A DNA stretch of 64,000 nucleotides from Candidatus Latescibacterota bacterium (lineage in GTDB: Bacteria; JAAXHH01): positions 1,447,330 to 1,511,329 of the forward strand of contig JAJEEG010000006.1 in the NCBI GenBank assembly GCA_022821085.1. The letters run 5' to 3'. This document shows, in pieces, positions 1 to 64,000 of this stretch. The stretch's first letter is position 1; each line of letters starts with the position of its first letter. A program made the translations under genes and the position numbers. The notes beneath the pieces are model-generated. The model ran no database searches, had not been told where the DNA came from, and saw nothing but the letters and a program-made list of their open reading frames with translations.

Positions 1-1
1 T

Positions 2-556
2 CGACGGCGGACCGATCTGCTTCGGTTGGTGCTGGACCAGGGCGCGGACGCCACCCGGATCGGCTGCGGCAGATGGGTCCTCGACGAGGAAGAATCCGCC
101 CTGCTCATCGCCCGCGGCGCCGACGTCAACTATCCCGAAGGAAAATGGATCTGGACGGCCTGTACGGGGAACAACAGCCAGCGGGACGATCCCCGATACG
201 TGCAGGCGCTGCTGGACAAGGGGGCCCGGATCGACACGGTGCTGCGCGGCGCCGGCGCCCTGCACTTCGCCGCCAAGGCCGGATTCACGGGGGTGATGGA
301 GGTGCTGCTCGACAACGGCGCGCCGGTCGACGCGCGGAGCGAGAAGGGTGAGACCCCACTGTTCTACGCGCTGAAGGCGGGTCCCCGGGCGGACATGGTG
401 GAATCGGTGGCCCTGCTGTTGGCCCGTGGGGCGGACCCGACCCATGAAGATAAACTGGGCAAGTCGCCCCTGCGGATCGCCCGCCGGATGAAGCGTCCCG
501 ACAAGGAACGCATCGTCTCGATGTTCGAAGCCGCTAGTCCTTCCGTGCCGGCGTGA
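2..556 (+). CDS. Ankyrin-repeat protein, 5' end cut by window
   Basis: The frame is open from base 2, so the true start lies outside the window and 184 C-terminal residues are visible. A TTG at 26 could be read as a start, but the upstream codons already read as ankyrin sequence (TDLLRLVLDQGADAT). About four ankyrin units follow, with motifs such as ALHFAAKAGFTGVMEVLLDN, GETPLFYALKAG and LLARGADPTHED. There is no catalytic domain in the visible part; ankyrin arrays generally bind proteins. Its last 23 bases overlap tail-to-tail with the convergent ankyrin gene at 534-1571. The partner and cellular site cannot be told from sequence. Confidence 0.85.
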   Translation, partial: RRRTDLLRLVLDQGADATRIGCGRWVLDEEESALLIARGADVNYPEGKWIWTACTGNNSQRDDPRYVQALLDKGARIDTVLRGAGALHFAAKAGFTGVMEVLLDNGAPVDARSEKGETPLFYALKAGPRADMVESVALLLARGADPTHEDKLGKSPLRIARRMKRPDKERIVSMFEAASPSVPA

Positions 557-1571
557 TTTCCTTCAGGTAGGATACCAGGGCCTCACGCTCCGGCGTCGTG
601 CCATGGATTTCAATCCCCACTTCCGCCCATACCAGCGGCGTCGTGCCGTGTTCATCGTCTGTCGCACCCGGATCGGCGCCGGCATCGACGAGCATCTTCG
701 CAATCCCGGCATCTCCGCACAAATGCAGCGGCGTCTGCCCGGAGTCCGCCCGGGCGTTCGCATCCGCGCCGCAACCCAGCAGCATCCTGACCGTTTCCTC
801 CCGTTCATGCTGCACCGCGGCGTGCAACGGCGTCCCCACCACGGCGTGCACCCCGATCTTCCCTTCGTATGCCACCATGCCTGCATCGGTCCGGAAAAGG
901 CGGGTGAGCTGGTCCGTCCTTCCCAGCACGGCAAGCTGGCAGGGATCCGCCGCCGCGCCCCGGTCGATCAGGAACTCCGCCAGCAGGCGACAACGCTCGC
1001 CCCGGGACAGCGCCGAACCCAGCGGTGTGTTGCCATCGCCGTCGGTCGTATCCAGTCGCGCTCCGTGGTCCAGCAGGATCCCGGCCGTCTCCGTGGACAA
1101 CGCCACGTGGATGGGCGGCTCTCCTCCCAGTCCCGGACGGGATGCCGCGCCGGGATCTTTCGCCAGCATTGCCCGAACGGCGGTTACATCATCCAGCAGG
1201 CACGCGGCGTGGAGGTCGAACTTCGCCCCGCCTTCGCGCAACAGCCGGGCCGCTTCCATGTGCCCCCAGTGCGCGGCCAGGTGCAGGGCAGTCCACCCTC
1301 CATAGGAATCGGTACCACCGTTCGGTTCCGCACCATTGCGCAACAGTATTTCGATGACCTTTGGGTCCCCTCGTTCCGCCGCCAGTTGAATCGGCACGGG
1401 ACGTCCTCCCCAGCGCGGGTGGGACACCGGTTCATTTACCATGCCAGGTACCTGGCAAAGGGCTGCTTCGACCCCTGCCGGATCCATCTGCCAGATGGCG
1501 GTTCGCAGTCGTTCCATGGCCGCACCGGCGTGTGAGTCCGCTTGTGGGGCGCGTTCATGGGATTCGGACAT
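534..1571 (-). CDS. Ankyrin-repeat protein
   Basis: 345-residue protein built mostly of ankyrin units (PIQLAAERGDPKVIEILLRN, GWTALHLAAHWGHMEAARLL, GTPLHAAVQHEREETVRMLL, QTPLHLCGDAGIAKMLVDAG). The frame is open further upstream to 1805, but that extension is low-complexity and would overlap the next gene. The ATG at 1571 has a GAGAGG element about 8 bases before it and gives MSESHERAPQ, so I chose it. There is no signal peptide or membrane segment, so it is probably cytoplasmic. It converges on the ankyrin gene ending at 556 and lies 47 bases downstream of the unknown protein at 1619-2311, possibly co-transcribed with it. The binding partner is unknown. Confidence 0.86.
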   Translation of the reverse strand: MSESHERAPQADSHAGAAMERLRTAIWQMDPAGVEAALCQVPGMVNEPVSHPRWGGRPVPIQLAAERGDPKVIEILLRNGAEPNGGTDSYGGWTALHLAAHWGHMEAARLLREGGAKFDLHAACLLDDVTAVRAMLAKDPGAASRPGLGGEPPIHVALSTETAGILLDHGARLDTTDGDGNTPLGSALSRGERCRLLAEFLIDRGAAADPCQLAVLGRTDQLTRLFRTDAGMVAYEGKIGVHAVVGTPLHAAVQHEREETVRMLLGCGADANARADSGQTPLHLCGDAGIAKMLVDAGADPGATDDEHGTTPLVWAEVGIEIHGTTPEREALVSYLKEITPARKD

Positions 1572-1618
1572 CTGACTATCCTCTCTTCCGTCCTGTCGAT
1601 GCATGGATGCGTGGGCGC

Positions 1619-2311
1619 CTAACTGTTTTTCTCGAGGATCCGGGATAACAACCCGTATCTGCGAACGCCAAACGGGGGATTTCGCCGGATGGACTTCAGG
1701 CGGCGTTCGCATTCCGACAACGCGTACGACCTGGCGCGTCGGGCATTGGGCGTGTCTACCTCGGACAAGGCAAGCAGGGTGTAGTAGAAGGGGAACCGGC
1801 GCCACGCCCCCGCCCCGTCCTGATGGCTCATCAGCACACCGATCCCTTCATCCAGGTGACGGGCATAGTCACCGAGACCACCCGCGGCCATGTGCCGCCA
1901 CACCGACACCGTGCATGGACCGCAGCAGAACGTTCCCCGCGGTCTACCCTTTGAGTGCGCCACCTCGAAACACCCGAGCAGTATGGACGTTGCCGCCTCG
2001 AGTTCGGGCAGCCGGACGCGCCCGACGCGGCGGTTCAGCAGGATGATCGCCCGGCAGGATTCCTCGGCGTGGATATGTCGCAGCGACGCCGACTGAAGCC
2101 GCTCGCCCGTGAAGGTGTAGAGTTTGGACCGGCTGTCCTGATCCGTAACGCCGAACGTCCCGGCATAGGCGGAATTCGCGCCGAAACGGCCGGCCAGCCA
2201 GTCCAGGGTCCGTTCTGCTTCGGTCCGGTCGAACGGTTCGCCAAGGAAGTGGCGTTCGTTGATACGATCCAGCGTAATGGAGAGACTGTGGGGATGAGGT
2301 ATGCTGTCCAT
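1619..2311 (-). CDS. Uncharacterised protein, possible alpha/alpha-toroid fold
   Basis: 230-residue protein that I do not recognise. The start ATG at 2311 follows a GGAAAG element. The middle contains a Cys-rich stretch (GTFCCGPCTVSVWRHMAAGG) followed by GVLMSHQDGAGAWRRFPFYY and LLALSEVD. The order helix, hQxDGxW, helix is loosely like terpenoid-cyclase or prenyltransferase-type alpha/alpha toroids, but this is only an impression. The C terminus is basic (ECERRLKSIRR). No signal peptide is visible. It is divergent from the sialidase-like gene at 2451, with overlapping promoter-like sequence between them. It could act with the neighbouring ankyrin gene only in the sense of sharing a transcript. 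Confidence 0.65.
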   Translation of the reverse strand: MDSIPHPHSLSITLDRINERHFLGEPFDRTEAERTLDWLAGRFGANSAYAGTFGVTDQDSRSKLYTFTGERLQSASLRHIHAEESCRAIILLNRRVGRVRLPELEAATSILLGCFEVAHSKGRPRGTFCCGPCTVSVWRHMAAGGLGDYARHLDEGIGVLMSHQDGAGAWRRFPFYYTLLALSEVDTPNARRARSYALSECERRLKSIRRNPPFGVRRYGLLSRILEKNS

Positions 2312-2361
2312 GGTCTTTCCGGGTTCCCGCCAGGGATCGATTTGCCGGTCGTTACACCCGA

Positions 2362-2396
2362 ATTATATTGACAATAAAGAGAATACGCCAGAACAT
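2362..2396. promoter_or_regulatory. Back-to-back promoter-like elements between divergent genes
   Basis: On the minus strand 2367-2362 reads TATAAT, a perfect -10, about 50 bases before the ATG at 2311, but the -35 is poor. On the plus strand TTGACA (2368-2373) is a perfect -35 with a weak GAACAT at 2391-2396 after 17 bases, ahead of the ATG at 2451. The two elements abut, so the divergent genes may share control. This rests on sequence match only. Confidence 0.33.
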
Positions 2397-2450
2397 CATC
2401 CTCGCTTTACACACTTTGCCCGCTGGATCCAAGCACCATCAAGGTCTACC

Positions 2451-3623
2451 ATGCAACACCGAATCGTTGTGAAAGAAAACGGACGCTACAACGCGTTCCC
2501 CGTATTGAATCGACTTCCGGACGGACGGTTTTCGATCGGCTGCATTTCTTCGCCTTTCGGGGATCACTACGGTCTGGGAGACTGGCTGACGTTCGTGTCA
2601 CGCGACGACGGACGGACCTGGGCGCCGTCGGAAGATCCTTTGCTGCCGCCCAACTGGCCGGGAACATCGCCGAGGGAGCGGTACGACAGGCTCTCCGGCG
2701 TCTTACCCGACGGCACCTTGATCGCGGTGGGTTCGGTGGGACAGGAAATGTGGACGCTGGACCGCAGGGAGGAAGCCGAGGCCCGCGGCCTGCGTTTCGT
2801 GGAGGATGAGACGTACACGTCCCTTTTTCCGGAAAAGTTGATCATCCTGGGGCATCGGCTGTCGGTGATTCGATCCCGTGACGGGGGACATACCTGGGAC
2901 CGGCGCACCTGGAACGTGCCGGGCTATGAATGCACGGTCGGTTTTCCACGCGGGACCATTCTCGAAGACGGTACGTGGCTGTTTCCCATATACACGATGC
3001 GCGCCGGAGGAGGAAGCGACTGCCTTCTGTTCCGGTCCGGCGACAACGGGGAGACCTGGCGTCTTCATGAGGCGGTGGCGCGAATCGGCAGCGAATGGGC
3101 CCTGGTGGAGACGGAGCCGAACCGGGTCCTGGGCCATATCCGCTCGACGTGTTACTGGGATCCGGCTGCCGTTGAGCGTACCTATCACAAGGACCGGTTC
3201 TACACCCTGGAAGTCTGGTCCGAAGACGGCGGCAGGACCTGGACGTGCCCGGTCGAGACGTCATTCGAGGGCTATCCGAACCACCTGCTCAAACTGCGTG
3301 ACGGACGGATTCTGTGTACTTACGGCTATCGCCGCGCCCCGATGGGCATACGGGCCTTGATCAGTGAGGACGGCGGACGCACCTGGGACACGGACCACGA
3401 ATACGTGCTCCGGGATGACGGCGGTGGTGTTTCAAGTGAGTGGTCGCCGGAGAAGCGTCCCCGGATGGGCGGAGCGGACGTGGGCTATCCGATTTCAGCG
3501 GAACTGAATGACGGTACCATCCTGACCGTCTATTACATCACGACGGAAGATGACATCACCCATGTCGCCGCCACCCTCTGGCATCCTGACCGGGACAGGC
3601 CACCAGGGCTACGTGGAGCGTGA
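2451..3623 (+). CDS. Sialidase/BNR-repeat family protein (beta-propeller)
   Basis: 390-residue protein with at least five Asp-box (BNR) motifs: SRDDGRTWAPS, SRDGGHTWDR, SGDNGETWRL, SEDGGRTWTC and SEDGGRTWDT. These mark the blades of a sialidase-type six-bladed propeller. The frame is open to 2301, but the ATG at 2451 has AAGG seven bases upstream and begins MQHRIVVKENGRYNAFP, as such proteins usually do. There is no signal peptide, so it would be cytoplasmic, unlike classic secreted sialidases. Many Asp-box proteins act on other glycosides or only bind glycans, so neuraminidase activity is not established. It is divergent from the gene at 1619-2311. Confidence 0.85.
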   Translation: MQHRIVVKENGRYNAFPVLNRLPDGRFSIGCISSPFGDHYGLGDWLTFVSRDDGRTWAPSEDPLLPPNWPGTSPRERYDRLSGVLPDGTLIAVGSVGQEMWTLDRREEAEARGLRFVEDETYTSLFPEKLIILGHRLSVIRSRDGGHTWDRRTWNVPGYECTVGFPRGTILEDGTWLFPIYTMRAGGGSDCLLFRSGDNGETWRLHEAVARIGSEWALVETEPNRVLGHIRSTCYWDPAAVERTYHKDRFYTLEVWSEDGGRTWTCPVETSFEGYPNHLLKLRDGRILCTYGYRRAPMGIRALISEDGGRTWDTDHEYVLRDDGGGVSSEWSPEKRPRMGGADVGYPISAELNDGTILTVYYITTEDDITHVAATLWHPDRDRPPGLRGA

Positions 3624-3647
3624 GCAACTGGCGCTGCTTATTTGCGC

Positions 3648-5357
3648 TCAGGAAACGGCGCCGGCTCGTCTCAGTCGCTCCACGATGGCAGTGTGACCGT
3701 ACCGTTCGGCCCAGGCGAGCGGCGTGGTCCAGGGTTCCCCGTCGGGTTGCGGATCGGCCCCGTGCTCGAGATAGAGTTCGACCAGCGCATCGCGGCCCCA
3801 GCGGGCCGCCCAGGCCAGAGGCGTGGAATGAAGCAGCGAATCCCTTCCTTCGAGCGAAGCGCCGTATTCGAGGAACAGGCGCGCGAACTCGATCCGTTCG
3901 TCCTCTTTCAGATTTGGCTGGCCCCAGACTTTCCCGGTAGCCGCGATATAATGCGGAAGTGAGGTGTCGCGCCGGCCCTTCACGTTCGGGTCCACCCCGT
4001 GTTCCAGGAACATGCGAAGGATCTCCGGGAATACGGAACGATCGAAATCCCGGAACTTGCGATGAGGAGCGCAGGGCCAGATGCCGATGGGCTGGATGAC
4101 GAGTCGGTACCAGCGGGGATCGTCCAGCGCCCAGTCCAGTTTGCGCAGGCACACGCCGACGACGCTGGGATCGCCACCGCAGGCGGCGCCCCAGAGGATC
4201 TGTTCGACCAGGTCGGGCTGCAGGTTCAGTGCCATGACCGCGGCCGAGGTATCGCATTCCAGTGCCGCGCCGTCCGGCGTCATCGTTCCCCCGTAGCGGT
4301 ACAGCAACCGCTTCATGCGTTCGTCCCGGTTATTGTAGGCGCGGCTCATGGGATTGCCGGAAGCATAGACGGCGGCATTGGGATCGGCGCCCCTTTCGAG
4401 CAGCAGCTGCGCGATATCGTACTGGCCGTCGCCTGCCGCGATCCACAGCGGTTCGCCCCAGTTGTACGTCTCTTCCTCCAGGGACTGGATGCGGTACCGC
4501 TGGTCCGGATCCATGCCGAGATCGAGCAGTAGCTTCACCATCTCGTACCTGTTATGTCGGACAGCGTCATCCAGCAAGTGGGTTTCGGTTTGAACATCCG
4601 GTTCGAACAGGCCGGGGTGACTCTCCGCGACCTGGCGAACGGCTTCCGCGTCTCCCAGCATCACGTTCGTTCGCAGGCTCCTGGGGGCACCCGAGCTCAT
4701 GAGGATCCCGGCGGCCATGAAACACCCTTCCGACTGCCGCCGATCCGTTGAGGCCGTTTGATCTACGGCCAGTTCGAGGGGGGTACGGTCTTCGAGATTG
4801 GTCTTGCCTGTGTCGGCCTTGACCGCCAGCAGCGCCTGAACGAGTCCGGGATGGCCGTGACTGGCCGCGTGGTGCAGGACCGTATTCCCGTCTTCGTCGC
4901 AGGCCTCCGCGAGTTCGGGCGCGGCGTGAATCTCCCGCATCGCGCCGGCAACGTCGCCATCCGCGACTTTCCTGGCGAGGAGCACCACTTCCGGCGCAAC
5001 GGTCAGATTGGGACAGAGATTCGCTTGCCGCCTCCGCTCCATTTCCTCGTTGATCGTTTCTATGACATCATCAAACCCACGGTCGCGGGCCATGACCAGG
5101 GGCGTGGAGGCATCGCGGTGGGGATAGACGCCCTGGTTCGGGTCGGCCCCCGCGGCCATGAGCGCGGATACCGCGTCGATCCGGCGGTTCATTACCGCGT
5201 GGTGCAAGGCGCGGTGCTCGTCGTAGGACGCCGTGTCCACACCCACCAGGTGGGGCGCTACGGCCAGAATGGAGTTGAGGCGCTTCAAGTCTCCATCGGC
5301 CGACGCCTCGCAAAGCTCGGCTACGGTGAAGGCGCTGGAGGTCGTCTCGCTGGTCAT
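3648..5357 (-). CDS. Large ankyrin-repeat protein
   Basis: 569-residue protein of many ankyrin units, for example DEHRALHHAVMNRRIDAVSA, GNTVLHHAASHGHPGLVQAL, GEPLWIAAGDGQYDIAQLLL and STPLAWAARWGRDALVELYL. The start ATG at 5357 overlaps the stop of the upstream SRPBCC gene in an ATGA, so the two are probably translationally coupled. The N terminus (MTSETTSSAFTVAELCEASA) shows no signal sequence. The stretch around residues 330-480 keeps the length of repeats but loses the consensus, and may be degenerate repeats or a different helical domain. It is the second largest of the ten ankyrin genes here. Partner unknown. Confidence 0.88.
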   Translation of the reverse strand: MTSETTSSAFTVAELCEASADGDLKRLNSILAVAPHLVGVDTASYDEHRALHHAVMNRRIDAVSALMAAGADPNQGVYPHRDASTPLVMARDRGFDDVIETINEEMERRRQANLCPNLTVAPEVVLLARKVADGDVAGAMREIHAAPELAEACDEDGNTVLHHAASHGHPGLVQALLAVKADTGKTNLEDRTPLELAVDQTASTDRRQSEGCFMAAGILMSSGAPRSLRTNVMLGDAEAVRQVAESHPGLFEPDVQTETHLLDDAVRHNRYEMVKLLLDLGMDPDQRYRIQSLEEETYNWGEPLWIAAGDGQYDIAQLLLERGADPNAAVYASGNPMSRAYNNRDERMKRLLYRYGGTMTPDGAALECDTSAAVMALNLQPDLVEQILWGAACGGDPSVVGVCLRKLDWALDDPRWYRLVIQPIGIWPCAPHRKFRDFDRSVFPEILRMFLEHGVDPNVKGRRDTSLPHYIAATGKVWGQPNLKEDERIEFARLFLEYGASLEGRDSLLHSTPLAWAARWGRDALVELYLEHGADPQPDGEPWTTPLAWAERYGHTAIVERLRRAGAVS

Positions 5358-5875
5358 GTCTGCTTCTCCTCGTCTGAATTGCCTGAGTCGTCATTGCTGT
5401 TGTCGTTGCCCTCGACCAGGTGGCCGTATCGTTCCGCATAGACCTTCATGAGATCGTCGTAGCGGTCTTCCACGGTGGTCCCGGCCAGATACGGTCCCAG
5501 GTGGTCGATGAAGGCGTGCCAGCCCGCGGCGAATCCCATCAGGATGTCCGGGGTGACATGGGAATTCGTGAATCGAAGCCGCGTGCCGTCTTCACAGGGT
5601 TCAAGCTCCCATCTGACCACGGAGAGTCCCCAGGTATAGGCGAACACCCGTTCCGGGACCCATTCGCAGACCGTGCCTTCCAGGTTTCCCTCCGACTTGA
5701 AGTCCACGAAGATCCTGCCGCCCAGGCGGCGGTCCACCGTGGCTTCGTACTTCATCCAGGCCGAGATTCCCTCCGCCGTCGTAACGGCATCCCACACCTC
5801 CGAGACCGGATGGGCGTAGGTTCGTTCGATGTCGATACAGTATTCCGGCGTTATCCCGGCCAATGGTTCTGCCAT
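5354..5875 (-). CDS. SRPBCC (AHSA1/START-like) domain protein
   Basis: 173-residue protein of the START/Bet v1-like superfamily, AHSA1-type. The typical opening (DIERTYAHPVSEVWDAVTTA), a Trp in the first helix (ISAWM), an LGGRIFVDF strand, a GTVCEWVPERVFAYTW segment and a WELEPCEDGTRLRFTN strand are all present. Such proteins have a hydrophobic pocket and bind lipids or small ligands; in bacteria most have no assigned role. The tail after about residue 155 is Asp/Asn/Ser-rich and probably disordered. Its stop overlaps the start of the ankyrin gene at 5357 (ATGA). It has no signal peptide and is likely cytoplasmic. Confidence 0.86.
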   Translation of the reverse strand: MAEPLAGITPEYCIDIERTYAHPVSEVWDAVTTAEGISAWMKYEATVDRRLGGRIFVDFKSEGNLEGTVCEWVPERVFAYTWGLSVVRWELEPCEDGTRLRFTNSHVTPDILMGFAAGWHAFIDHLGPYLAGTTVEDRYDDLMKVYAERYGHLVEGNDNSNDDSGNSDEEKQT

Positions 5876-6111
5876 AGTGATTACTGCGCTGTATTATTAG
5901 TGTCAGTTTGAACGTTCGACGTTACAAATACCTGATCTATCGGTGCGGAGTTCGTGATTCCGATGGGTAGAATGCGCGATCCGGTGAACTACAGCGGACC
6001 TGGATAACCGGCGAGTATATCGACGTTTGTATTGACAGCACCACCCGGCGGCACTAACCATGTCCTATCAGCGCCACCAACCATGTTTTGTAGATATTAT
6101 GGGAGATGGAA

Positions 6112-6906
6112 ATGCGGTTTGACAAGGAAAAACAGTGGATCGGCGCCGTGTATGCCGGTGATCTCGAACTGATGTCCGAGATGCTGGCCGAAGCCCCGTC
6201 GCTGGCGGACTTCAGGCATAAAGCCTTCGACGATCCATACCGGGAAGGCCGCTTTCCTGTCGCCACCCTGGCCTATGCCGTGTGTGGTCCGCCGCATCAG
6301 CAGATCGATTGGCGCCAGGTCGAGCGAAGGATCAACTATGATATGGTCAAACTGCTGGTCGAAGCCGGGGCCGATCCCAATATCGACAACATCCACGGCC
6401 GGCCACTCTGCCTTTGTCGGGACGAACGCATAGCCCGGTACCTGATCGATCACGGTGCCGACATCAACCGGTGGCACGACAACGGGGGCGCGCCGGTGTA
6501 TTTCGCGGTGTGGCAGATCGACCCCGAACGGCTGAAGATGCAGATCGGGCTGGGTGCCGATCCCGGTCAGATCAATCCCCACAACGGGTCATCCGCCTTC
6601 CATTCCGCCGCGGAAGTCAGGCCAGGTGACGAACAGGTTGCCGATCACCTCGAGATCATTCACATTCTAAAGGAAGCCGGCCTGGATCCGAACCACCGTG
6701 CGGGAATCGGCGTTCAGTCGGACTGGGGCCCCGTCTACCAGGGCGATGCGCCGCTGCACATGGCCGCCCAGCTGAACCGGCCCGAAGTGATCGAAGCGCT
6801 GATTGCCGCAGGTTGCGACCGGTCCCAGACCAACGTCGACCATGAAACACCGCGCGAAGTAGCCCTGCGGGTACGGCGAAACGAGGACGTCGTCCGACTG
6901 CTCTAG
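6112..6906 (+). CDS. Ankyrin-repeat protein
   Basis: 264-residue ankyrin protein. Two in-frame ATGs occur at 6106 and 6112; GGGAG at 6101-6105 is spaced correctly only for 6112, so I chose that one (MRFDKEKQWIGAVYAG). Units include MVKLLVEAGADPNIDNIHGR, IARYLIDHGADINRWHDNGG, ILKEAGLDPNHRAG and APLHMAAQLNRPEVIEALIA. The opening KQWIGAVYAGDLELMSEMLA resembles a capping repeat. No signal peptide or enzymatic domain is present. A TTGACA at 6032-6037 could be a -35 element, but the matching -10 is weak. It is divergent from the SRPBCC-ankyrin pair and followed by an SDR gene on the same strand. Confidence 0.86.
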   Translation: MRFDKEKQWIGAVYAGDLELMSEMLAEAPSLADFRHKAFDDPYREGRFPVATLAYAVCGPPHQQIDWRQVERRINYDMVKLLVEAGADPNIDNIHGRPLCLCRDERIARYLIDHGADINRWHDNGGAPVYFAVWQIDPERLKMQIGLGADPGQINPHNGSSAFHSAAEVRPGDEQVADHLEIIHILKEAGLDPNHRAGIGVQSDWGPVYQGDAPLHMAAQLNRPEVIEALIAAGCDRSQTNVDHETPREVALRVRRNEDVVRLL

Positions 6907-6987
6907 GCCGGCGAGGGGCAGCACCCTGCGAGAAACGCCCGGCGTCGAGCACTCCTATTCGGGTTTCGTAGAACGGTAGAACAGGCC

Positions 6988-7737
6988 ATGTCTTACGACT
7001 TCACCGGCAAAGCCGTCCTGGTAACCGGTGCGTGCAATGGAATCGGGCGTTTCACGACGATCGCCCTACTGGAGGCCGGCGCTTCGGTGACCGTGGCGGA
7101 CCTGACGCCCTGTCCACGTAGCCTGGAGCTATTCCGGACACGCAGCGGGAATGTGCACTTCATTTGCACTGATGTAACCGACGCCGCCCAGGTCCGGGCA
7201 GCGGTACGGCAGACCCGAAAATGCTTCGGACGCCTGGATTTCGCGGTAAACAACGCGGGTGTCTACAGGTACGAGGCACTGACGCACAAGTGGAGAGAAG
7301 ACCGGTGGGACGACATGATCGACGTCAACCTCAAGGGCGTCTGGCTCTCCATGAAATACGAGATTCCCGCCATGCTCGACCAGGGTGGCGGGGCTATCGT
7401 GAACGTCTCTTCCGTCGCCGGCCTTGTGGGCATAGGCGGCATGTCCGCCTATGCCGCCAGCAAGCACGGCGTGATCGGCCTGACGAAATCCGCGGCGCTG
7501 GAATACGCCCGGGAAGGCATTCGAATTAACGCGGTATGCCCCGGCAGCCTGGCCCGTCCGTCCCTTCGCTTCCCGCGCGTCTTTACAGAGGTCAAAGAGG
7601 ACGACGGACGGCACCCCATGGGACGGTTTTGCACGGGCGAAGAAGTGGCGGACGCTATTCTCTGGCTGTGTTCGGACCGGTCATCCTTTACGACGGGACA
7701 CGCCCTGACCGTAGACGGTGGGTGGGCGGCCCGTTGA
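6988..7737 (+). CDS. SDR family oxidoreductase
   Basis: 249-residue classical short-chain dehydrogenase/reductase. The cofactor motif is TGACNGIG near residues 14-21, the NNAG motif follows in the middle, and the catalytic triad is a Ser in NVSSVAG with YAASK. An Asp at the end of beta-2 (VTVADLTP) suggests NAD(H) rather than NADP(H). The C-terminal TVDGGW is typical. The substrate cannot be told. It lies 81 bases after an ankyrin gene and 85 before a ZIP transporter on the same strand. It is likely a soluble tetramer as known for the family. Confidence 0.92.
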   Translation: MSYDFTGKAVLVTGACNGIGRFTTIALLEAGASVTVADLTPCPRSLELFRTRSGNVHFICTDVTDAAQVRAAVRQTRKCFGRLDFAVNNAGVYRYEALTHKWREDRWDDMIDVNLKGVWLSMKYEIPAMLDQGGGAIVNVSSVAGLVGIGGMSAYAASKHGVIGLTKSAALEYAREGIRINAVCPGSLARPSLRFPRVFTEVKEDDGRHPMGRFCTGEEVADAILWLCSDRSSFTTGHALTVDGGWAAR

Positions 7738-7822
7738 ATAGCGTACTGCTTCTGGACCTTGAAATCCCGGGGGGAACCACTATTAGTTCTTCGATGTCTT
7801 CGACGACTGGAGTATCTACCTC

Positions 7823-8680
7823 ATGTCCCTGTTGACTTTCAAGCTACTATCCGCGGCCGCGATACTCGCTATCGCGGTGATCGGCGGGCTGATCCCCCTC
7901 TACGCCGCCCGACACGAAAACAGCCGGCGGTTTTTCTCGCTGGGGAACGCTTTCGCTGGCGGACTCTTTCTGGGCGTCGGCTTTATCCACCTGCTGCCGG
8001 AGGGGATAGAGAAGCTCGAAGGGGTCACGGATTACCCCCTGGCCGCGCTGCTGGCCGCGATCGGCCTGGTGGGATTGCTGCTGATCGATCGCGTAGTCTA
8101 TGGGGAGCACCACGACACCGGGCATTCCGAGGACGGGGAACAAAACTGCATCTACCCGTACGTGCTGCTGGTGCTGCTTTCGGTCCATTCCGTCATCGCG
8201 GGCATATCCCTCGGCATCGAATCCCATTTTACGGGACTGGCCATCATATTGCTCGGGATCCTCTGCCACAAGGGATCGGCTGCCTTCGCCCTGATGATCA
8301 GCGTGCTTCGGGCCGGCATCGAACAGCGGCGTCACCGCCCCATCCTGGCGGTTTTTGTTTCGATGACGCCGTTGGGCGTTCTGATCGGAATGGGGGCCGC
8401 CATGACCCTGCATGAGAGCGAAACCGTCACGACCATAATCGAGGGGAGTTTCAACGCCCTCGCCGCGGGTACGTTTATTTACGTGGCGATCATCGACATC
8501 ATCGACGCAGAACTATCGAGGCGCAATGTACGCGTGGCGAAATTCGTCATGAGCGTACTCGCCGGCGAAGACGACCAGCCCATGCCTACCCGGGACCACG
8601 ACCGCGTGTTCAAATTCGCCCTGGTCATCCTGGGTATCGGACTGATGGCGCTGCTGGTGGAATGGGCGCACGCCCACTGA
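7823..8680 (+). CDS. ZIP family divalent metal transporter
   Basis: 285-residue integral membrane protein with about eight hydrophobic helices. The ZIP signatures are clear: VHSVIAGISLGIE in the fourth helix and CHKGSAAF in the fifth, which supply the His/Glu metal-site residues known for this family, plus HLLPEG near residue 53. A His-rich loop (GEHHDTGHSEDGEQN) lies between helices 3 and 4, typical of Zn(II) or other divalent cation importers. The ATG at 7823 follows GGAG by about 10 bases. It is predicted in the inner membrane, and metal preference (Zn, Fe, Mn) cannot be decided. Confidence 0.92.
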   Translation: MSLLTFKLLSAAAILAIAVIGGLIPLYAARHENSRRFFSLGNAFAGGLFLGVGFIHLLPEGIEKLEGVTDYPLAALLAAIGLVGLLLIDRVVYGEHHDTGHSEDGEQNCIYPYVLLVLLSVHSVIAGISLGIESHFTGLAIILLGILCHKGSAAFALMISVLRAGIEQRRHRPILAVFVSMTPLGVLIGMGAAMTLHESETVTTIIEGSFNALAAGTFIYVAIIDIIDAELSRRNVRVAKFVMSVLAGEDDQPMPTRDHDRVFKFALVILGIGLMALLVEWAHAH

Positions 8681-8724
8681 CCGGCGGCGAACGCTCCGCG
8701 CGGCACGGCGAACGTCCCGTGCAC

Positions 8725-9765
8725 TCATCCGATGTGAACCTTTTCGCCGGTCTTCGCGCTGTCGTACATCGCGTCGAGCAACTGCATGAACCGGTAGGCG
8801 TCGTCCGCGTTCACATCGGGGGCGACGCGGCCGACAACCGCCCGAGCGAAGTGTTCGACTTCGTGGAAGAAGGGCAGGCCGTCTTCCGGCGGATCGGTAT
8901 GGGGCACGTCGGATTCGTCATCGATCTCCCGGGAGGTGAAAACACCGTCCTCCATATGCCAAAGTCGGCCGTGTGAATAAGCGCCTTCACTCCCGTACAC
9001 CTCCACCACGGTGGGCGTATCGCAGTGCACCCAGCGGGAGCAGTCGATCTGGATCGTCTTACCTCCTTCGAAACCGGCAAGCCCCGAGAAATAGTCTTCG
9101 GCCGGTCCTTCCGGTCCATCATAGATAGCCTCGACGACGTGCCTGGCTGCAAAAGCCCATTTGGGGTCCGGACAGCCCATCCACCACCAGGCCAGGTCCA
9201 GCTCGTGCGATGCGTGCTGACCCAGCGCTCCGCCTTTCTGGCCATACACGTGGGTCCAGCCCTGGGGACTGTCCAACGGCGCCCGGTGGTTGTATTTCAG
9301 AAAGATGCGGGCGTGGTACGGCTCGCCGATGCGCCCCCGGCTTAACGCTGTACGCGTCCTTCGGTTCTCCGGATCGTGCCGCATAAAGTAGCAGAACTGC
9401 ATCGTCACCCCGGCGCGCTCAGCCGCTTCGCTGAAGGTCAGGATATGGTCGGCTTGCGTGGCGTGCGGTTTCTGTACCAGCACGTGCTTGCCCGCGGCGA
9501 TAGCGTCGAGGACCATGGGATAGCGGGCGGGCGGATTCACCGCGAGGAGCACGGCATCCACCCCTTGATCGGCCAGCAGATCGCGGTAGTGGTCGTACAG
9601 CCGGGGAATACCTTCCTCCCGGCCAACCCGGTTTCTGCGCTCCTCGATCAGGTCGCTGATCGCGACGACATCGAGCAGCGTGCTGGCACAGGCCGATCGA
9701 ATGGCGGCATGGCCGGCTCCGCCGCAGCCCACTACGCCGAATCGTACCGCATTTTCCGTTTGCAT
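8725..9765 (-). CDS. Gfo/Idh/MocA family oxidoreductase
   Basis: 346-residue NAD(P)-dependent oxidoreductase. The N-terminal Rossmann motif is VVGCGGAGHAA, the family motif is GKHVLVQKPHA, and the C-terminal alpha/beta domain contains GGALGQHASHELDLAWWWMG, the substrate-side His motif of the family. A GTG at 9774 is possible, but ATG at 9765 is preceded by GGTGGAG and gives the usual short N terminus (MQTENAVRFG). The substrate is probably a sugar, inositol or related polyol, not identifiable from sequence. It is downstream of pdxH on the same strand with a 94-base gap. Confidence 0.92.
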   Translation of the reverse strand: MQTENAVRFGVVGCGGAGHAAIRSACASTLLDVVAISDLIEERRNRVGREEGIPRLYDHYRDLLADQGVDAVLLAVNPPARYPMVLDAIAAGKHVLVQKPHATQADHILTFSEAAERAGVTMQFCYFMRHDPENRRTRTALSRGRIGEPYHARIFLKYNHRAPLDSPQGWTHVYGQKGGALGQHASHELDLAWWWMGCPDPKWAFAARHVVEAIYDGPEGPAEDYFSGLAGFEGGKTIQIDCSRWVHCDTPTVVEVYGSEGAYSHGRLWHMEDGVFTSREIDDESDVPHTDPPEDGLPFFHEVEHFARAVVGRVAPDVNADDAYRFMQLLDAMYDSAKTGEKVHIG

Positions 9766-9859
9766 CTTCTCCACCCGTATCTTGCACCTTGTCAGGGATT
9801 TGAATCGTTCTCCCTGATCGCCTGCAACATGTAATGGGCCATGCGGTCACCGGAGGCCA

Positions 9860-10498
9860 TCAGGGCGACAGGCGTTCGATCACCCAATCCCCGTCCACGC
9901 CGCGCCTGTAGCGAATACGATCGTGCAGGCGGAGTTCCCGTCCATGCCAGAATTCGAACTCATGGGGCGAAACGCGGTACCCGCCCCAGTTGTCGGGATA
10001 GGGCACGTCGCCCGTGGGGTGTTCCGCCTTCAGTGCCTCGAAGCGGTCTTCCAACACCTTCCGGTTGGATATGACTTCGCTTTGGCTCGAGGCCAGCGCC
10101 GCCAGGCGGCTTTCCAGGGGTCTGGACCGGAAGTAACGGGCGGATTCTTCCTCAGATACGCGCTGAACCGCGCCCGAAATCCGGACCTGGCGTCCGAGCT
10201 CGCGCCAGTAGAACACCAGCGCGGCACTTGGATTCTCGTCCAGGTCCCGGCTCTTCGCGCTGCGGTAGTCCGTGTAGAATACGAACCCCCGCTCGTCCAC
10301 CCCCCGCAGAACGACGATTCTGGCCGACGGCACGCCGGCCTGCGAAGCCGTGGCGACCGTCATCACGTCCGCCAGTTCGATCCCCGCGTCGACCGCGTTC
10401 CCGAACCAGGTGTCGAACTGCCTGAACGGGTCTGCGTTCAAATCCCGTTCATCCAGACTGCCGAATACGTACTCCCTGCGGAGTGCGTCCAGGTCCAT
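9860..10498 (-). CDS. pdxH: Pyridoxamine 5'-phosphate oxidase
   Basis: 212-residue FMN-dependent oxidase of vitamin B6 synthesis and salvage, converting pyridoxine or pyridoxamine phosphate to pyridoxal phosphate. Family features are PSARIVVLRGVDERGFVFYT, YRSAKSRDLDENP, ALVFYWRELGRQVRISG, SRPLESRLAALAS and the C-terminal WGGYRVSPHEFEFWHG...RLHDRIRY block. The frame is open to 10825, but the ATG at 10498 gives the expected length (E. coli PdxH is 218 residues). It sits 23 bases after the DUF1761-like gene. Cytoplasmic. Confidence 0.96.
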   Translation of the reverse strand: MDLDALRREYVFGSLDERDLNADPFRQFDTWFGNAVDAGIELADVMTVATASQAGVPSARIVVLRGVDERGFVFYTDYRSAKSRDLDENPSAALVFYWRELGRQVRISGAVQRVSEEESARYFRSRPLESRLAALASSQSEVISNRKVLEDRFEALKAEHPTGDVPYPDNWGGYRVSPHEFEFWHGRELRLHDRIRYRRGVDGDWVIERLSP

Positions 10499-10521
10499 GA
10501 GGTGCTTTCCGTGCCGTCCAC

Positions 10522-10926
10522 CTACCGCCAAACGGCGAGAATCGCGCCCATCAGCACGCTGTAGAGCACACGGTAACCGGACTGGATCAACCACAGTTTC
10601 AGCCCCGTGTCGCCGAACGCGCTGTCCGAAGCCATCGCCGTGGCGATGAAGCCGATGCCCACGAGGAGCCCGATCGTTACACCTCCTCCCAGGGTCGATA
10701 TATTCAAGGCGCTGATGAACATCGCGAGTACGATCGCCGTGACCAGGGAGGTGAAGAAACTGATGACGAAAGGGGTGGCGGACGGTTGAATCTGGTCCGC
10801 CGTCTTGCCCAGCGCGGCTAACCATGCATCGCCGAAAATTGGACCGTACCAGATCCCGCCGAGTGCGAATCCAACCAACGTCGCCACGAGAATGGCCAGC
10901 CAGTTCAGTCCGGTTAACTCAAGCAT
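10522..10926 (-). CDS. DUF1761-type four-helix membrane protein
   Basis: 134-residue protein with four hydrophobic segments: INWLAIL-like N-terminal helix with GFALGGIWYGPIFGDAWLAA, then FVISFFTSLVTAIVLAMFIS, a Gly-rich TIGLLVGIGFIATAMASDS and a C-terminal SGYRVLYSVLMGAILAVWR. The WYGPIFGxxW motif after helix 1 is characteristic of the DUF1761 family, which has no established function. It is probably co-transcribed with the GyrI-like gene upstream (25 bases) and pdxH downstream (23 bases). Confidence 0.83.
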   Translation of the reverse strand: MLELTGLNWLAILVATLVGFALGGIWYGPIFGDAWLAALGKTADQIQPSATPFVISFFTSLVTAIVLAMFISALNISTLGGGVTIGLLVGIGFIATAMASDSAFGDTGLKLWLIQSGYRVLYSVLMGAILAVWR

Positions 10927-10951
10927 GATGCCTCCTTGGTGCTAAAGGGAT

Positions 10952-11644
10952 TTATGGTGGTACGACCGTCTCTTCCAAAGGTTCGCTTTCGCTCCCGCCG
11001 GTGGGTACCGTGGTGGTTCCGCCATCCGGAGCTTCCATCACCGGACGGACCACGTAACGCAGGATGGTGACGTACTCCTCGGGGTTTCCCCTGAAAATCA
11101 TGCCGGGTCCCTTAAGATACTCTTCCTCGTGGGGACCGGCGAACGTATATCCACTTTCTGCCGCGAAGCTCCGCAATCTTTCAATAGAGGGGGTTTCGTC
11201 TTCATAGGGACCGATGTAGAGCAGTTCCACGACTTCTCCATAATCCCAGGTCGAAAGAGAAACCGTCATGCCGGGTATGTGGACGTACTCCGGCAGTTCC
11301 TCCACCGAATCGGGAACGGGAATGCCGTAGATACCGACCCACTCTTCCCTGGGGAGATCGGGCGAGATCGGCCAGCGGGCCCTGGGCGCCGGAAGGGGCC
11401 AGTAATCCACGCCATCGACGCTGTAGTACAGATCGTACAGCAATTCGTACGCATCGGAGGCCACGTCGTTCGGGTCGCCCCTGGCCTCGACCACGATCAT
11501 CCGTTGGGGCTGCATGGTAGAAATCGCGGGTTCGACGAGATGGCCATAGGAGGAAAGGTCGGGGCCCTTCCACAGGTAATAGCCCATCACGGACACACCG
11601 GCCACGATCGCGACGACAAAGACCAGTAAAAGTTTTTTTATCAT
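10952..11644 (-). CDS. Membrane-anchored GyrI-like (effector-binding) domain protein
   Basis: 230-residue protein beginning with a single hydrophobic helix (MIKKLLLVFVVAIVAGVSVM) that looks like an uncleaved anchor or signal peptide, then a GyrI/AraC-effector-binding type domain (about residues 45-200). Repeated beta-alpha units are visible: RMIVVEARGDPNDVASDAYE, GIYGIPVPDSVEELPEYVHI and ILRYVVRPV. Related domains bind hydrophobic small molecules. The tail is Thr/Glu/Pro-rich. No DNA-binding domain is present, so it is not a regulator by itself. It lies 57 bases downstream of dinB and upstream of the DUF1761 gene on the same strand. Confidence 0.75.
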   Translation of the reverse strand: MIKKLLLVFVVAIVAGVSVMGYYLWKGPDLSSYGHLVEPAISTMQPQRMIVVEARGDPNDVASDAYELLYDLYYSVDGVDYWPLPAPRARWPISPDLPREEWVGIYGIPVPDSVEELPEYVHIPGMTVSLSTWDYGEVVELLYIGPYEDETPSIERLRSFAAESGYTFAGPHEEEYLKGPGMIFRGNPEEYVTILRYVVRPVMEAPDGGTTTVPTGGSESEPLEETVVPP

Positions 11645-11701
11645 AGTCCTCCCGTCCCCGTCATTCGCGGGTCCGAACGTGGATCAGGAATTCATCGTAG
11701 A

Positions 11702-12871
11702 TCAGGCATTCATCGCGGATGCGCCGTGCCGTATGGCGCGGCGGCCGTAGCGGTCCCGTATGGTGTCGAGCGCGCGCACGAGACGATCCGACTTCCCGTC
11801 GCCTTCCATGAAGAGATCGGTCTGTACGGGTTCCTCCGGCCTGACCAGGTTGCCGACGGCCACGCCGAGCAGCCGAATGCCCGTCTTGCCGTCCCATACG
11901 CCATCGAACAGTTCCAAGGCGGTCTTGCCGATTACGAAATCGTTGTCTGTCGGCGCTACGGCCGCCTGCCGGGTGAGCGTCCTGAAATCTCCGAATCGGA
12001 CCTTGATCCGGACCGTCCTGCCCAGTCGCCCCGCTTTGCGCAGACGGCGTCCCACCTTGTCGCTCTGGTCCACCAGCACGCCGTGGCACTCCTCCCGGTC
12101 CACCAGGTCCGTGCCGAAGGTGTTTTCGTGGCCGACCGATTTCGCGGGATGCCCGGTCACCACGGGCCGGTCGTCCCGTCCACGGGAGATCCGAGCGAAA
12201 TGGGCGCCGGCGGCGGTGCCGAGCAACCGTTGCAGCTCCTCTGCCGATCGCTGCTGCACATCCCCGATCGTCCTGAGTCCGTGACGGGCCATGCGTTCCT
12301 GCATGTCCCTGCCCGCGCCCCAGAGGCAGGAAACAGGCAGCGGCGCAAGGAAATCCAGCACGCGGTCCGGTGGGACGATCACCAGGCCATCGGGCTTGTC
12401 CAGGTCGGAGGCCACTTTGGACACGAACTTGCACGGGGACGCGCCGACGGATATGGTGAGGCGCGTTTCCTTCAGCACGTCCGCCTTGATCGACCGGGCG
12501 ATTGCTTCACCGTCGCCAAACAGCTGCGACGAACCGGTGACGTCCAGGAACGCCTCGTCGAGCGATAACGGCTCGACGAGGGGCGTATACCGGTGGAAGA
12601 CCTCCTGTACCTGTCGTGAAACCGCCCCGTAGGCCTCCGATCTGACGGGCAGAAAGATCCCCTGGGGACAAAGCTTCCTGGCTGTCGTCCCCGGCATGGC
12701 GGAATGGACGCCGTATACACGCGCCTCGTAGGAACAGGTGGACACGACGGACCGCGGCCCATCGCCGCCGACGATGACCGGCTTACCGCGCAACTCCGGA
12801 CGGTCCCGCTGCTCGACGGCCGCGAAGAAGGCATCCATATCCGCGTGCAGGATCGTGCGTGGGCGATTCAC
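11702..12871 (-). CDS. dinB: DNA polymerase IV (Y family)
   Basis: 389-residue translesion polymerase. The first catalytic Asp is in ILHADMDAFFAAVEQ (residue 11), the second acidic pair in SLDEAFLDVTGS, and YxSxR-type residues occur in RSVVSTCSYEARVYGVHSAM. A helix-hairpin-helix region (RHGLRTIGDVQQRSAEELQR) and a little-finger domain follow; the C terminus is basic. The frame is open to 13018, but the GTG at 12871 gives the standard start MNRPRTILHADMD. An 8-base perfect inverted repeat at 12890-12927 lies immediately upstream and may be its operator. The family lacks proofreading and is often damage-induced. Confidence 0.95.
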   Translation of the reverse strand: MNRPRTILHADMDAFFAAVEQRDRPELRGKPVIVGGDGPRSVVSTCSYEARVYGVHSAMPGTTARKLCPQGIFLPVRSEAYGAVSRQVQEVFHRYTPLVEPLSLDEAFLDVTGSSQLFGDGEAIARSIKADVLKETRLTISVGASPCKFVSKVASDLDKPDGLVIVPPDRVLDFLAPLPVSCLWGAGRDMQERMARHGLRTIGDVQQRSAEELQRLLGTAAGAHFARISRGRDDRPVVTGHPAKSVGHENTFGTDLVDREECHGVLVDQSDKVGRRLRKAGRLGRTVRIKVRFGDFRTLTRQAAVAPTDNDFVIGKTALELFDGVWDGKTGIRLLGVAVGNLVRPEEPVQTDLFMEGDGKSDRLVRALDTIRDRYGRRAIRHGASAMNA

Positions 12872-12889
12872 GGCAGATGCATAAACACT

Positions 12890-12927
12890 TTGGATGTGAA
12901 TACGTTGACCGATTACTATACATCCAA
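12890..12927. promoter_or_regulatory. Inverted repeat, possible operator between dinB and an ankyrin gene
   Basis: TTGGATGT at 12890-12897 and ACATCCAA at 12920-12927 are perfect inverted repeats with a 22-base spacer. The pair lies 19-56 bases upstream of the dinB GTG and about 95 bases upstream of the divergent ankyrin gene at 13021. The position suits a repressor site. It does not match the LexA boxes I know (CTGT-N8-ACAG, GAAC-N4-GTTC). Confidence 0.4.
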
Positions 12928-13020
12928 TTAAACTAAACGCACGGCTGGCATACAAGGGCTTTGTTGACCGGCAGGAACCGGGCGTCTTTTCCCCGGGCTG
13001 CCGACAGAAGCGAGGCAATC

Positions 13021-13641
13021 GTGTCCGACCAGGCAGACCTGAACGCGACCTTGATCGACGCCGTGGAGAACGGCGACCCGACGCAGGTAAACAGAGCCGT
13101 CGAGCTGGGCGCCGATCCGGCCTGTATTACCCCCGCGCACATTCCGCCACAGAAGGAAACTGAGGCACATTTCGCGATCATGCGATACCTGTTCGCGCAG
13201 GGCACCGACGTCAACTACGCGGGATTCGAAGAAGGCATCCTCATGACGTTTTCCGCCTACCGCGGCCAACTGCGATACCTGCGCCTCTATTTGGATGCCG
13301 GGGCGGACATCAATCTCGCCCAGCCTATGAACGGCGTCACGGGACTGCACGTGGCGGTCCAGCACAACCTCCCGGAGGTCGTGCGTTTCTTCCTCGAGCA
13401 CGGCGCCAACGTCGACCAGGCCTGCCACGATGACGCGCCGACGACCGACCCCGGACACGTATACGGTGAGACGGCCCTGCATTTCGCCGCCGCGGGGGCC
13501 GACCGGCAAATCATCGAAATGCTCCTGGCCGCTGGCGCGGACAGGGCATCAAAGTCTTCCCGGGGAGAAACGCCGCTGGACTACGCGGTACGGAACAATC
13601 GAACGGAAGACGTGCTTGAGCTGCTCAGGCAGGGCGCGTAG
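13021..13641 (+). CDS. Ankyrin-repeat protein
   Basis: 206-residue ankyrin protein of about five units (QVNRAVELGADPACITPAHI, YLFAQGTDVNYAG, GVTGLHVAVQHNLPEVVRFF, ETALHFAAAGADRQIIEMLL, ETPLDYAVRNNRTEDVLELL). The frame is open to 12961, but the GTG at 13021 has GCGAGG five bases upstream and gives MSDQADLNATLIDAVENG. It is divergent from dinB and shares with it the intergenic inverted repeat. It ends 26 bases before the convergent sfsA gene. Cytoplasmic; partner unknown. Confidence 0.87.
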   Translation: MSDQADLNATLIDAVENGDPTQVNRAVELGADPACITPAHIPPQKETEAHFAIMRYLFAQGTDVNYAGFEEGILMTFSAYRGQLRYLRLYLDAGADINLAQPMNGVTGLHVAVQHNLPEVVRFFLEHGANVDQACHDDAPTTDPGHVYGETALHFAAAGADRQIIEMLLAAGADRASKSSRGETPLDYAVRNNRTEDVLELLRQGA

Positions 13642-13667
13642 GCCACATGGTGTCGATCGCCGAGGGT

Positions 13668-14807
13668 TCAGCGCGGATCCCAGGTAGTCCGGCGGGGCAT
13701 GCGAAAGTCGAGCAGCGCCTGCTGAAAACCGGGCGTCGGTACGGGATCGCATCCGCACTTGAACGTGTAGCATCCGGCATGGTATTCCGGACTCCCGTAT
13801 AGATCAGACAACACGCTGGCCATGTCTTCGGCGGCATCGACCGAGGTCCGAACCGGATAAACCGTCCCGGCGTGCCTTCTGGCCGCCTTCCGGGACAGGT
13901 CGTCATCATACTCCGTAAGAGAAACACGATAACCCGACTCATCACGTTCGACGATCAGCAGGTGACCCCGGTCCACGCACTCCTTCCGAATCGTGGCCCA
14001 GGGAATCGTCACTTCCGCCGACGCGATTCGGTAGCGCAGATCTTCGGTCCATTCGATGGAAACCGCGTGGATTGGCAGCCTGTCCTCCGCGTCGCGGAAA
14101 GCCAGGCTAAAGGCGTAATCCGTATGATAATTCGGGAGAAAAAACTCAGCTGAACCGTGGTGTACCAGGAAGAGCAAAGCGCCTTTTCGTCCGCCCGGGC
14201 GCGTTTCAGCCACCTCGGTCGGTCCCACCACCTCGGTCGGTCCCACCACCTCGATCTGTCCCGCCACCTCGGTCGGTTCCGCCATCCCGGCCATTTCGGC
14301 CAGCGACTCCAGGTGCCTTCGCCCGCGTTCCGTGACGGCGTCGGGAAACATGGCGATGCCGTTCCAGGACCGGGTGCATGATTTCACTTCCAGGCAAAGG
14401 GCGCCCTCCGCGTCCTTGAGCAGGAAGTCGAACCGGTTGCCGCCAACGGAAACTTCGGCCCCGGCAACTGCGTAATCGCTCAATACCGGGATCGCACGGG
14501 ATTCGATCAGCCTCCGCGCAACCTCGTTATTCAAATGAGTGTGCAGAAAGACGATGCATCCCCGGTAACGCACGGCCATCACCGTATGCCGCGTCTTGCG
14601 GACAGTCTGCTCGCCGTGATCCGCCAGGATCAGTCCGGCGCCCGGCAAGAGCAGTTCGCCCATCCTGCCGGGATTCGGCATAAACACATAGGTCTCCCTG
14701 CCGTCGATCACGCATCGAACGCTGAATCGGTTGGGACGGGAGAGGTACGTGCCCTCGACCAGGGGCAGGGAGGAGATGGGCGAATAAAAAGAAGACTGGT
14801 TAAGCAT
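13668..14807 (-). CDS. sfsA: SfsA-like nuclease with repeat insert and C-terminal extension
   Basis: 379 residues, much longer than the usual SfsA of about 235. The SfsA core is clear: SRPNRFSVRCVIDGRE, HMPNPGRMGELL-like FMPNPGRMGELLLPGAG, LEVKSCTR (catalytic-type Asp/Glu/Lys with FDFLL upstream), FPDAVTERGRRHLESL and GALLFLVHHGSAEFFLPN. SfsA proteins bind nucleic acid and show nuclease activity. An insert of four 6-residue units (consensus VGPTEV) sits between the RGRRHL helix and the next strand. After about residue 260 comes a 120-residue extension with Cys and His (GCYTFKCGC) that I cannot assign. The start ATG at 14807 lies 11 bases after the upstream PLP-enzyme gene. Confidence 0.88.
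   Translation of the reverse strand: MLNQSSFYSPISSLPLVEGTYLSRPNRFSVRCVIDGRETYVFMPNPGRMGELLLPGAGLILADHGEQTVRKTRHTVMAVRYRGCIVFLHTHLNNEVARRLIESRAIPVLSDYAVAGAEVSVGGNRFDFLLKDAEGALCLEVKSCTRSWNGIAMFPDAVTERGRRHLESLAEMAGMAEPTEVAGQIEVVGPTEVVGPTEVAETRPGGRKGALLFLVHHGSAEFFLPNYHTDYAFSLAFRDAEDRLPIHAVSIEWTEDLRYRIASAEVTIPWATIRKECVDRGHLLIVERDESGYRVSLTEYDDDLSRKAARRHAGTVYPVRTSVDAAEDMASVLSDLYGSPEYHAGCYTFKCGCDPVPTPGFQQALLDFRMPRRTTWDPR
14211..14282. repeat. Four 18-base tandem repeats inside sfsA
   Basis: Units at 14211-14228 and 14229-14246 are identical (CACCTCGGTCGGTCCCAC); the units at 14247-14264 and 14265-14282 differ by a few bases. The period is a multiple of three, so copy-number changes keep the sfsA frame. 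They encode the VGPTEV-type repeats on the minus strand. Confidence 0.9.
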
Positions 14808-14818
14808 CCTGTTATTGG

Positions 14819-15901
14819 TTAGGTCGACAATAGTTCCCGCAGCCGCCGGATGACGAGATCCACTTCGCCCGGTTGCAGCGTTCCCAGTTTCACCCTGAAG
14901 CGTCCGTTCCTGCACCAGGTCACGATCGAAGGCTCGCCATCGAGCAACAGCCGCTCGAACTCCTGGTCCGACCACCCTGGCCGAACGAGATCGATTTCAA
15001 TCGAGACCACGTCGCCGCTTCGCTTGACCGACTTGACCAGGGACGACGAAGACAGCCCCTTGCGGATATCCAGCCCCATGCGGTTGATTTCCTTGCGGAC
15101 CGCGTCCTCGTCTCTTTCCATGATGTACTTGACTGCCGCGTAGATGCCGGCCAATTCTTCCTTCCCGACCTTCATGGTGCGGCCGATGGCCCGGTTGGGA
15201 TTGCCGTGGGCGGCGCAACCCTCGATGATGGACCTTTTTCCGATGACCAGTCCCGTGGTCTGGGGCCCGCGGATCGCCTTGCCTCCACTCGCGATGATGG
15301 CGTCGGCGCCCAGCTCGCAGGTGAAGTACCGGAAATTGGCCTTGGGCGGTATGCTGAAGGCGGCGTCCACGAGCACGGGCACGCCGCGTGCGTGGGCGAT
15401 GTGGACGATGCGGTCGATGGGCAGCATGCGGCCCCAGGGCGACAGGGTCAGCACCGCGGCCGTACGGTCGTTTATGCACGCGGCGAGTTGCTCCTCCGTG
15501 GCGCCGCGTTCATCGCCCATTTCCACGATCGTCGCACCGGGCGCCTGGATGGCGATGTCCTCGTAAAACCGTGCGCACCGGTGCACGATGACCTCGTTCT
15601 TCATGCCCGTCGAATCGGGCAATCGTTCGATCTTTTCCGGGTCCGTCCCGGCCATGCAGGCCGCGACGGCCAGCGCGATCCCGCCCGCCGCACCGCAACT
15701 CACGTACGCGGCTTCGTTGCCCGTCATCCCGGCGATGGCCTCTCCGACCCGTGCCTGCATCTCGAACAGGTTGACGTAGTGGCGAGAGGCCTCGACCATG
15801 GCCTCCACGGCGCAGGGCCACATGATCGATCCGCCGAACCGCGTGTAATTGTCCGCGGCGTTGATAAAAGGCCGGACGCCGAGTTCTTCGTATATACCCA
15901 C
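14819..15901 (-). CDS. SelA-like PLP-dependent aminotransferase-fold enzyme
   Basis: 360-residue fold-type I PLP enzyme of the SelA/DgaE-like group. The opening is typical (MGIYEELGVRPFINAADNYT), with SCGAAGGIALAVAACMAGTD, VPVLVDAAFSIPP (the Asp that contacts the PLP pyridine) and IASGGKAIRGPQTTGLVIGK, where the Lys is the likely Schiff-base residue. True SelA is about 100 residues longer, so this is more likely a lyase or sulfo/amino-sugar enzyme than selenocysteine synthase. The frame extends to 15940, but the GTG at 15901 follows AAAAAGGAG by seven bases and gives the family start. sfsA follows after 11 bases. Confidence 0.86.
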   Translation of the reverse strand: MGIYEELGVRPFINAADNYTRFGGSIMWPCAVEAMVEASRHYVNLFEMQARVGEAIAGMTGNEAAYVSCGAAGGIALAVAACMAGTDPEKIERLPDSTGMKNEVIVHRCARFYEDIAIQAPGATIVEMGDERGATEEQLAACINDRTAAVLTLSPWGRMLPIDRIVHIAHARGVPVLVDAAFSIPPKANFRYFTCELGADAIIASGGKAIRGPQTTGLVIGKRSIIEGCAAHGNPNRAIGRTMKVGKEELAGIYAAVKYIMERDEDAVRKEINRMGLDIRKGLSSSSLVKSVKRSGDVVSIEIDLVRPGWSDQEFERLLLDGEPSIVTWCRNGRFRVKLGTLQPGEVDLVIRRLRELLST

Positions 15902-16153
15902 GTCCTGACTCCTTTTTGCTGTCCTTCCCTCGTGATTCACTGTGCCTTCACCGGATTTCCGTTTTACAAAATGAACGTACTTCCGCCCTGGAAGACGAAC
16001 AAGCCCTATCTCGCACGCTGATTTTCTTTGCCAGCATGTTATGAGGAGCGTAGGTTTTGAAAGAACTGCATACCGCGATATTTGCCTGGAATCGGTTTGA
16101 ATCCCGCAACCGTGGCCCGCCGGGTAGTCGTAAAGCGAAGCTTAAAGAGGTGT

Positions 16154-17269
16154 ATGAAGAACTGTGAGTTGATTGTCGCACCGAAAGCGGACGACAGTTG
16201 GATACTCCGGCTGGACCGCAATGGCGAAGAATTCTGCCGGGTCGAATTGTCCAGGAAACGCATGCGTATCGGACGCTCGCGGATGACGATCGGAGGGGTC
16301 GCTGGACTTTACACGCCGCCCGACCGGCGAATGGAAGGGCATGCCCGCGGACTGATGGAGGCGTCTCACGACTTCCTGCAGCGTCAAGGCTGCTCCGTCG
16401 CCCTGCTGAATGCCATCCCCGACTTCTACCAGCGCTTCGGCTACGGCGTCGTGTTTCCGGTATACCGGCTCTTTGTAAAGACGGACCGGCTGCTGAAGAC
16501 CTGTCGGCCTCTTCACGTGCGGCGGGCGCGCAAAAAGGACGAACCGGCGCTGGTCAGACGCTATAATCAATGTAACCGGTACCGTTCAGGCACCCTGGTC
16601 CGCCCGGCGGACTGGCGTTTCAACAACCTCGTCAACTACGGGCGGCCGCCCGGATCGCTGTTGCTGGTCGAGGATAAACGACAGCGGGTCGCGGGATATG
16701 CCCTGTGCCGGACGCGGAGCGACCGTTATTTCGTCCAGGAATTGAATGGTCACACGTCCGCAGCCTTCGAGTCGCTGGCCAACGCCATTGGAACGCGGGC
16801 CCGGAGGGCCGGTTTCGAAAGGGTCCATTTCAAACTGCCGATCGATCATCCTTTCGGCGAGTTTTGCAAACGCTTCGGAAGCGAGTGGGAGATTCAGCAT
16901 CACGTAGACGCGGAGGGTATGGGCCGCATACTCGATCTTCCTCGATTCCTGTCAGCGCTTCGCCCGGAACTCGCATACCGGCTGGGTAAATCGGAGTGGT
17001 CGGAAAACGCCTGTTTGTGGTTCATAACCGAATTGGACGCGGCCGGACTGAAGATAGCGGGGAACGCGGTTCGCTGCATCCGAAAGCGCAAGACGGGTTC
17101 CAGGGATATCGCTCTACCTCAGACCGCGCTGCTGCAACTCGCGCTGGGCTATCGCACGGTTTCGGACGTGGCAAATGAGAAAGACGTTCGCATACCTGGG
17201 CTGGCGCGGCCGTTACTGGAAGTCCTTTTCCCGCCTTCGCCGGCGATGATGCCCATGGTTGTTGAATGA
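16154..17269 (+). CDS. GNAT-family (Eis-like) N-acetyltransferase
   Basis: 371-residue protein whose N-terminal half is a GNAT domain: GGVAGLYTPPDRRMEGHARG holds the acetyl-CoA-binding region and NAIPDFYQRFGYGVVF is the following helix-strand typical of Eis-like acetyltransferases. A second, more divergent GNAT-like half follows, with DWRFNNLVNYGRPPGSLLLV, ending in a region that resembles the C-terminal sterol-carrier-like domain of that group. The ATG at 16154 has AGAGG just upstream; the frame is open to 16082. Substrate unknown. It is divergent from the SelA-like gene. Confidence 0.8.
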   Translation: MKNCELIVAPKADDSWILRLDRNGEEFCRVELSRKRMRIGRSRMTIGGVAGLYTPPDRRMEGHARGLMEASHDFLQRQGCSVALLNAIPDFYQRFGYGVVFPVYRLFVKTDRLLKTCRPLHVRRARKKDEPALVRRYNQCNRYRSGTLVRPADWRFNNLVNYGRPPGSLLLVEDKRQRVAGYALCRTRSDRYFVQELNGHTSAAFESLANAIGTRARRAGFERVHFKLPIDHPFGEFCKRFGSEWEIQHHVDAEGMGRILDLPRFLSALRPELAYRLGKSEWSENACLWFITELDAAGLKIAGNAVRCIRKRKTGSRDIALPQTALLQLALGYRTVSDVANEKDVRIPGLARPLLEVLFPPSPAMMPMVVE

Positions 17270-17326
17270 CAGCGTATTCTAATCGATCCGCACACCAATT
17301 TGAACGCTAACCGACGAGGAATCATG

Positions 17327-17737
17327 ATGAGCAGAACGATCAGAACCATCCTGGCTGTGCTGGCGGGCATAGCCGTTGGAAGCGTCGTGAACATGGGGCT
17401 GATTCTGTTGAGTCCCATGGTCATACCGCCTCCTCCCGGCGTCGACGTGACCGATATGGAGTCGCTGGCAGCATCCATGCATCTGTTTCAGTTCAGGCAT
17501 TTTGTCTTTCCATTCCTGGCCCACGCGGGCGGTACACTGGTCGGTGCGTACACTGCGGTAATGGTCGCTTCCGGGCACCGAGTCACAACTTCCATGGCCG
17601 TCGGTGTTTTATTCCTCATTGGCGGCATCTCAAATGCCATCATGCTGCCCGCGCCCGGCTGGTACATCGGGGTGGACCTGATCGGCGCCTATATGCCCAT
17701 GGCATGGATCGGCGGCCGGTTGACGGGCAAGGCATAG
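17327..17737 (+). CDS. Small four-helix membrane protein, unknown
   Basis: 136-residue hydrophobic protein with about four membrane helices: TILAVLAGIAVGSVVNMGLI, a loop with PPPPGVDVTDMESLAASM, then FVFPFLAHAGGTLVGAYTAV, a TTSMAVGVLFLIGGISNAIM helix and a C-terminal DLIGAYMPMAWIGGRLTG. Two ATGs (17324, 17327) follow GAGGA; spacing favours 17327. I recall similar small membrane proteins in Bacteroidetes and related bacteria with no assigned role. It sits 57 bases after the acetyltransferase and 28 before an ankyrin gene, same strand. Confidence 0.75.
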   Translation: MSRTIRTILAVLAGIAVGSVVNMGLILLSPMVIPPPPGVDVTDMESLAASMHLFQFRHFVFPFLAHAGGTLVGAYTAVMVASGHRVTTSMAVGVLFLIGGISNAIMLPAPGWYIGVDLIGAYMPMAWIGGRLTGKA

Positions 17738-17765
17738 GCGCACCTGGCGTAACGGTTGATCACAT

Positions 17766-18647
17766 ATGGAATCCGGACCCGACAGTGCTTTCCTATCGAT
17801 GTTTGAACGCGGCGACCTGGCAGCCGCCAGGAGCTATGTCGGCGGCCACCCATCTATTGGCCAATACGACGGTTACGAAGCGCATCCGTTGCTGCGGGCG
17901 TTCGTACGCCGGAACCATGGACATTGCCATAAGCCGGCGCACCGTGCCATCGCCGATCTACTGATCCCCGATCGGGTCTGTTCTTTCCGGGATGCCGTGA
18001 TGTCGGACCGGATCGAAGACGTCCGCGCGCAACTGGTTGCCGACCCGAGGTTGGCTTGCGCCGAATTCACCGCAGGCCGCGGGATCGCCCAGGCGATCCA
18101 TCACTGGCGATCCATCGACGTCGGCAGGCTGTTGCTGGACAGTGGCGCAGATATAGATGCCCTGACCACCGTGGGTTGCGCGGGCGAAACGCCGCTCATG
18201 ATGCAACTGAGATTCGGTACCCTGGAAGGCGTGCGTTTTCTTCTTGAGCGGGGCGCGGACCCCAACCTGGGCGGGCTGAAGCATACGCCCAGCAGGTCGA
18301 TGGCAGAGGCCCTTGCACTGTTGCTTCAACACGGGTGGGACATCAACGAACAGGTGGGCTGCCGCACCCTGCTCCACCATGACGCCAATCACGGCCATGG
18401 CCGGAGGGTCCGTCTCCTGCTGGAGCACGGCGCCGACCCGGATGTCAGGGATGCCGAGGGACGAACGGCCCTGCACCTGGTGAGTGCGCGGGGCGTCGGC
18501 GGTGAGGCGATCCGGGCCCTGGTCAGCGCAGGTGCTCAAGTGAGCGCCCGAGATCAGGCGGGCAAGACCCCGTTAGATTATGCCGAGTCGGCAAGAAGCC
18601 AGGTAGCTACCCGTGCGCTTACGGCGCTTGGCGCTCAATTTGGTTAG
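17766..18647 (+). CDS. Ankyrin-repeat protein
   Basis: 293-residue ankyrin protein. The first 80 residues (FERGDLAAARSYVGGHPSIG, HKPAHRAIADLLIPDRVCSF) are atypical; clear units follow: VGRLLLDSGADIDALTTVG, ETPLMMQLRFGTLEGVRFLL, RTLLHHDANHGHGRRVRLLL, RTALHLVSARGVGGEAIRAL and GKTPLDYAESARSQVATRAL. No signal peptide. It is followed by a second ankyrin gene whose chosen start is 67 bases after this stop; the two may be an operon with the small membrane protein upstream. Partner unknown. Confidence 0.86.
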   Translation: MESGPDSAFLSMFERGDLAAARSYVGGHPSIGQYDGYEAHPLLRAFVRRNHGHCHKPAHRAIADLLIPDRVCSFRDAVMSDRIEDVRAQLVADPRLACAEFTAGRGIAQAIHHWRSIDVGRLLLDSGADIDALTTVGCAGETPLMMQLRFGTLEGVRFLLERGADPNLGGLKHTPSRSMAEALALLLQHGWDINEQVGCRTLLHHDANHGHGRRVRLLLEHGADPDVRDAEGRTALHLVSARGVGGEAIRALVSAGAQVSARDQAGKTPLDYAESARSQVATRALTALGAQFG

Positions 18648-18714
18648 CCGTACTTTTAACAATCAGTCAGCAGCCATAGAAGTGATGGATAAGACTTCAC
18701 ACCGGAGAGACGCA

Positions 18715-20415
18715 ATGTCCGGGAAACACGCATTGAGAATCGCAGGCAGGTATCCTGATCGGGCGGCACGGATGGCCTTCCCCGGCAAATTCCAGGGCCG
18801 TGTACACTTCAACGCATGCCGGACCGGGTTCATGATCTGCCCGGGTCTGGGTCCGGAATACGGCCGCCCTTGTTATGACGACCGTTGGGGGGACGAGTCC
18901 GACTGGATCGACGGCGAGGCCGCCTGGACCCTGTTCAGGGCCTCCGTGGCGGGAGATCTGGCGGCAATGGAGGCGCTCCTGGACGAAGACCCTCGCCTCG
19001 TGAACGCGCTGCACTGGTACACCCAGCCGGTACACCTGTCCGCCCGTCACGGACACGCCGAAGCGACGGAACTGCTGCTCGAGCGCGGCGCCGACCCGGG
19101 TCTCGTCATCTTCGATTCAACCTGGGCGAGTATCCTCGAAGAAACGCGAAAGCGTGGTTTTGAAGACGTTGCAGCAGTCATAGAGCGCACAATGAAGGCG
19201 CGGTTCGGCTACGATCCCGCGTTTGAAGCGATTGCCGCGCTAATAAAAGACGGCAGCGCCGACCGTGTGGAAACGGCGCTGAGAGACCGGCCTGATCTGG
19301 ATGGCCGGTCCGACGTAGCCGGGAACACCGGTCTTCACCTGGGCGTGCTGAACGGCCGGAAAGATTTGATCGAACTGTTTCTTGAACGCGGCGTACCTAT
19401 CGATACGCGACGGGCGGACGGCAAGTCGCCGCTGACGCTTTCCTTCGACACGGGCTTTGGACACGAGCCGCCGGACCCGCAACTGGGCATCACGGAATCC
19501 CTTCTCGAGAAAGGGGCGTATTACGCCATCACGGCGGCCAGTTACCTGGGCGACAGGGACCGGGTGCGTACGATACTGGAGAAGGATCCCGGCGCAACGG
19601 GCCGCGATGCCGCACTGAAGAGTCCGTTGGCCTATGCGTCCCGGGCCGGCCACGAAGAAATCGCCGCCCTGCTACTTGAAGCGGGAACCGATGGCCATGC
19701 CGTGGACGAGGCGCTATTCGAAGCCGTCTGGTATAAACATCCGGACGTGGTCGCCCTGTTGCTCAGGCATGGAGCCAACCCGAACGTGGAGCTGGATTCC
19801 TGCGGATGCGCCGCGGGCACCGACGATCCTGCGATCCGTGACCTGCTGGTACGTCACGGCGCCGTCTATCCGCCGTCCTGGCGATTAACGGAAGATGAAA
19901 TTCGGAGAATGGTGGACAGCAAGGCGACGAGAGTCCGCGATCCGTATCTCGTTGCGGAAGTGCTGGGGACGGAAGACAAAGAACTGATCGATAGGCTTCT
20001 GGCCGATGATCCCGATGCGCCTGGCCGCCTGGAAGCACTGCAGTACCTGCCGGGTTGGGGCGACCACGGCGCAATCACGCGTAAGCTCGTCGCCGCGGGC
20101 CTCGACCCGAACCGCCGTACCTTCGAGGGGCAGACCTATCTCCATGCGTGCGCCAGACACGGCTGGGAGGCAAACGCGCGGTCCTTCATAGAACGCGGCG
20201 CCCAGGTGAACGCGCTGGACGAGAAAGACGGACAGACGCCGCTGGCGGTTGCTGTTAATAACGGCCGGATCGGCATGGTCCGGCTTCTGCTGAAACAAGG
20301 TGCAGATCCCGAACTGGCGGACTGGCCGTGGACCCGGCCGCTCACGATCGCGGAGGAGGCGGGTGACACGGCCACAGCCGAGGTGATACGACGGCACGGA
20401 CGCAACGGAACTTAG
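18715..20415 (+). CDS. Large ankyrin-repeat protein
   Basis: 566-residue ankyrin protein. The frame is open to 18613, overlapping the previous gene; I chose the ATG at 18715, seven bases after GGAG. The first 80 residues contain a Cys/His-poor preamble without repeats (GRVHFNACRTGFMICPGLGP). Units then include WTLFRASVAGDLAAMEALLD, GNTGLHLGVLNGRKDLIELF, KSPLAYASRAGHEEIAALLL, QTYLHACARHGWEANARSFI and QTPLAVAVNNGRIGMVRLLL. No enzyme domain is visible. It ends ten bases before the convergent nucleotidyltransferase gene. Confidence 0.86.
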   Translation: MSGKHALRIAGRYPDRAARMAFPGKFQGRVHFNACRTGFMICPGLGPEYGRPCYDDRWGDESDWIDGEAAWTLFRASVAGDLAAMEALLDEDPRLVNALHWYTQPVHLSARHGHAEATELLLERGADPGLVIFDSTWASILEETRKRGFEDVAAVIERTMKARFGYDPAFEAIAALIKDGSADRVETALRDRPDLDGRSDVAGNTGLHLGVLNGRKDLIELFLERGVPIDTRRADGKSPLTLSFDTGFGHEPPDPQLGITESLLEKGAYYAITAASYLGDRDRVRTILEKDPGATGRDAALKSPLAYASRAGHEEIAALLLEAGTDGHAVDEALFEAVWYKHPDVVALLLRHGANPNVELDSCGCAAGTDDPAIRDLLVRHGAVYPPSWRLTEDEIRRMVDSKATRVRDPYLVAEVLGTEDKELIDRLLADDPDAPGRLEALQYLPGWGDHGAITRKLVAAGLDPNRRTFEGQTYLHACARHGWEANARSFIERGAQVNALDEKDGQTPLAVAVNNGRIGMVRLLLKQGADPELADWPWTRPLTIAEEAGDTATAEVIRRHGRNGT

Positions 20416-20424
20416 AACGCGTTC

Positions 20425-21279
20425 TTAAATACCGGAAGAAAGGAAGTCTCTCCAAACCGCACGGACCGTCCTCTCCAGTTCCGCCGGATAGTCGAACGGA
20501 TACCGTTTCGCTAAATCGCGGCCCACCCGTGATATCTCATCCCTGTGCAGTTCGATAAGCTGCAGCAGTTCCGAACGGGTACGCCCGGGCGCCCCCATGA
20601 TCTCCAACATGTGCTCTCTGGACTCGATTGACGAGCGGACCTGGGCTGACAAGGTATGGATGGACGGTTGCCGGTCATCCGTGTCATAGTCACCCGCATG
20701 GAAGGACCAAAGACGAAGCAGCAACGTCCGTTCTACTTGCAAGCCCACGATTACCAGTGGATCCAGGCCACGATGCAGCACCTTGCGATGCTTGTGGCTG
20801 TTCATCCAGAATCCGACGATCTCCTTGCGGAGCTTATGTGCATCCGGTGGCGGTCGATGGGTGGGAATAGACGAGCCGCTGGACTTCCGCAGAACATCCG
20901 CCAGTTTCGGATCGCGACATCCGAGTATCCTGATGGGTTCATCCACCGAGATAATCTGAACATCCTGAACCCAGAGATCGTACAGATCTCCGGTATCGAG
21001 GATCAGGTGATGCAGGATGCCGCATCCGGTGAAAGGAGACCGCGTATGCGCGACGCACCGGCCTTCGAACAGAACAGGCAAATCGAGATCTGTCCAATCA
21101 TCCACATGGGTTGAAAGCACCGCTATGCGAAGGTCCACGTCGCTGTAGAGATCCGCGTTTACCTGTCCGAAACTGCCGCCAATCCAAACAGCCTGTACTT
21201 CTGCTCTCGACCATAGTCTCGAAACGATGCGCTTCAGCACCTCGACTTGCGGAAGATCCGGGAGTGCTTCAAACTCCAT
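20425..21279 (-). CDS. Nucleotidyltransferase-fold protein
   Basis: 284-residue protein with a pol-beta-type nucleotidyltransferase signature near the N terminus: AVWIGGSFGQVNADLYSDVD, matching GG-S/F-G-x-n-D-x-D with the two catalytic Asp. This is the pattern of aminoglycoside adenylyltransferases and related stand-alone enzymes. The rest is alpha-helical (KLRKEIVGFWMNSHKHRKVL, QVERTLLLRLWSFHAGDYDT), as in the C-terminal substrate domain of that group. The ATG at 21279 follows AAGGA by about ten bases. Substrate and antibiotic relevance are not established. It borders the AT-rich island on its upstream side. Confidence 0.75.
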   Translation of the reverse strand: MEFEALPDLPQVEVLKRIVSRLWSRAEVQAVWIGGSFGQVNADLYSDVDLRIAVLSTHVDDWTDLDLPVLFEGRCVAHTRSPFTGCGILHHLILDTGDLYDLWVQDVQIISVDEPIRILGCRDPKLADVLRKSSGSSIPTHRPPPDAHKLRKEIVGFWMNSHKHRKVLHRGLDPLVIVGLQVERTLLLRLWSFHAGDYDTDDRQPSIHTLSAQVRSSIESREHMLEIMGAPGRTRSELLQLIELHRDEISRVGRDLAKRYPFDYPAELERTVRAVWRDFLSSGI

Positions 21280-21465
21280 GTTCGAGCCATCCTTGCGACC
21301 GACAGACCGATCGGGTGATCCCCCAAAAACGGGTACGGACGGACGCATTGGTCTAATGGAATTGGTTTACGCGATATTTACCAAATACATGTTTATTTTA
21401 GCTCCTAAATCCTAACAATTATAAATAGTTAAACAACAATAACGGATAGGTAAAAAGAGAAAATA

Positions 21466-22408
21466 ATGGATCAGAAGGAACCCGGCAAGGCATACCGCAA
21501 GGGGTTGTTCGTAATCAACATCACAAGGATGTTTCTGGAGTAGGAAACCGTCCGCAAGTCGTTCGAGGATCAATGCTGGTCCAAAGATCTGGCGTGTCCA
21601 AAGTTCAACACCTTCAACGTCTGGTCGGGAATCAAGTACAAGACGATGACGAACCATTGCCTAGAGCGCTAAAGCCGCCCGTTTTCAGCATCCGTCAGGG
21701 TACCGTCATGGAATGATCCAATTTGTCCTTGCAGATATGGGCTATCGGTATATACTTGGTCACTATCGGCATTAGAAGCACGTCTTCGATGAAACTGCAC
21801 CGAAATCTGGCCGTCACGTACAAATCGGCGTGGCACTTGGCACATAGGTTGTGCAACGCGTTCTAGACCGAAACACCGGGTTTTTTGGGGTCGGTCGAAG
21901 AAGATAAGGTGTTTTTCGGCGGGATCGAAAGCAACAAGCATGCTTCAAAGAAGACGAATCTAGGTGGCGGCACAACCGGCAAGATCGCCATCGTCGGCAT
22001 GAGGTATCATGACACCGGACGAAACATGCCGAGGTAACATCCTCAAAGGTTAGAGAATCCCTGCAAGGCTTTGTGAACAAGCACACAGCAAATGGCGTGG
22101 CCGTGTATACGGATGTCCACAAAACCTACTCCAACACGCAGGGAGTGAAACACGAAACAGTAAAGCACAGTGTCGGTGAGTATGTGAACGACCAGGCGAC
22201 TACGAACGGCGAGAAGTCGTTTCGGGCACTGGTGAAGTGCGGGTATAACGGCGTATATCATCATTAGTTGGAGAAGCATATGCACCGGTGTGTTGATGAG
22301 TACGAGGATCGTTACGATGCCCGGTCGCTGGATACCATCGACCAAATGCGTTTGGTCGTCATAGTCATGTCGGGCAAACGGCTCAAGTTCGAAGACTTGG
22401 CTGCCTAA
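21466..22408 (+). pseudogene. Decayed IS1595-family transposase
   Basis: No open frame longer than about 60 codons remains, yet the whole length translates into IS1595-type transposase pieces: MDQKEPGKAYRKGLFVINIT at the start, then CPKFNTFNVWSGIKYKTMTN (zinc-ribbon region, lost Cys), VFSIRQGTVME, MKLHRNLAVTYKSAWHLAHR, KIAIVGMRYHDTG, ANGVAVYTDVHKTYSN, ETVKHSVGEYVNDQATTNGE and a C-terminal DTIDQMRLVVIVMSGKRLKF. In-frame stops occur at 21541, after TVME, after the AHR helix, and at 22265-22267, with frameshifts between. The DDE-type residues can no longer work together. I could not see terminal inverted repeats. Confidence 0.85.
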
Positions 22409-22420
22409 CGGATCACCAAT

Positions 22421-24760
22421 ATGCCAAACGAAAGAAAGACTGAGGCAATTGTAAGGTCATTGTTGGAGGGCAACGGTTACTCAGGTAATTCTAATGTTGT
22501 AATCGAAGAACAGTCCTCTGACAATCCCAAGATTGACAAATTGCTTAAACAGGCATCAAAACAAGGGATAGGGCAGGGTTACCCTGAGTTCATCATTTCA
22601 TTCAAAGATCGCCCTGACGACATCATCGTAATCGAATGCAAGGCGGATGTAACGAGACATGAAAGCCCAGATAGAACAAACTATAAAGAATACGCTGTAG
22701 ATGGGGTCTTGCTTTATGCTTCCTTCTTGAAAGACGTTTTCAATACCGTCGCGATTGCTGTTAGTGGTGAGACAGAGAGAGAAGTCAAAATAGCTCACTT
22801 CCTTTGGTTGCGAGGGAACATTACGTACAAGGCGATTAATGACAAACACCTGTTGGACTACATGTCATTGATTGATGTAGTGACTAAGCAATCGAAACCC
22901 ATCAAGGACGAAGAGCTTGTAAAGAAGGCAATTGAATACAACAAAGTACTCCATTCCCATTCTATTCCTGAAGCAGAACGATGTACGTTGATTAGTGCGA
23001 TTCTGGTGGCATTGCAAGACAATGCGTTTGTCAGCAGTTATAAAAGCCATCACACGAATCAGGGAAGTGAAGACTACAATCCCAACGCATCGTTGGTAAC
23101 ATCGCTTCTCAACTCGTGCGAAAATGTACTCCAACGAAGCGGCCTGTCATCGGTGAAACGAAATGTTATCATTGGAGAATACGGTAAGATTCGCCAGGTA
23201 CATGTGTTCAATTCGCCGGGAAATACCATTTTAAGGGACTTGATCGATGATCTGAATGACAGTGTTGTCCCTTATGTAAGTAACGAGATTTTTGACGTTC
23301 TGGGGAAGTTCTACACGCAATTCATAAGGTATGCTGGTAGTGATAAAAAGACCGGGCTTGTATTGACGCCCACACATATTACGGACTTGTTCTGCGATAT
23401 CTCCGAAGTTACAGAACAGGATGTTGTTTTGGATCCATGCTGTGGCACCGGGGGGTTTCTAGTATCGGCAATGAAGTACATGCTGGCAAGAGTCGGGAGT
23501 AAATCGGAGACCACCAACACGATAAAAGGCGAGCACCTCATCGGCATAGAAAAACGAGCCGACATGTTTTCACACGTATGTTCTAACATGATGATGAGGG
23601 GTGATGGAAAAAGTCATATTTACTATGACGACTGTTTTGATGAGGAAATGAAATCGACCGTAGCCTCCAAGAAACCCACCAAGACGTTTCTTAATCCTCC
23701 GTATGATATCGGTGAGGCCGGACAGTTACGATTCATAGAAAACGCGATAGACTGTATGCAAGCTGGGGGGATGTTGGTAGCTATTTGCCAAATGTCAACC
23801 GTGGTATCGGGGGCCCGGGAGGCCATAGAGGTACGCAACCGGTTGATAGAGAAAAACACGTTGGTAGGTGTCATGAGCATGCCGGATGCGTTGTTCCATC
23901 CGATAGGGGTAATTACATGTATTATAATTATCCGAGTAGGCGTTCCTCATGCCGAGAACACGGATACGTTCTTTGGATATTTTAAGGATGATGGATTTTT
24001 GAAAATCAAGAACATGGGACGCATTGACGTCAACGACCGATGGAATGTAATCCGGTCAACGTGGCTAGATGCCTATGTCAACAAAAGAAACATACCGGGT
24101 TTAAGTGTATTGAAGAAGGTAAGGGCAGAAGATGAATGGTGTGCAGAAGCCTATATGAGAACAGATTTTAAGTCCTTCGTCCCAGAGGACTTTGAAGAAA
24201 GTGTTAGATCGTTCGTAGGTTTTCAGTTTAAGGTGGGCAATATATCTGGCATTAAACAGGGCACTCTCTTACACCAACATCAGGGGTTGTTCGACGTAGA
24301 ATGGCGATACTTTAATTACAGTGACCTTTTTACCAATATTCAGCGAGGACGAAGATTGATTGAGAACGACCGAGAAGATGGGGATGTTCTATACTTCTCC
24401 GCGTCAGAAGAAAACAACGGATGTACGGATCGCATTGCCAATCCGTTGTTTGTCGCGGCGGATTCGATCATATACACGACATTCGGCGATGCCTACTATG
24501 TCAGTGGCGAGTTTACCGCAAGCGATGAAGTTACCATCTTTGGCCATGGGGAATTGAACATAATGAACGGAGTTTTTATCGCCACAGTCATGTCGAAGAA
24601 CAAGTACAAGTATTCTTTCGGACGAAAGGCATTTCGAAACAAATTCATGTTTGACCTTATTCCTCTTCCAGTTGATAACGACCTAAATCCAAACTGGAAG
24701 TTTATGGAAAACTACATCCGGTCCCTACCTTACAGCATCAATCTATGCTCATCCAAATAA
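22421..24760 (+). CDS. Single-chain restriction-modification enzyme (Type IIG/I-like, N6-adenine methylase)
   Basis: 779-residue protein fusing three functions. An N-terminal PD-(D/E)xK-like nuclease is suggested by PEF (residues 55-57) and VIECKAD (E72, K74). A gamma-class adenine methylase follows: motif I DPCCGTGGF (338-346) and motif IV NPPY (425-428), preceded by the HsdM-like helical region with GKFYTQFIRYAG. A C-terminal HsdS-like target-recognition domain occupies about residues 600-770 (FNYSDLFTNIQRGRRLI, KYSFGRKAFRNKFMFDLIPL). Such proteins cut and methylate with one specificity. Its base composition is far more AT-rich than the flanks, pointing to transfer. It starts 13 bases after the decayed transposase. 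Confidence 0.88.
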   Translation: MPNERKTEAIVRSLLEGNGYSGNSNVVIEEQSSDNPKIDKLLKQASKQGIGQGYPEFIISFKDRPDDIIVIECKADVTRHESPDRTNYKEYAVDGVLLYASFLKDVFNTVAIAVSGETEREVKIAHFLWLRGNITYKAINDKHLLDYMSLIDVVTKQSKPIKDEELVKKAIEYNKVLHSHSIPEAERCTLISAILVALQDNAFVSSYKSHHTNQGSEDYNPNASLVTSLLNSCENVLQRSGLSSVKRNVIIGEYGKIRQVHVFNSPGNTILRDLIDDLNDSVVPYVSNEIFDVLGKFYTQFIRYAGSDKKTGLVLTPTHITDLFCDISEVTEQDVVLDPCCGTGGFLVSAMKYMLARVGSKSETTNTIKGEHLIGIEKRADMFSHVCSNMMMRGDGKSHIYYDDCFDEEMKSTVASKKPTKTFLNPPYDIGEAGQLRFIENAIDCMQAGGMLVAICQMSTVVSGAREAIEVRNRLIEKNTLVGVMSMPDALFHPIGVITCIIIIRVGVPHAENTDTFFGYFKDDGFLKIKNMGRIDVNDRWNVIRSTWLDAYVNKRNIPGLSVLKKVRAEDEWCAEAYMRTDFKSFVPEDFEESVRSFVGFQFKVGNISGIKQGTLLHQHQGLFDVEWRYFNYSDLFTNIQRGRRLIENDREDGDVLYFSASEENNGCTDRIANPLFVAADSIIYTTFGDAYYVSGEFTASDEVTIFGHGELNIMNGVFIATVMSKNKYKYSFGRKAFRNKFMFDLIPLPVDNDLNPNWKFMENYIRSLPYSINLCSSK

Positions 24761-24774
24761 GACAAGATACCGTC

Positions 24775-24941
24775 ATGCCGAAGCGAAAAGCCAGCCCGCG
24801 ACTTGTTCCCCAGTCCGTCTGAAGCCCAACCGTTACCAACCCACGAAGGCGGAACTGGAAGAGGATTTCCGCATCCCCACCCCACCTAAACGTCTTGCCA
24901 AAGCGGTCGTTCGTACGGTCAAGATCGAACACAAAGATTGA
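24775..24941 (+). pseudogene. Frameshifted small conserved protein remnant
   Basis: ATG at 24775 gives MPKRKASPRLVPQSV then TGA, but from about 24820 another frame continues as KPNRYQPTKAELEEDFRIPT and RLAKAVVRTVKIEHKD to a TGA at 24939-24941. Joined, these make a lysine-rich protein of about 55 residues resembling short proteins of the form KADLEED...A..VVRPV that I recall beside transposases and restriction genes. The frameshift makes it a likely pseudogene. Function unknown. Confidence 0.45.
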
Positions 24942-25263
24942 GACCTATTGTAACTTTCGTATGTAATTCCCAATGGAATCGCCAGGGCGTTTATCCCGAA
25001 AGATACATCTACCATAGTTGGTTTAAATGACGCATTCCATGAATAGCAAATTAAAACTCTAGTGTGTCGCTCCCCCGGATCACCATTCCTCCGATTACCC
25101 TTGACCCCGGCACCGTCAGGCCTTACCATTGAGCTTGGTGCGGGACAGGCCGCCTCCGGTCCGTGGACAGGGTAGAAGCCCACCTGTTGGTCAGCCATCA
25201 TAAAGCTGTACTTCCTTCAGCCCGATCATACGGACGCCGGGCAGCCAGTCAAGGAGGTCAGCC
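24942..25263. other. Gene-free stretch at the right edge of the AT-rich island
   Basis: I see no convincing gene. Composition shifts from AT-rich to GC-rich at about 25060. A minus-strand frame (25201-24833) crosses the boundary and the remnant gene and has no recognisable content. The last bases carry AAGGAGG, the ribosome site of the ankyrin gene at 25264. This may be the island junction. Confidence 0.5.
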
Positions 25264-26505
25264 ATGTCGGAATCCACCGTAGTACAACTCCCTGATCAAC
25301 CCGATCTGCGACACCTGAAAGACCAGGCGAAAGACCTGGTGCGGGACGGATCCTGCCCGACGCTGGCCGATGCGCTGTTCAACGTCGCGCGCCGGTACGG
25401 TTTCCCCAGTTGGCCGAAGTTGAAGGCCTACGTAGGGTCCGTCGGGTCCATGGGGGAGCTCGAACAGGCCATCCTCGAAGACGACGCCGGCAGGGTAAGT
25501 GGCCTGCTGGCCGATGATCCCGGCCTGGTACACCGTGAGGGGCACTGGACCAGGCGTCGCCGGCACAATGGGTACCGCCCGCTCGCCTATGCCGCGTTTT
25601 TCGGAAAGTCGAAGGTCATGGAAGTCCTGATCGCCGCCGGCGCGGATATACATGAAGGGGGCGAAAGGGCATTGCGGGCCGCGGCGTATTTTGACAAGAA
25701 CATGGGCGCCGTCGAACTGCTGCTCAGCCACGGCGCCGATCCGAATGCGACGACGATATCGCCCACCGGCCGACCTTACAGAGTAATCGACTATCCCTGC
25801 ATGACCCTGGCGTTCGGGATATTGCGACATCTCCTGTCGCATGGCGGCAGCCTGCTGCCGGAAAACGTGGGTATGATCCTGGCGACTAACGACCGAAGGC
25901 CCCAGGATAAGGCCGAGTGTCTACGCGTCATGGCGGTAGCGGGGTTCGAGTTGCCGGACATGCCGCCCATGGCCCTGCACCAGAGGGATACCCGGCTCCT
26001 GGAAGCCCACCTGCGCAGGGATCCCCTGATGACGTCGCGCCTGTTCTCGGAAAGGGACGTGTTCCCGTCCGGATTCGGCATAGAACTCCCTTCTCCTTAC
26101 GCCTGCGTGACCCCCCTGTCCGGCGGGGTGACCCTGCTTCACATGGCCGTCGAATTCTGCGACGTCGAGTTGGCCCGGTGGCTCCTCGAACGCGGCGCCG
26201 ACGTCAATGCCCCCGCGGGCACGGACCGGGACGGGTTCGGCGGCTGGACGCCCCTGTTTCATGCCATGGCCACGCTGCACGTACCGCGCCGTTTCCCCGA
26301 AATGGCAGAACTGCTTCTGGAACGCGGCGCCGACCCGGCGGTCAGGGCCTCCATAAGAAAGCCGGTCGCGGACGGCGGAGAGACGACCTGGAAAGACGTA
26401 ACGCCCGCGGATTACGCCCGGCAGTTCATTGAACCGGATCTTGTTAATCACGACGCGTTGCAGCGGGTATCGCAGGCAGTCGAGGCCGGTGACAGGGCCG
26501 ATTGA
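25264..26505 (+). CDS. Ankyrin-repeat protein with N-terminal QAK/GFPSW module
   Basis: 413-residue protein. The first 55 residues form a helical module (LPDQPDLRHLKDQAKDLV, ARRYGFPSWPKLKAYV) shared with the proteins at 26633 and 30535; this module is known at the N terminus of many bacterial ankyrin proteins, function unassigned. Ankyrin units follow: YRPLAYAAFFGKSKVMEVLI, GAVELLLSHGADPNATTIS, GVTLLHMAVEFCDVELARWL and MAELLLERGADPAVRAS. The ATG at 25264 has a strong AAGGAGG. The gene is back at the high GC of the chromosome, just right of the island. Confidence 0.88.
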   Translation: MSESTVVQLPDQPDLRHLKDQAKDLVRDGSCPTLADALFNVARRYGFPSWPKLKAYVGSVGSMGELEQAILEDDAGRVSGLLADDPGLVHREGHWTRRRRHNGYRPLAYAAFFGKSKVMEVLIAAGADIHEGGERALRAAAYFDKNMGAVELLLSHGADPNATTISPTGRPYRVIDYPCMTLAFGILRHLLSHGGSLLPENVGMILATNDRRPQDKAECLRVMAVAGFELPDMPPMALHQRDTRLLEAHLRRDPLMTSRLFSERDVFPSGFGIELPSPYACVTPLSGGVTLLHMAVEFCDVELARWLLERGADVNAPAGTDRDGFGGWTPLFHAMATLHVPRRFPEMAELLLERGADPAVRASIRKPVADGGETTWKDVTPADYARQFIEPDLVNHDALQRVSQAVEAGDRAD

Positions 26506-26632
26506 CGGGGGGACGATTGACGGGGCCGATTGACGTAGACGGCCCGTTTCCTGATTCAAACTCACGAAAGCTAACGATCCAGTGTCGATCAACATCGGAT
26601 ATGCCGCGGGTTCATTAGCACATAACGAGCAC

Positions 26633-28462
26633 ATGACAGCTACCCATGATTCTCCTTCCAGGTTCTGGCCCTTCCCGGTTGTTCAGGCTGAGATCGAGCA
26701 AGAAGCCCTGAACCTGTTCCAAGAGTATAGATCCGGCCGGGCCGGGGCCGTGACGGATGTCCGCCGTTATGGATCCCCCTCGGATCCTTCATCCTTCGAT
26801 ATACCTGATGCCCGGGACGTGTTGGCAAGGAGCTACGGGTTTCCGGGCTGGGCACAGGTGGAACGATACTTCCAAACGGTAGCAAACTTCTCGGGCAGTC
26901 CCAACGTGGAACAGGCGTCCCCGGTACGGCGTGGCCCAGTGGGACGCGCTGATGATTTCCTCCGCCTCGCCTGCCTGACCCAGGGCACCCAGGATCATCC
27001 ATCGAGATGGGCCAGGGCAAGGAACATACTGGATGTCCATCCGGAACTTTCCCGGACGAGCGTATATGCCGCCGCCGCGGCCGGTGACGTTTCAGCCGTG
27101 GGTGATTTCCTGAAAGCAAACCCTGACCTGGCGAAGACCCCGGGCGGACCCCATGACTGGGAACCGCTGCTTTACGTGGCGTTTTCGCGTCTGGACCATG
27201 GGACGACGGGACAAACGGCCGTCGAGATAATCCGATTGTTGCTTGCCCATGATGCCGACCCGAACGCGGGCTACCTCTGGGCCGGGTTCCCCTGTCCCTA
27301 CACCGTCCTTTCCGGCGTGTTCGGCGAAGGGGAAAACGGTCCCACCAGATGTCCCCCGCACCGGGACTGTTATGAGCTGGCCGGGATCCTGATCGAGGCC
27401 GGCGCCGATCCGAACGACGCGCAGACGCTCTACAACCGGATGTTCAGCCGCGACGACGAACACCTGCGGTTCCTGTTCGCGCGCGGACTTGGAAAGGAAG
27501 GGAACCGCCCCTGGCACCGTCTGCTGGGCGAGCAGTCAATCGGCTGGGTAGCCAGTCCGGTCGACATGCTGGCCTATCAACTGCAGTGGGCCGCCCGATG
27601 GAACTACCCCGATCGGGTCCGGTTGCTGATTGAAAACGGGGCCGACGTAAACCGGCCATCCAACCGGCCCGACGCGCGGACGCCCTACGGGGAAGCCATC
27701 TTTCACGGGAACGAGGCCATCGCCGAGTACCTGGCGGCTTGCGGCGCGGAGACGTTTCCGCTGGACGATTTTGACCAGTTTGCGGGCTCGTGCATCAGTG
27801 GCGACGGGGATCGTGCCCGCGCGTTGCTCGCACGCGAACCATCGCTGATTGAGAAACTGGGTGAACGCGGTGACGCGCTCATGGAGAACGCCGTAGGATC
27901 GAACAACCGGGACGCGGTCCGGCTGATGGCCGAACTGGGCTTCGACCTGAACGCCTGCGGTATGCACGATGCGGCCCGTTACGGCCACCTGGACATGGTT
28001 AAACTGCTGGTCGAGCTTGGGGCTGACCCTGCGTTGAAGGACTCGGGTCACGCGATCAGTGCGCTGGGTTACGCCAGCCACTACCTGCAGGACCAGGTGA
28101 TCGACTACCTGGCGCAGTTTGCCGGGATACACCGGGCCGTGCAGTCAGATTTGCTGGACCGCGTTCGGGAACTGCTGAAAGATGACCCTGCCTGCGCCAG
28201 TGAACGGGACGACGCGGGGAACACGCCGCTGCACTGTCTCCACGTGGACAACCGGATGGTAGCTACGGAGGAGATACTCCGGTTGCTGGTGACGCACGGC
28301 GCCGACGTCAATGCCAGGAATAAAGAAGGCCTGACGCCGCTCGACAGGCTGGAGCGTCTTTCCGGTTTTAGTCGAAGAGACGGCCTGGCGGAACGGCTGC
28401 GCGGGTACGGGGCCGTGGAATCAGCCGTAGCCGACGAGTCGAAGGACCGCCCGATATCCTGA
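26633..28462 (+). CDS. Large ankyrin-repeat protein with N-terminal GFPGW module
   Basis: 609-residue protein, longest of the ankyrin set. The N terminus has the shared helical module in diverged form (VQAEIEQEALNLFQEYRSG, RSYGFPGWAQVERYF). Ankyrin units follow, for example VSAVGDFLKANPDLAKTPGG, IIRLLLAHDADPNAGYLWAG, YGEAIFHGNEAIAEYLAACG, HDAARYGHLDMVKLLVELGA and GNTPLHCLHVDNRMVATEEI. A GTG at 26582 is an alternative start; neither start has a strong ribosome site, and I prefer ATG 26633. It lies 127 bases after the previous ankyrin gene, with a short GATTGACGGGG repeat in the gap. Confidence 0.85.
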   Translation: MTATHDSPSRFWPFPVVQAEIEQEALNLFQEYRSGRAGAVTDVRRYGSPSDPSSFDIPDARDVLARSYGFPGWAQVERYFQTVANFSGSPNVEQASPVRRGPVGRADDFLRLACLTQGTQDHPSRWARARNILDVHPELSRTSVYAAAAAGDVSAVGDFLKANPDLAKTPGGPHDWEPLLYVAFSRLDHGTTGQTAVEIIRLLLAHDADPNAGYLWAGFPCPYTVLSGVFGEGENGPTRCPPHRDCYELAGILIEAGADPNDAQTLYNRMFSRDDEHLRFLFARGLGKEGNRPWHRLLGEQSIGWVASPVDMLAYQLQWAARWNYPDRVRLLIENGADVNRPSNRPDARTPYGEAIFHGNEAIAEYLAACGAETFPLDDFDQFAGSCISGDGDRARALLAREPSLIEKLGERGDALMENAVGSNNRDAVRLMAELGFDLNACGMHDAARYGHLDMVKLLVELGADPALKDSGHAISALGYASHYLQDQVIDYLAQFAGIHRAVQSDLLDRVRELLKDDPACASERDDAGNTPLHCLHVDNRMVATEEILRLLVTHGADVNARNKEGLTPLDRLERLSGFSRRDGLAERLRGYGAVESAVADESKDRPIS

Positions 28463-28514
28463 ATCGGCGCCCGGTGTCATGGATCGGCCACTCGATGTCC
28501 TGAATCAGCCGCCC

Positions 28515-28533
28515 GGCGCCCACAACCGGCGCC
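28515..28533. terminator. Small hairpin between convergent genes
   Basis: GGCGCC (28515-28520), a 7-base loop, then GGCGCC (28528-28533) can form a 6-bp GC stem between the convergent genes ending at 28462 and 28547. There is no T-run on either side, so it is only a weak terminator candidate. Confidence 0.25.
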
Positions 28534-28546
28534 AGCCGCGTTAGGA

Positions 28547-28873
28547 TCATTTACCCCATTTGGAAACGATCAGCCCCGCCAACAAGCCTATAACGATCCC
28601 CGTGGGTACGATCTCCACGTAGGATCCCGTGGAAATTGCCGCCAGCAGAGAAAGGACGGCACCCACCGCGCCGCCGGCCAGCACGTTCTTGCCGACCCCT
28701 TCGACTTTGCACGCGATAACGCCGACCAGCAGGCCCGTGACCAGGCCCTTCCCCGTTCCCCACACGATGATCTCCGTCATCATGCCCTGGGCTTCGGGAA
28801 TCAGGAACGCGGACAGCCCGTCGAGAAGCCCGAGCCCACCGCCGGCGATCAAACCCAATGGTACGCGCTTCAT
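28547..28873 (-). CDS. Small membrane protein, unknown
   Basis: 108-residue Gly-rich hydrophobic protein with about three to four helices (LGLIAGGGLGLLDGLSAFLI, VTGLLVGVIACKVEG, VLAGGAVGAVLSLLAAISTG, VPTGIVIGLLAGLIVSKWG). I do not recognise a family. Its ATG overlaps the stop of the upstream VOC-protein gene in an ATGA (28873-28870), so the two are translationally coupled. Predicted in the inner membrane. The Gly-zipper pattern could allow oligomers, but this is a guess. Confidence 0.78.
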   Translation of the reverse strand: MKRVPLGLIAGGGLGLLDGLSAFLIPEAQGMMTEIIVWGTGKGLVTGLLVGVIACKVEGVGKNVLAGGAVGAVLSLLAAISTGSYVEIVPTGIVIGLLAGLIVSKWGK

Positions 28874-29295
28874 GATGAATGCTCCGGTGTATGCGTGTGA
28901 CAGTTGAACATCCAGTTTACGCCGAATCTATCCTTTATCATCCCGAAACGGGCGCCCCAGAACGTGTCCTGCAGCGGCATGGTCACCTCGCCGCCGGCCG
29001 ACATGGCCTCGTACGCCTGCTCCAGTTCATCCACGCTCGCGAAGTCGATGGACAACGAGATGTTGGTGTCCGACGGGACCGTTTCAATGTGGTCGGACCC
29101 CATGATCACGTTATCTCCGAACCGGATGGACATGTGCATGGCCTTGCCCATCATGTGCTCGGGGACCTCCATGCCGATGTCCTGGTCCTTGCTGTAGTAA
29201 CTGATGTTCTCGACCGTGCCGCCCAGACAGTCCCGGTAGAACCCGAGCGCCTCCTCGCATTGACCGTTGAACGCCAGATAGGGAACCAGCTTCAT
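28870..29295 (-). CDS. VOC family protein, PhnB/YjdN-like
   Basis: 141-residue protein of the vicinal-oxygen-chelate superfamily, PhnB-like branch. Diagnostic parts are MKLVPYLAFNGQCEEALGFY, MHMSIRFGDNVIMGSDHI and the end DTFWGARFGMIKDRFGVNWM. PhnB-like proteins often lack the full metal triad of glyoxalases, and most have no known substrate. The ATG at 29295 follows GAGGTCAT. Its stop overlaps the start of the small membrane protein gene, so they share a transcript. Cytoplasmic. Confidence 0.9.
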   Translation of the reverse strand: MKLVPYLAFNGQCEEALGFYRDCLGGTVENISYYSKDQDIGMEVPEHMMGKAMHMSIRFGDNVIMGSDHIETVPSDTNISLSIDFASVDELEQAYEAMSAGGEVTMPLQDTFWGARFGMIKDRFGVNWMFNCHTHTPEHSS

Positions 29296-29436
29296 GATAT
29301 GACCTCCTCGTTTTGCATGTTAACGGATCGGTAACGAATCCGTTCACTATGAACCACCGTCATTACCAAGATACAATCCGGCGGCCGTGAAAATTGTAAA
29401 AATGCGACAACCTCCCTGGAATACGCGAAGACCTCC

Positions 29437-30243
29437 CTATATGTCCGCGAATTTCACGTTGTTCTTGGCAAAGAAGGCCTTCGGCGTGAACCCGGAAAAC
29501 GCCGTGAACTCCCTGATGAAATGAGCCTGGTCGAAATACCCGCATTCGTAGGCCAGTTGCGTCAACGTCTTTCCCCGATGCCCATCCAGATGATGGCAGA
29601 TGTTCAGGAACCGGCTGATGCGGGCAAAGGTCTTCGGCGTCGTGCCGACCGTGGATGCGAACTTCCTTTCCAGCTGCTTTCTGGAAAGACCGACGCGCTA
29701 GCCGACCTTTTCTATGGACAACTGCCCTCCGGCGGACCGGATGAGCTTCACCGCTTCATCGAGGGCGGCTTCGTCCTTGCGATACGCCTCCAATCTATCC
29801 AGCAGGAACCGTTGCACGACACCGGCGAATTCCGTTCCGCCCGGCGTCTCGTGGAGTTTCTCCATCAATTCCTCATGATGCGCCGGCCAGAGCGTTTCGA
29901 TGCCTGCCGTGTCGTCCAGAAAACTTTGCACGGGCCTGTCCAAGAAATGGTAGGCGCCCCACGGATAGAAGCGGACCGACACGAAGCCGGTCCGGCCGTT
30001 GGATTCGATTTCTATGTACTTGCGCATCTGGGAGACCGCGAAGCTCCGCGGCTGGACCATGCTTTCCCCGCCCGCTACGGTCGTGATCCACGGATCACCG
30101 TAGTGAAAGACGATCTCCACGATGCCGTCGGGCACGATAAGCGATTTAGGCGCGTGATCGTCCGCATGCTCGGATTCCATCATCCACACGAGTTGCACAT
30201 AGGATGTGAGTTCGGGGTGCGTTTCAAATTCGCGGTATATCAT
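29437..30243 (-). pseudogene. AraC-family regulator interrupted by an in-frame TAG
   Basis: One continuous minus-strand frame encodes an N-terminal DUF6597-like sensory part (MIYREFETHPELTSYVQLVW, GIVEIVFHYGDPW, GRTGFVSVRFYPWGAYHFL) and a C-terminal AraC-type HTH domain (RVGLSRKQLERKFASTVGTT, TLTQLAYECGYFDQAHFIRE, FSGFTPKAFF). A TAG at 29700-29698 splits it inside the first HTH helix, SIEKVG-stop-RVGLSRKQ, where homologues usually have a charged residue such as Glu. The frame is not shifted, so one base change (for example GAG to TAG) explains it. Without readthrough, the product loses its DNA-binding domain. Start chosen at ATG 30243; the frame is open to 30309. Confidence 0.8.
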
Positions 30244-30352
30244 GACTGATGGGACAAGTAACCGACAACAGGCGATCGCGTCAAGCCGCGGAGTGCGCAC
30301 CGCGGTCACCTGCCGTTCCGAACCTTACCGACGTTCCACCAGACGCTTTCGC

Positions 30353-30382
30353 TTGACGCTTCTCCCTGGACTCCTGTACATT
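30353..30382 (+). promoter_or_regulatory. Sigma-70-like promoter
   Basis: TTGACG (30353-30358, five of six consensus bases) and TACATT (30377-30382, four of six) are 18 bases apart, about 150 bases before the ankyrin gene at 30535. The gap otherwise holds nothing I recognise. Confidence 0.38.
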
Positions 30383-30534
30383 GCCCATACCGGCGTGTGC
30401 AGGACGCCGCCCGTCCGCGGAAAGAACACAAGTTCACCTGTATCGGTTCCCTTCTGCCGTGGCAACCTTCTTCCTGCCCGTCAGGCGGACACACGGGTGT
30501 TCCGGCGGTCTCATGATCGCTTGAAGGAGGTTCC

Positions 30535-32055
30535 ATGCCGTCCCTGCCTTCCCGTCCCGATATACGCCATCTCAGGCTGCAGGCGAAAACGCTGCTGAAG
30601 TCCGCGCGCAGCGGCGAAGAAGACGCCGTCGACAGGATCCGTTCGGCCACCGGCGCACGGCGCGACCGCGTCGTGCTGTCGGACGCCTATCACGCCATCG
30701 CCCTGGAACATGGGTTCAGGTCGTGGCCCCATCTCAAGATCCACCTCGAAATCGCCGCCGGGAACATGGACGAGAAACGGAAAATTTTCCTGTCCTCGGC
30801 CTGGATATGGGGCGATCGGAAACGCGCCGAGGCCGTGCTCGAGGCGGCACCGGAACTCACTCGGGGAGATATCCATGCCGCCTGTGCCGCCGGGGATCTG
30901 GATGCCGTTACAGACATCCTGGCGGCCGATCCCACCGCGGCCACGAAGGAGGGCGGCCCTAGAAACTGGACTCCGATCCTTCATGCGACATGGTCCTGCT
31001 TGCTGACCGAGCGTACCGACGCCATGGTCCGTATCCTTGAACTGCTCCTGCGGCACGGCGCCGATCCGGACAGCTACTGGGTGAACGATGACGACTGGAA
31101 GGAGTCGGCCCTTTACGGATGCGTGGAAAACAACTGCGTGCCGGCGGCACGGGTACTGGTGGACGCGGGCGCCGACCCTAACGACAACGAATCCCTGTAT
31201 CACGCATGCGAGAAGTTCAACCTCGAACTGCTGGACACGGTCGCGGCGAACGGGCTGGACGCGGAAGCCGTTTCCTACTGCATCAAGCACGTCATGGACA
31301 TGAACTGGACCGAGGGCATCCGGTGGTTTCTCGACCAGGGCGCCGATCCCGACGCCATCCACCCCGCCGACGGGGAAACGTCCCTGCACTGGGCCGTAAA
31401 GCGAAACAATACGGCCCTGGTGATCGGCGCGCTCCTCGAGGCCGGTGCGGACCCTGATGCCCGCACCTCGACCGGGAAGAGCACGGCGCTCGGGATCGTC
31501 GGCTCGACGCCGCTGGATTTCGCCCTGCGGCTCGGCCGCGGTGAAGTCGCGGCGCTCCTCAGGCGGCATGGCGCCGTGCCGTCCCCCATGTCCGAATACG
31601 ACCGCTTCGTAATCGCTTGCGCCAATGCGGACCTCGAAGTCGTGGAGCAGTTGAAAGACCGTCACCTGGCCGCCCTGACCGACGACGACCAAACCCTGAT
31701 CAGCCACGTGGCCCAGGTGGACAACTGGGCCGCGGTCCGTCTCATGGCGGACCTGGGATGGCCGGTAGACGCCCGGGGCTGGATGGAGGCAACGCCCCTC
31801 TACTGGGCCCTGTGCAAGGGAAATCCCGAAATGGTCGACTTCCTCCTCCGGCGGGACGCCTCCACCGAGCCTATCGGCGGGTATTTCCAGGATCCGATTC
31901 ACGCCGTGATGCACTGCCAGTGGAATGGGGACAAGGGCGGATACCCCGTCGCGCTCGGCTTGCTGCTCGACCACGGCCTGGCTGTCCCGGAAGGACGCTA
32001 TCCCAGCGGCAACGCCGCCATGGACACGGTGCTGTCGCGGTACATCGTGGACTGA
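30535..32055 (+). CDS. Ankyrin-repeat protein with N-terminal QAK/GFRSW module
   Basis: 506-residue protein starting at an ATG with AAGGAGG seven bases before it. The first 75 residues are the shared helical module (LPSRPDIRHLRLQAKTLLKS, AIALEHGFRSWPHLKIHLE). About ten ankyrin units follow, for example ILELLLRHGADPDSYWV, AARVLVDAGADPNDNESLYH, TSLHWAVKRNNTALVIGALL, STPLDFALRLGRGEVAALLR and ATPLYWALCKGNPEMVDFLL. No signal peptide. It is the last ankyrin gene in the window; none occurs after 32055. Confidence 0.88.
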   Translation: MPSLPSRPDIRHLRLQAKTLLKSARSGEEDAVDRIRSATGARRDRVVLSDAYHAIALEHGFRSWPHLKIHLEIAAGNMDEKRKIFLSSAWIWGDRKRAEAVLEAAPELTRGDIHAACAAGDLDAVTDILAADPTAATKEGGPRNWTPILHATWSCLLTERTDAMVRILELLLRHGADPDSYWVNDDDWKESALYGCVENNCVPAARVLVDAGADPNDNESLYHACEKFNLELLDTVAANGLDAEAVSYCIKHVMDMNWTEGIRWFLDQGADPDAIHPADGETSLHWAVKRNNTALVIGALLEAGADPDARTSTGKSTALGIVGSTPLDFALRLGRGEVAALLRRHGAVPSPMSEYDRFVIACANADLEVVEQLKDRHLAALTDDDQTLISHVAQVDNWAAVRLMADLGWPVDARGWMEATPLYWALCKGNPEMVDFLLRRDASTEPIGGYFQDPIHAVMHCQWNGDKGGYPVALGLLLDHGLAVPEGRYPSGNAAMDTVLSRYIVD

Positions 32056-32142
32056 GGGAGCCTTCGCGGGAACGCCTAAGGGCGCCAGCGGGTTCCTCGT
32101 CCGGAAACTGTGCTTCGACACAGACAAACGGTCACGGTCAAC

Positions 32143-32171
32143 TTGACAAACCATGGACGGGCCGGTATATA
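32143..32171 (+). promoter_or_regulatory. Sigma-70-like promoter for yggX and the radical SAM gene
   Basis: Perfect -35 TTGACA (32143-32148), exactly 17 bases, then TATATA (32166-32171). The predicted transcript would start near 32178, 70 bases before yggX. No other promoter-like site is seen before the radical SAM gene 47 bases after yggX, so both are probably on this transcript. Confidence 0.6.
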
Positions 32172-32247
32172 GCCTGTGAGGTAACGTACGCGATACCAAC
32201 CGGCCAAATGATCACCGAAGACTACGCCCGTAACGAGGAGGCCCGGC

Positions 32248-32523
32248 ATGGCCCGCATGGTCCACTGCGCCAAGCTCGAAGAGGAACTCGAAGGACTCGA
32301 CTTCGTCCCCTTCCCCAACGAACTCGGCCAGCGCATCTATGATAACATTTCCAAACAGGCCTGGCAGATGTGGATCAACTATTCGGTCATGGTGATTAAC
32401 GAATACCGCTTGAATCTCGCCACGACCGAGGGCCAGGAAGTCTATGACCGGCACCTGGAAGAGTTCTTCTTTGGCGAAGGCGCCGAAATGCCGCCGGGAT
32501 ACCGTCCCCCGCAGACGAAATAA
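32248..32523 (+). CDS. yggX: Probable Fe(2+)-trafficking protein YggX
   Basis: 91-residue protein matching YggX along its length: MARMVHCAKLEEELEGLDF, ELGQRIYDNISKQAWQMW, INEYRLNLATTEGQ and FFFGEGAEMPPGYRPP. The conserved Cys (residue 7) is present. In enterobacteria it is linked to oxidative-stress protection of Fe-S proteins and iron handling. The ATG at 32248 has GAGGAGG seven bases upstream. Its position just before a radical SAM (Fe-S) gene on the same transcript fits an iron-sulfur theme, though that link is inference. Confidence 0.95.
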   Translation: MARMVHCAKLEEELEGLDFVPFPNELGQRIYDNISKQAWQMWINYSVMVINEYRLNLATTEGQEVYDRHLEEFFFGEGAEMPPGYRPPQTK

Positions 32524-32570
32524 CCCGGCCGCAGCCATCACCGCCGCCATCGCCGTTCCCTGGATTCATC

Positions 32571-34034
32571 ATGAAGCGTGACGATGATATCCTGCTCATC
32601 TCCTGCTATGAACTGGGCCATCAGCCCTTCAGCCTGGCCTCTCCCGCCGCCCGCCTGAAATCCGAAGGATACAGCGTCTCAGTCGTCGATGCCGCGATCG
32701 AACCGGTCCCGGAGGATGTCGTTCGCCGGGCCGGCTTCATCGGCATCTCGGTGCCCATGCACACGGCCATGCGGGTCGGGATGGACCTGTCGCGCCGCAT
32801 CCGGAACCTCAATCCCGGCGCGCATCTTTGCTTCTACGGACTCTACGCCGCCCTGAACGCCGGGCATCTCATGTCCCATGGGGCCGACTCGGTGATCGGC
32901 GGCGAGTTCGAACAGCCGCTCTGCGACCTGGTCGGCAGGTTGTGCGACGGCGAACCGCCGGGTGTGGCCGGGGTGACCGCATCGGCCGGCGGTCCGCCAT
33001 CGGCCACGGATGCGACGATCACCACGAATCTCGCCCGCCAGGACTGGTTGGTCCCGGACCGTGACACGCTGCCCGGGCTGAAGCGGTACGCCCAGTTGGA
33101 CAATGGCCATGAATTACTTCCCGCTGGTTACACCGAGACCACCCGGGGCTGCCTGCATACCTGCCTGCACTGCCCGATCACGCCGGTGTACAACGGCCGG
33201 TTCTTCGCCGTGCCCGCCGACGTGGTGCTCGCCGACGTGGACCAGCAGGTGCGCATGGGGGCCCGGCACATCACCTTCGGGGATCCGGATTTCCTGAACG
33301 GCCCCACCCACGTCCTGCGCATACTCCGCAGGATGAGCGACGCCCACCCCGGTCTCACCTTCGATTTCACCACCAAGATCGAACACATCCTCCAACACGC
33401 ATCCTTTTTCTCCGAAGCCCGGGACCTGGGCGGCATTTTCGTCGTATCGGCCGTGGAATCGGTCAGCGACCTGGTGCTGGAGCGCCTTCGGAAAGGGCAC
33501 ACCCGCGATGACATCGTCCGGGCCCTCGCCATCCTGCGCGACGCGGACCTGCCCATGCGGCCCTCGCTGGTGGCCTTCACGCCCTGGGCGACCCTGGACG
33601 ACTACCTGGATCTGCTGGATTTCGTCGAAGTCCACGACCTGGTCGACCACATCGACCCGGTGCAGTACACCATCCGCCTGCTCGTACCACCGGGATCGGC
33701 CCTGCTGGCCGAAGCGGAAACCCGGTTATGGATCGGCGAGTTGGATGAAGCGGGATTCACCTACAACTGGCGCCATGACGATGCGCGCATGGACCGATTG
33801 CATCAACGGGTTTCCCATCTTGTGGAAGAGGCCGACGCGTCGGGGGAAGAAAGGGACAACCGGCGGGTGTTCCAGCGGATAAGGCGCCTGGCGGCGGGAA
33901 TGGCGGGCGTCGAGGCGCCCGTGGAACAGCCATTTCATGACCTCCCGCTCAAACGGCGGCGCGTCCCCAGGCTGACCGAGGCCTGGTTCTGCTGAGCGGA
34001 GCCCACGGCGAGCCGGAAAGGCTCGTTCATCTAA
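32571..34034 (+). CDS. CUAEP-tail radical SAM protein, likely selenoprotein (TGA at 33993 read as Sec)
   Basis: A 474-codon frame ends at TGA 33993-33995, but the context is EAWFC-TGA-AEP, and the frame continues AEPTASRKGSFI to TAA at 34032. Read as selenocysteine this gives 487 residues with Sec at 475 in a Cys-Sec-Ala-Glu-Pro tail. From memory, NCBI family models name a CUAEP/CCAEP-tail radical SAM (seleno)protein with this tail. Residues 1-140 form a B12-binding-like Rossmann domain without the DxHxxG cobalamin motif. The radical SAM cluster motif is CLHTCLHC (C194, C198, C201). A SECIS-like hairpin starts 13 bases after the TGA. The reaction is unknown. If the organism does not decode Sec, the protein ends at Cys474. 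Confidence 0.85.
34007..34027 (+). promoter_or_regulatory. SECIS-like hairpin after the TGA codon
   Basis: CGAGCC (34009-34014), loop GGAAA, GGCTCG (34020-34025) form a perfect 6-bp stem, extendable by two G-U pairs to 34007/34027. The first loop base, a G, is 19 bases after the TGA. As I recall, bacterial SECIS elements have a short apical loop with a G in the first two positions 16-37 bases after UGA, and this fits. Confidence 0.6.
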
Positions 34035-34067
34035 TCGCCGTCCAATCTATACTTCGTAAACACTGGC

Positions 34068-35267
34068 TCAGGAAGTGTATCCGTCCTGGCAGGGGCCGCA
34101 GTGCTGCGGCCGGGACGGCGCCCGGTACTGTACGCGGTGATCGGGCGTTTCGATGCGGATGCCGCCCCGCTGCTTTGACGTTAGGCAATGGTCGAGGATG
34201 CCGCAGACGGTCAGCGTCCGCTCCACGGGGATGGGAGAAACGCCGGTCTCGAACATCTCGTCGATCCGCGACACCAGGCAGGCCGAATAGGTGACCGGCG
34301 GCGTGGGCGGCAGGAAGAACTGGGTCGACTTCGGATCGGGTTCATCCTTCAGGCGGGCGGCGAAACAGTAGTCCCCGATAGCGCCGTTGAGCATGAGCAG
34401 CGTGGTTTTAAGTCCATCCACGTGTTCGATGAAGTAGGCGGCCGGCTCAGCGGCGAGACGATGCAACTCGCCCGTGCCCAGCAGGTCCTGGGTACGGCCG
34501 TCCTTTTCGGTCGGCCCCTTCGGACTGTCGCAGCGGGAAAGCGCCGACTCCAGTAATTCCTTCGAATAGCGTCCCTGCTCTCCAGCTTTCCACACGGCGT
34601 CGCCCACGATCGTTTGCACCGCTTTGACCCCGGTCTCTCCGCCCCGGCGACGCTCGATCATGCACTGCATGGCTTCGAGGGCGTGGTAATCCATGGCGTC
34701 CGAACCGCCGACGCCGACCATCAACGCTTCCTCGATATCACATTCCAGCGGGAGTTCGAGGTCAGGAAGCCGCCAAGTGACCGGCAGGCTCGATCCGGCG
34801 AGCACGGGGAAACCGAGCCGCTTCGAATCGGCCACCATCTCCAGGCCCCTGTCGAAGCTGTAGGAGAGGTTCTTGTCGTTGTAGACCGGCACCGCGCGAC
34901 CGTCCTGTTCGAACACCTCGACGCAGGCCTTGAACATCTCGTAGCGTGGATAGAGTTTCTGACCTTTTTCATTGTTCGGATAGTCGCCGTGTTCGCAGAT
35001 GATCAGGATCCCGTCCACCGCCAGGGCATCCCCGCCGCACCGCAGCGCTTCGGCAATGGTGGGATAGACATCGAAACCGAACTCGCGGGCGCGGTCGGTG
35101 CTTTGGTCGCCTTCGGGCCGCTGGTCGACGTACAGCGACACCACTTCCACGTCCGGCCGGTGCCAGCGGCCGGACCGCGGATAGCCCACGAGGAACCGGT
35201 CCGCGAAATGCTGCGTGTGGGAGAGATAGGTGTAGATGGAACTGATGACGGCGAGCCGTTTGGGCAT
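34068..35267 (-). CDS. Uncharacterised conserved protein, paralogue B
   Basis: 399-residue soluble protein that shares its whole architecture with the gene just upstream (35272-36465). Shared blocks: SHTQHFADRFLVGY, VEVVSLYVDQ, YPTIAEALRCGG, VDGILIICEHGDYP, EKGQKLYPRYEMF, PVYNDKNLSYSFD, AGSSLPVTWR and DYHALEAMQCMIERRRGGET. I recall these blocks from unannotated proteins near Gfo/Idh/MocA genes in Latescibacteria and planctomycetes, but know no function. The invariant His, Glu, Asp and Arg suggest an enzyme. ATG 35267 lies four bases after the upstream stop. The C terminus here ends in a Cys-containing tail (PQHCGPCQDG). Confidence 0.78.
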   Translation of the reverse strand: MPKRLAVISSIYTYLSHTQHFADRFLVGYPRSGRWHRPDVEVVSLYVDQRPEGDQSTDRAREFGFDVYPTIAEALRCGGDALAVDGILIICEHGDYPNNEKGQKLYPRYEMFKACVEVFEQDGRAVPVYNDKNLSYSFDRGLEMVADSKRLGFPVLAGSSLPVTWRLPDLELPLECDIEEALMVGVGGSDAMDYHALEAMQCMIERRRGGETGVKAVQTIVGDAVWKAGEQGRYSKELLESALSRCDSPKGPTEKDGRTQDLLGTGELHRLAAEPAAYFIEHVDGLKTTLLMLNGAIGDYCFAARLKDEPDPKSTQFFLPPTPPVTYSACLVSRIDEMFETGVSPIPVERTLTVCGILDHCLTSKQRGGIRIETPDHRVQYRAPSRPQHCGPCQDGYTS

Positions 35268-35271
35268 GGTG

Positions 35272-36465
35272 TCAGTATCTCCAGAACGTGGAGTTTTCGG
35301 GCGCCGGGTAGGCAACGTCGAGATGGGGCGTTTCGAGGCAAACCTGTCCGTCGTACAGGCTGTCGACCCCCGCCGCGGTGAGGCCCGTCGTCAGCAGGGT
35401 CCGTTCCACGGGATAGGCGGCCTCGCCGGTGAGGAACATCTGCTCCACGTTGTTGACCTGCGGCGAGAAGAAGTTGGCCAGCGAGGTGCGCGCGGGCGGC
35501 ATGGGCAGGTACATCTGTGTCGACAGCGGCTCGCTCCGCCCCGAGAGGCGCGCCGCGAAGTTGAAGTCCTCCACCAGCCCGTTGAAGAGGATCATGGTGC
35601 ACCTGAGCCCGTCCCGATGCTCGTAGGTATAGGCCACCGGATCTTCCACCATCCGCTTCATCTCGTTAATGGTCGGGAAGATATGGTTGAAGCCGTCGCG
35701 GGAGGGCTTCAGGGTATGGCTGCGGCAGAGCGCCGCTTCGAAGAGTTCGCGGGACCACACTTCGTCATGGCAGGCTTCCCAGAAGGCCTCACCGCGCCGG
35801 GCGTGGAGCCAGGCCACGCCCGTCTCGCCGCCGTTGCGCCGCTCGACCATGCACTGCAGGGTTTCCAGGCCGTGAAAGTCGTAGCTGTCGACCCCGCCGT
35901 AGCACACGCACACGGCCTCTTCCACCTCGGCGTGCAGCGGCATGTCGACCGAGGGTGTCCGCCAGGTGACCGGCAGGCTGGACCCCGCCATGAAGGCGAA
36001 CCCCAGCCGCCGTGAGGTATCGTACATCTCCCTGGCCCAGTCCCAGTTCCACGACAGGTGTTTGTCGTTGAAGATCGGCGCGGACCGGCCGCTGGCCTCG
36101 TAGACCTCCACGATCTCGCGGAACAGTTCGTAGCGCGGATAGAGCCGCTGCCCTTTTTCGTTGGTCGGATACTCGCCGTGCTCGCCCACCAGGAGGACGC
36201 CGTCCACCTGCAGCGAATCCCCGCCCAGGGTGAGGGCGTCGGCGACCGTGGGGTATATCTTCATCCCGGGGAAACGTGCAGCCCGGTCCCTGCTGAGATC
36301 GTTCTCGCGCACCTGGTCCACGTACAGGGAAACCAAGTCCATGGGCGGGTGGTGGTGCCGTCCGGCCCAGCCGTACCCCTCCAGGAAGCGGTCCACGATA
36401 TGCTGGGTGTGGGCGTAGGGGTGGTAGATGGTCGTGATCGCGGCGATCTTCGGTCGGTTGGGCAT
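35272..36465 (-). CDS. Uncharacterised conserved protein, paralogue A
   Basis: 397-residue paralogue of the following gene, with matching blocks (AHTQHIVDRFLEGYGWAG, DLVSLYVDQVRENDL, VDGVLLVGEHGEYP, EKGQRLYPRYELF, PIFNDKHLSWNWD, AGSSLPVTWRTPSVDMPL, DFHGLETLQCMVERRNGGET). The N-terminal strand KIAAITTIYHP starts like a Rossmann fold but lacks GxGxxG. No signal peptide. It follows the SPFH gene by nine bases and precedes paralogue B by four, so all are likely one transcript. Tandem duplication followed by divergence is the simplest history. Confidence 0.78.
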   Translation of the reverse strand: MPNRPKIAAITTIYHPYAHTQHIVDRFLEGYGWAGRHHHPPMDLVSLYVDQVRENDLSRDRAARFPGMKIYPTVADALTLGGDSLQVDGVLLVGEHGEYPTNEKGQRLYPRYELFREIVEVYEASGRSAPIFNDKHLSWNWDWAREMYDTSRRLGFAFMAGSSLPVTWRTPSVDMPLHAEVEEAVCVCYGGVDSYDFHGLETLQCMVERRNGGETGVAWLHARRGEAFWEACHDEVWSRELFEAALCRSHTLKPSRDGFNHIFPTINEMKRMVEDPVAYTYEHRDGLRCTMILFNGLVEDFNFAARLSGRSEPLSTQMYLPMPPARTSLANFFSPQVNNVEQMFLTGEAAYPVERTLLTTGLTAAGVDSLYDGQVCLETPHLDVAYPAPENSTFWRY

Positions 36466-36474
36466 GGTCGTAAG

Positions 36475-37419
36475 CTAGACGATTCCCCTGGCGCCGTCCT
36501 CCGCGGTCCGGTCGTGCTTGATCACGGACATGGCCGACGCGATGATGGAGCTGACGTCACTGAGGTTGGAGGGTATGATCAGGCTGTTGCCCGACTTGGC
36601 CAGGTTGCCGAAGGTTTCAATGTACTGCTCGGCCACCCGCAACTGCACGGCCTCGTCGCCTCCATCCGACTTGATGGCGCCCGCGATGGCCCGGACCCCC
36701 TCGGCCGTGGCGTTGGCGACGGTGAGGATGGCCTGGGCTTCGCCCTCGGCCTCGTTGATCTGCTGCTGCTTCTTGGCCTCGGATTCCTTGATGGTCTTCT
36801 GCTTCTCGCCCTCGGCCTGGTTGATGTTCGAGTCGCGCAGCCCCTCCGAATTCAGGATGGCCGCACGCTTTTCCCGTTCCGCCCGCATCTGCTTTTCCAT
36901 GGCTTCCAGGACGTCCCGGGGTGGACTGATGTTGCTGATTTCGTACCGCAGGACCTTGACGCCCCAGGGATCGGACGCCTTGTCCAGTTCGCTGACGACG
37001 GCAAAGTTGATGGCGCCCCGCTCTTCGAAGGTCTTGTCCAGGTCGATTTTCCCGACTTCGCTTCTCAGGGTCGTCTGGGCGAGCTGCGTGATGGCCAGGT
37101 CGTAATCGGCAATGCCGTAGGAGGCCCGCTCCGCGTCCAGCACCTGCATGTAGAGCACTCCGTCCACGCCGACCTGGACGTTGTCCCGCGTGATGCAGAG
37201 CTGCTCCGGGATATCGATGGACTGTTCCTTCAACGTGTGCCGGTAGGCCACCCGGTCCACGAAGGGCAGCAGGATGTAGAAACCGGCGTTCAGCGTCTTG
37301 CTGTACTTCCCCAGCCTTTCGATCACGCGGGCTTCCTGTTGCGGCACGACGATGATCAGGTTTCTGAGGAATATGATCGCGGCGATCGCGACGACGATGG
37401 TTACTATCAAGGTTTCCAT
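36475..37419 (-). CDS. SPFH/band 7 protein, stomatin/paraslipin type
   Basis: 314-residue protein with one N-terminal membrane helix (LIVTIVVAIAAIIFLRNLII), then an SPFH domain (VPQQEARVIERLGKYSKTLN, GFYILLPFVDRVAYRHTLKE, VDGVLYMQVLDAERASYGI, TTLRSEVGKIDLDKTFEER) and a long Glu/Lys/Gln-rich coiled coil (AEGEKQKTIKESEAKKQQQI). This is the QmcA/paraslipin arrangement; these form large membrane-associated oligomers. It follows an NfeD gene by 71 bases; SPFH-NfeD pairing is a well-known conserved operon and supports a membrane-integrity or protein-quality role. Confidence 0.95.
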   Translation of the reverse strand: METLIVTIVVAIAAIIFLRNLIIVVPQQEARVIERLGKYSKTLNAGFYILLPFVDRVAYRHTLKEQSIDIPEQLCITRDNVQVGVDGVLYMQVLDAERASYGIADYDLAITQLAQTTLRSEVGKIDLDKTFEERGAINFAVVSELDKASDPWGVKVLRYEISNISPPRDVLEAMEKQMRAEREKRAAILNSEGLRDSNINQAEGEKQKTIKESEAKKQQQINEAEGEAQAILTVANATAEGVRAIAGAIKSDGGDEAVQLRVAEQYIETFGNLAKSGNSLIIPSNLSDVSSIIASAMSVIKHDRTAEDGARGIV

Positions 37420-37490
37420 TGCAGGTTCCTTCCAGCGCGATTGGAGACGGGTGAGGTTGTGAAACGCTCTCTACGCCATCCGGGTTGAGT

Positions 37491-37922
37491 TTACGCGCTC
37501 CTTACCCAGAGTGTGACGCCTTCAACATGTTCGACCTGGCAAGCCTGTCCCTTTTCGATCAGCGTGTCTCCCTTGTTCACGGCGTTCCAGCCCGATCCCC
37601 GCACTTCCACCTTGCCGGTGCCGTGGGCCGGGATGTCCTCGAGGGCCGTGCCTGATTCGCCCTCCAGGGTGTTTATCTTCGTGGCGGGCTCATCGGGATT
37701 CAGTCTTTCGGTCAGCATCCGGCGGAACAGGACGAGTGAGGCGATGGAGACGACCGAAAACAGGAGAAACTGAACCCAGGTCGTCTCCACCAGTCCCACC
37801 CACGCCAGCACGCCGACCACGAGCGCGGCGACGCCGAAGAACAGCAGGTAGAAGGCGCCTGGCGTGGCCATCTCGGCCAGGCAGAGCAACACGCCGCCAA
37901 CAATCCATACCCACCAGGCCAT
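37491..37922 (-). CDS. NfeD family membrane protein
   Basis: 143-residue short NfeD protein. Three membrane helices lie in the first 70 residues (WWVWIVGGVLLCLAEMATPG, FYLLFFGVAALVVGVLAWVG, FLLFSVVSIASLVLFRRML), then a soluble OB-fold domain (NTLEGESGTALEDIPAHGTG, KVEVRGSGWNAVNKGDTLIE, QVEHVEGVTLWVR). It is the short form without a ClpP-like protease domain. It lies between odhB (39 bases upstream) and its usual SPFH partner, so its transcript probably starts at or before sucA. Confidence 0.94.
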   Translation of the reverse strand: MAWWVWIVGGVLLCLAEMATPGAFYLLFFGVAALVVGVLAWVGLVETTWVQFLLFSVVSIASLVLFRRMLTERLNPDEPATKINTLEGESGTALEDIPAHGTGKVEVRGSGWNAVNKGDTLIEKGQACQVEHVEGVTLWVRSA

Positions 37923-37961
37923 CAGCCCCTCCCAGGAATCAGGTAAATCGCTGCCAGAACG

Positions 37962-39335
37962 TCACACTTCGAGCAGCAAAGCCGCGGGCACCTCGATCAG
38001 GGACTTCACTTTCCCCAGGAACTGCACGGCTTCCCGGCCGTCGATGATCCGGTGGTCGTAGCTCAGCGCCACGTACATCATGGGACGGATCACGACATCT
38101 CCGTCGATGGCTACGGGCCGGTCGTCGATCCGGTGCAGCCCCAGAATGCCGACCTGCGGCGGGTTCAGGATGGGCGTGCTCAGCATCGAACCGAAGACTC
38201 CGCCGTTCGTGATCGTGAAGGTGCCGCCGCGCAGGTCCTCCAGCGACAGTTTGCCCTCGCCCGCCTTTGCAGCGTACTGTCTGATATTGCTTTCGATCTC
38301 GGCGAATGACATGCGGTCCGCGTCCCTCAGGACCGGCACCACGAGTCCGTCTTCGGCGCCCACCGCGATCCCGATGTCGAAGTAGTGCTTCCTGACGATC
38401 GCGTCGCCGCGGATTTCGGCGTTGAGTTCGGGGAAATCCCGGAGCGCGCCGATCACGGCCTTGACGAAGAAGGACATGAACCCCAGCCGCACGCCATACC
38501 GTTCCTCGAAGGCCTCCCGGTTCCTTCGGCGTATCGTCATCACCGTGCTCATGTCGATCTCGTTGAAGGTCGTCAGCATCGCCGCGGTCTGCTGCGCCTC
38601 CACGAGCCGGCTGGCGATGGTGCGCCGGCGCCGGGACATGGGCACGATTTCTTCCCGGTCGTCACCGGCGAGATCGGCCGCGCGCGCCGCGGTTTCTGCC
38701 ACGCTCGGTGTCGTTTCGGCCTTTCGTTCAGGTTCCCTGCTTCCGCTGGACGCTGCCGCATCCTCCGGCGAATCCGCTGCTGCCCCGGCACCCGATTCTT
38801 CGCCGGTCGTCCCGGTCTGCGCGGCCTTGTCCTGTTCTCTTCTCGACGCCAAAGCCCGTTCCACGTCCTCCCTGCGGATCCGGCCGCCCATCCCGGTTCC
38901 TTCCACGTCCGACAGGGAAATCCCCGCTTCATCCGCCATGCGCCGCGCCACGGGCGTTACCCGGTCGTCGGAGACCGCTTGGGACGGACCTGACCCTTCC
39001 CGGGCCGGCTCGGGGGAATCATCCGCGGCATCGGATTCATCCGCGGCATCGGATTCATCCGCTGACGCGACCGTGGCGTCCGCGCCTGCTGATTCACCGC
39101 TTTCATCCAGTACGCCGAGCAGGTCGCCGATGCGGACGTCCTCGCCCGCGGCGCGTTCGATGCGGGTGAGTATGCCACTGTCGTTGGCGTTCACCTCGAG
39201 GGTGACTTTCTCGGTCTCGAGTTCCAGGAGGGCTTCGCCGGTCGTGACCTGGTCGCCTTCCTGCTTGAACCACTGGACGACGGTTGCCTCTACAATGGAT
39301 TCACCCAGTTGCGGCACGGTGATATCGATGGCCAT
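37962..39335 (-). CDS. odhB: 2-oxoglutarate dehydrogenase E2 (dihydrolipoamide succinyltransferase)
   Basis: 457-residue E2 subunit of the TCA-cycle 2-oxoglutarate dehydrogenase complex. One N-terminal lipoyl domain carries the lipoylated Lys in [11 protein letters not shown] (K43). A long Ala/Asp/Ser/Glu-rich linker follows, then the E1/E3-binding domain ([33 protein letters not shown]), another linker, and the catalytic domain ending with [18 protein letters not shown], the His and Asp of HxxxDG. The succinyl rather than acetyl specificity is inferred from pairing with sucA. Start ATG 39335 gives [15 protein letters not shown]3 (lpd) is not in the window. Confidence 0.96.
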
Positions 39336-39426
39336 TCAAACTCCCCGGGTCTTCACTTCAATTTCGAAAGTTCGCTTCCATCGCCGAACAGGAAAACCGC
39401 GATTCAGACTCTTTAGGATCGAACTG

Positions 39427-39460
39427 ACGGGGCTACCCCGAGCCGGCATGCCCCGTTTTT
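39427..39460. terminator. GC-rich hairpin in the sucA-odhB gap
   Basis: ACGGGGC (39427-39433) pairs with GCCCCGT (39450-39456), followed on the plus strand by TTTTT, a terminator shape facing antisense to sucA-odhB. CCCCG (39436-39440) can instead pair with the first arm in a tight hairpin, so two folds compete. On the minus-strand transcript there is no U-run. The role is uncertain. Confidence 0.3.
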
Positions 39461-39507
39461 CGAACGCATGCCCGAATCGAACAAAATGCGCCGGACGCGG
39501 CGATCTG

Positions 39508-42447
39508 TCAATGCATCTCGATATTTCCCGACGCGCCCATGGCAAAGGCCATTTTAACGAGGTTTCGCTGGTTGTGGTTGTGAATGGCCGTCGAACCCTC
39601 CGAGGGCACCGCGCTCGGCGGACGGGATACGCGGTAAATCGGGCACCGGCCATCCAGGACGGTCTCCAAAACCTTGCGGATGTAGTCCCAGGCGCCCATG
39701 TTCTCCGGTTCTTCCTGAAGCCAGACGACTTCCTCCAGGCCGGGAAACTGCCCGATGATCCTGGTCACCTGGTCCTCCGCCACGGGGTAGAGTTGTTCAA
39801 TGCGAACGACCGCGGCATGGGTTGCGCTTTCCCACAGTTCGTCGTTCATCAGGTCGACATACACCTTGCCGCTGCAGAACACCAGTCTCCGGATCTTATC
39901 GGGATGTTCCTCCGCACGCTGGTCTTCGATAATCGGCATCCATTTCCCTTCGGCCAGTTCACGGGCGGAAGAGGCCACGTCGGGATGACGCAAAAGGCTC
40001 TTGGGCGTCATGACAATGAGGGGCAGCGGATCGGACTCCAGGAGCCGTGATTGCCGCCTCAGCAGATGGAAGTACTGGGCTGCCGTGGTGCAGTTGGCGA
40101 TGCGGATGTTGAAATCGGCGCCGAAGGACAGGAAGCGTTCCATCAGCCCGCTGGAATGATCCGGACCTTGCCCTTCGAATCCGTGGGGGAGCAGGATGGT
40201 CAGGGACGAGTTCTGCCCCCACTTGGCCCGGCCGGAAACGAGGAATTCGTCGATGATGATCTGGGCGCCGTCCACGAAGTCGCCGTACTGGGCCTCCCAG
40301 AGTACGAATCGCTCCGGCGCCTGAATGCTGTACCCGTATTCGAATCCCAGCGCGGCGTATTCGGTCAGCGGCGTATTCCGCGTCTCGAAGGAGGCGTTCG
40401 CCTGGGACAGACGCCGCAGCGGCGTCCAGGCCCGGTCGGTCTCGTAGTCGTGCAGCACGTTGTGCCGCTGGCTGAAGGTCCCCCGTTCCACGTCCTGGCC
40501 CGTGAGGCGGACCGGCACGCCGTCCTCGATGATGGAGGCGAAGGCCAGGGTCTCGGCATGGGCCCAGTCGATTTTGTGAGCGTCCACGTCGTCCAGCGCC
40601 CGCCGGCGGCGTTCGATCACCCGCTTGAGCCTGGGATGCAGGGTGAAACTATCCGGGAACGTCCACAGCGCCTTGTTCAGGTTCTTCAGACGCCGCATGG
40701 AAACGGAAGAACGCGTCCGCCGGGCGGTTCCCGACCTCGGCGGCTTGTAATAGGGCTCCACGAGCACTTCTTCCGGCTTCAGTTCATCCAGCATCGTCTG
40801 CATGGCCCCCATGCGGCCGTCGACCAGTTCCTCCGGTTTTCCCGCTTCGATCCGATCCTCCGCCACGAGCCGGTCGGCCCACAGCTTCCTTACCGTCGGA
40901 TGGGCGTCGATCCTCCGGTAGAGACTGGGATGGGTGAGCGATGGGTCGTCTCCCTCGTTGTGGCCGTGCCGGCGGTACCCGATCAGGTCGATCAGGAAGT
41001 CCTTGCGGAACTTGACGCGGTAGGCGTAGGCGATGCGGGCGGCCTCCAGGCAGGCCACCGGGTCGTCGGCGTTTACATGGATGATCGGGATTTCGAATCC
41101 CCGTGCGATATCGCTGGCGTACAGGGTACTGCGGGACTGCTCCGACGGCGTGGTGTATCCCAGCTGATTATTGGTGATGAGGTGTATCGTACCGCCCGTC
41201 CTGAAACCCGGGACGCGGTAGAGCGTAAAGGTCTCCGCGACGACGCCCTGTCCCGAAAACGCCGCGTCGCCATGGATCAGGATGGGCAGGTTCCGCTCGG
41301 GCAGCGGCCGGACGTCCCCAGGCACGTTGACGATCGTCCCCGCGGCGCGGGCCATGCCCTCGAGCACCGGATTGACCGCTTCCAGGTGGCTGGGGTTCGG
41401 CGCAAGGTGGATATGCAGGTCCACTTCCTTGCCCTGCTGGTCCTGGTACTTTCGCTGGGCGCCGCTGTGGTACTTCACGTCGCCGGTCCAGCCGGTGTCG
41501 TTGCCGGTCTTGTTGACCCGCTGCACCGGGTCGCGGAATTCGGCCAGAATGTGCTCGTAGGGCTTGTGCAGGATATGGGCCAGCACGTTGAGCCGGCCCC
41601 TGTGGGCCATGCCGATCAGGATGTTGCAGGTGTTGTTGACCGCGGCCTCGCCGATCACTCCGTCCAAGACGAGGATCATGGTGTCCAGGCCTTCGATGGA
41701 GAACCGGGTCTTGCCGGGGAAGGTCCGGTGCAGAAACTGCTCGAAGACCTCCACCTCGGTGAGACGGTCCAGGATGGCCAGTGCGCTTTCGTCATCTTCC
41801 GAGGGTCTGAACCGCCCCGTTTCCGCGGCCTCCTGCAGCCATTCCCGCTCACCGGGGACCTCGATGTGCATGTAGTCGTAACCGGTGGTGGAGGAATAGA
41901 CCCGCTTGAGTTTCTTGAGGGCCTCGGACGCGTTGCCGCATTGCTGGCCCACCGGACCGCCTATCAGGGAGGAGGGCAGTTGTCGCATGGTCTCTTCGGT
42001 CACGCCTTGCGCCTCCAGTTCCAGTTCCGTCAGGGGGTCGCCCAGCGCGGCGTCGTCTTCCGTCGCGAAGACGGAATAGGGAAAGTACCTGGGATCGGCC
42101 AGGGGGTCCAGGTGGGCGCCGAGATGTCCATACTCGCGGACGTTCTGGGCGAGATTGGCGATGAAGACGATCTGGTCGATATCGGCCGGACTGGCCGTGC
42201 CGTCGGTGCCGGCGGTGCTGGCCGGACCGTCGGTGCTGGCGGTGCCGGCCGGGCCCGACGGACCGGGTGCGAAATCGCTGGTCGGGCGGGGCGCTGCGGT
42301 GGAGGGATCTCCGTCGAGGTCAGCTGCATGCCGGGAGAACAGCGCGCGGGTTGCCGCGTCGACAGATTCGGGATCTTCGAGGTACTGCTCGTACAACGCG
42401 ATCACGTAACCGGCGTTTGGGCCATGGAACTCGCGCAAGAGATCCAA
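39508..42447 (-). CDS. sucA: 2-oxoglutarate dehydrogenase E1
   Basis: 979-residue thiamine-diphosphate E1 component, about 40-50 residues longer than E. coli SucA (933). Typical blocks: GPNAGYVIALYEQYLEDPES at the N terminus, IGMAHRGRLNVLAHILHKP, HLEAVNPVLEGMARA, HGDAAFSGQGVVAETF (Mg/TPP site), NNQLGYTTPSEQSRST, GYRRHGHNEGDDPSLTHPSL and HGFEGQGPDHSSGLMERFLS. A Gly/Ala/Thr/Ser linker near residue 70-100 is tandemly repetitive. The frame is open to 42585; I chose TTG 42447 because GGAGGA lies six bases before it and the protein then starts as the family does. GTG 42462 is an alternative. Probable first gene of a six-gene operon. Confidence 0.95.
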   Translation of the reverse strand: MDLLREFHGPNAGYVIALYEQYLEDPESVDAATRALFSRHAADLDGDPSTAAPRPTSDFAPGPSGPAGTASTDGPASTAGTDGTASPADIDQIVFIANLAQNVREYGHLGAHLDPLADPRYFPYSVFATEDDAALGDPLTELELEAQGVTEETMRQLPSSLIGGPVGQQCGNASEALKKLKRVYSSTTGYDYMHIEVPGEREWLQEAAETGRFRPSEDDESALAILDRLTEVEVFEQFLHRTFPGKTRFSIEGLDTMILVLDGVIGEAAVNNTCNILIGMAHRGRLNVLAHILHKPYEHILAEFRDPVQRVNKTGNDTGWTGDVKYHSGAQRKYQDQQGKEVDLHIHLAPNPSHLEAVNPVLEGMARAAGTIVNVPGDVRPLPERNLPILIHGDAAFSGQGVVAETFTLYRVPGFRTGGTIHLITNNQLGYTTPSEQSRSTLYASDIARGFEIPIIHVNADDPVACLEAARIAYAYRVKFRKDFLIDLIGYRRHGHNEGDDPSLTHPSLYRRIDAHPTVRKLWADRLVAEDRIEAGKPEELVDGRMGAMQTMLDELKPEEVLVEPYYKPPRSGTARRTRSSVSMRRLKNLNKALWTFPDSFTLHPRLKRVIERRRRALDDVDAHKIDWAHAETLAFASIIEDGVPVRLTGQDVERGTFSQRHNVLHDYETDRAWTPLRRLSQANASFETRNTPLTEYAALGFEYGYSIQAPERFVLWEAQYGDFVDGAQIIIDEFLVSGRAKWGQNSSLTILLPHGFEGQGPDHSSGLMERFLSFGADFNIRIANCTTAAQYFHLLRRQSRLLESDPLPLIVMTPKSLLRHPDVASSARELAEGKWMPIIEDQRAEEHPDKIRRLVFCSGKVYVDLMNDELWESATHAAVVRIEQLYPVAEDQVTRIIGQFPGLEEVVWLQEEPENMGAWDYIRKVLETVLDGRCPIYRVSRPPSAVPSEGSTAIHNHNQRNLVKMAFAMGASGNIEMH

Positions 42448-42735
42448 CTCGAATCCTCCCACGGGCGACTGAATCCGACGTGGCTGGCGGGCGGGGAAAC
42501 TAGGCCGGATGGCGGCATCTGCGACTCCTTTTCGTCGCCGTTTCCACCCGCCAACGAAGATAGAGGCGCCTGCGCGGAAAGGCAAATGAATTGTAGGGGT
42601 TCCGGGTGGGTACTGAAGCGCGTGATGAAGGTCCTTTTCCCCGATTAGTGCCTTGACTTTTACCTTGCGTATGCATTACTTCCAGATTTCGATCTCACTA
42701 CCGTGTCAACAGTTGTTTCGGGGAGTTTCGACTTC

Positions 42736-43980
42736 ATGGACCTGAGTGGACTGAAGGGCAGGACCGTCGGCGCCGCGGTATCCGGCGGCCTGGACAGTTG
42801 TACCGTCACCCGGTGGCTGGCGGATCACGACGTGGACGTGGTCTGCGTAACCGCCGACCTGGGCCAGCCGGATGAAGAACGCATTGACTACGTCGCCGAA
42901 CGCATGATGCGGTGCGGCGCGAAGGACGCCGTAATCGTGAACGCGAAGGATGAACTGGCGCAGGCCGGCATCGAGGTCGTCCAGTGCCAGGCCATGTACG
43001 AGGGAAGCTACTGGAACACGACCGGCATAGCGCGGCACATAACCGTGCGGACCCTGCTGCCCGAACTCAAGAAGCGCGGCATCGATATCCTCTCCCACGG
43101 CGCGACCGGCCGAGGGAACGACCAGGTCAGGTTCCAGCTCGTCGCCAACATGATCGACCCTTCGGTAGAGGTTTACGCGCCGTGGAGGGACCAGGCATTC
43201 CTGGACGATTTTCCCGGACGAAAAGAAATGATCGACTTCTGTGAAGACCGGGAGTTGCCGATTCAGGCTTCCCACGAGAAACCCTATTCCACGGACGCGA
43301 ACATCCTCGGGCTGACCCACGAGGCCGGCCGCCTCGAGTCGCTCGAAACCCCGGCCGGTTTCATCACGCCGGGCATGGGGGTCCATCCCCGGGAGGCACC
43401 CGACGCGCCCGAAAGGTTTGCCGTCCGCTTCGAACAAGGCGTACCGGTATTGATAAACGGAGAAAACGTGACACCGCTTTCGGCCATCGAGACGGCCAAC
43501 CGGATCGGCGGAAGAAACGGCATCGGTATCGGGATCCACACGGTCGAAAACCGCTTCGTGGGCATCAAGAGCCGGGGCGTCTACGAGTCGCCGGCCATGA
43601 CGCTCCTCGGTCAATGCTACGAGTTCCTGTTGCAACTCATTCTCGACCGCCGCGCCCGGCGTTCCTTCGACCAGGCCTCGACCGTGATCGCGGAGCAGAT
43701 CTACCAGGGCTACTGGTACGATCCCGCGACCCAGGCGCTGCGGGCATCCGTCGACGTGTTCAACCGGCTCGCCACGGGGACCATCCAGGTCGACTTGTAC
43801 AAGGGCGGCGTGTCTTTCGTGTCGGCCGAAGACGTCCCCAACTCGCTCTATTCCGAGACGACGGCATCCATGGAGGGCGTGGGCGATTTCGACCACAAGG
43901 ATTCCGAGGGATTCCTGGGCGTGCTGGGCGTCAGCGCACGGGCACTCAAATCATCCGGTCAGACTGGCCGGACGCGGTAG
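42736..43980 (+). CDS. argG: Argininosuccinate synthase
   Basis: 414-residue ATP-dependent ligase joining citrulline and aspartate in arginine synthesis. The PP-loop is VSGGLDSCTV near residue 17. Other blocks: ADLGQPDEERIDYVAERMM, GATGRGNDQVRFQL, VYAPWRD, HEKPYSTDANILGLTHEAGR, VRFEQGVPVLING and IKSRGVYESPAMTLL. The LGQPDEE and VRFEQG wording is closer to the E. coli-type branch than to the Bacillus type. A GTG at 42703 is an alternative start adding 11 residues; ATG 42736 gives the usual short N terminus. Promoter-like TTGACT occurs at 42653. Confidence 0.95.
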   Translation: MDLSGLKGRTVGAAVSGGLDSCTVTRWLADHDVDVVCVTADLGQPDEERIDYVAERMMRCGAKDAVIVNAKDELAQAGIEVVQCQAMYEGSYWNTTGIARHITVRTLLPELKKRGIDILSHGATGRGNDQVRFQLVANMIDPSVEVYAPWRDQAFLDDFPGRKEMIDFCEDRELPIQASHEKPYSTDANILGLTHEAGRLESLETPAGFITPGMGVHPREAPDAPERFAVRFEQGVPVLINGENVTPLSAIETANRIGGRNGIGIGIHTVENRFVGIKSRGVYESPAMTLLGQCYEFLLQLILDRRARRSFDQASTVIAEQIYQGYWYDPATQALRASVDVFNRLATGTIQVDLYKGGVSFVSAEDVPNSLYSETTASMEGVGDFDHKDSEGFLGVLGVSARALKSSGQTGRTR

Positions 43981-44019
43981 TCCCATGCCGCGAACGATGG
44001 AAGCCTGGAGGTTACCTTC

Positions 44020-44442
44020 ATGCCGGTAGGCAGCAAAAACCAGTTGGTTCCCGGGTGCGGCACGCATCACGTGGCCGTTCAGACGCGGGACTGGAACGCG
44101 TCGCTGCGGCTGTACCAGGAGGTCCTGGGCATGCAGCCCGTTGCGGAATTCGGCCCCGCCGAACGGAGGATCATGCTCCTCGACGCCGGGGACGGCAGTC
44201 ACATCGAACTGTTCCAGCCCACGAAAGATACCCCATTGCCGGGCGGCCCTTCGCCCAATGACCCGGTCACCCATATCGCGCTGGCCACGACGGATGCACG
44301 GTCCGCGATCGAACACGTCCGGTCCCATGGATACGAGGTGACGATCGAACCGAAAGAGGTCAATCTGGGGGGACTGGAAGTTACCGTCGCGTTCTTCAAA
44401 GGCCCGAGCGGCGAGGTGATCGAGTTCTTCCAGGAACATTGA
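44020..44442 (+). CDS. VOC family (glyoxalase-like) protein
   Basis: 140-residue vicinal-oxygen-chelate protein. THHVAVQTRDWNASLRLYQE holds the first metal His, SHIELFQPTK the first Glu, VTHIALATTDARSAIEHV the second His, and PSGEVIEFFQEH the last Glu, so a full two-module metal site is present. This fits lyase, epimerase or dioxygenase-like chemistry; substrate unknown. GGAGG lies eight bases before the ATG. It is 39 bases after argG and 20 before the peptidase gene. Confidence 0.9.
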   Translation: MPVGSKNQLVPGCGTHHVAVQTRDWNASLRLYQEVLGMQPVAEFGPAERRIMLLDAGDGSHIELFQPTKDTPLPGGPSPNDPVTHIALATTDARSAIEHVRSHGYEVTIEPKEVNLGGLEVTVAFFKGPSGEVIEFFQEH

Positions 44443-44462
44443 TCAATCAACGTTGGGACCCG

Positions 44463-46049
44463 ATGTATCGTATCTTCGTCACCCTCATCCTGGTCATGGT
44501 GGCCGCTTCCCCCGCCGCCGCCCAGGAATATGATGTCTCCGAGCTCCAGACGCGCGCCGAGTTCTCCGGATTCGACGAGACGACCCGGTACGCAGAGGTC
44601 ATGTCCTACCTCCGGGCCGCCGTGCTCGCGTCCGACCGGCTCCATCTGACCGAATTCGGCTACACGACGGAAGGCCGGGCCCTGCCCCTGATCGTCTTCG
44701 GCGACGTCTGGGACGCATCCGCGGCGGAAATCGCCCGGACCGGCAAAACGAAGGTGTTCGTCCAGGCGAACATCCACGCCGGGGAGGTCTGCGGCAAGGA
44801 AGCCCTGCTCATGCTGATCCGGGAACTGGCCTCCGGAGCGTATGCGGACTGGGCCGATTCCCTGGTGCTGATGATGGCGCCGATCTACAACGCGGACGGC
44901 AACGAGCGGATCAGCCTGTACAACCGCCCGCGCCAGCATGGACCCGTGGGGGGCATGGGGCAGCGGCCGAACGCCCAGGGTTTCGACCTGAACCGCGATC
45001 ACATGAAGCTGGACTCTCCCGAGGCGCGGTCTCTGGTCTGGCTCATGAGCGAATACGATCCCCACGTGCTGATCGATCTCCACACCACGAACGGCACCGT
45101 CCACGGCTACCACCTTACCTACTCGCCGCCGCTCAACCCCAATACCGACGGCCGGATTGTCGAACTGCTGCGGGACCGGTGGCTGCCCGAGGTGCGAACC
45201 ACTGTCCGGGAGAACTACGGGTGGGCGTTCTACTACTACGGCAACGTGCCCCGGGCCGGGTCGGCCCGTGAACCGGGATGGTACACCTTCGATCACCGGC
45301 CCCGGTTCAACAACAACTACGTGGGACTCCGGAACCGCATCGCCATACTGAGCGAAGCCTATGCATACGCGTCCTTCGAAGACCGCATCATGGCCACCCT
45401 GGCCTTCGTGAAGGAGAACGTCCACTACGCCCATCGGAACGCGTCTGCGATACGCGCGATCCTGGAGACCGTGGACCTGGAATCGGTCGTGGGGCGGGAC
45501 CTGGCCGTCCGTTCCGAATTCGCCCGGTCCGTCGAACCGGTGGAAATCCTGCTGGGTGAAGTCGAAGAGACGCGCAACCCCTACACGGGTGAGGTCATGA
45601 ATCTCCGGAAGGAAGTCCTCAGGCCGACTTCGATGTACGAGTACGGCACATTCTCCGCAACCGAGACGGAGCGTGCGCCACGGACGTATTTCGTACCTCC
45701 CTCCTTGTCCACCGTGATCGAACGGCTCGGCGCCCACGGCATCTGGTTCGAGGAACTCTCCAGTCCCCGCGAACTGGCGCTGGAGCGGTTCAGGATAGAC
45801 GCGTCGCAGGCCGCCGAGCGGCCCTTCCAGGGTAGACGCGAACGGACGCTGTCGGGCGTCTACGAACCCGTGGTCCACACGCTGGAACCCGGCACGCTGG
45901 TCGTACCGGTGGATCAGAAACTGGGCAGGCTGGTATGCTACCTGCTGGAACCCAGGTCCGACGACGGCCTGGTCGCGTGGGCGCTGATGGACGATGTACT
46001 CGAAGGCGCGGAGCACTACCCCATACTGCGCGAACCGGCCGACCGGTAG
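44463..46049 (+). CDS. Exported M14-family metallopeptidase
   Basis: 528-residue zinc carboxypeptidase-like protein. A cleavable signal peptide is clear (MYRIFVTLILVMVAASPAAA then Q). Zinc ligands are in QANIHAGEVCGKEALLML (HxxE) and the later His in LIDLHTTNGTVHGYHL; FDLNRDHMKLDSPEAR carries the substrate-binding Asn-Arg. The catalytic Glu region is likely ILSEAYAY. The C-terminal 150 residues (RAPRTYFVPPSLSTVIERLG) form a second domain seen in this subgroup. TTG 44439 is an upstream alternative start; ATG 44463 puts the signal peptide at the terminus. Predicted periplasmic. Confidence 0.92.
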   Translation: MYRIFVTLILVMVAASPAAAQEYDVSELQTRAEFSGFDETTRYAEVMSYLRAAVLASDRLHLTEFGYTTEGRALPLIVFGDVWDASAAEIARTGKTKVFVQANIHAGEVCGKEALLMLIRELASGAYADWADSLVLMMAPIYNADGNERISLYNRPRQHGPVGGMGQRPNAQGFDLNRDHMKLDSPEARSLVWLMSEYDPHVLIDLHTTNGTVHGYHLTYSPPLNPNTDGRIVELLRDRWLPEVRTTVRENYGWAFYYYGNVPRAGSAREPGWYTFDHRPRFNNNYVGLRNRIAILSEAYAYASFEDRIMATLAFVKENVHYAHRNASAIRAILETVDLESVVGRDLAVRSEFARSVEPVEILLGEVEETRNPYTGEVMNLRKEVLRPTSMYEYGTFSATETERAPRTYFVPPSLSTVIERLGAHGIWFEELSSPRELALERFRIDASQAAERPFQGRRERTLSGVYEPVVHTLEPGTLVVPVDQKLGRLVCYLLEPRSDDGLVAWALMDDVLEGAEHYPILREPADR

Positions 46050-46082
46050 ACATCTAGAAAGTCCGCAACGACCGGTGGACGG

Positions 46083-46120
46083 CCGGTTGCCGACCGGTTG
46101 CCGACCGGTTGCCGACCGGA
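46083..46120. repeat. 11-base tandem repeat
   Basis: Three exact copies of CCGGTTGCCGA (46083-46093, 46094-46104, 46105-46115) and a partial fourth to 46120, in the gap between the peptidase and nucleoside hydrolase genes. No gene overlaps it. Confidence 0.9.
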
Positions 46121-46162
46121 TGAGCCGGCGACTGCCCTGAACCTTCACCCGACGGAGTCTGC

Positions 46163-47140
46163 ATGCCCGGCCGTGTCATCCTGGACACCGATACGGGGGT
46201 CGACGACGCACTGGCCATCTTGCTGGCCATGCGGTCGCCCGAGCTTCGCGTCGAGGCCATCACGGGAGTCTGCGGAAACACGCCCCTGGAAAACTGCGTG
46301 CGCAACATTTACCTCACCCTGAGCGTACTCGATGCACATGAAACGCCGGTCGTGGCCCAGGGCGAGGTCCGTCCGCTGGTCCGCGAACTGGCCTTCGCCG
46401 GGGATATCCACGGCGACGACGGACTGGGCGGCGTAACCCGCCTGGTGGACGCGGACGGGCGCCGTGCATACCCGGATCCCGACCAACGTCCGAGTACCGT
46501 ACACGCCGTCGATCTGATCACGGACCTCGCCGGCCGGTACCCGGGTGAGCTCATCCTGATCGCCGTGGGGCCACTCACCAACGTTGCGCGGGCCGTCATG
46601 AAGGATCCGGACCGCATGCGCGGGCTCCGGGAGATCATCATCATGGGCGGCGCTTTCGAGACCGGCGGAAACGTCTCTCCGGTGGCGGAATTCAACATCC
46701 ACGCCGATCCCCATGCGGCGCAGATCGTCTGTGATGCCGGGATCCCCCTGGTTTTCGTTCCGCTGGATGTGACCCGCCAGGCGTTCCTGGATGCGGGAAC
46801 GATCGACCGATTCGCCGCAGCGGCGGGCACCGGCGAGGCGGGCGCCAGGGCCGCCTTCGTACGCGACTGCACGTCCAGTTACGTGGCCTTTCACCGGCAG
46901 AAGAGGGGCGTCAACGGTTGTTTTCTCCACGATCCCCTCGCCGTGGCCGTCGCCGTCCGGGAAGAACTGGTCACGACGGTGCCGGCCAGGGTGGACGTGG
47001 AAACCGCCGGCGACCTCACCACGGGCATGACCGTGTCCGACCTCCGTTCCGACCGGTGGGGCGATCCGAACGCGAGGGTCTGCACCGCGGTGGACGTCCA
47101 GGCATTCACCAGGTTATTCGAGGAAAGGGTGCTCGCATGA
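46163..47140 (+). CDS. Nucleoside hydrolase (IUNH family)
   Basis: 325-residue calcium-dependent nucleoside hydrolase. The signature VILDTDTGVDDALAIL (residues 5-20) holds the Asp cluster; AITGVCGNTPLENCVRN, LILIAVGPLTNVARAV, IIIMGGAFETGGNVSPVAEF-type residues and FLHDPLAVAVAV complete the active site. The family cleaves N-ribosidic bonds of nucleosides; base preference is not clear. GGAG lies five bases before the ATG. Its stop overlaps the start of the SDR gene (ATGA at 47137-47140), placing it in the downstream operon. Confidence 0.93.
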   Translation: MPGRVILDTDTGVDDALAILLAMRSPELRVEAITGVCGNTPLENCVRNIYLTLSVLDAHETPVVAQGEVRPLVRELAFAGDIHGDDGLGGVTRLVDADGRRAYPDPDQRPSTVHAVDLITDLAGRYPGELILIAVGPLTNVARAVMKDPDRMRGLREIIIMGGAFETGGNVSPVAEFNIHADPHAAQIVCDAGIPLVFVPLDVTRQAFLDAGTIDRFAAAAGTGEAGARAAFVRDCTSSYVAFHRQKRGVNGCFLHDPLAVAVAVREELVTTVPARVDVETAGDLTTGMTVSDLRSDRWGDPNARVCTAVDVQAFTRLFEERVLA

Positions 47141-47883
47141 TCCTGAAGGACCGTACGGCTATCGTAACCGGCGGCGGGCAGGGCATCGGCCGGGCGATAT
47201 GTGGTATTTTCGCCGAAGAAGGCGCCGCCGTCGTGGTCGTGGATATCAACGAATCCGCTGCCGAGGAGACCGCCCGGCTGCTGAACCGGGAAGGCTATGC
47301 CGGACGGTCGGCACGGGCCGTCCGGGCGGACATCTCGGTCGGGGCAGAGATCAGCGCCCTGGCCGACGGTGTCTTCGAGGAGTACGGCCGCGTGGATATT
47401 CTCGTGAATAACGCTGGGCTGGCCCTGTTCAGGTCGGTGGCAGCATGCACGGAGGAAGAGTGGGATCGGGTGATGGCGGTTAACCTCAAGGGGCCGTTTC
47501 TGCTGTCAAAGGCCCTGTTGCCCGCCATGATCGCCCAACAATCCGGCGCGGTGATCAACCTGGCCTCGGTCGCGGGGAAGACCGGCGGCGTGGTGTCCGG
47601 AGCGCCCTATTCGGTATCCAAGGCCGGAATCGAGTGCCTGACCAAGTCGCTGGCCCGAGAACTGGCGCCGCACGGGGTGCGGGTCAACGCCATCGCGCCC
47701 GGGATCATAGATACCGCCCTGACCGCTCATCACGATCCGGCCTTCGTCGACGCGATCCCCCTGGGCGGCAGCAAAGGGGAACCACGGGACGTGGCCGAGG
47801 CGGCGCTGTTCCTCGCATCGGACCGGTCGCGACACATCACCGGCGAGATCCTGGACGTCAACGGCGGCCTGTTGATGGACTGA
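47137..47883 (+). CDS. SDR family oxidoreductase
   Basis: 248-residue classical SDR. TGGGQGIGRAI (cofactor loop), VVVDIN with Asp (NAD preference), NNAG, and the triad Ser in NLASVAG with YSVSK are all present, ending EILDVNGGLLMD. It resembles 3-oxoacyl-ACP or sugar-type dehydrogenases, but the substrate is unknown. It is coupled to the nucleoside hydrolase by ATGA overlap and followed two bases later by the acyl-CoA-synthetase-like gene. Confidence 0.94.
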   Translation: MILKDRTAIVTGGGQGIGRAICGIFAEEGAAVVVVDINESAAEETARLLNREGYAGRSARAVRADISVGAEISALADGVFEEYGRVDILVNNAGLALFRSVAACTEEEWDRVMAVNLKGPFLLSKALLPAMIAQQSGAVINLASVAGKTGGVVSGAPYSVSKAGIECLTKSLARELAPHGVRVNAIAPGIIDTALTAHHDPAFVDAIPLGGSKGEPRDVAEAALFLASDRSRHITGEILDVNGGLLMD

Positions 47884-47885
47884 CC

Positions 47886-48533
47886 ATGACCGCATCCGTT
47901 TCCAATTTCGCCGTGGACGTCGTGGACCGGCATGCGCGGGAGCCGGGGCGGGTCGCCCTGCGATGGCAATACGCACGCGGCGTCACGACGGACGTGACCT
48001 TCCGGGACATGAAGATACGCTCCGAGAAGGTCGCCTACGTGCTGCACCAACACGGCGTGCGTCCGGGACACCGGGTGTTCATCCTGCTGCCGCCGTGCAC
48101 GGCCTGGTGGGAGTCCGTACTAGGCTGCATGCGCGCGGGCGCCGTGGCCGTACTGGGCCAGGACGCGTCCACGTCACAGGTGCTGAAGGACCAGATCAAC
48201 CAGTCCCGGTCGTCGCTGGTGATCGCGTCCGATGCCGTTGCGGACGTGATCGGCCGGATCATGGACGACTGCGGCCGGATAACCCACTGGCTTTCCGTAG
48301 GTTGGGAGCGTGAGGGGTGGGTGGATTTCGACCGCCGCGTCTCCCTCGCTTCGGCCGGCTTCAAGGCGGTGGAAACGGGCGGGAACGATCCTTGCATCGT
48401 CGTGTACGACCAGGGAACGCCGACCACTGAAACCACGCACCGCCACGGCGACGAAGGATACGACCTGGCGCAGCTCGACGCGTGGCGCGACGGGCTGGCC
48501 ATCTCGTTGCAAGATTTGTCCGAGCAACCATGA
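47886..48533 (+). CDS. Truncated acyl-CoA-synthetase-like (ANL N-terminal) protein
   Basis: 215 residues against 500-560 for a full ANL enzyme. It matches only the N-terminal part: FRDMKIRSEKVAYVLHQHGV, GHRVFILLPPCTAWWESVLG, RAGAVAVLGQDASTSQVLKD and SRSSLVIASDAVADVI, much like medium-chain acyl-CoA synthetases. Where the ATP-binding YTSGTTGxPK loop belongs the sequence reads VYDQGTPTTETTHRHGDE, with its Gly-Thr-Thr-Gly and Lys lost. The protein then ends, without the adenylate-forming and C-terminal domains. It therefore cannot be a normal synthetase. Its stop overlaps the CoA-transferase start (ATGA), so the frame is maintained in the operon. Confidence 0.8.
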   Translation: MTASVSNFAVDVVDRHAREPGRVALRWQYARGVTTDVTFRDMKIRSEKVAYVLHQHGVRPGHRVFILLPPCTAWWESVLGCMRAGAVAVLGQDASTSQVLKDQINQSRSSLVIASDAVADVIGRIMDDCGRITHWLSVGWEREGWVDFDRRVSLASAGFKAVETGGNDPCIVVYDQGTPTTETTHRHGDEGYDLAQLDAWRDGLAISLQDLSEQP

Positions 48534-49687
48534 TTCGCGCACTGACCGACTGCCTGGTGTTGGAGTTGACCACGCAACTGCCGGGTCCCTACTGCGCCAT
48601 GCTGCTGGCCGATCTCGGCGCCCGGGTGATCAAGGTGGAACCGCCCGGCGGAGATCCCCTGCGCGGTTTTCCTCCGGCGTTTGCCAGCGTCAACCGCGGC
48701 AAGCGGAACATCGTGATCGACCTCAAAAAGAACGCGGGCAGGGGGGTCATGAGCCGCCTGATCGGCCGGGCGGACGTCGTGCTGGAAGGTTTCCGCCCCG
48801 GCGTGGCCGAACGGCTCGGTGTGGACTATCCCGCGGCGAAAAACCTGAACCCCTCCGTCGTCTACTGCGCCATATCGGGATTCGGGCAGGATGGCCCCTA
48901 CCGGGACCGTGCCGGCCACGACATCAACTACCTCGCGATCGGCGGCCTGCTCGGACGCGGCGATCCGCCCGCGGTGCCTCCCGTATTGATTTCAGACCTG
49001 TCCTCCGGCCTGTACGGCGCGCTGGCCGTTTCCGCCGCGCTCATGCGGCGCGCGGCCACGGGGGAGGGATGCTTCATCGATCTGTCCATGACCGACTGCA
49101 TCCTTTCCTGGATGGCGCTCGACATTGCCGCGGCGGCGCAGGATCCGGACGCGGCCCGGGGACCGTTCCTCGGGAACATACCGCATTACGGGATCTACGA
49201 AACCTCGGACGGACGGCACATCAGCCTCGGAATCGTCCACGAGGACCATTTCTGGACCCGATTCTGCGACGCCGTTGGACTGGAGGAGTGGCGGGACTGG
49301 CCCTCGAAGAAACGGCTGGAGCGGGAGACCGAAATCCGGGAGAAACTCCGTGCCATTTTCGCCATGGCATCCTGCCGGGAATGGGACCGGAGGCTGCGCG
49401 ACGCCGACGTGCCCTGCGCCCCCATATACAACCTTGACGAGTTGCCGGACGACCCTTATATACAGTATCGAAACCCGTTCTACCATCTCGTCGCTTCCGA
49501 CCGTTCGGAAAGCCGTCAGGTGAAGGCGCCGTACCGTACGGATACGACGGAAGCCGAAGACCCGCTTCCGCCTCCCGTCATGGGCGAACATACGCGTACG
49601 GTGCTTTCGGCGTCCGGATACGATGATGACGAGATCGACCGCTTGATACAACTTGGCGCAGTACACGCATCCCGAATCGGGGAGTAG
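48530..49687 (+). CDS. CaiB/BaiF family CoA transferase
   Basis: 385-residue class III CoA transferase. Family blocks: LVLELTTQLPGPYCAMLLAD, GARVIKVEPPGGDPLRGFPP, NRGKRNIVIDLKKNAGRG, VLEGFRPGVAERLG, YCAISGFGQDGPYRDRAGHD (catalytic Asp in the GHD) and GEGCFIDLSMTDCILSW. It moves CoA between acyl-CoA and a carboxylic acid. The frame is open to 48482, but ATG 48530 overlaps the upstream stop. Next to a defective acyl-CoA synthetase-like gene, it may supply acyl-CoA activation in this cluster. Confidence 0.94.
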   Translation: MIRALTDCLVLELTTQLPGPYCAMLLADLGARVIKVEPPGGDPLRGFPPAFASVNRGKRNIVIDLKKNAGRGVMSRLIGRADVVLEGFRPGVAERLGVDYPAAKNLNPSVVYCAISGFGQDGPYRDRAGHDINYLAIGGLLGRGDPPAVPPVLISDLSSGLYGALAVSAALMRRAATGEGCFIDLSMTDCILSWMALDIAAAAQDPDAARGPFLGNIPHYGIYETSDGRHISLGIVHEDHFWTRFCDAVGLEEWRDWPSKKRLERETEIREKLRAIFAMASCREWDRRLRDADVPCAPIYNLDELPDDPYIQYRNPFYHLVASDRSESRQVKAPYRTDTTEAEDPLPPPVMGEHTRTVLSASGYDDDEIDRLIQLGAVHASRIGE

Positions 49688-49711
49688 CAGCCGAATCCCA
49701 AAGGAGAGATC

Positions 49712-51184
49712 ATGAGCATCCGCGTGCGAAACTGGCGTGATCAAGCGCCCTATGTCGGGCACATCAGCGCGCTGGTCTGGACGCTGTACCAGTCCCATGA
49801 CAAAGACGAGACATCACCGCCGGAAATCAACCGGCTGCACGGCATCAACAGCTTCGTCAAGCACGGGCTCCAGGGCCATCAGCACTCGGACCATCACCGG
49901 CACGACAACATCGAGCAGTTGTATTTCATCCTCCGCGGGCGCGGCCAGTTGCTGATCGGGGACGACAAGGTGGACGTCCGGGACGGCACGGCCGTCTACA
50001 TGCCCGTCAACGTGCCTCACCAGGCGTTCAACGACGGGGAAGGCTGGATGGAGCACCTGATCGTCAGTTGCCCGCTCGACGAAATCCGGGAAGGCACGCC
50101 CTCGGTGCGGGATTGGCGCGACGTCCATCCGGTCGTGCTGGAAGGCGGCACCGTTTCCTGGCCGCTGCTGCGGCGCGAGGAGGAAGCCCCGGCCGGCGAG
50201 GGCGGCGTGCTCCAGCGCGTGCACAGCGTGACGCGCTTCGCGGTCCAGGGGCGCCAGGGAACTACCTGGCAGCAGTTGGATGGCATCGAGCTGGTCCACT
50301 ACGTCCTCAGCGGATTAGGCATCATCGAGGATCTGGACGGGGACCGTCAACTGGTCACGGAAGGTTCCGCAGCCCACGTGCTGCCCGGGGTTGCCCATCG
50401 ATTCTCCAACGAGGGCGAGGGCTGGCTCGAGTACGTCACGTTCGCGGTCGAGGTTGGTGAGGTCGAAGCGCCGGACGAATCCGAAGAGTTGGAGGAATCC
50501 GAAGAGCCGGCCGCGGAGTACGGCGTGGAGGATGTTGCCGCGGCTGCGGTGGTGGCGGAGGTCGATTGGGACGACGCCGACGCGGTGGAGACCGAAGAGG
50601 AAATCGATGAGGACGGCGCCGACGATGGAGCAGACGATGACGTGGAGTCGACGCAGACCGAAGATGAAGCGGCGGCCGACGATAGCGCCGACGATGACGC
50701 CGACGATGACGCCGGCGATGACGCAGAGTCGACGCAGACCGAGGATGAAGCTGCGGCCGACGATGGCGCCGATGTAGATACGGAATCCGAAGAAGACGAA
50801 GAAGACGAAGAAGACGAAGAAGAGGCCGAATCGGCGCAGATCAAGGAAGAGGCGGACGTTGAAGTCGCCGCGGCTGCCGATGAGGACGAAGCGGAGGACG
50901 AATTGGCGCAGGCCGAAGGTGAGGCCGAGGACAAGGCAGCAGATGTGATCGAGGACGCCGTTGAAGTGGAAGTTGAAGATGGGGCCGGCGATGATCAGGA
51001 AGATGCGGTGGACGAAGCGGAAGTAGAAGTCGCCGAGGCTTCCGATGAGGACGAGGTGGACGACGACGATTTCGACCTGGAAGACGACGATGCGGACTTC
51101 GATATCGAAGACGAAGATGAAACCGTCGTGGAGGACGAAACAGGGGAAGATGGCGACAATTCCCCTGACACGGACAGACGTTAA
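49712..51184 (+). CDS. Bicupin with long hyperacidic C-terminal tail
   Basis: 490 residues. Two cupin domains: the first about 50-118 with HSDHHRHDNIEQLYFILRGR (H58, H61/62, H64, E68) and VPHQAFND (H103); the second about 175-246 with LVHYVLSGLGIIEDLDG and PGVAHRFSNEGEGWLE, which has lost most metal ligands. From about residue 250 to the end the chain is almost only Asp, Glu, Ala and Val, with a repeat ESTQTEDEAAADD present twice. The tail is not a known domain and is surely disordered. AAAGGAGA precedes the ATG. The tail encodes no stop on the plus strand, so it is expressed in frame. Confidence 0.85.
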   Translation: MSIRVRNWRDQAPYVGHISALVWTLYQSHDKDETSPPEINRLHGINSFVKHGLQGHQHSDHHRHDNIEQLYFILRGRGQLLIGDDKVDVRDGTAVYMPVNVPHQAFNDGEGWMEHLIVSCPLDEIREGTPSVRDWRDVHPVVLEGGTVSWPLLRREEEAPAGEGGVLQRVHSVTRFAVQGRQGTTWQQLDGIELVHYVLSGLGIIEDLDGDRQLVTEGSAAHVLPGVAHRFSNEGEGWLEYVTFAVEVGEVEAPDESEELEESEEPAAEYGVEDVAAAAVVAEVDWDDADAVETEEEIDEDGADDGADDDVESTQTEDEAAADDSADDDADDDAGDDAESTQTEDEAAADDGADVDTESEEDEEDEEDEEEAESAQIKEEADVEVAAAADEDEAEDELAQAEGEAEDKAADVIEDAVEVEVEDGAGDDQEDAVDEAEVEVAEASDEDEVDDDDFDLEDDDADFDIEDEDETVVEDETGEDGDNSPDTDRR

Positions 51185-51196
51185 TCGAAAGCGTAC

Positions 51197-52099
51197 GTGA
51201 ACAACCTACCCGCCCGCTCGTTCGGGCGAACCGGCATGCGTCCGGCGGCGCTGGCCATGGGAGCCGCCTTTCTGCACGAAAGCCCCGAGGCGGTCGAGGC
51301 CATCCGGATCGCCCTGGAACTGGGCGTCAACTATTTCGATACCTACCCGGGCCACCACGAGGAGAAATGGGGCGAAGCGCTCTCCGGCGTACCCCGGTCC
51401 TCCTACTATCTCCAGGCCAAGATCGGCACCCATCCCGAACGCAGGAAGGACTTCTCCGGAGAAGGCGCCAGGTGGAGCCTGGACCAGAGCCTGCGATCCC
51501 TGAAGACGGACTACCTCGACTGCGTGCTCGTGCACGATCCGGCCGAAGTGGACGACTTGCTACGCGTAGGCGCGGTTTTCGACGTGCTGCACGAAATGAA
51601 ATCGCAGGGCTTGGTCAGAAATATCGGACTCGGCGCCCGTTCCCATGACTGGCACGTACGGCTGATCGACGATGGCATCAGCGACGTGTCCCTGACCTTC
51701 CTGGACTACACCCTGGTCAACCAGTCGGCCGCCGCCACCATCTTTCCGGCGGCCAGAAGACGGGCAACAGGCGTCATCCTGGCCAGCGTGCAGGGCATGG
51801 GCCTTTTGACCGGACAGGAGCCCGATCCGGATCGCGAGCGGGGCATGCATCCCGGGTCCGCGCCGCGCGCACATAGAATCTGGACCTGGTGCCGCGAGCA
51901 CGGCGTCAACATCCGTCACCTGGCCATACAGTTCTGCCTGGCGGCGCCGGTGGACAGCATCGTCATGTTCGGGCCGGCGAGCATCCGGCACGTCCAGGAC
52001 GCCTACGAGGCCGCCACCGAGACGATTCCGGCCGAGCTCTGGGAAGCGTTCGACCAGGCTTTCGGCATCCGTCCGGGCATGGATGCCGGCCCGTCATAG
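51197..52099 (+). CDS. Aldo/keto reductase-like protein
   Basis: 300-residue TIM-barrel aldo/keto reductase relative starting at GTG 51197. The scaffold is clear: RSFGRTGMRPAALAMGAAFL, LGVNYFDTYPGHHEEKWGEA, YLQAKIG, LRSLKTDYLDCVLVHDP and NIRHLAIQFCLAAP. D48, K75 and H113 correspond to three of the four catalytic residues; the usual Tyr five residues after the Asp is a His here, while a Tyr sits at position 50. Activity may therefore be changed. NADP(H) would be the expected cofactor. It lies 12 bases after the bicupin. Confidence 0.88.
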   Translation: MNNLPARSFGRTGMRPAALAMGAAFLHESPEAVEAIRIALELGVNYFDTYPGHHEEKWGEALSGVPRSSYYLQAKIGTHPERRKDFSGEGARWSLDQSLRSLKTDYLDCVLVHDPAEVDDLLRVGAVFDVLHEMKSQGLVRNIGLGARSHDWHVRLIDDGISDVSLTFLDYTLVNQSAAATIFPAARRRATGVILASVQGMGLLTGQEPDPDRERGMHPGSAPRAHRIWTWCREHGVNIRHLAIQFCLAAPVDSIVMFGPASIRHVQDAYEAATETIPAELWEAFDQAFGIRPGMDAGPS

Positions 52100-52207
52100 C
52101 ACCTGGGTCCTGGCCACCGGTCCGGTGCGTCAACACCTTACAACATCTGGCGTGCGAACCGAACACGACATGAACGAATCCACCCACCCTTAAGGAAACC
52201 CGCCCAC

Positions 52208-52969
52208 GTGCCCTCCCTGAACTTCTCGCCCCGCGTGCCCGTCATCGACGCGAATGTGTGCGTGGGCAATCACCATACCGGTCCATCGCCCTGCCAGAGC
52301 CCCGCGCAACTGCTCGAGGAAATGGATTTCCACGGCGTCCGGCGTGCCGTGATCTACCATGCCCAGGGTGAACAGATCAGTCCGACGGACGGCAACAAGT
52401 ACCTGGAGGACTGGCTGGACGACGAGGGACGACTCATCCTTCAGTGGTCGGTCGCGCCGGTGGAAATCTCCATGGAGCAGATCGCGGAACTCCACGGCCG
52501 GGGCCGGGTGCGTTCCGTCCGCCTGCACGACTGCCAGTCCGCCGGACTTCCTTTTCTCCCATGGGGTTACGACGACCTCCTGACCTTTCTTTCGGATGCC
52601 GGGATCCCGCTCTGGATCCCACTGATGGACGTGGAAACGGACCACCTTGTCACGACGCTCAAGGCCTATCCGGACCTGCACGCCGTACTCATCGGCGCGC
52701 ACTATACCCACGCGCTGGTCGTTCGCGGGCTGCTGGAAGCGAGTTCCCGTGCCGTGCTGGAACTCAGCCGGTACGAGCCCATCGGCGAGGTGGAGGCCCT
52801 CGTGGAGCGGTTCGGCGCGGACCGGTTCGTCTACGGCTCGTGGTATCCCCGGTACGCCATGGGGCCGATCCTGTTCTACCTGCACCACACGCGCATGGGG
52901 GAGGATGAACTCGCGCGGATCTGCGCCGGAAACGTCGAGCGGCTGCTCGGACTCGAGGAGGGGGCATGA
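52208..52969 (+). CDS. Amidohydrolase-like TIM-barrel protein
   Basis: 253-residue amidohydrolase-superfamily protein (amidohydro-rel type). VPVIDANVCVGNHHTG takes the place of the usual D-x-H metal motif and has Asn-Val in place of the HxH His pair, so the metal site looks degraded. Other parts fit: VRSVRLHDCQSAGLPFLPWG, GIPLWIPLMDVE, ADRFVYGSWYPRYAMGPILF and ICAGNVERLLGLE. GTG 52208 follows AAGGA. It overlaps the next amidohydrolase gene by ATGA, so the two products may form a heteromer in which one subunit is catalytic; that is inference. Confidence 0.82.
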   Translation: MPSLNFSPRVPVIDANVCVGNHHTGPSPCQSPAQLLEEMDFHGVRRAVIYHAQGEQISPTDGNKYLEDWLDDEGRLILQWSVAPVEISMEQIAELHGRGRVRSVRLHDCQSAGLPFLPWGYDDLLTFLSDAGIPLWIPLMDVETDHLVTTLKAYPDLHAVLIGAHYTHALVVRGLLEASSRAVLELSRYEPIGEVEALVERFGADRFVYGSWYPRYAMGPILFYLHHTRMGEDELARICAGNVERLLGLEEGA

Positions 52970-53715
52970 TTGACGGCACGAGGGTGATCGACTACCACGG
53001 TCACGTGGGAAGATGGGAACGGTACGGCATGGTGGATGAACCGGAACTCCTCCTGGGCGCCATGGATGCCGTCGGCATCGATATCGCGTGCCTGTTCCAC
53101 ATATTTCATCCGGACGGCACGACCGGCAACGACCTGACCGCGAAATTCGTCGCCCGGAACCCGGACCGCTTCGTAGGTTTCGCCTACGTGTCCCCGACCA
53201 TGCCCGACCGGATGGTACCCGAACTGGAAAGGGCGATCGATAAACTGGGGTTTCCGGCCATCAAGCTCTACCCGCCCTACACGCCCTGGCCCTTCAACGA
53301 GGAACCCTGGCTACCGATCTATGAATTCGCCCAGGACCGGGGACTGGCCATCATCTTCCACACGGACCATTTCATCAACAGCCGGCCCCGTTACTTCGAA
53401 GACCTCGCGCCGGCCTACCCCCGGGTGAATTTCGTCTCCGCCCACTGCGGCAACGTGCCCGAGGCCCGCGCGGAGGCCATCGCCGCCGCGCAGAAGTACC
53501 CGAACGTCTACCTGGAGACCTGCTCGACGTACCGGACGCCCGGCGTAATCGAGGAACTGGTGGAAAAGGGCGGGGCCGACCGCGTGCTGTACGGATCGGA
53601 CATGCCCCTGATGGACCCGCGGCCGCAAATCGGCAAGATCATCACGGCCCGTATCTCACCCGAAGCGAAACGCATGGCGCTGGGCGAAAACGCGGCCCGG
53701 CTGCTGAATATCTAG
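52966..53715 (+). CDS. Amidohydrolase (TIM-barrel, ACMSD-like)
   Basis: 249-residue amidohydrolase-superfamily protein. VIDYHGHVGRW carries an HxH metal motif, GFPAIKLYPPYTPWPFNEEP the strand with Lys, LAIIFHTDHF the next metal His, VNFVSAHCGNV the following His, and VLYGSDMPLMDPR the metal/catalytic Asp. All expected ligands are present, unlike in its partner gene upstream. The class does hydrolysis or decarboxylation; substrate unknown. Start overlaps the previous stop (ATGA at 52966-52969). Confidence 0.9.
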   Translation: MIDGTRVIDYHGHVGRWERYGMVDEPELLLGAMDAVGIDIACLFHIFHPDGTTGNDLTAKFVARNPDRFVGFAYVSPTMPDRMVPELERAIDKLGFPAIKLYPPYTPWPFNEEPWLPIYEFAQDRGLAIIFHTDHFINSRPRYFEDLAPAYPRVNFVSAHCGNVPEARAEAIAAAQKYPNVYLETCSTYRTPGVIEELVEKGGADRVLYGSDMPLMDPRPQIGKIITARISPEAKRMALGENAARLLNI

Positions 53716-53729
53716 GACAGGAGGTTAAC

Positions 53730-54722
53730 GTGATTCTCGGCCAGGCTGAATTGCATAACGTACACGAACTGCTGGACGATCCCGGCGGCGCGGGCAGTAT
53801 CTGCTGCCGCGTGCCGAACGACCTGCGCGTGACGCTGAATGAATCGGCGAAGAACAACGCCCTGCAAGCCACCGGGTGCGAGATCCGGTTCAACCTGGTA
53901 GGACCAGAGGCGGTCATCACGCTCCAGAGCCCCGATGGCCCGACGCTCGCGGAAGTGTACCAGGGCGATTTCTTCAGCGCCCTGCATATTGTCGACGCGA
54001 CGCCGACACGCATCGTCGTAGCCCGCCCGGAGTCCGAAGCGGACATGCGCCGGGTCACGCCGTCCGATGCGCGGTTCGATACCGGTCTCACCCGGGTGGT
54101 CCTGCCGTGGCGGCCCGCGGTCCGCCTGATTTCCATCGAAGGAGAGACGTCCCTGCCGAGGCCGGACCAGGCGCCGCAGACCCGGTACCTGGCCTACGGA
54201 TCTTCGATTACCCACGGCAGCACGGCCATCCGGCCCACGGGCACGTACCCCGCCCGGACCGCCGAGCTGCTGGGCACCGATCTATTCAACCTGGGATTCG
54301 GCGGAGGCGCGCATCTGGAAGGTGGCATGGCGGAATACATCGCCGGACGCACGGACTGGCACTTCGCCACGCTGGAGATGGGCATCAACGTCGTGCAGTC
54401 CTTCAGCGAGGACGAGTTCTACAATCGCGTCGAGTACTTCGTGACCACGATCGCCGACGCCCATCCTGACGACTGGATCTTCTGCATTGACATCTTTCCG
54501 TGCCGGTATGATTTTACGGGCGTCGAAAAATGCGAGACCTTCCGGTCCATCGTGGCGGAACGGGTGCTGGAGTTGAACCGCCCCAGGCTCGCGCATATTC
54601 CGGGAGACGCCATGCTCCGGTCCAACACCGGCCTTACGGTGGACCTCGTGCATCCGGCGCCCGCCGGTTTCGAGGAGATGGCGCGGAACCTTGCGGACAT
54701 CATCCGTACACGCAGAACGTAG
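53730..54722 (+). CDS. SGNH/GDSL hydrolase
   Basis: 330-residue protein with an N-terminal beta-sandwich (residues 1-150, NNALQATGCEIRFNLVGPEA) and a C-terminal SGNH esterase domain. Block I YLAYGSSITHGSTA holds the nucleophile Ser, FNLGFGGGAHLEGGMAEYI the block II Gly, ATLEMGINVVQSF takes block III, and VDLVHPAPAGFEEMARNLAD has the catalytic Asp-x-x-His. This two-domain layout is common in carbohydrate esterases. GTG 53730 has AGGAGG just upstream. No signal peptide, so cytoplasmic. Confidence 0.9.
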   Translation: MILGQAELHNVHELLDDPGGAGSICCRVPNDLRVTLNESAKNNALQATGCEIRFNLVGPEAVITLQSPDGPTLAEVYQGDFFSALHIVDATPTRIVVARPESEADMRRVTPSDARFDTGLTRVVLPWRPAVRLISIEGETSLPRPDQAPQTRYLAYGSSITHGSTAIRPTGTYPARTAELLGTDLFNLGFGGGAHLEGGMAEYIAGRTDWHFATLEMGINVVQSFSEDEFYNRVEYFVTTIADAHPDDWIFCIDIFPCRYDFTGVEKCETFRSIVAERVLELNRPRLAHIPGDAMLRSNTGLTVDLVHPAPAGFEEMARNLADIIRTRRT

Positions 54723-54786
54723 ACGCTGGTGGAACGTAACCAGCGAAGATCTCTTCATCATCCGGAAGACTAAAAAGGGGAAACAA

Positions 54787-55818
54787 ATGGAAACGATCCG
54801 GGTAGGCGTGGTCGGCGCCGGCACCAATACCGTGACCATGCATATACCGAAGCTGCAGGCCATTAAAGGAGTGGAGATCGTCAGCGTGTGCAACCGAAGC
54901 CGCGCCTCGTCGGCGCGGGTGGCGAAGCAGTTCGGCATCCCGACGGTCTACGAAACGTGGACCGAGCTGATCGAGGCCGAAGATACCGACGCCATCGTCG
55001 TCGGGACGTGGCCCTATCTTCACTGCGCCACGAGCCTGGCGGCCCTGGCGAACGGCAAGCACATCCTGTGCGAGGCGCGCATGGCCATGAACTTCGAAGA
55101 GGCCCAGCTCATGCACGACGCCGCGCAGAACAACCCGGACCTCGTCGCCCAGATCGTGCCTTCCCCCATGACGCTGTGGGCGGACAAGACCATTCAGCGC
55201 CTGATCGCGGAAGGGTACGTGGGCGAGATCCTCAGCGTGGAACTCCGGTCCTCGGGAAGCGACTTCATCGACCGCGACTGTCCCATGCACTGGCGGCAGA
55301 ACGTCGACTACAGCGGCATGAACGTCATGACCATGGGCATCTGGTACGAGGCCATGCGGCGCTGGGTCGGGGATCCGCTTTCGGTATTCGCCCAGGGTAA
55401 GACCTTCACGAAAATGCGCCGCGACGCCGAAACGGGCGTGATGCGCGCCGTAAGGGTGCCGGAGCACATCGACATCGTGATGGACATGATCTGCGGCGCG
55501 TCGGCCTATGTCAAGATCTCGACCGTCCAGGGGCTGGCCAACGAAAGCGAAGCCACGATCTACGGCAGCGAGGGCACGATCCGCATGGGCGACGGCAAGC
55601 TCTACGGGGCCCGCCGGGGCGACGACAGCCTGTCCGAAATCGAGATCCGGCCCGAGGACCACGGGGAATGGCGGGTGGAAGAGGAATTCATTAACGCCAT
55701 CCGCGGTCTGGAGAAGGTGTCCCACACACCCTTCGACGTCGGGGTCAAGTACATGGAATTCACCGAGGCCGTGACCCGGAGCATGTCGGAAGGCAAGGCC
55801 ATCGCCCTGCCATTGTAA
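54787..55818 (+). CDS. Gfo/Idh/MocA family oxidoreductase
   Basis: 343-residue NAD(P)-dependent oxidoreductase. METIRVGVVGAGTNTVTMHI is the Rossmann motif, NGKHILCEARMAMNFEEAQL the family EKP-like motif with Glu-Ala-Arg instead of Glu-Lys-Pro, so the catalytic Lys appears replaced. The C-terminal domain has MHWRQNVDYSGMNVMTMGIW and ATIYGSEGTIRMGDGKLYGA. Loss of the Lys could mean altered chemistry. The frame is open to 54691; ATG 54787 has AAGGGGA before it. Last gene of the plus-strand cluster. Confidence 0.9.
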   Translation: METIRVGVVGAGTNTVTMHIPKLQAIKGVEIVSVCNRSRASSARVAKQFGIPTVYETWTELIEAEDTDAIVVGTWPYLHCATSLAALANGKHILCEARMAMNFEEAQLMHDAAQNNPDLVAQIVPSPMTLWADKTIQRLIAEGYVGEILSVELRSSGSDFIDRDCPMHWRQNVDYSGMNVMTMGIWYEAMRRWVGDPLSVFAQGKTFTKMRRDAETGVMRAVRVPEHIDIVMDMICGASAYVKISTVQGLANESEATIYGSEGTIRMGDGKLYGARRGDDSLSEIEIRPEDHGEWRVEEEFINAIRGLEKVSHTPFDVGVKYMEFTEAVTRSMSEGKAIALPL

Positions 55819-55898
55819 GCGGAGCCAGCGGGTACGTGGTGGGTAGCCGGCCCTGATCCTGGTTCATCAGGCTGGGATGTAGGTGTCCGGCTGGCCTG

Positions 55899-56480
55899 CT
55901 ACGATGAAGCGACGCGGTCCACGTAGGCCAGGACGGCGTCGACGAGGTCCCGCGGGGCCGATTCGTTGACGACGGTGAAGTCCGCCATGGCGATGGGGCC
56001 GCCCTTCTCGATGTTCTCGATCTCCGCGTGGTCCCGCTTTTGCGCTTCTTCCGCCGTGAGCGGACGCATTCGGAACTGGGGGTCCGTCCGCGCGTCGTGG
56101 GTCCGGTGCTCAAGCCGGCGGTAACGGGTCTTCGGAGATGAGACCACGGCCACGACGTGGATGCGGTCGCCGAAGGTCTCCTTCAGGATTTTGTGTTCCG
56201 ACCACGAATACAGCCCGTCGATCACCACGTGGCCGTGTTTCAGCCCTTCCTCGATGGCGGGCAGCGAAAGCAGCGCGAATGCGCCCATCCCATGATCACG
56301 GCGAAGCCCTTCCCGCATCTCCTTCTCGTTCTCAGGATTCACTTCCCGGTCTTCCGCCCTGAGCCGGTCGATGGTCACCTGGCCGAATCGGATGTGGCGC
56401 CAGCCCCGGTCGACCAGACACTCGGCGGCCGTCGATTTTCCCGATCCGGTCATGCCTACGATGGCGACGATTAGGTGCAT
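55899..56480 (-). CDS. P-loop kinase, dephospho-CoA-kinase-like
   Basis: 193-residue P-loop protein. Walker A is AIVGMTGSGKSTAAECLVDR near residue 10; HIRFGQVTIDRLRAEDREVN and GHVVIDGLYSWSEHKILKET follow, then an Arg-rich lid (TRYRRLEHRTHDARTDPQFR). This is the adenylate-kinase-like or dephospho-CoA-kinase-like group, similar to archaeal UPF0200 proteins. The substrate is probably a nucleotide or nucleoside. It has its own promoter (56526-56554). It is convergent with the Gfo/Idh gene and divergent from the permease. Confidence 0.85.
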   Translation of the reverse strand: MHLIVAIVGMTGSGKSTAAECLVDRGWRHIRFGQVTIDRLRAEDREVNPENEKEMREGLRRDHGMGAFALLSLPAIEEGLKHGHVVIDGLYSWSEHKILKETFGDRIHVVAVVSSPKTRYRRLEHRTHDARTDPQFRMRPLTAEEAQKRDHAEIENIEKGGPIAMADFTVVNESAPRDLVDAVLAYVDRVASS

Positions 56481-56525
56481 TTCAGGCCCGCCTGGTTGCG
56501 GAGAAGGTAGACTAAAACCGGGCTG

Positions 56526-56554
56526 AATATACAGTTTTCAAGGGGCCGTGTCAA
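56526..56554 (-). promoter_or_regulatory. Sigma-70-like promoter for the P-loop kinase
   Basis: On the minus strand TTGACA (56554-56549), exactly 17 bases, then TATATT (56531-56526), five of six. The start of transcription would be near 56519, 39 bases before the ATG at 56480. It is the best promoter match in the window. Confidence 0.65.
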
Positions 56555-56672
56555 AGCGGATGTACGCGGGGTATATTGTCCTTGACGATCACTCCGCGTC
56601 CAATTTGTTTTAAGTTTCTTCGACTTTTCAAAACAATCCTGTTCCCGTGCGTGACGGCAACGGAGGAAGGCC

Positions 56673-58073
56673 ATGGCTGAATCAATACCCGATCGCGGCG
56701 GAAGTCGATTTCAACTCGAGACCGAGCTGGCCCGGGATCTCGGCCTGGTCGCGGCCACGACGATCATTATCGGCGGCATCATCGGATCCGGTATCTTCGG
56801 CGCGCCCGCGGGCATCGCGGCCGTGCTGGGCTCCCCCGAACTGTTCCTGCTGGTCTGGGTCATCGGCGGCCTGCTCTGCTTCTCGGGCGCCCTGTGCTTC
56901 GCCGAACTGGGCGCCATGATGCCGCGCACGGGCGGCATCATCGTATACCTCCGGGAATCCTATCCGCCCTGGGTGTCCTTTCTCTACGGATGGACGGAAA
57001 CCGCCGTAATCTGTCCCGGCGCGCTCGCCGCCGTCGCCATGATCTGCACCTCGTACCTCGGTTATTTCGTACCGGAAATCTCCCTTGAACATGTGCTGAT
57101 GCAGGCCGGGCCGGTGATGGTCTCGACCCAGCACCTGGCGATCTTCGCCGTCCTGGCACTGCTCGGCGCCGTAAATTACGCGGGCGTGCGATTCGGGGGG
57201 ATCATATCCAACGTGTCCACCTTCGCCAAGGTCGCGGCCCTGCTGGGCCTGGTATTCCTCGCCCTGATCGTCGGCGGGTCCGCGCAACATTTCTCCACGC
57301 CGTCGGTCACGGGCAGGGAGATGGGCCTGTTCGGCGCGCTGGGAACGGCCATGGTCGGCATCCTGTTCTCGTACAACGGCTGGTACAACACGAACAACGT
57401 GGCGGGTGAGGTGAAGGATCCGCGCCGCGTGCTGCCCCTTGCCATCATCATCGGACTGAGCCTTTGCATGCTGGTCTACCTGGCCGTCAACTGGGCATAC
57501 CTTTACGTCATGAACATCGACGAAATCGCCGGGTCGAATCAAATCGCCGCCGAGGTAGCGGAGCGCCTGATCGGCCCGATCGGCGGATCACTCACCTCCC
57601 TGGCGGTTATCGTCGCCACCTTCGGAACCTTAAACGCCAACATCATGTACATGCCGCGCATCGCCTACGGCATGGCCCGGGAGCGCCTTTTCTTCAACTG
57701 GTTCACCCGGGTGCATCCCAGGTTCCGGACGCCTTCGCGAACGATCACCACCCTGACCATCCTGGGCATGGCGTGGAGCCTCGTCGGCAATTTCATGGAA
57801 ATCGTCCTGGCCGTGATGTACGTGCTGTTCGTGTTCTACGTATTGACCGTGATCGCCGTGTTCATCCTCCGACGGAAATACCCTGACGAACCCCGGCCAT
57901 TCAAGGTGTGGGGCTATCCCGTCACGCCGCTCTTCTTTATCGTGGTATCCCTCGGATACATTGTATCAACGGTCGTTTTCAGCTTCGGCGACGCCCTCCC
58001 GGGCATTATCGTCCTGCTGCTCGGCGTGCCGGTGTACCTGGTGTGGTTCCGCGGGCAGGCGGCCGGCGCTTAG
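56673..58073 (+). CDS. APC family amino-acid permease
   Basis: 466-residue membrane protein with about twelve helices. The first helix carries the APC signature IIIGGIIGSGIFGAPAGIAA (unwound Gly-rich substrate segment). FNGWYNTNNVAGEVKDPRRV-like SYNGWYNTNNVAGEVKDPRR marks helix 6, and GTLNANIMYMPRIAYGMARE marks helix 8. This is the amino acid-polyamine-organocation layout of LAT-type exchangers and permeases. GGAGGAAGG precedes the ATG. Substrate is probably an amino acid, identity unknown. It is followed after 82 bases by the TPP enzyme. Confidence 0.94.
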   Translation: MAESIPDRGGSRFQLETELARDLGLVAATTIIIGGIIGSGIFGAPAGIAAVLGSPELFLLVWVIGGLLCFSGALCFAELGAMMPRTGGIIVYLRESYPPWVSFLYGWTETAVICPGALAAVAMICTSYLGYFVPEISLEHVLMQAGPVMVSTQHLAIFAVLALLGAVNYAGVRFGGIISNVSTFAKVAALLGLVFLALIVGGSAQHFSTPSVTGREMGLFGALGTAMVGILFSYNGWYNTNNVAGEVKDPRRVLPLAIIIGLSLCMLVYLAVNWAYLYVMNIDEIAGSNQIAAEVAERLIGPIGGSLTSLAVIVATFGTLNANIMYMPRIAYGMARERLFFNWFTRVHPRFRTPSRTITTLTILGMAWSLVGNFMEIVLAVMYVLFVFYVLTVIAVFILRRKYPDEPRPFKVWGYPVTPLFFIVVSLGYIVSTVVFSFGDALPGIIVLLLGVPVYLVWFRGQAAGA

Positions 58074-58155
58074 ACTCGCGGCCAATGCGTAGACTTCAGA
58101 TTGCAGACTTCAGGTTAGTGACTAAATCACAGATCAATGAAAAGAGGAGTTACAG

Positions 58156-59751
58156 ATGCCCGGCATGAACGGCGGCGAGACCCTCATCCGTTCCCTGCAC
58201 GCCTACGGCGTCGAGGTCGTCTTCGGACTGCCAGGCGCCGGTCAATACGAAGCCATCGACGCGATCTACCGGCAGGAGGGCATGCGGTATGTCACCACGA
58301 GGAACGAGCAGGCGATCAGCTACATGGCCGACGGGTATGCCCGCGTGAGCGGCAAGCCGGGCGTGGGCATCGCGGTCGAAGGGCCGGGGTTCTTCAACAC
58401 CACGGCCGGACTGGCCACCGCCTTCGCCCAATCCTCGCCCGTGCTGCTGGTCACCGGAGACCACCACGGCGTGTCCATACCCGGCCGGCCCCGGCACGAC
58501 AGCCTGGGCGACTACGGCGCCTATTCGAAGTGGGCGGGGCGGGCCGAATCGCCCGGAGACATCCCCGGCCTGGTCCGTGAGGCCTTCCGACAGCTCAACA
58601 CCCCGAGGAAACGGCCCGTCGTCCTGGAGATCGGCCCCGACGTATTCAGGGCCGAGGAGGAGGTCCGCCTGGAGGAAGAGGTCCGCCTGCTGGCAGCGGA
58701 GTCCTACGCCCCCGCTGCGGGTGACGGCGACCAGCTGGCACACGCAGCCCGGCTGCTCGCGGATTCGAAACGGCCCCTGCTCTGGGTCGGCGCCGGTGCG
58801 TCGGAAGGCGCGCCACTGGTCCGGAAGATCGCCGAGCACCTGGGCAGCCCGGTCGTCAGCTCCCGGAGCGGCAAAGGCATCCTCCCTGCCAGGCATCCGC
58901 TCTCGCTGGGGATGTTCGAGGCGCGGTTCAGGCCGTTGAAGGACCGGGTGGACGAATGCGACGTGATCCTGGCCTTGGGCACGGGGACCGACCTGAGCGC
59001 GCGCCTGGATGTACAGACGGTGATCCGGATCGACGACGACCCCGACGAGATCAGCCAGGACGGCGCCCATACCCACGGCATCCTGGGCGACGCCGCACTG
59101 AGCCTGGAGGTCCTGTATGGCAACCTGGCCGGCCTGGCCTCACCCAGGCACAACGTTACCGAGGACATCCAGGCGATCAATGCCCACCGTTTCGGCCCCG
59201 AGGAACAGCTTCAGCCCCAGGGCGCTTTCATGGACGCCATGCGGGCGGCCATACCGGATGACGGGATCTTCGTGGGCGGGATGAACCAGATGGGATACTA
59301 CGGCCGGAACTACTACCATTCCCAGTCCCCCAGGGGATACCAGACGTCCTCGCACCACGGCACGCTGGGCAGCGTCTTCCCTGTCGGCATCGGACTCAAG
59401 ATCGGGCGGCCGGACCGTGCGGTCGTCGTGGTCTCCGGTGACGGCGGCATCCTCTACAACCTCCAGGAACTCGCCACGGCCGTACAGTACGGGATCAACG
59501 TGGTTACCATCGTGTTCAACGACAACGCCTACGGCAACGTGTGGCGGGCCCAGATGGAGGAATACGACGGCCGCGTCATCGGCACCGAACTCCACAATCC
59601 TGATTTCGTCAAACTGGCCGAAGCCTATGGCGCAAGGGGGGTTCTGGCCGAGAATCCGTCACAGCTGGAAGCAGCCGTGGGCGAGGCCGTAACGGCGGAC
59701 GCCCCGACGCTGATCGAGGTGCCGATAGGGCCCTGGGAGCGAAGGTACTAG
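58156..59751 (+). CDS. Thiamine-pyrophosphate enzyme, acetolactate-synthase-like
   Basis: 531-residue three-domain TPP enzyme. The PYR domain has FGLPGAGQYEAIDAIYRQEG and YVTTRNEQAISYMADGYARV, with the conserved catalytic Glu. The central domain has LLWVGAGASEGAPLVRKIAE, and the PP domain has VVSGDGGILYNLQELATAV with VTIVFNDNAYGN, the GDG-NDN metal motif. This is the acetolactate synthase/benzoylformate decarboxylase superfamily; it is a stand-alone subunit with no small regulatory gene nearby, so it is not clearly IlvB. AGAGGAG precedes ATG 58156. A short direct repeat (AGACTTCAG) lies in the gap after the permease. Confidence 0.92.
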   Translation: MPGMNGGETLIRSLHAYGVEVVFGLPGAGQYEAIDAIYRQEGMRYVTTRNEQAISYMADGYARVSGKPGVGIAVEGPGFFNTTAGLATAFAQSSPVLLVTGDHHGVSIPGRPRHDSLGDYGAYSKWAGRAESPGDIPGLVREAFRQLNTPRKRPVVLEIGPDVFRAEEEVRLEEEVRLLAAESYAPAAGDGDQLAHAARLLADSKRPLLWVGAGASEGAPLVRKIAEHLGSPVVSSRSGKGILPARHPLSLGMFEARFRPLKDRVDECDVILALGTGTDLSARLDVQTVIRIDDDPDEISQDGAHTHGILGDAALSLEVLYGNLAGLASPRHNVTEDIQAINAHRFGPEEQLQPQGAFMDAMRAAIPDDGIFVGGMNQMGYYGRNYYHSQSPRGYQTSSHHGTLGSVFPVGIGLKIGRPDRAVVVVSGDGGILYNLQELATAVQYGINVVTIVFNDNAYGNVWRAQMEEYDGRVIGTELHNPDFVKLAEAYGARGVLAENPSQLEAAVGEAVTADAPTLIEVPIGPWERRY

Positions 59752-59780
59752 ATACTGTACCTGCAGGTCTTCGTTCTCGT

Positions 59781-60023
59781 TCAGTTTATGGGCAGTAGAT
59801 CCCAGATTTTCAACAACGCAAGGGCAGTAACCGGAACCAGGGCGATTGCCCACCTGAGTATCCTGTTTTCCCTGTCCACCGCCTCAGTCCTGGATTTTTC
59901 GATTTCTGCCCGTATTTCGCCTATTTCCTTCCGAATGTCAATGAGCTGAACCATCAGCCATTCATTCTGAAAGACGATTGGTGTACCCGGCGAAGGCGGA
60001 GACAGGTTTTCAGATTCGTTCAT
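59781..60023 (-). CDS. Small tail-anchored membrane protein
   Basis: 80-residue protein. A polar N terminus with a coiled-coil stretch (QLIDIRKEIGEIRAEIEKSR) is followed by one C-terminal hydrophobic helix (ILRWAIALVPVTALALLKIW). GAGG lies seven bases before the ATG at 60023. This size and layout is common for unnamed tail-anchored proteins. I do not recognise a family. It converges on the TPP enzyme gene. Confidence 0.62.
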   Translation of the reverse strand: MNESENLSPPSPGTPIVFQNEWLMVQLIDIRKEIGEIRAEIEKSRTEAVDRENRILRWAIALVPVTALALLKIWDLLPIN

Positions 60024-60166
60024 TTCGGCACCTCTTTCATCCAGTCACAAACCTCCACGTCTATCTATCCATCAACCCTGGCCTGTTCTTCCTGGTATTG
60101 GTCTCAATGGATTAGTCGGTACCGTATTGAAGTTTTTCGATTAAAATTGGTTTTTTTGAGAACTAC

Positions 60167-60192
60167 CACCTGGCAAGACAACTGGCCAGGTG
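60167..60192. terminator. Inverted repeat downstream of the PHP phosphatase gene
   Basis: CACCTGGC (60167-60174) pairs perfectly with GCCAGGTG (60185-60192) around a 10-base loop, 24 bases after the minus-strand gene that ends at 60216. A TTTTTTT lies on the wrong side for that gene, so this is a stem without a proper U-tract. Confidence 0.32.
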
Positions 60193-60215
60193 CGCACTTG
60201 GGACGCAGGCCCACC

Positions 60216-61058
60216 TCAAGCAGGACATTGCCAGTTCAGGTCGCATCCCGCTTCCCGCAGGAAACGGATACCCTCGTCCCAGTGACGGTCGACGTTTCCT
60301 ACGCTGTGGGAGTCGTCCCCGGGTACCACGGCGATTCCCATTTTCAGGGCTTGCTCGAGTACCGGCCGGGAGATATAGGGCTCGGACTGGCCTTTCTTAA
60401 GCGCGGCAAGGTTGAAGTCCAGGATCGAACCGAGATCCCGGATGGCCTCCAGGTTGCGTACGACCCGGTCCCACACGAAGGGCTTGACGAGTCGCGTCCT
60501 GTAATCGGAGTCGAAGATACGGACCAGGTCGAAGTGGCCGATCACCTCGGGACGCAGCTTCGTGATCATCTCGTACTGCCGGTCGAAATACGCGCAGTAT
60601 AACTCGTCCACGCCCCCGACCGTATCCGCCGCGGCCCGGTACCATTCCGGCGATCCATCGAACAACTCATCGTTAATCTGATGCACGGATCCCACGATAT
60701 ATTCGGGTCCGTGCGCTTCCCTCACCGCGGTTACCCAGCTTTCATACCCGCTGTACGCCTCCGTTTCGAAGGCTACGAGGATCCTGATCTCCGACGCGTA
60801 TTTTTCCCTCAGCTGTCGGCAGGCCGCCATGTAATCGGCAAATCTCGCCTGCTGATCGACGGCGTCCAAGCCGGCGGACAGCTCATCGGGATAGCTCAAT
60901 GCATCCCGCTCCGGCGGCATGTGTTCGGTGATGCCCACCCAGGTGTATCCATGGGCGATGTAGGCCTGGATAATGTCTTCCAGCGAGTCTTCTGCGTGCC
61001 CGCAGAACTCACCGCTGTGGCCGCCGTGGACAGAAACGCGTTCAGGGGCTGAGGCCAT
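60216..61058 (-). CDS. PHP-domain histidinol-phosphatase-like protein
   Basis: 280-residue PHP phosphoesterase of the HisK (Bacillus-type histidinol phosphatase) family. VHGGHSGEFCGHAEDSLEDI and YTWVGITEHMPPERDAL carry the first metal His and Glu residues, YIVGSVHQIND, RPEVIGHFDLVRIFD and VVPGDDSHSVGNV the others. The dinuclear or trinuclear metal site is complete. In arginine/histidine genes it would act in histidine synthesis, but no his genes are nearby, so other phosphate esters are possible. ATG 61058 gives MASAPERVSVHGGH. Confidence 0.86.
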   Translation of the reverse strand: MASAPERVSVHGGHSGEFCGHAEDSLEDIIQAYIAHGYTWVGITEHMPPERDALSYPDELSAGLDAVDQQARFADYMAACRQLREKYASEIRILVAFETEAYSGYESWVTAVREAHGPEYIVGSVHQINDELFDGSPEWYRAAADTVGGVDELYCAYFDRQYEMITKLRPEVIGHFDLVRIFDSDYRTRLVKPFVWDRVVRNLEAIRDLGSILDFNLAALKKGQSEPYISRPVLEQALKMGIAVVPGDDSHSVGNVDRHWDEGIRFLREAGCDLNWQCPA

Positions 61059-61118
61059 TTTCGAACCTGTATCTATTGATTCGGTTACTGAAGGGTGGCG
61101 GGCAACCGGGCTACACGA

Positions 61119-61973
61119 TTACGCGATACCGGCCGATGCCCATACCCGATGCATGGCTTCGGATGTCTCCCGCAGGGCATCCTGCGAGGCCAGGGCGTTC
61201 ACCCGCGCGCTGAAAGGCTCGGCGGTGACCGGTCCGTCGTAACCCATGGCGTCCAACGCCTTGAGGAACCGGACGATGTCGAGGACGCCGGTTTCGCCGG
61301 GCAGGCACCGCTGGTTGTCGATCTGCTCGTCCACCGGGATCCCGGCCGGCGCGTCGTTGACGTGCACGTTAACCACGTCTTCGTTACCCAGCCGCGCGAG
61401 GTCTTCCCAGGTGCCGCGAGACGTGTACCAGTGCCACAGGTCCAGCAAAAGGCCCACGTTCGGACCCACGTCGCGGCAAAGCGCCAGCATGCCGTCCATG
61501 GTATGGATAAACGGGTGCTTCCGGTCCCGGCGAAGCGTTTCCGGACCGATGAACTCCAGGCCGAACCGGCAATCGTGCTCCCCGAGGATCTCCGCTACCG
61601 GCTTCAACCGATCCACGTGAAAGGCGTAGTTTTCGTCGAAGGTCCGTTCATCCGACCAGGGCATGACCACGGCGGTCGTTCGCAGTGCGCCAATGTCCCG
61701 TGCCAGGCCGGCATACCGGCGGAGCCGGGCCAGTTCTTCTTTCCACTTCCGTTCCGAACCGTGCCATTCGATCGGCAGGCCCCAGTTGCCGGGACGGCTG
61801 CCGGCCCTCGCAAAAAGATCGCGGACTTCGCCGACAGAAGTTTCCCTGACCATTCCGGACACGTCCGGCAGGTTGACGTCGACGCCGTCGAACCCGTACT
61901 GCGCGGCCATATCCAGCGCTTCGGCGAGGGATGCGTGTATGCCGATCATGCCGGGGTTTAGGTTCTTGAACAT
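61119..61973 (-). CDS. Sugar phosphate isomerase/epimerase-like TIM barrel
   Basis: 284-residue xylose-isomerase-like TIM-barrel (AP endonuclease 2 family). GFDGVDVNLPDVSGMVRETS, CRFGLEFIGPETLRRD with a metal Glu, VGLLLDLWHWYTSRGTWEDL with Asp-x-x-His, VVNVHVNDAPAGIPV and YDGPVTAEPFSARVNAL with the last Glu give the usual metal site. These enzymes isomerise or epimerise keto-sugars or inositols. It sits ten bases after tyrS on the same strand and often goes with Gfo/Idh/MocA proteins, as found just beyond. Confidence 0.9.
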   Translation of the reverse strand: MFKNLNPGMIGIHASLAEALDMAAQYGFDGVDVNLPDVSGMVRETSVGEVRDLFARAGSRPGNWGLPIEWHGSERKWKEELARLRRYAGLARDIGALRTTAVVMPWSDERTFDENYAFHVDRLKPVAEILGEHDCRFGLEFIGPETLRRDRKHPFIHTMDGMLALCRDVGPNVGLLLDLWHWYTSRGTWEDLARLGNEDVVNVHVNDAPAGIPVDEQIDNQRCLPGETGVLDIVRFLKALDAMGYDGPVTAEPFSARVNALASQDALRETSEAMHRVWASAGIA

Positions 61974-61982
61974 GGCCCGGCC

Positions 61983-63251
61983 CTACCCGGTCTTGACACG
62001 CTGGAACCGCTTCTTGCCGGCCCTCAGGAGCAGGACGCCTTCGTCGTCGAGATCATCCGAATCGAGTACCCGGTCGATGGCGGCCACGCGCTCGCCGTTG
62101 ACGGACGCGCCGCCCTGCTGGATCAACCGGCGCACTTCGCTCTTGCTCCTGCCCAGTTCGGCTTCCATGAACAGGTCGACCACGTTGATGCCGGCCTCCA
62201 GGCGTTCCCGGTCGATCTCCAGCGTGGGCACGTCCTCCGCCCCCGCCTTCGCGCCGCCGAAAACGCTGCGGGCGCCCCGCTCCGCCTGGGTCGCCGCTTC
62301 CTCGCCGTGGGTGATCTTCGTCGCCTCGTAGGCCAGGATCGACTTGGCGTGGCGGATCTTCTCGCCCTCGAGGGCGCCGAGTTCCCGTACCTGCGCCATG
62401 GGCAGGAAGGTGAAATGGCCCAGGAGGCCTTCCACGTCCCGGTCGTCCACGTTGATCCAGAACTGGTAGAAGTCGTAGGGCGACGTCATTTCCGGATCGA
62501 GCCAGACGGCGCCTTCGGCCGTCTTGCCCATCTTCTTGCCGTCCGACAGGGTCAGCAGGGGCGTGGTAACCGCCTGCGCGGCCGCCCGTTCCTTGCGCCG
62601 GATCAGGTCCACGCCGGCGACGATGTTGCCCCACTGGTCGTCTCCGCCGAACTGCATCGTGCAGCCATACTCCCGGAAGAGCATGAGGAAGTCGAAGGCC
62701 TGGAGGATCTGGTAGTTGAATTCCAGGAAGGTGAGGCCGGTCTCCATCCGCAGCCTGTAGGCCTCGGCCGTCAGCATCCGGTTTACGCTGAAATGTTCTC
62801 CAATCTCCCGCAGGAAGGAGATGTAATTCAGCGTGCGCAGCCAATCCGCGTTGTTCACCATCGACGCCCGGCCCGCCTGGCCCGCCCGGTCCTCGTGGCG
62901 GTCGTGGCCGTCGTCGAAATCGAGATAGCTGCTCAGCTGCTTCTTGATCCGGGTGATGTTCTGATCGATGTCCTCCGTCGAAAGCTGGGGACGAAGGGCG
63001 TCCTTGCCGCTTGGATCGGGGATCATCGCCGTGCCGCCGCCCACCAGGGCGATGGGCCGGTGGCCGCCGCGCTGCACGTGGGCCAGCATCATGATCTGGA
63101 CGAGATTGCCGACGTGCAGGCTCTGCCCCGTCGGATCGAATCCGATATAGCAGGTGACGGTCTCGTCTTCGAAGGCCCGGGCCACGGCTTCTTCATTCGT
63201 GACCTGGGAGACGAACCCCCGTTCCTTCAATACTTCGAATGCGCTGGACAT
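61983..63251 (-). CDS. tyrS: Tyrosyl-tRNA synthetase
   Basis: 422-residue class Ic synthetase charging tRNA-Tyr. The HIGH-like motif is GFDPTGQSLHVGNLVQI, the tyrosine pocket LEFNYQILQAFDFLMLF, QFGGDDQWGNIVAGVDLIRR and KMGKT the KMSKS loop. A C-terminal S4 RNA-binding domain is present (SEVRRLIQQGGASVNGERVA). An extra His/Asp/Gly-rich stretch (DDGHDRHEDRAGQAGRA, about residues 112-128) interrupts the sequence before MVNNADWL, where homologues have fewer residues. ATG 63251 gives MSSAFEVLKERGF. Confidence 0.96.
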   Translation of the reverse strand: MSSAFEVLKERGFVSQVTNEEAVARAFEDETVTCYIGFDPTGQSLHVGNLVQIMMLAHVQRGGHRPIALVGGGTAMIPDPSGKDALRPQLSTEDIDQNITRIKKQLSSYLDFDDGHDRHEDRAGQAGRASMVNNADWLRTLNYISFLREIGEHFSVNRMLTAEAYRLRMETGLTFLEFNYQILQAFDFLMLFREYGCTMQFGGDDQWGNIVAGVDLIRRKERAAAQAVTTPLLTLSDGKKMGKTAEGAVWLDPEMTSPYDFYQFWINVDDRDVEGLLGHFTFLPMAQVRELGALEGEKIRHAKSILAYEATKITHGEEAATQAERGARSVFGGAKAGAEDVPTLEIDRERLEAGINVVDLFMEAELGRSKSEVRRLIQQGGASVNGERVAAIDRVLDSDDLDDEGVLLLRAGKKRFQRVKTG

Positions 63252-63283
63252 GCTGGGAAATTCCGATTCACAGGGACAACGAT

Positions 63284-64000
63284 TTACAGGGACACGGCCT
63301 GTCCCGTCCGGGATGATTCGTAGATGGCGAGGATGAGCGCAAGGGACTTCTTGGCTTCCTCGCCCGTGATGCGGGGTGTGCCGCCGTGCCGGACCAGGCT
63401 GACCATGTCCTCGATCACGTTGCGCGGACCCTCGTAGGGAAAGGGATCATCGGCTGATTCATCCGGAACATGCCAGGTGTCGACCTTGTTTCCGGCCGTG
63501 ATGACCAGCCCCTGCGTGCCGTGCAGTTCCACGCCCGCGGGGATAGTGACTGGACAGGTCGTCGTCCCCAGGATGGTTCCGACGGCGCCGCTTTTGAACC
63601 GGAGCATGGCCATGCCGAGGTCCTCGGATTCGATGTCGTGGTTGAACACCCCGATCTGGCCCTGTACGCTTTCGACCTCCCCCATGTACCAGCCCAGCAG
63701 GTCGATCTGATGCACGGACTGGTTGATCAGCGACCCGCCGCCGTCCAGCGCCCAGGTGCCGTGCCACCCCTCGTAGTAGGCGTCGTTCCGGAACCACTTC
63801 AGCCGCACTTCGCCCAGGATCATCCGACCGAGGCGCCCTTCGTCCACCGCCTGCTTGACGCGCACGTTGTCGGCCATGTACCGCGCTTCGAAATCGACAG
63901 CCAGGATCACGCCGGCCTCGCGGCAGGCCGCGATCATTCTGTCCGCCCGTTCCAGGCTGACCTCCACGGGCTTGGTGGTAATGACATGCTTGCCCGCCTC
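63284..64000 (-). CDS. Gfo/Idh/MocA oxidoreductase, N-terminal end outside window
   Basis: The frame is open to the window end, and its first visible residues EAGKHVITTKPVEVSLERAD are the middle of the family GKHVxxxKP motif, so the Rossmann N terminus (about 90 residues) lies beyond 64000; 238 residues are visible. The C-terminal domain is typical: WALDGGGSLINQSVHQIDLL, QGQIGVFNHDIESEDLGMAM and HGTQGLVITAGNKVDTW. The catalytic Lys of KP is present. It is the third Gfo/Idh/MocA gene here and is on the tyrS strand, 32 bases upstream of it. Confidence 0.9.
   Translation of the reverse strand, partial: EAGKHVITTKPVEVSLERADRMIAACREAGVILAVDFEARYMADNVRVKQAVDEGRLGRMILGEVRLKWFRNDAYYEGWHGTWALDGGGSLINQSVHQIDLLGWYMGEVESVQGQIGVFNHDIESEDLGMAMLRFKSGAVGTILGTTTCPVTIPAGVELHGTQGLVITAGNKVDTWHVPDESADDPFPYEGPRNVIEDMVSLVRHGGTPRITGEEAKKSLALILAIYESSRTGQAVSL

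Follow-up and report, generated by a model that had tools for sequence, protein, structure and literature searches.

The window analysed here, a stretch of 64,000 nucleotides from a Candidatus Latescibacterota bacterium, carries on its forward strand a yggX gene followed by a gene for a radical SAM protein whose reading frame contains a TGA codon close to its end (Table 1). The frame opens with the ATG at 32571 and reads ...PRLTEAWFC-TGA-AEPTASRKGSFI-TAA: the TGA directly follows the Cys codon of ...EAWFC, and behind it come GCG GAG CCC (Ala-Glu-Pro), nine further residues (TASRKGSFI) and the TAA at 34032-34034. The same coordinates had been given in an earlier, sequence-only reading of the locus, in which the TGA was taken to encode selenocysteine (Sec) within a CUAEP tail. 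A gene caller halting at the TGA yields 474 residues, against 487 for the full product. As to the surroundings, three ankyrin-repeat genes lie within 7 kb upstream of yggX (25264-26505, 26582-28462 and 30535-32055, forward strand), and two tandem paralogues of about 400 residues each are found on the reverse strand (34068-35315 and 35272-36465); they cross-match at about 72% nucleotide identity over 454 columns, and neither has a Pfam or NCBIfam match.

Table 1. Features of the yggX and radical SAM locus (positions in the window).
Feature	Position	Strand	Description
yggX	32248..32523	+	PF04362, Fe(II) trafficking / oxidative damage protection; ends 47 nt upstream of the enzyme gene
CUAEP-tail radical SAM selenoprotein gene	32571..34034	+	487 aa with TGA read as Sec; NF040546 match
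B12-binding-like N-terminal domain	32595..32930	+	Residues 9-120; PF02310, 32.7 bits (cut-off 32.1)
Radical SAM core	33135..33554	+	Residues 189-328; PF04055, E 1.3e-12
CLHTCLHC (CxxxCxxC), putative [4Fe-4S] motif	33150..33173	+	Residues 194-201
W-F-C-U-A-E-P tail motif	33984..34004	+	Residues 472-478; homologue comparison
TGA codon, predicted Sec residue 475	33993..33995	+	Frame and homologue comparison
Predicted bacterial SECIS hairpin	34008..34026	+	7-bp stem 34008-34014 / 34020-34026; apical loop GGAAA 34015-34019

The three Cys residues of the CxxxCxxC motif (C194, C198 and C201) are invariant across 69 aligned sequences. The predicted two-domain architecture is supported by the AlphaFold model (mean pLDDT 89.5, with block means of 82, 65 and 42 from residue 461 on), whose fold matches AprD4 (TM 0.67-0.72), OxsB, TsrM and MgmA; OxsB and TsrM, which rank after AprD4 among the matches to this B12-binding-like radical SAM protein, are cobalamin enzymes. 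A sequence search of the PDB with the product returned distant radical SAM enzymes only. The NCBI family to which the sequence-only reading had pointed does exist: it is NF040546, 'CUAEP/CCAEP-tail radical SAM (seleno)protein', which the product matches far above the cut-off (688.8 bits against 500) over positions 1-465 of the 468 of the profile.

To read the TGA in its evolutionary context, we searched contigs of GTDB genomes using an alignment of the family and kept the best 80 of at least 520 loci. Among the 79 homologues read from these, the codon at position 475 is TGA in 55, TGC in 15 and TGT in 9. Ala-Glu follows it in all 79, a count to be read with the fact that the search pattern required Ala-Glu, and C474, position 475 (C or U) and A476-E477-P478 are invariant in the 69 homologues that were aligned. 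Since one of the two search peptides used for the locus scan covers the tail, homology is carried by the second peptide and the family model, and not by the tail alone. On a tree of Sec and Cys forms, six switches are needed, at least three of them forced by well-supported branches, so that Sec and Cys replace one another at this position. In addition, an independent search with the NCBI model gave 15 relatives with matches above the cut-off, each containing exactly one internal TGA.

The first alternative to be weighed takes the TGA as an ordinary stop, with the protein ending at Cys474 and the AEP tail a chance occurrence or a relic. A default caller does produce a TGA-terminated frame, a Thermomicrobium roseum record is annotated in this way, and the protein cut at the TGA keeps 669.8 bits to NF040546. 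However, AEP is conserved behind TGA and Cys codons alike; as to homologues ending at the Cys without AEP, a point raised by the sequence-only reading, the tail is kept whether Cys or Sec precedes it. Comparison within the genus points the same way: in 11 genomes, the commonest base averages 98% per column from the TGA through position +39, against 92% in the 60 nucleotides before the TGA and 53% after the terminal stop. An ordinary stop is also at odds with the presence of Sec genes in the genome and with a covarying hairpin that is retained in TGA forms only, both described below, and we consider it very improbable.

This hairpin, situated 19 nucleotides from the TGA (counted to its loop), agrees with the published model of bacterial SECIS elements, namely a loop of 3-9 nt, a stem of 4-16 bp, a G in the first two loop positions, a spacing of 16-37 nt and an energy of at most -7.5 kcal/mol (PMC13188914): its loop has 5 nt and begins with G, its stem has 7 bp, and its spacing falls within the range. 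A congener with an identical hairpin folds at -13.3 kcal/mol. Folded alone, the hairpin of the window is ordinary for its composition (z -0.64), and a scan of the window at Rfam gathering thresholds gave no match. Because single-sequence folding is uninformative here, TGA and Cys homologues were compared instead, and the case for the hairpin rests on covariation. Over 39 nt downstream of the codon, the mean folding energy is -13.2 kcal/mol in TGA forms (n = 54) versus -7.0 in Cys forms (n = 24), with p = 4e-8 on z-scores, a value that is optimistic since related sequences were counted separately. In 40 TGA homologues, two-sided changes are seen in six of the seven pairs, 87% of the cells are paired, and none of 500 shuffles attains the covariation score; only 52% of the hairpin cells are paired in the 24 Cys homologues. 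The alignment thus holds a built-in control, in that the predicted hairpin decays where the codon is Cys.

The host genome, a draft assembly of 3.75 Mb in 7 contigs (96% complete), encodes the machinery that the sequence-only reading had named for verification: selA, selB, selD and tRNA-Sec were all found (485, 347, 250 and 70.6 bits, respectively), the tRNA, with anticodon UCA, lying 40 nt from the selB match. Two weaker matches, selA-like (172 bits, G000:C6:57728-59113) and selD-like (100 bits, C6:55784-56545), stand close together on contig C6 and score below the cut-offs. Among the 50 genomes behind the loci, SelB scores above its cut-off in 24 of 26 TGA genomes, versus 12 of 24 Cys genomes (p = 0.0013); both exceptions on the TGA side, behind loci L057 and L109, are draft genomes.

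These data also bear on a second alternative, in which UGA is read through or reassigned by a system other than that of Sec, for instance as Trp or Cys. The frame does stay open past the TGA, but within the genus the same gene terminates with TGA in some species and with TAA in others; moreover, the genome has selA, selB, selD and tRNA-Sec(UCA), and a SECIS lies downstream. Such a reassignment is barely credible to us. We conclude that the TGA at 33993 is almost certainly decoded as Sec, a reading for which sequence alone could hardly give better support. The proposal of the sequence-only reading is thus borne out by the exchange of Sec and Cys, the covarying SECIS and the Sec machinery. Its prediction that an ordinary caller would truncate the protein at the TGA also proved right: the plasmid-collection record of T. 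roseum (NC_011961.1, L137:5935-7371), annotated 'CUAEP/CCAEP-tail radical SAM protein', stops at the TGA, so that the listed protein is devoid of the tail that gives it its name. The gene is likely to be mis-annotated in this way wherever TGA is taken as a stop.

The gene neighbourhood is recurrent as well. Adjacency to yggX is found in 33 of the best 80 of the at least 520 loci, in the lineage of the window and in Chloroflexota. The sequence-only reading had the two genes share a promoter; same strand and conserved adjacency hold, and extend to other phyla, but the promoter itself was not seen, a scan of 32000-34200 giving no promoter-like site on the forward strand. Profiles of neighbour families were then run over the 79 loci, and the families counted within 4 kb of the enzyme gene were YggX (32 loci), LAL-type ATP-grasp ligase (26), formyltransferase-like protein (22), Nfu-type Fe-S carrier (15) and DUF169 (12); these counts lean upward because the profiles were built from the same loci, an effect that touches less the contrast with the region beyond 4 kb, where each family is found once or not at all. 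Families on the opposite strand that came from greedy ORF calling in GC-rich loci were judged spurious and left out.

In 59 of the 79 loci, YggX, Nfu or DUF169 is found no more than 4 kb from the enzyme gene, and no locus has two of them; each lineage uses one of these alternating helpers, NfuA among them. A different gene order is seen in some Chloroflexota, where the ligase follows the enzyme and YggX comes next, facing both, so the linkage of the module survives rearrangement. At the level of whole genomes, a high-scoring YggX is present in 23 of 38 Chloroflexota genomes with the enzyme versus 1 of 113 without it (p = 4e-16). Some variants of these neighbours were also seen. YggX occurs as a fused double domain, two copies in one frame (L060:977-1636), a form that also precedes the enzyme gene in L078 and L089; in another Chloroflexota locus (L145, G244:C1:154000-159000), a double YggX stands beside the ATP-grasp gene of the module, and no enzyme gene was detected. 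The formyltransferase-like gene (for example L086:8384-9379, reverse strand, with similar genes in 22 loci) is divergent from yggX and scores 146 bits, under the canonical Fmt cut-off of 201.5 bits.

The strongest association is with the ligase. The enzyme gene is present in 38 of 151 sampled Chloroflexota genomes, and an ATP-grasp gene of the L-amino-acid-ligase type in all 38 of these, against 2 of 24 genomes without the enzyme (p = 8e-15, inflated because the genomes are related, the 24 having moreover been hand-picked, many for some YggX match). In the host genome, the single ligase of this type is unlinked (contig C2, 240555-241940) and shows 47-48% identity to the best linked ligases. 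A sister species (G001) is without the enzyme gene: the segment from yggX to the downstream gene, corresponding to 32532-34067 of the window, is missing, while the flanks align at 87-91%. Its unlinked ligase gene is broken, an internal stretch being gone and the frame changed, and YggX is retained. This looks like the joint loss of one pathway, as read from a single case in an assembled genome. Two other relatives, both incomplete, fit this picture less well: in G015 the ligase is present but the enzyme is not, and in G009, which has the enzyme, no ligase was detected. As judged from these comparisons, the enzyme gene belongs to a conserved module with an ATP-grasp ligase and an iron or Fe-S helper. 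Taken jointly, Sec decoding, family assignment and partner genes, leaving the chemistry aside, form a reading in which we have high confidence.

How might such a module work? SelB-dependent decoding of the UGA, steered by the hairpin, would insert Sec475 beside Cys474 and complete the C-terminal C-U-A-E-P tail of a radical SAM enzyme whose Rossmann domain is B12-binding-like. Kinship with ArsL, common motifs, a Cys-Cys end and clusters carrying an ATP-grasp gene lead us to propose an ArsL-like reaction: the enzyme would cleave SAM and transfer a SAM-derived group (3-amino-3-carboxypropyl, or adenosyl) to a soft atom of thiophilic character that the Cys-Sec pair holds, the ATP-grasp ligase would couple the amino-acid-like product to another molecule, and YggX or NfuA would supply or repair iron or Fe-S. 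We put this chemistry forward tentatively, as an analogy that may well fail; three facts count against it, namely that the tail motif is common to ArsL only across a 48-residue alignment gap, that the ATP-grasp of ArsL clusters is only distant kin, and that the 25 commonest families of downstream neighbours include no arsenic families. An arsenic pathway was considered; in view of this last result, arsenic is not favoured as the atom.

Two other chemistries are considered. Adjacent Cys and Sec residues are a common redox motif, and the tail may be a flexible redox arm, the Cys-Sec pair reducing a disulfide, an oxidised metalloid or the enzyme's own product, next to ordinary radical chemistry (a 5'-deoxyadenosyl radical, or methylation with cobalamin). 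The lower pLDDT of the tail is consistent with such an arm, as are fold matches (AprD4, OxsB, TsrM and MgmA) that are not known to form carbon-metalloid bonds. However, the fixed AEP and PRLTExWF context suggests a packed segment and not a free arm, and a Cys-Cys pair is likewise retained at this end of ArsL; we regard the redox arm as rather unlikely.

Alternatively, the Cys-Sec tail may be a ligand to a second, labile site of iron or Fe-S, which turnover would consume or damage and NfuA or YggX would restore, the reaction then being an insertion of sulfur or selenium and not a transfer of the ArsL type. NfuA rebuilds the sacrificed cluster of lipoyl synthase, and published papers tie Nfu proteins to the auxiliary cluster of that enzyme; the mutually exclusive presence of YggX, Nfu or DUF169 beside most copies of the gene would also fit. 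Yet the invariant Cys residues in the 69 sequences are limited to the three of CxxxCxxC, C474 and C/U475, which are few for a second cluster, and ArsL, the closest relative, is thought to have one cluster (PMC8552651). This scenario seems to us distinctly unlikely.

Returning to the ArsL-like proposal, its wider form would be a pathway, present in about ten phyla, in which an enzyme of the ArsL lineage with Sec (or Cys) makes, on its Cys-Sec tail, an amino acid with a carbon-metalloid (or carbon-selenium, or carbon-sulfur) bond, which the ATP-grasp ligase then couples, with YggX, NfuA and DUF169 as interchangeable helpers. This broader picture is possible but doubtful; if true, the pathway would yield an organometalloid or metal-binding peptide of a new kind, and if the parallel with ArsL holds, the role of selenocysteine would be to hold a soft atom while radical chemistry forms a bond to it. 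Whichever chemistry applies, the family is widespread, with loci from about ten phyla and a quarter or so of the sampled Chloroflexota genomes, and the co-occurrence of the ligase, the alternation of helpers and the co-loss in G001 define a candidate pathway whose first reaction can be tested.

With respect to known systems, the family itself is already on record as an NCBI model whose name says (seleno)protein, and the window protein does not differ from it, matching the model over its full length and carrying the same C-(U/C)-A-E-P tail. What is new here is the conserved module and the apparent co-loss. Our search of the open-licence literature found no paper on the NF040546 family or its chemistry, and the family is absent from the table of a 2026 inventory of 119 selenoprotein families (PMC13188914). 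ArsS-type proteins (TIGR04167) and TrsS (NF045646) are also radical SAM proteins with Sec (PMC13188914); they are other families, and neither model matches the product at E values up to 0.001. The radical SAM diol dehydratase AprD4 (PDB 6fd2), the best match among solved folds, has a similar two-domain body, but its identity to the product is 17-18%, and the product scores 18.8 bits against the AprD4 model (cut-off 500).

The nearest known relative is ArsL, an enzyme of arsinothricin biosynthesis that is proposed to move the aminocarboxypropyl group from SAM onto arsenite (PMC8552651). Its model, NF040542, is the second best for the product, at 321.4 bits under a cut-off of 450, and the product is thus not a member. 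ArsL is about 48 residues shorter before the tail, which reads RCCLKC instead of FCUAEP, and its clusters hold arsM or arsR-type genes, which are not among the common downstream neighbours of the CUAEP-tail gene. Of the plasmid ArsL clusters that we read, all three contain an ATP-grasp gene, like the CUAEP-tail module, and two contain arsM; the ATP-grasp proteins of the two systems are distantly related (21-28% identity). Over the core, ArsL and the product are 36% identical, with CxxxCxxC and the PW and DP(V/I)Q motifs in common, and both end in a Cys-Cys or Cys-Sec pair, the CC of RCCLKC aligning with the CU of FCUAEP across the gap.
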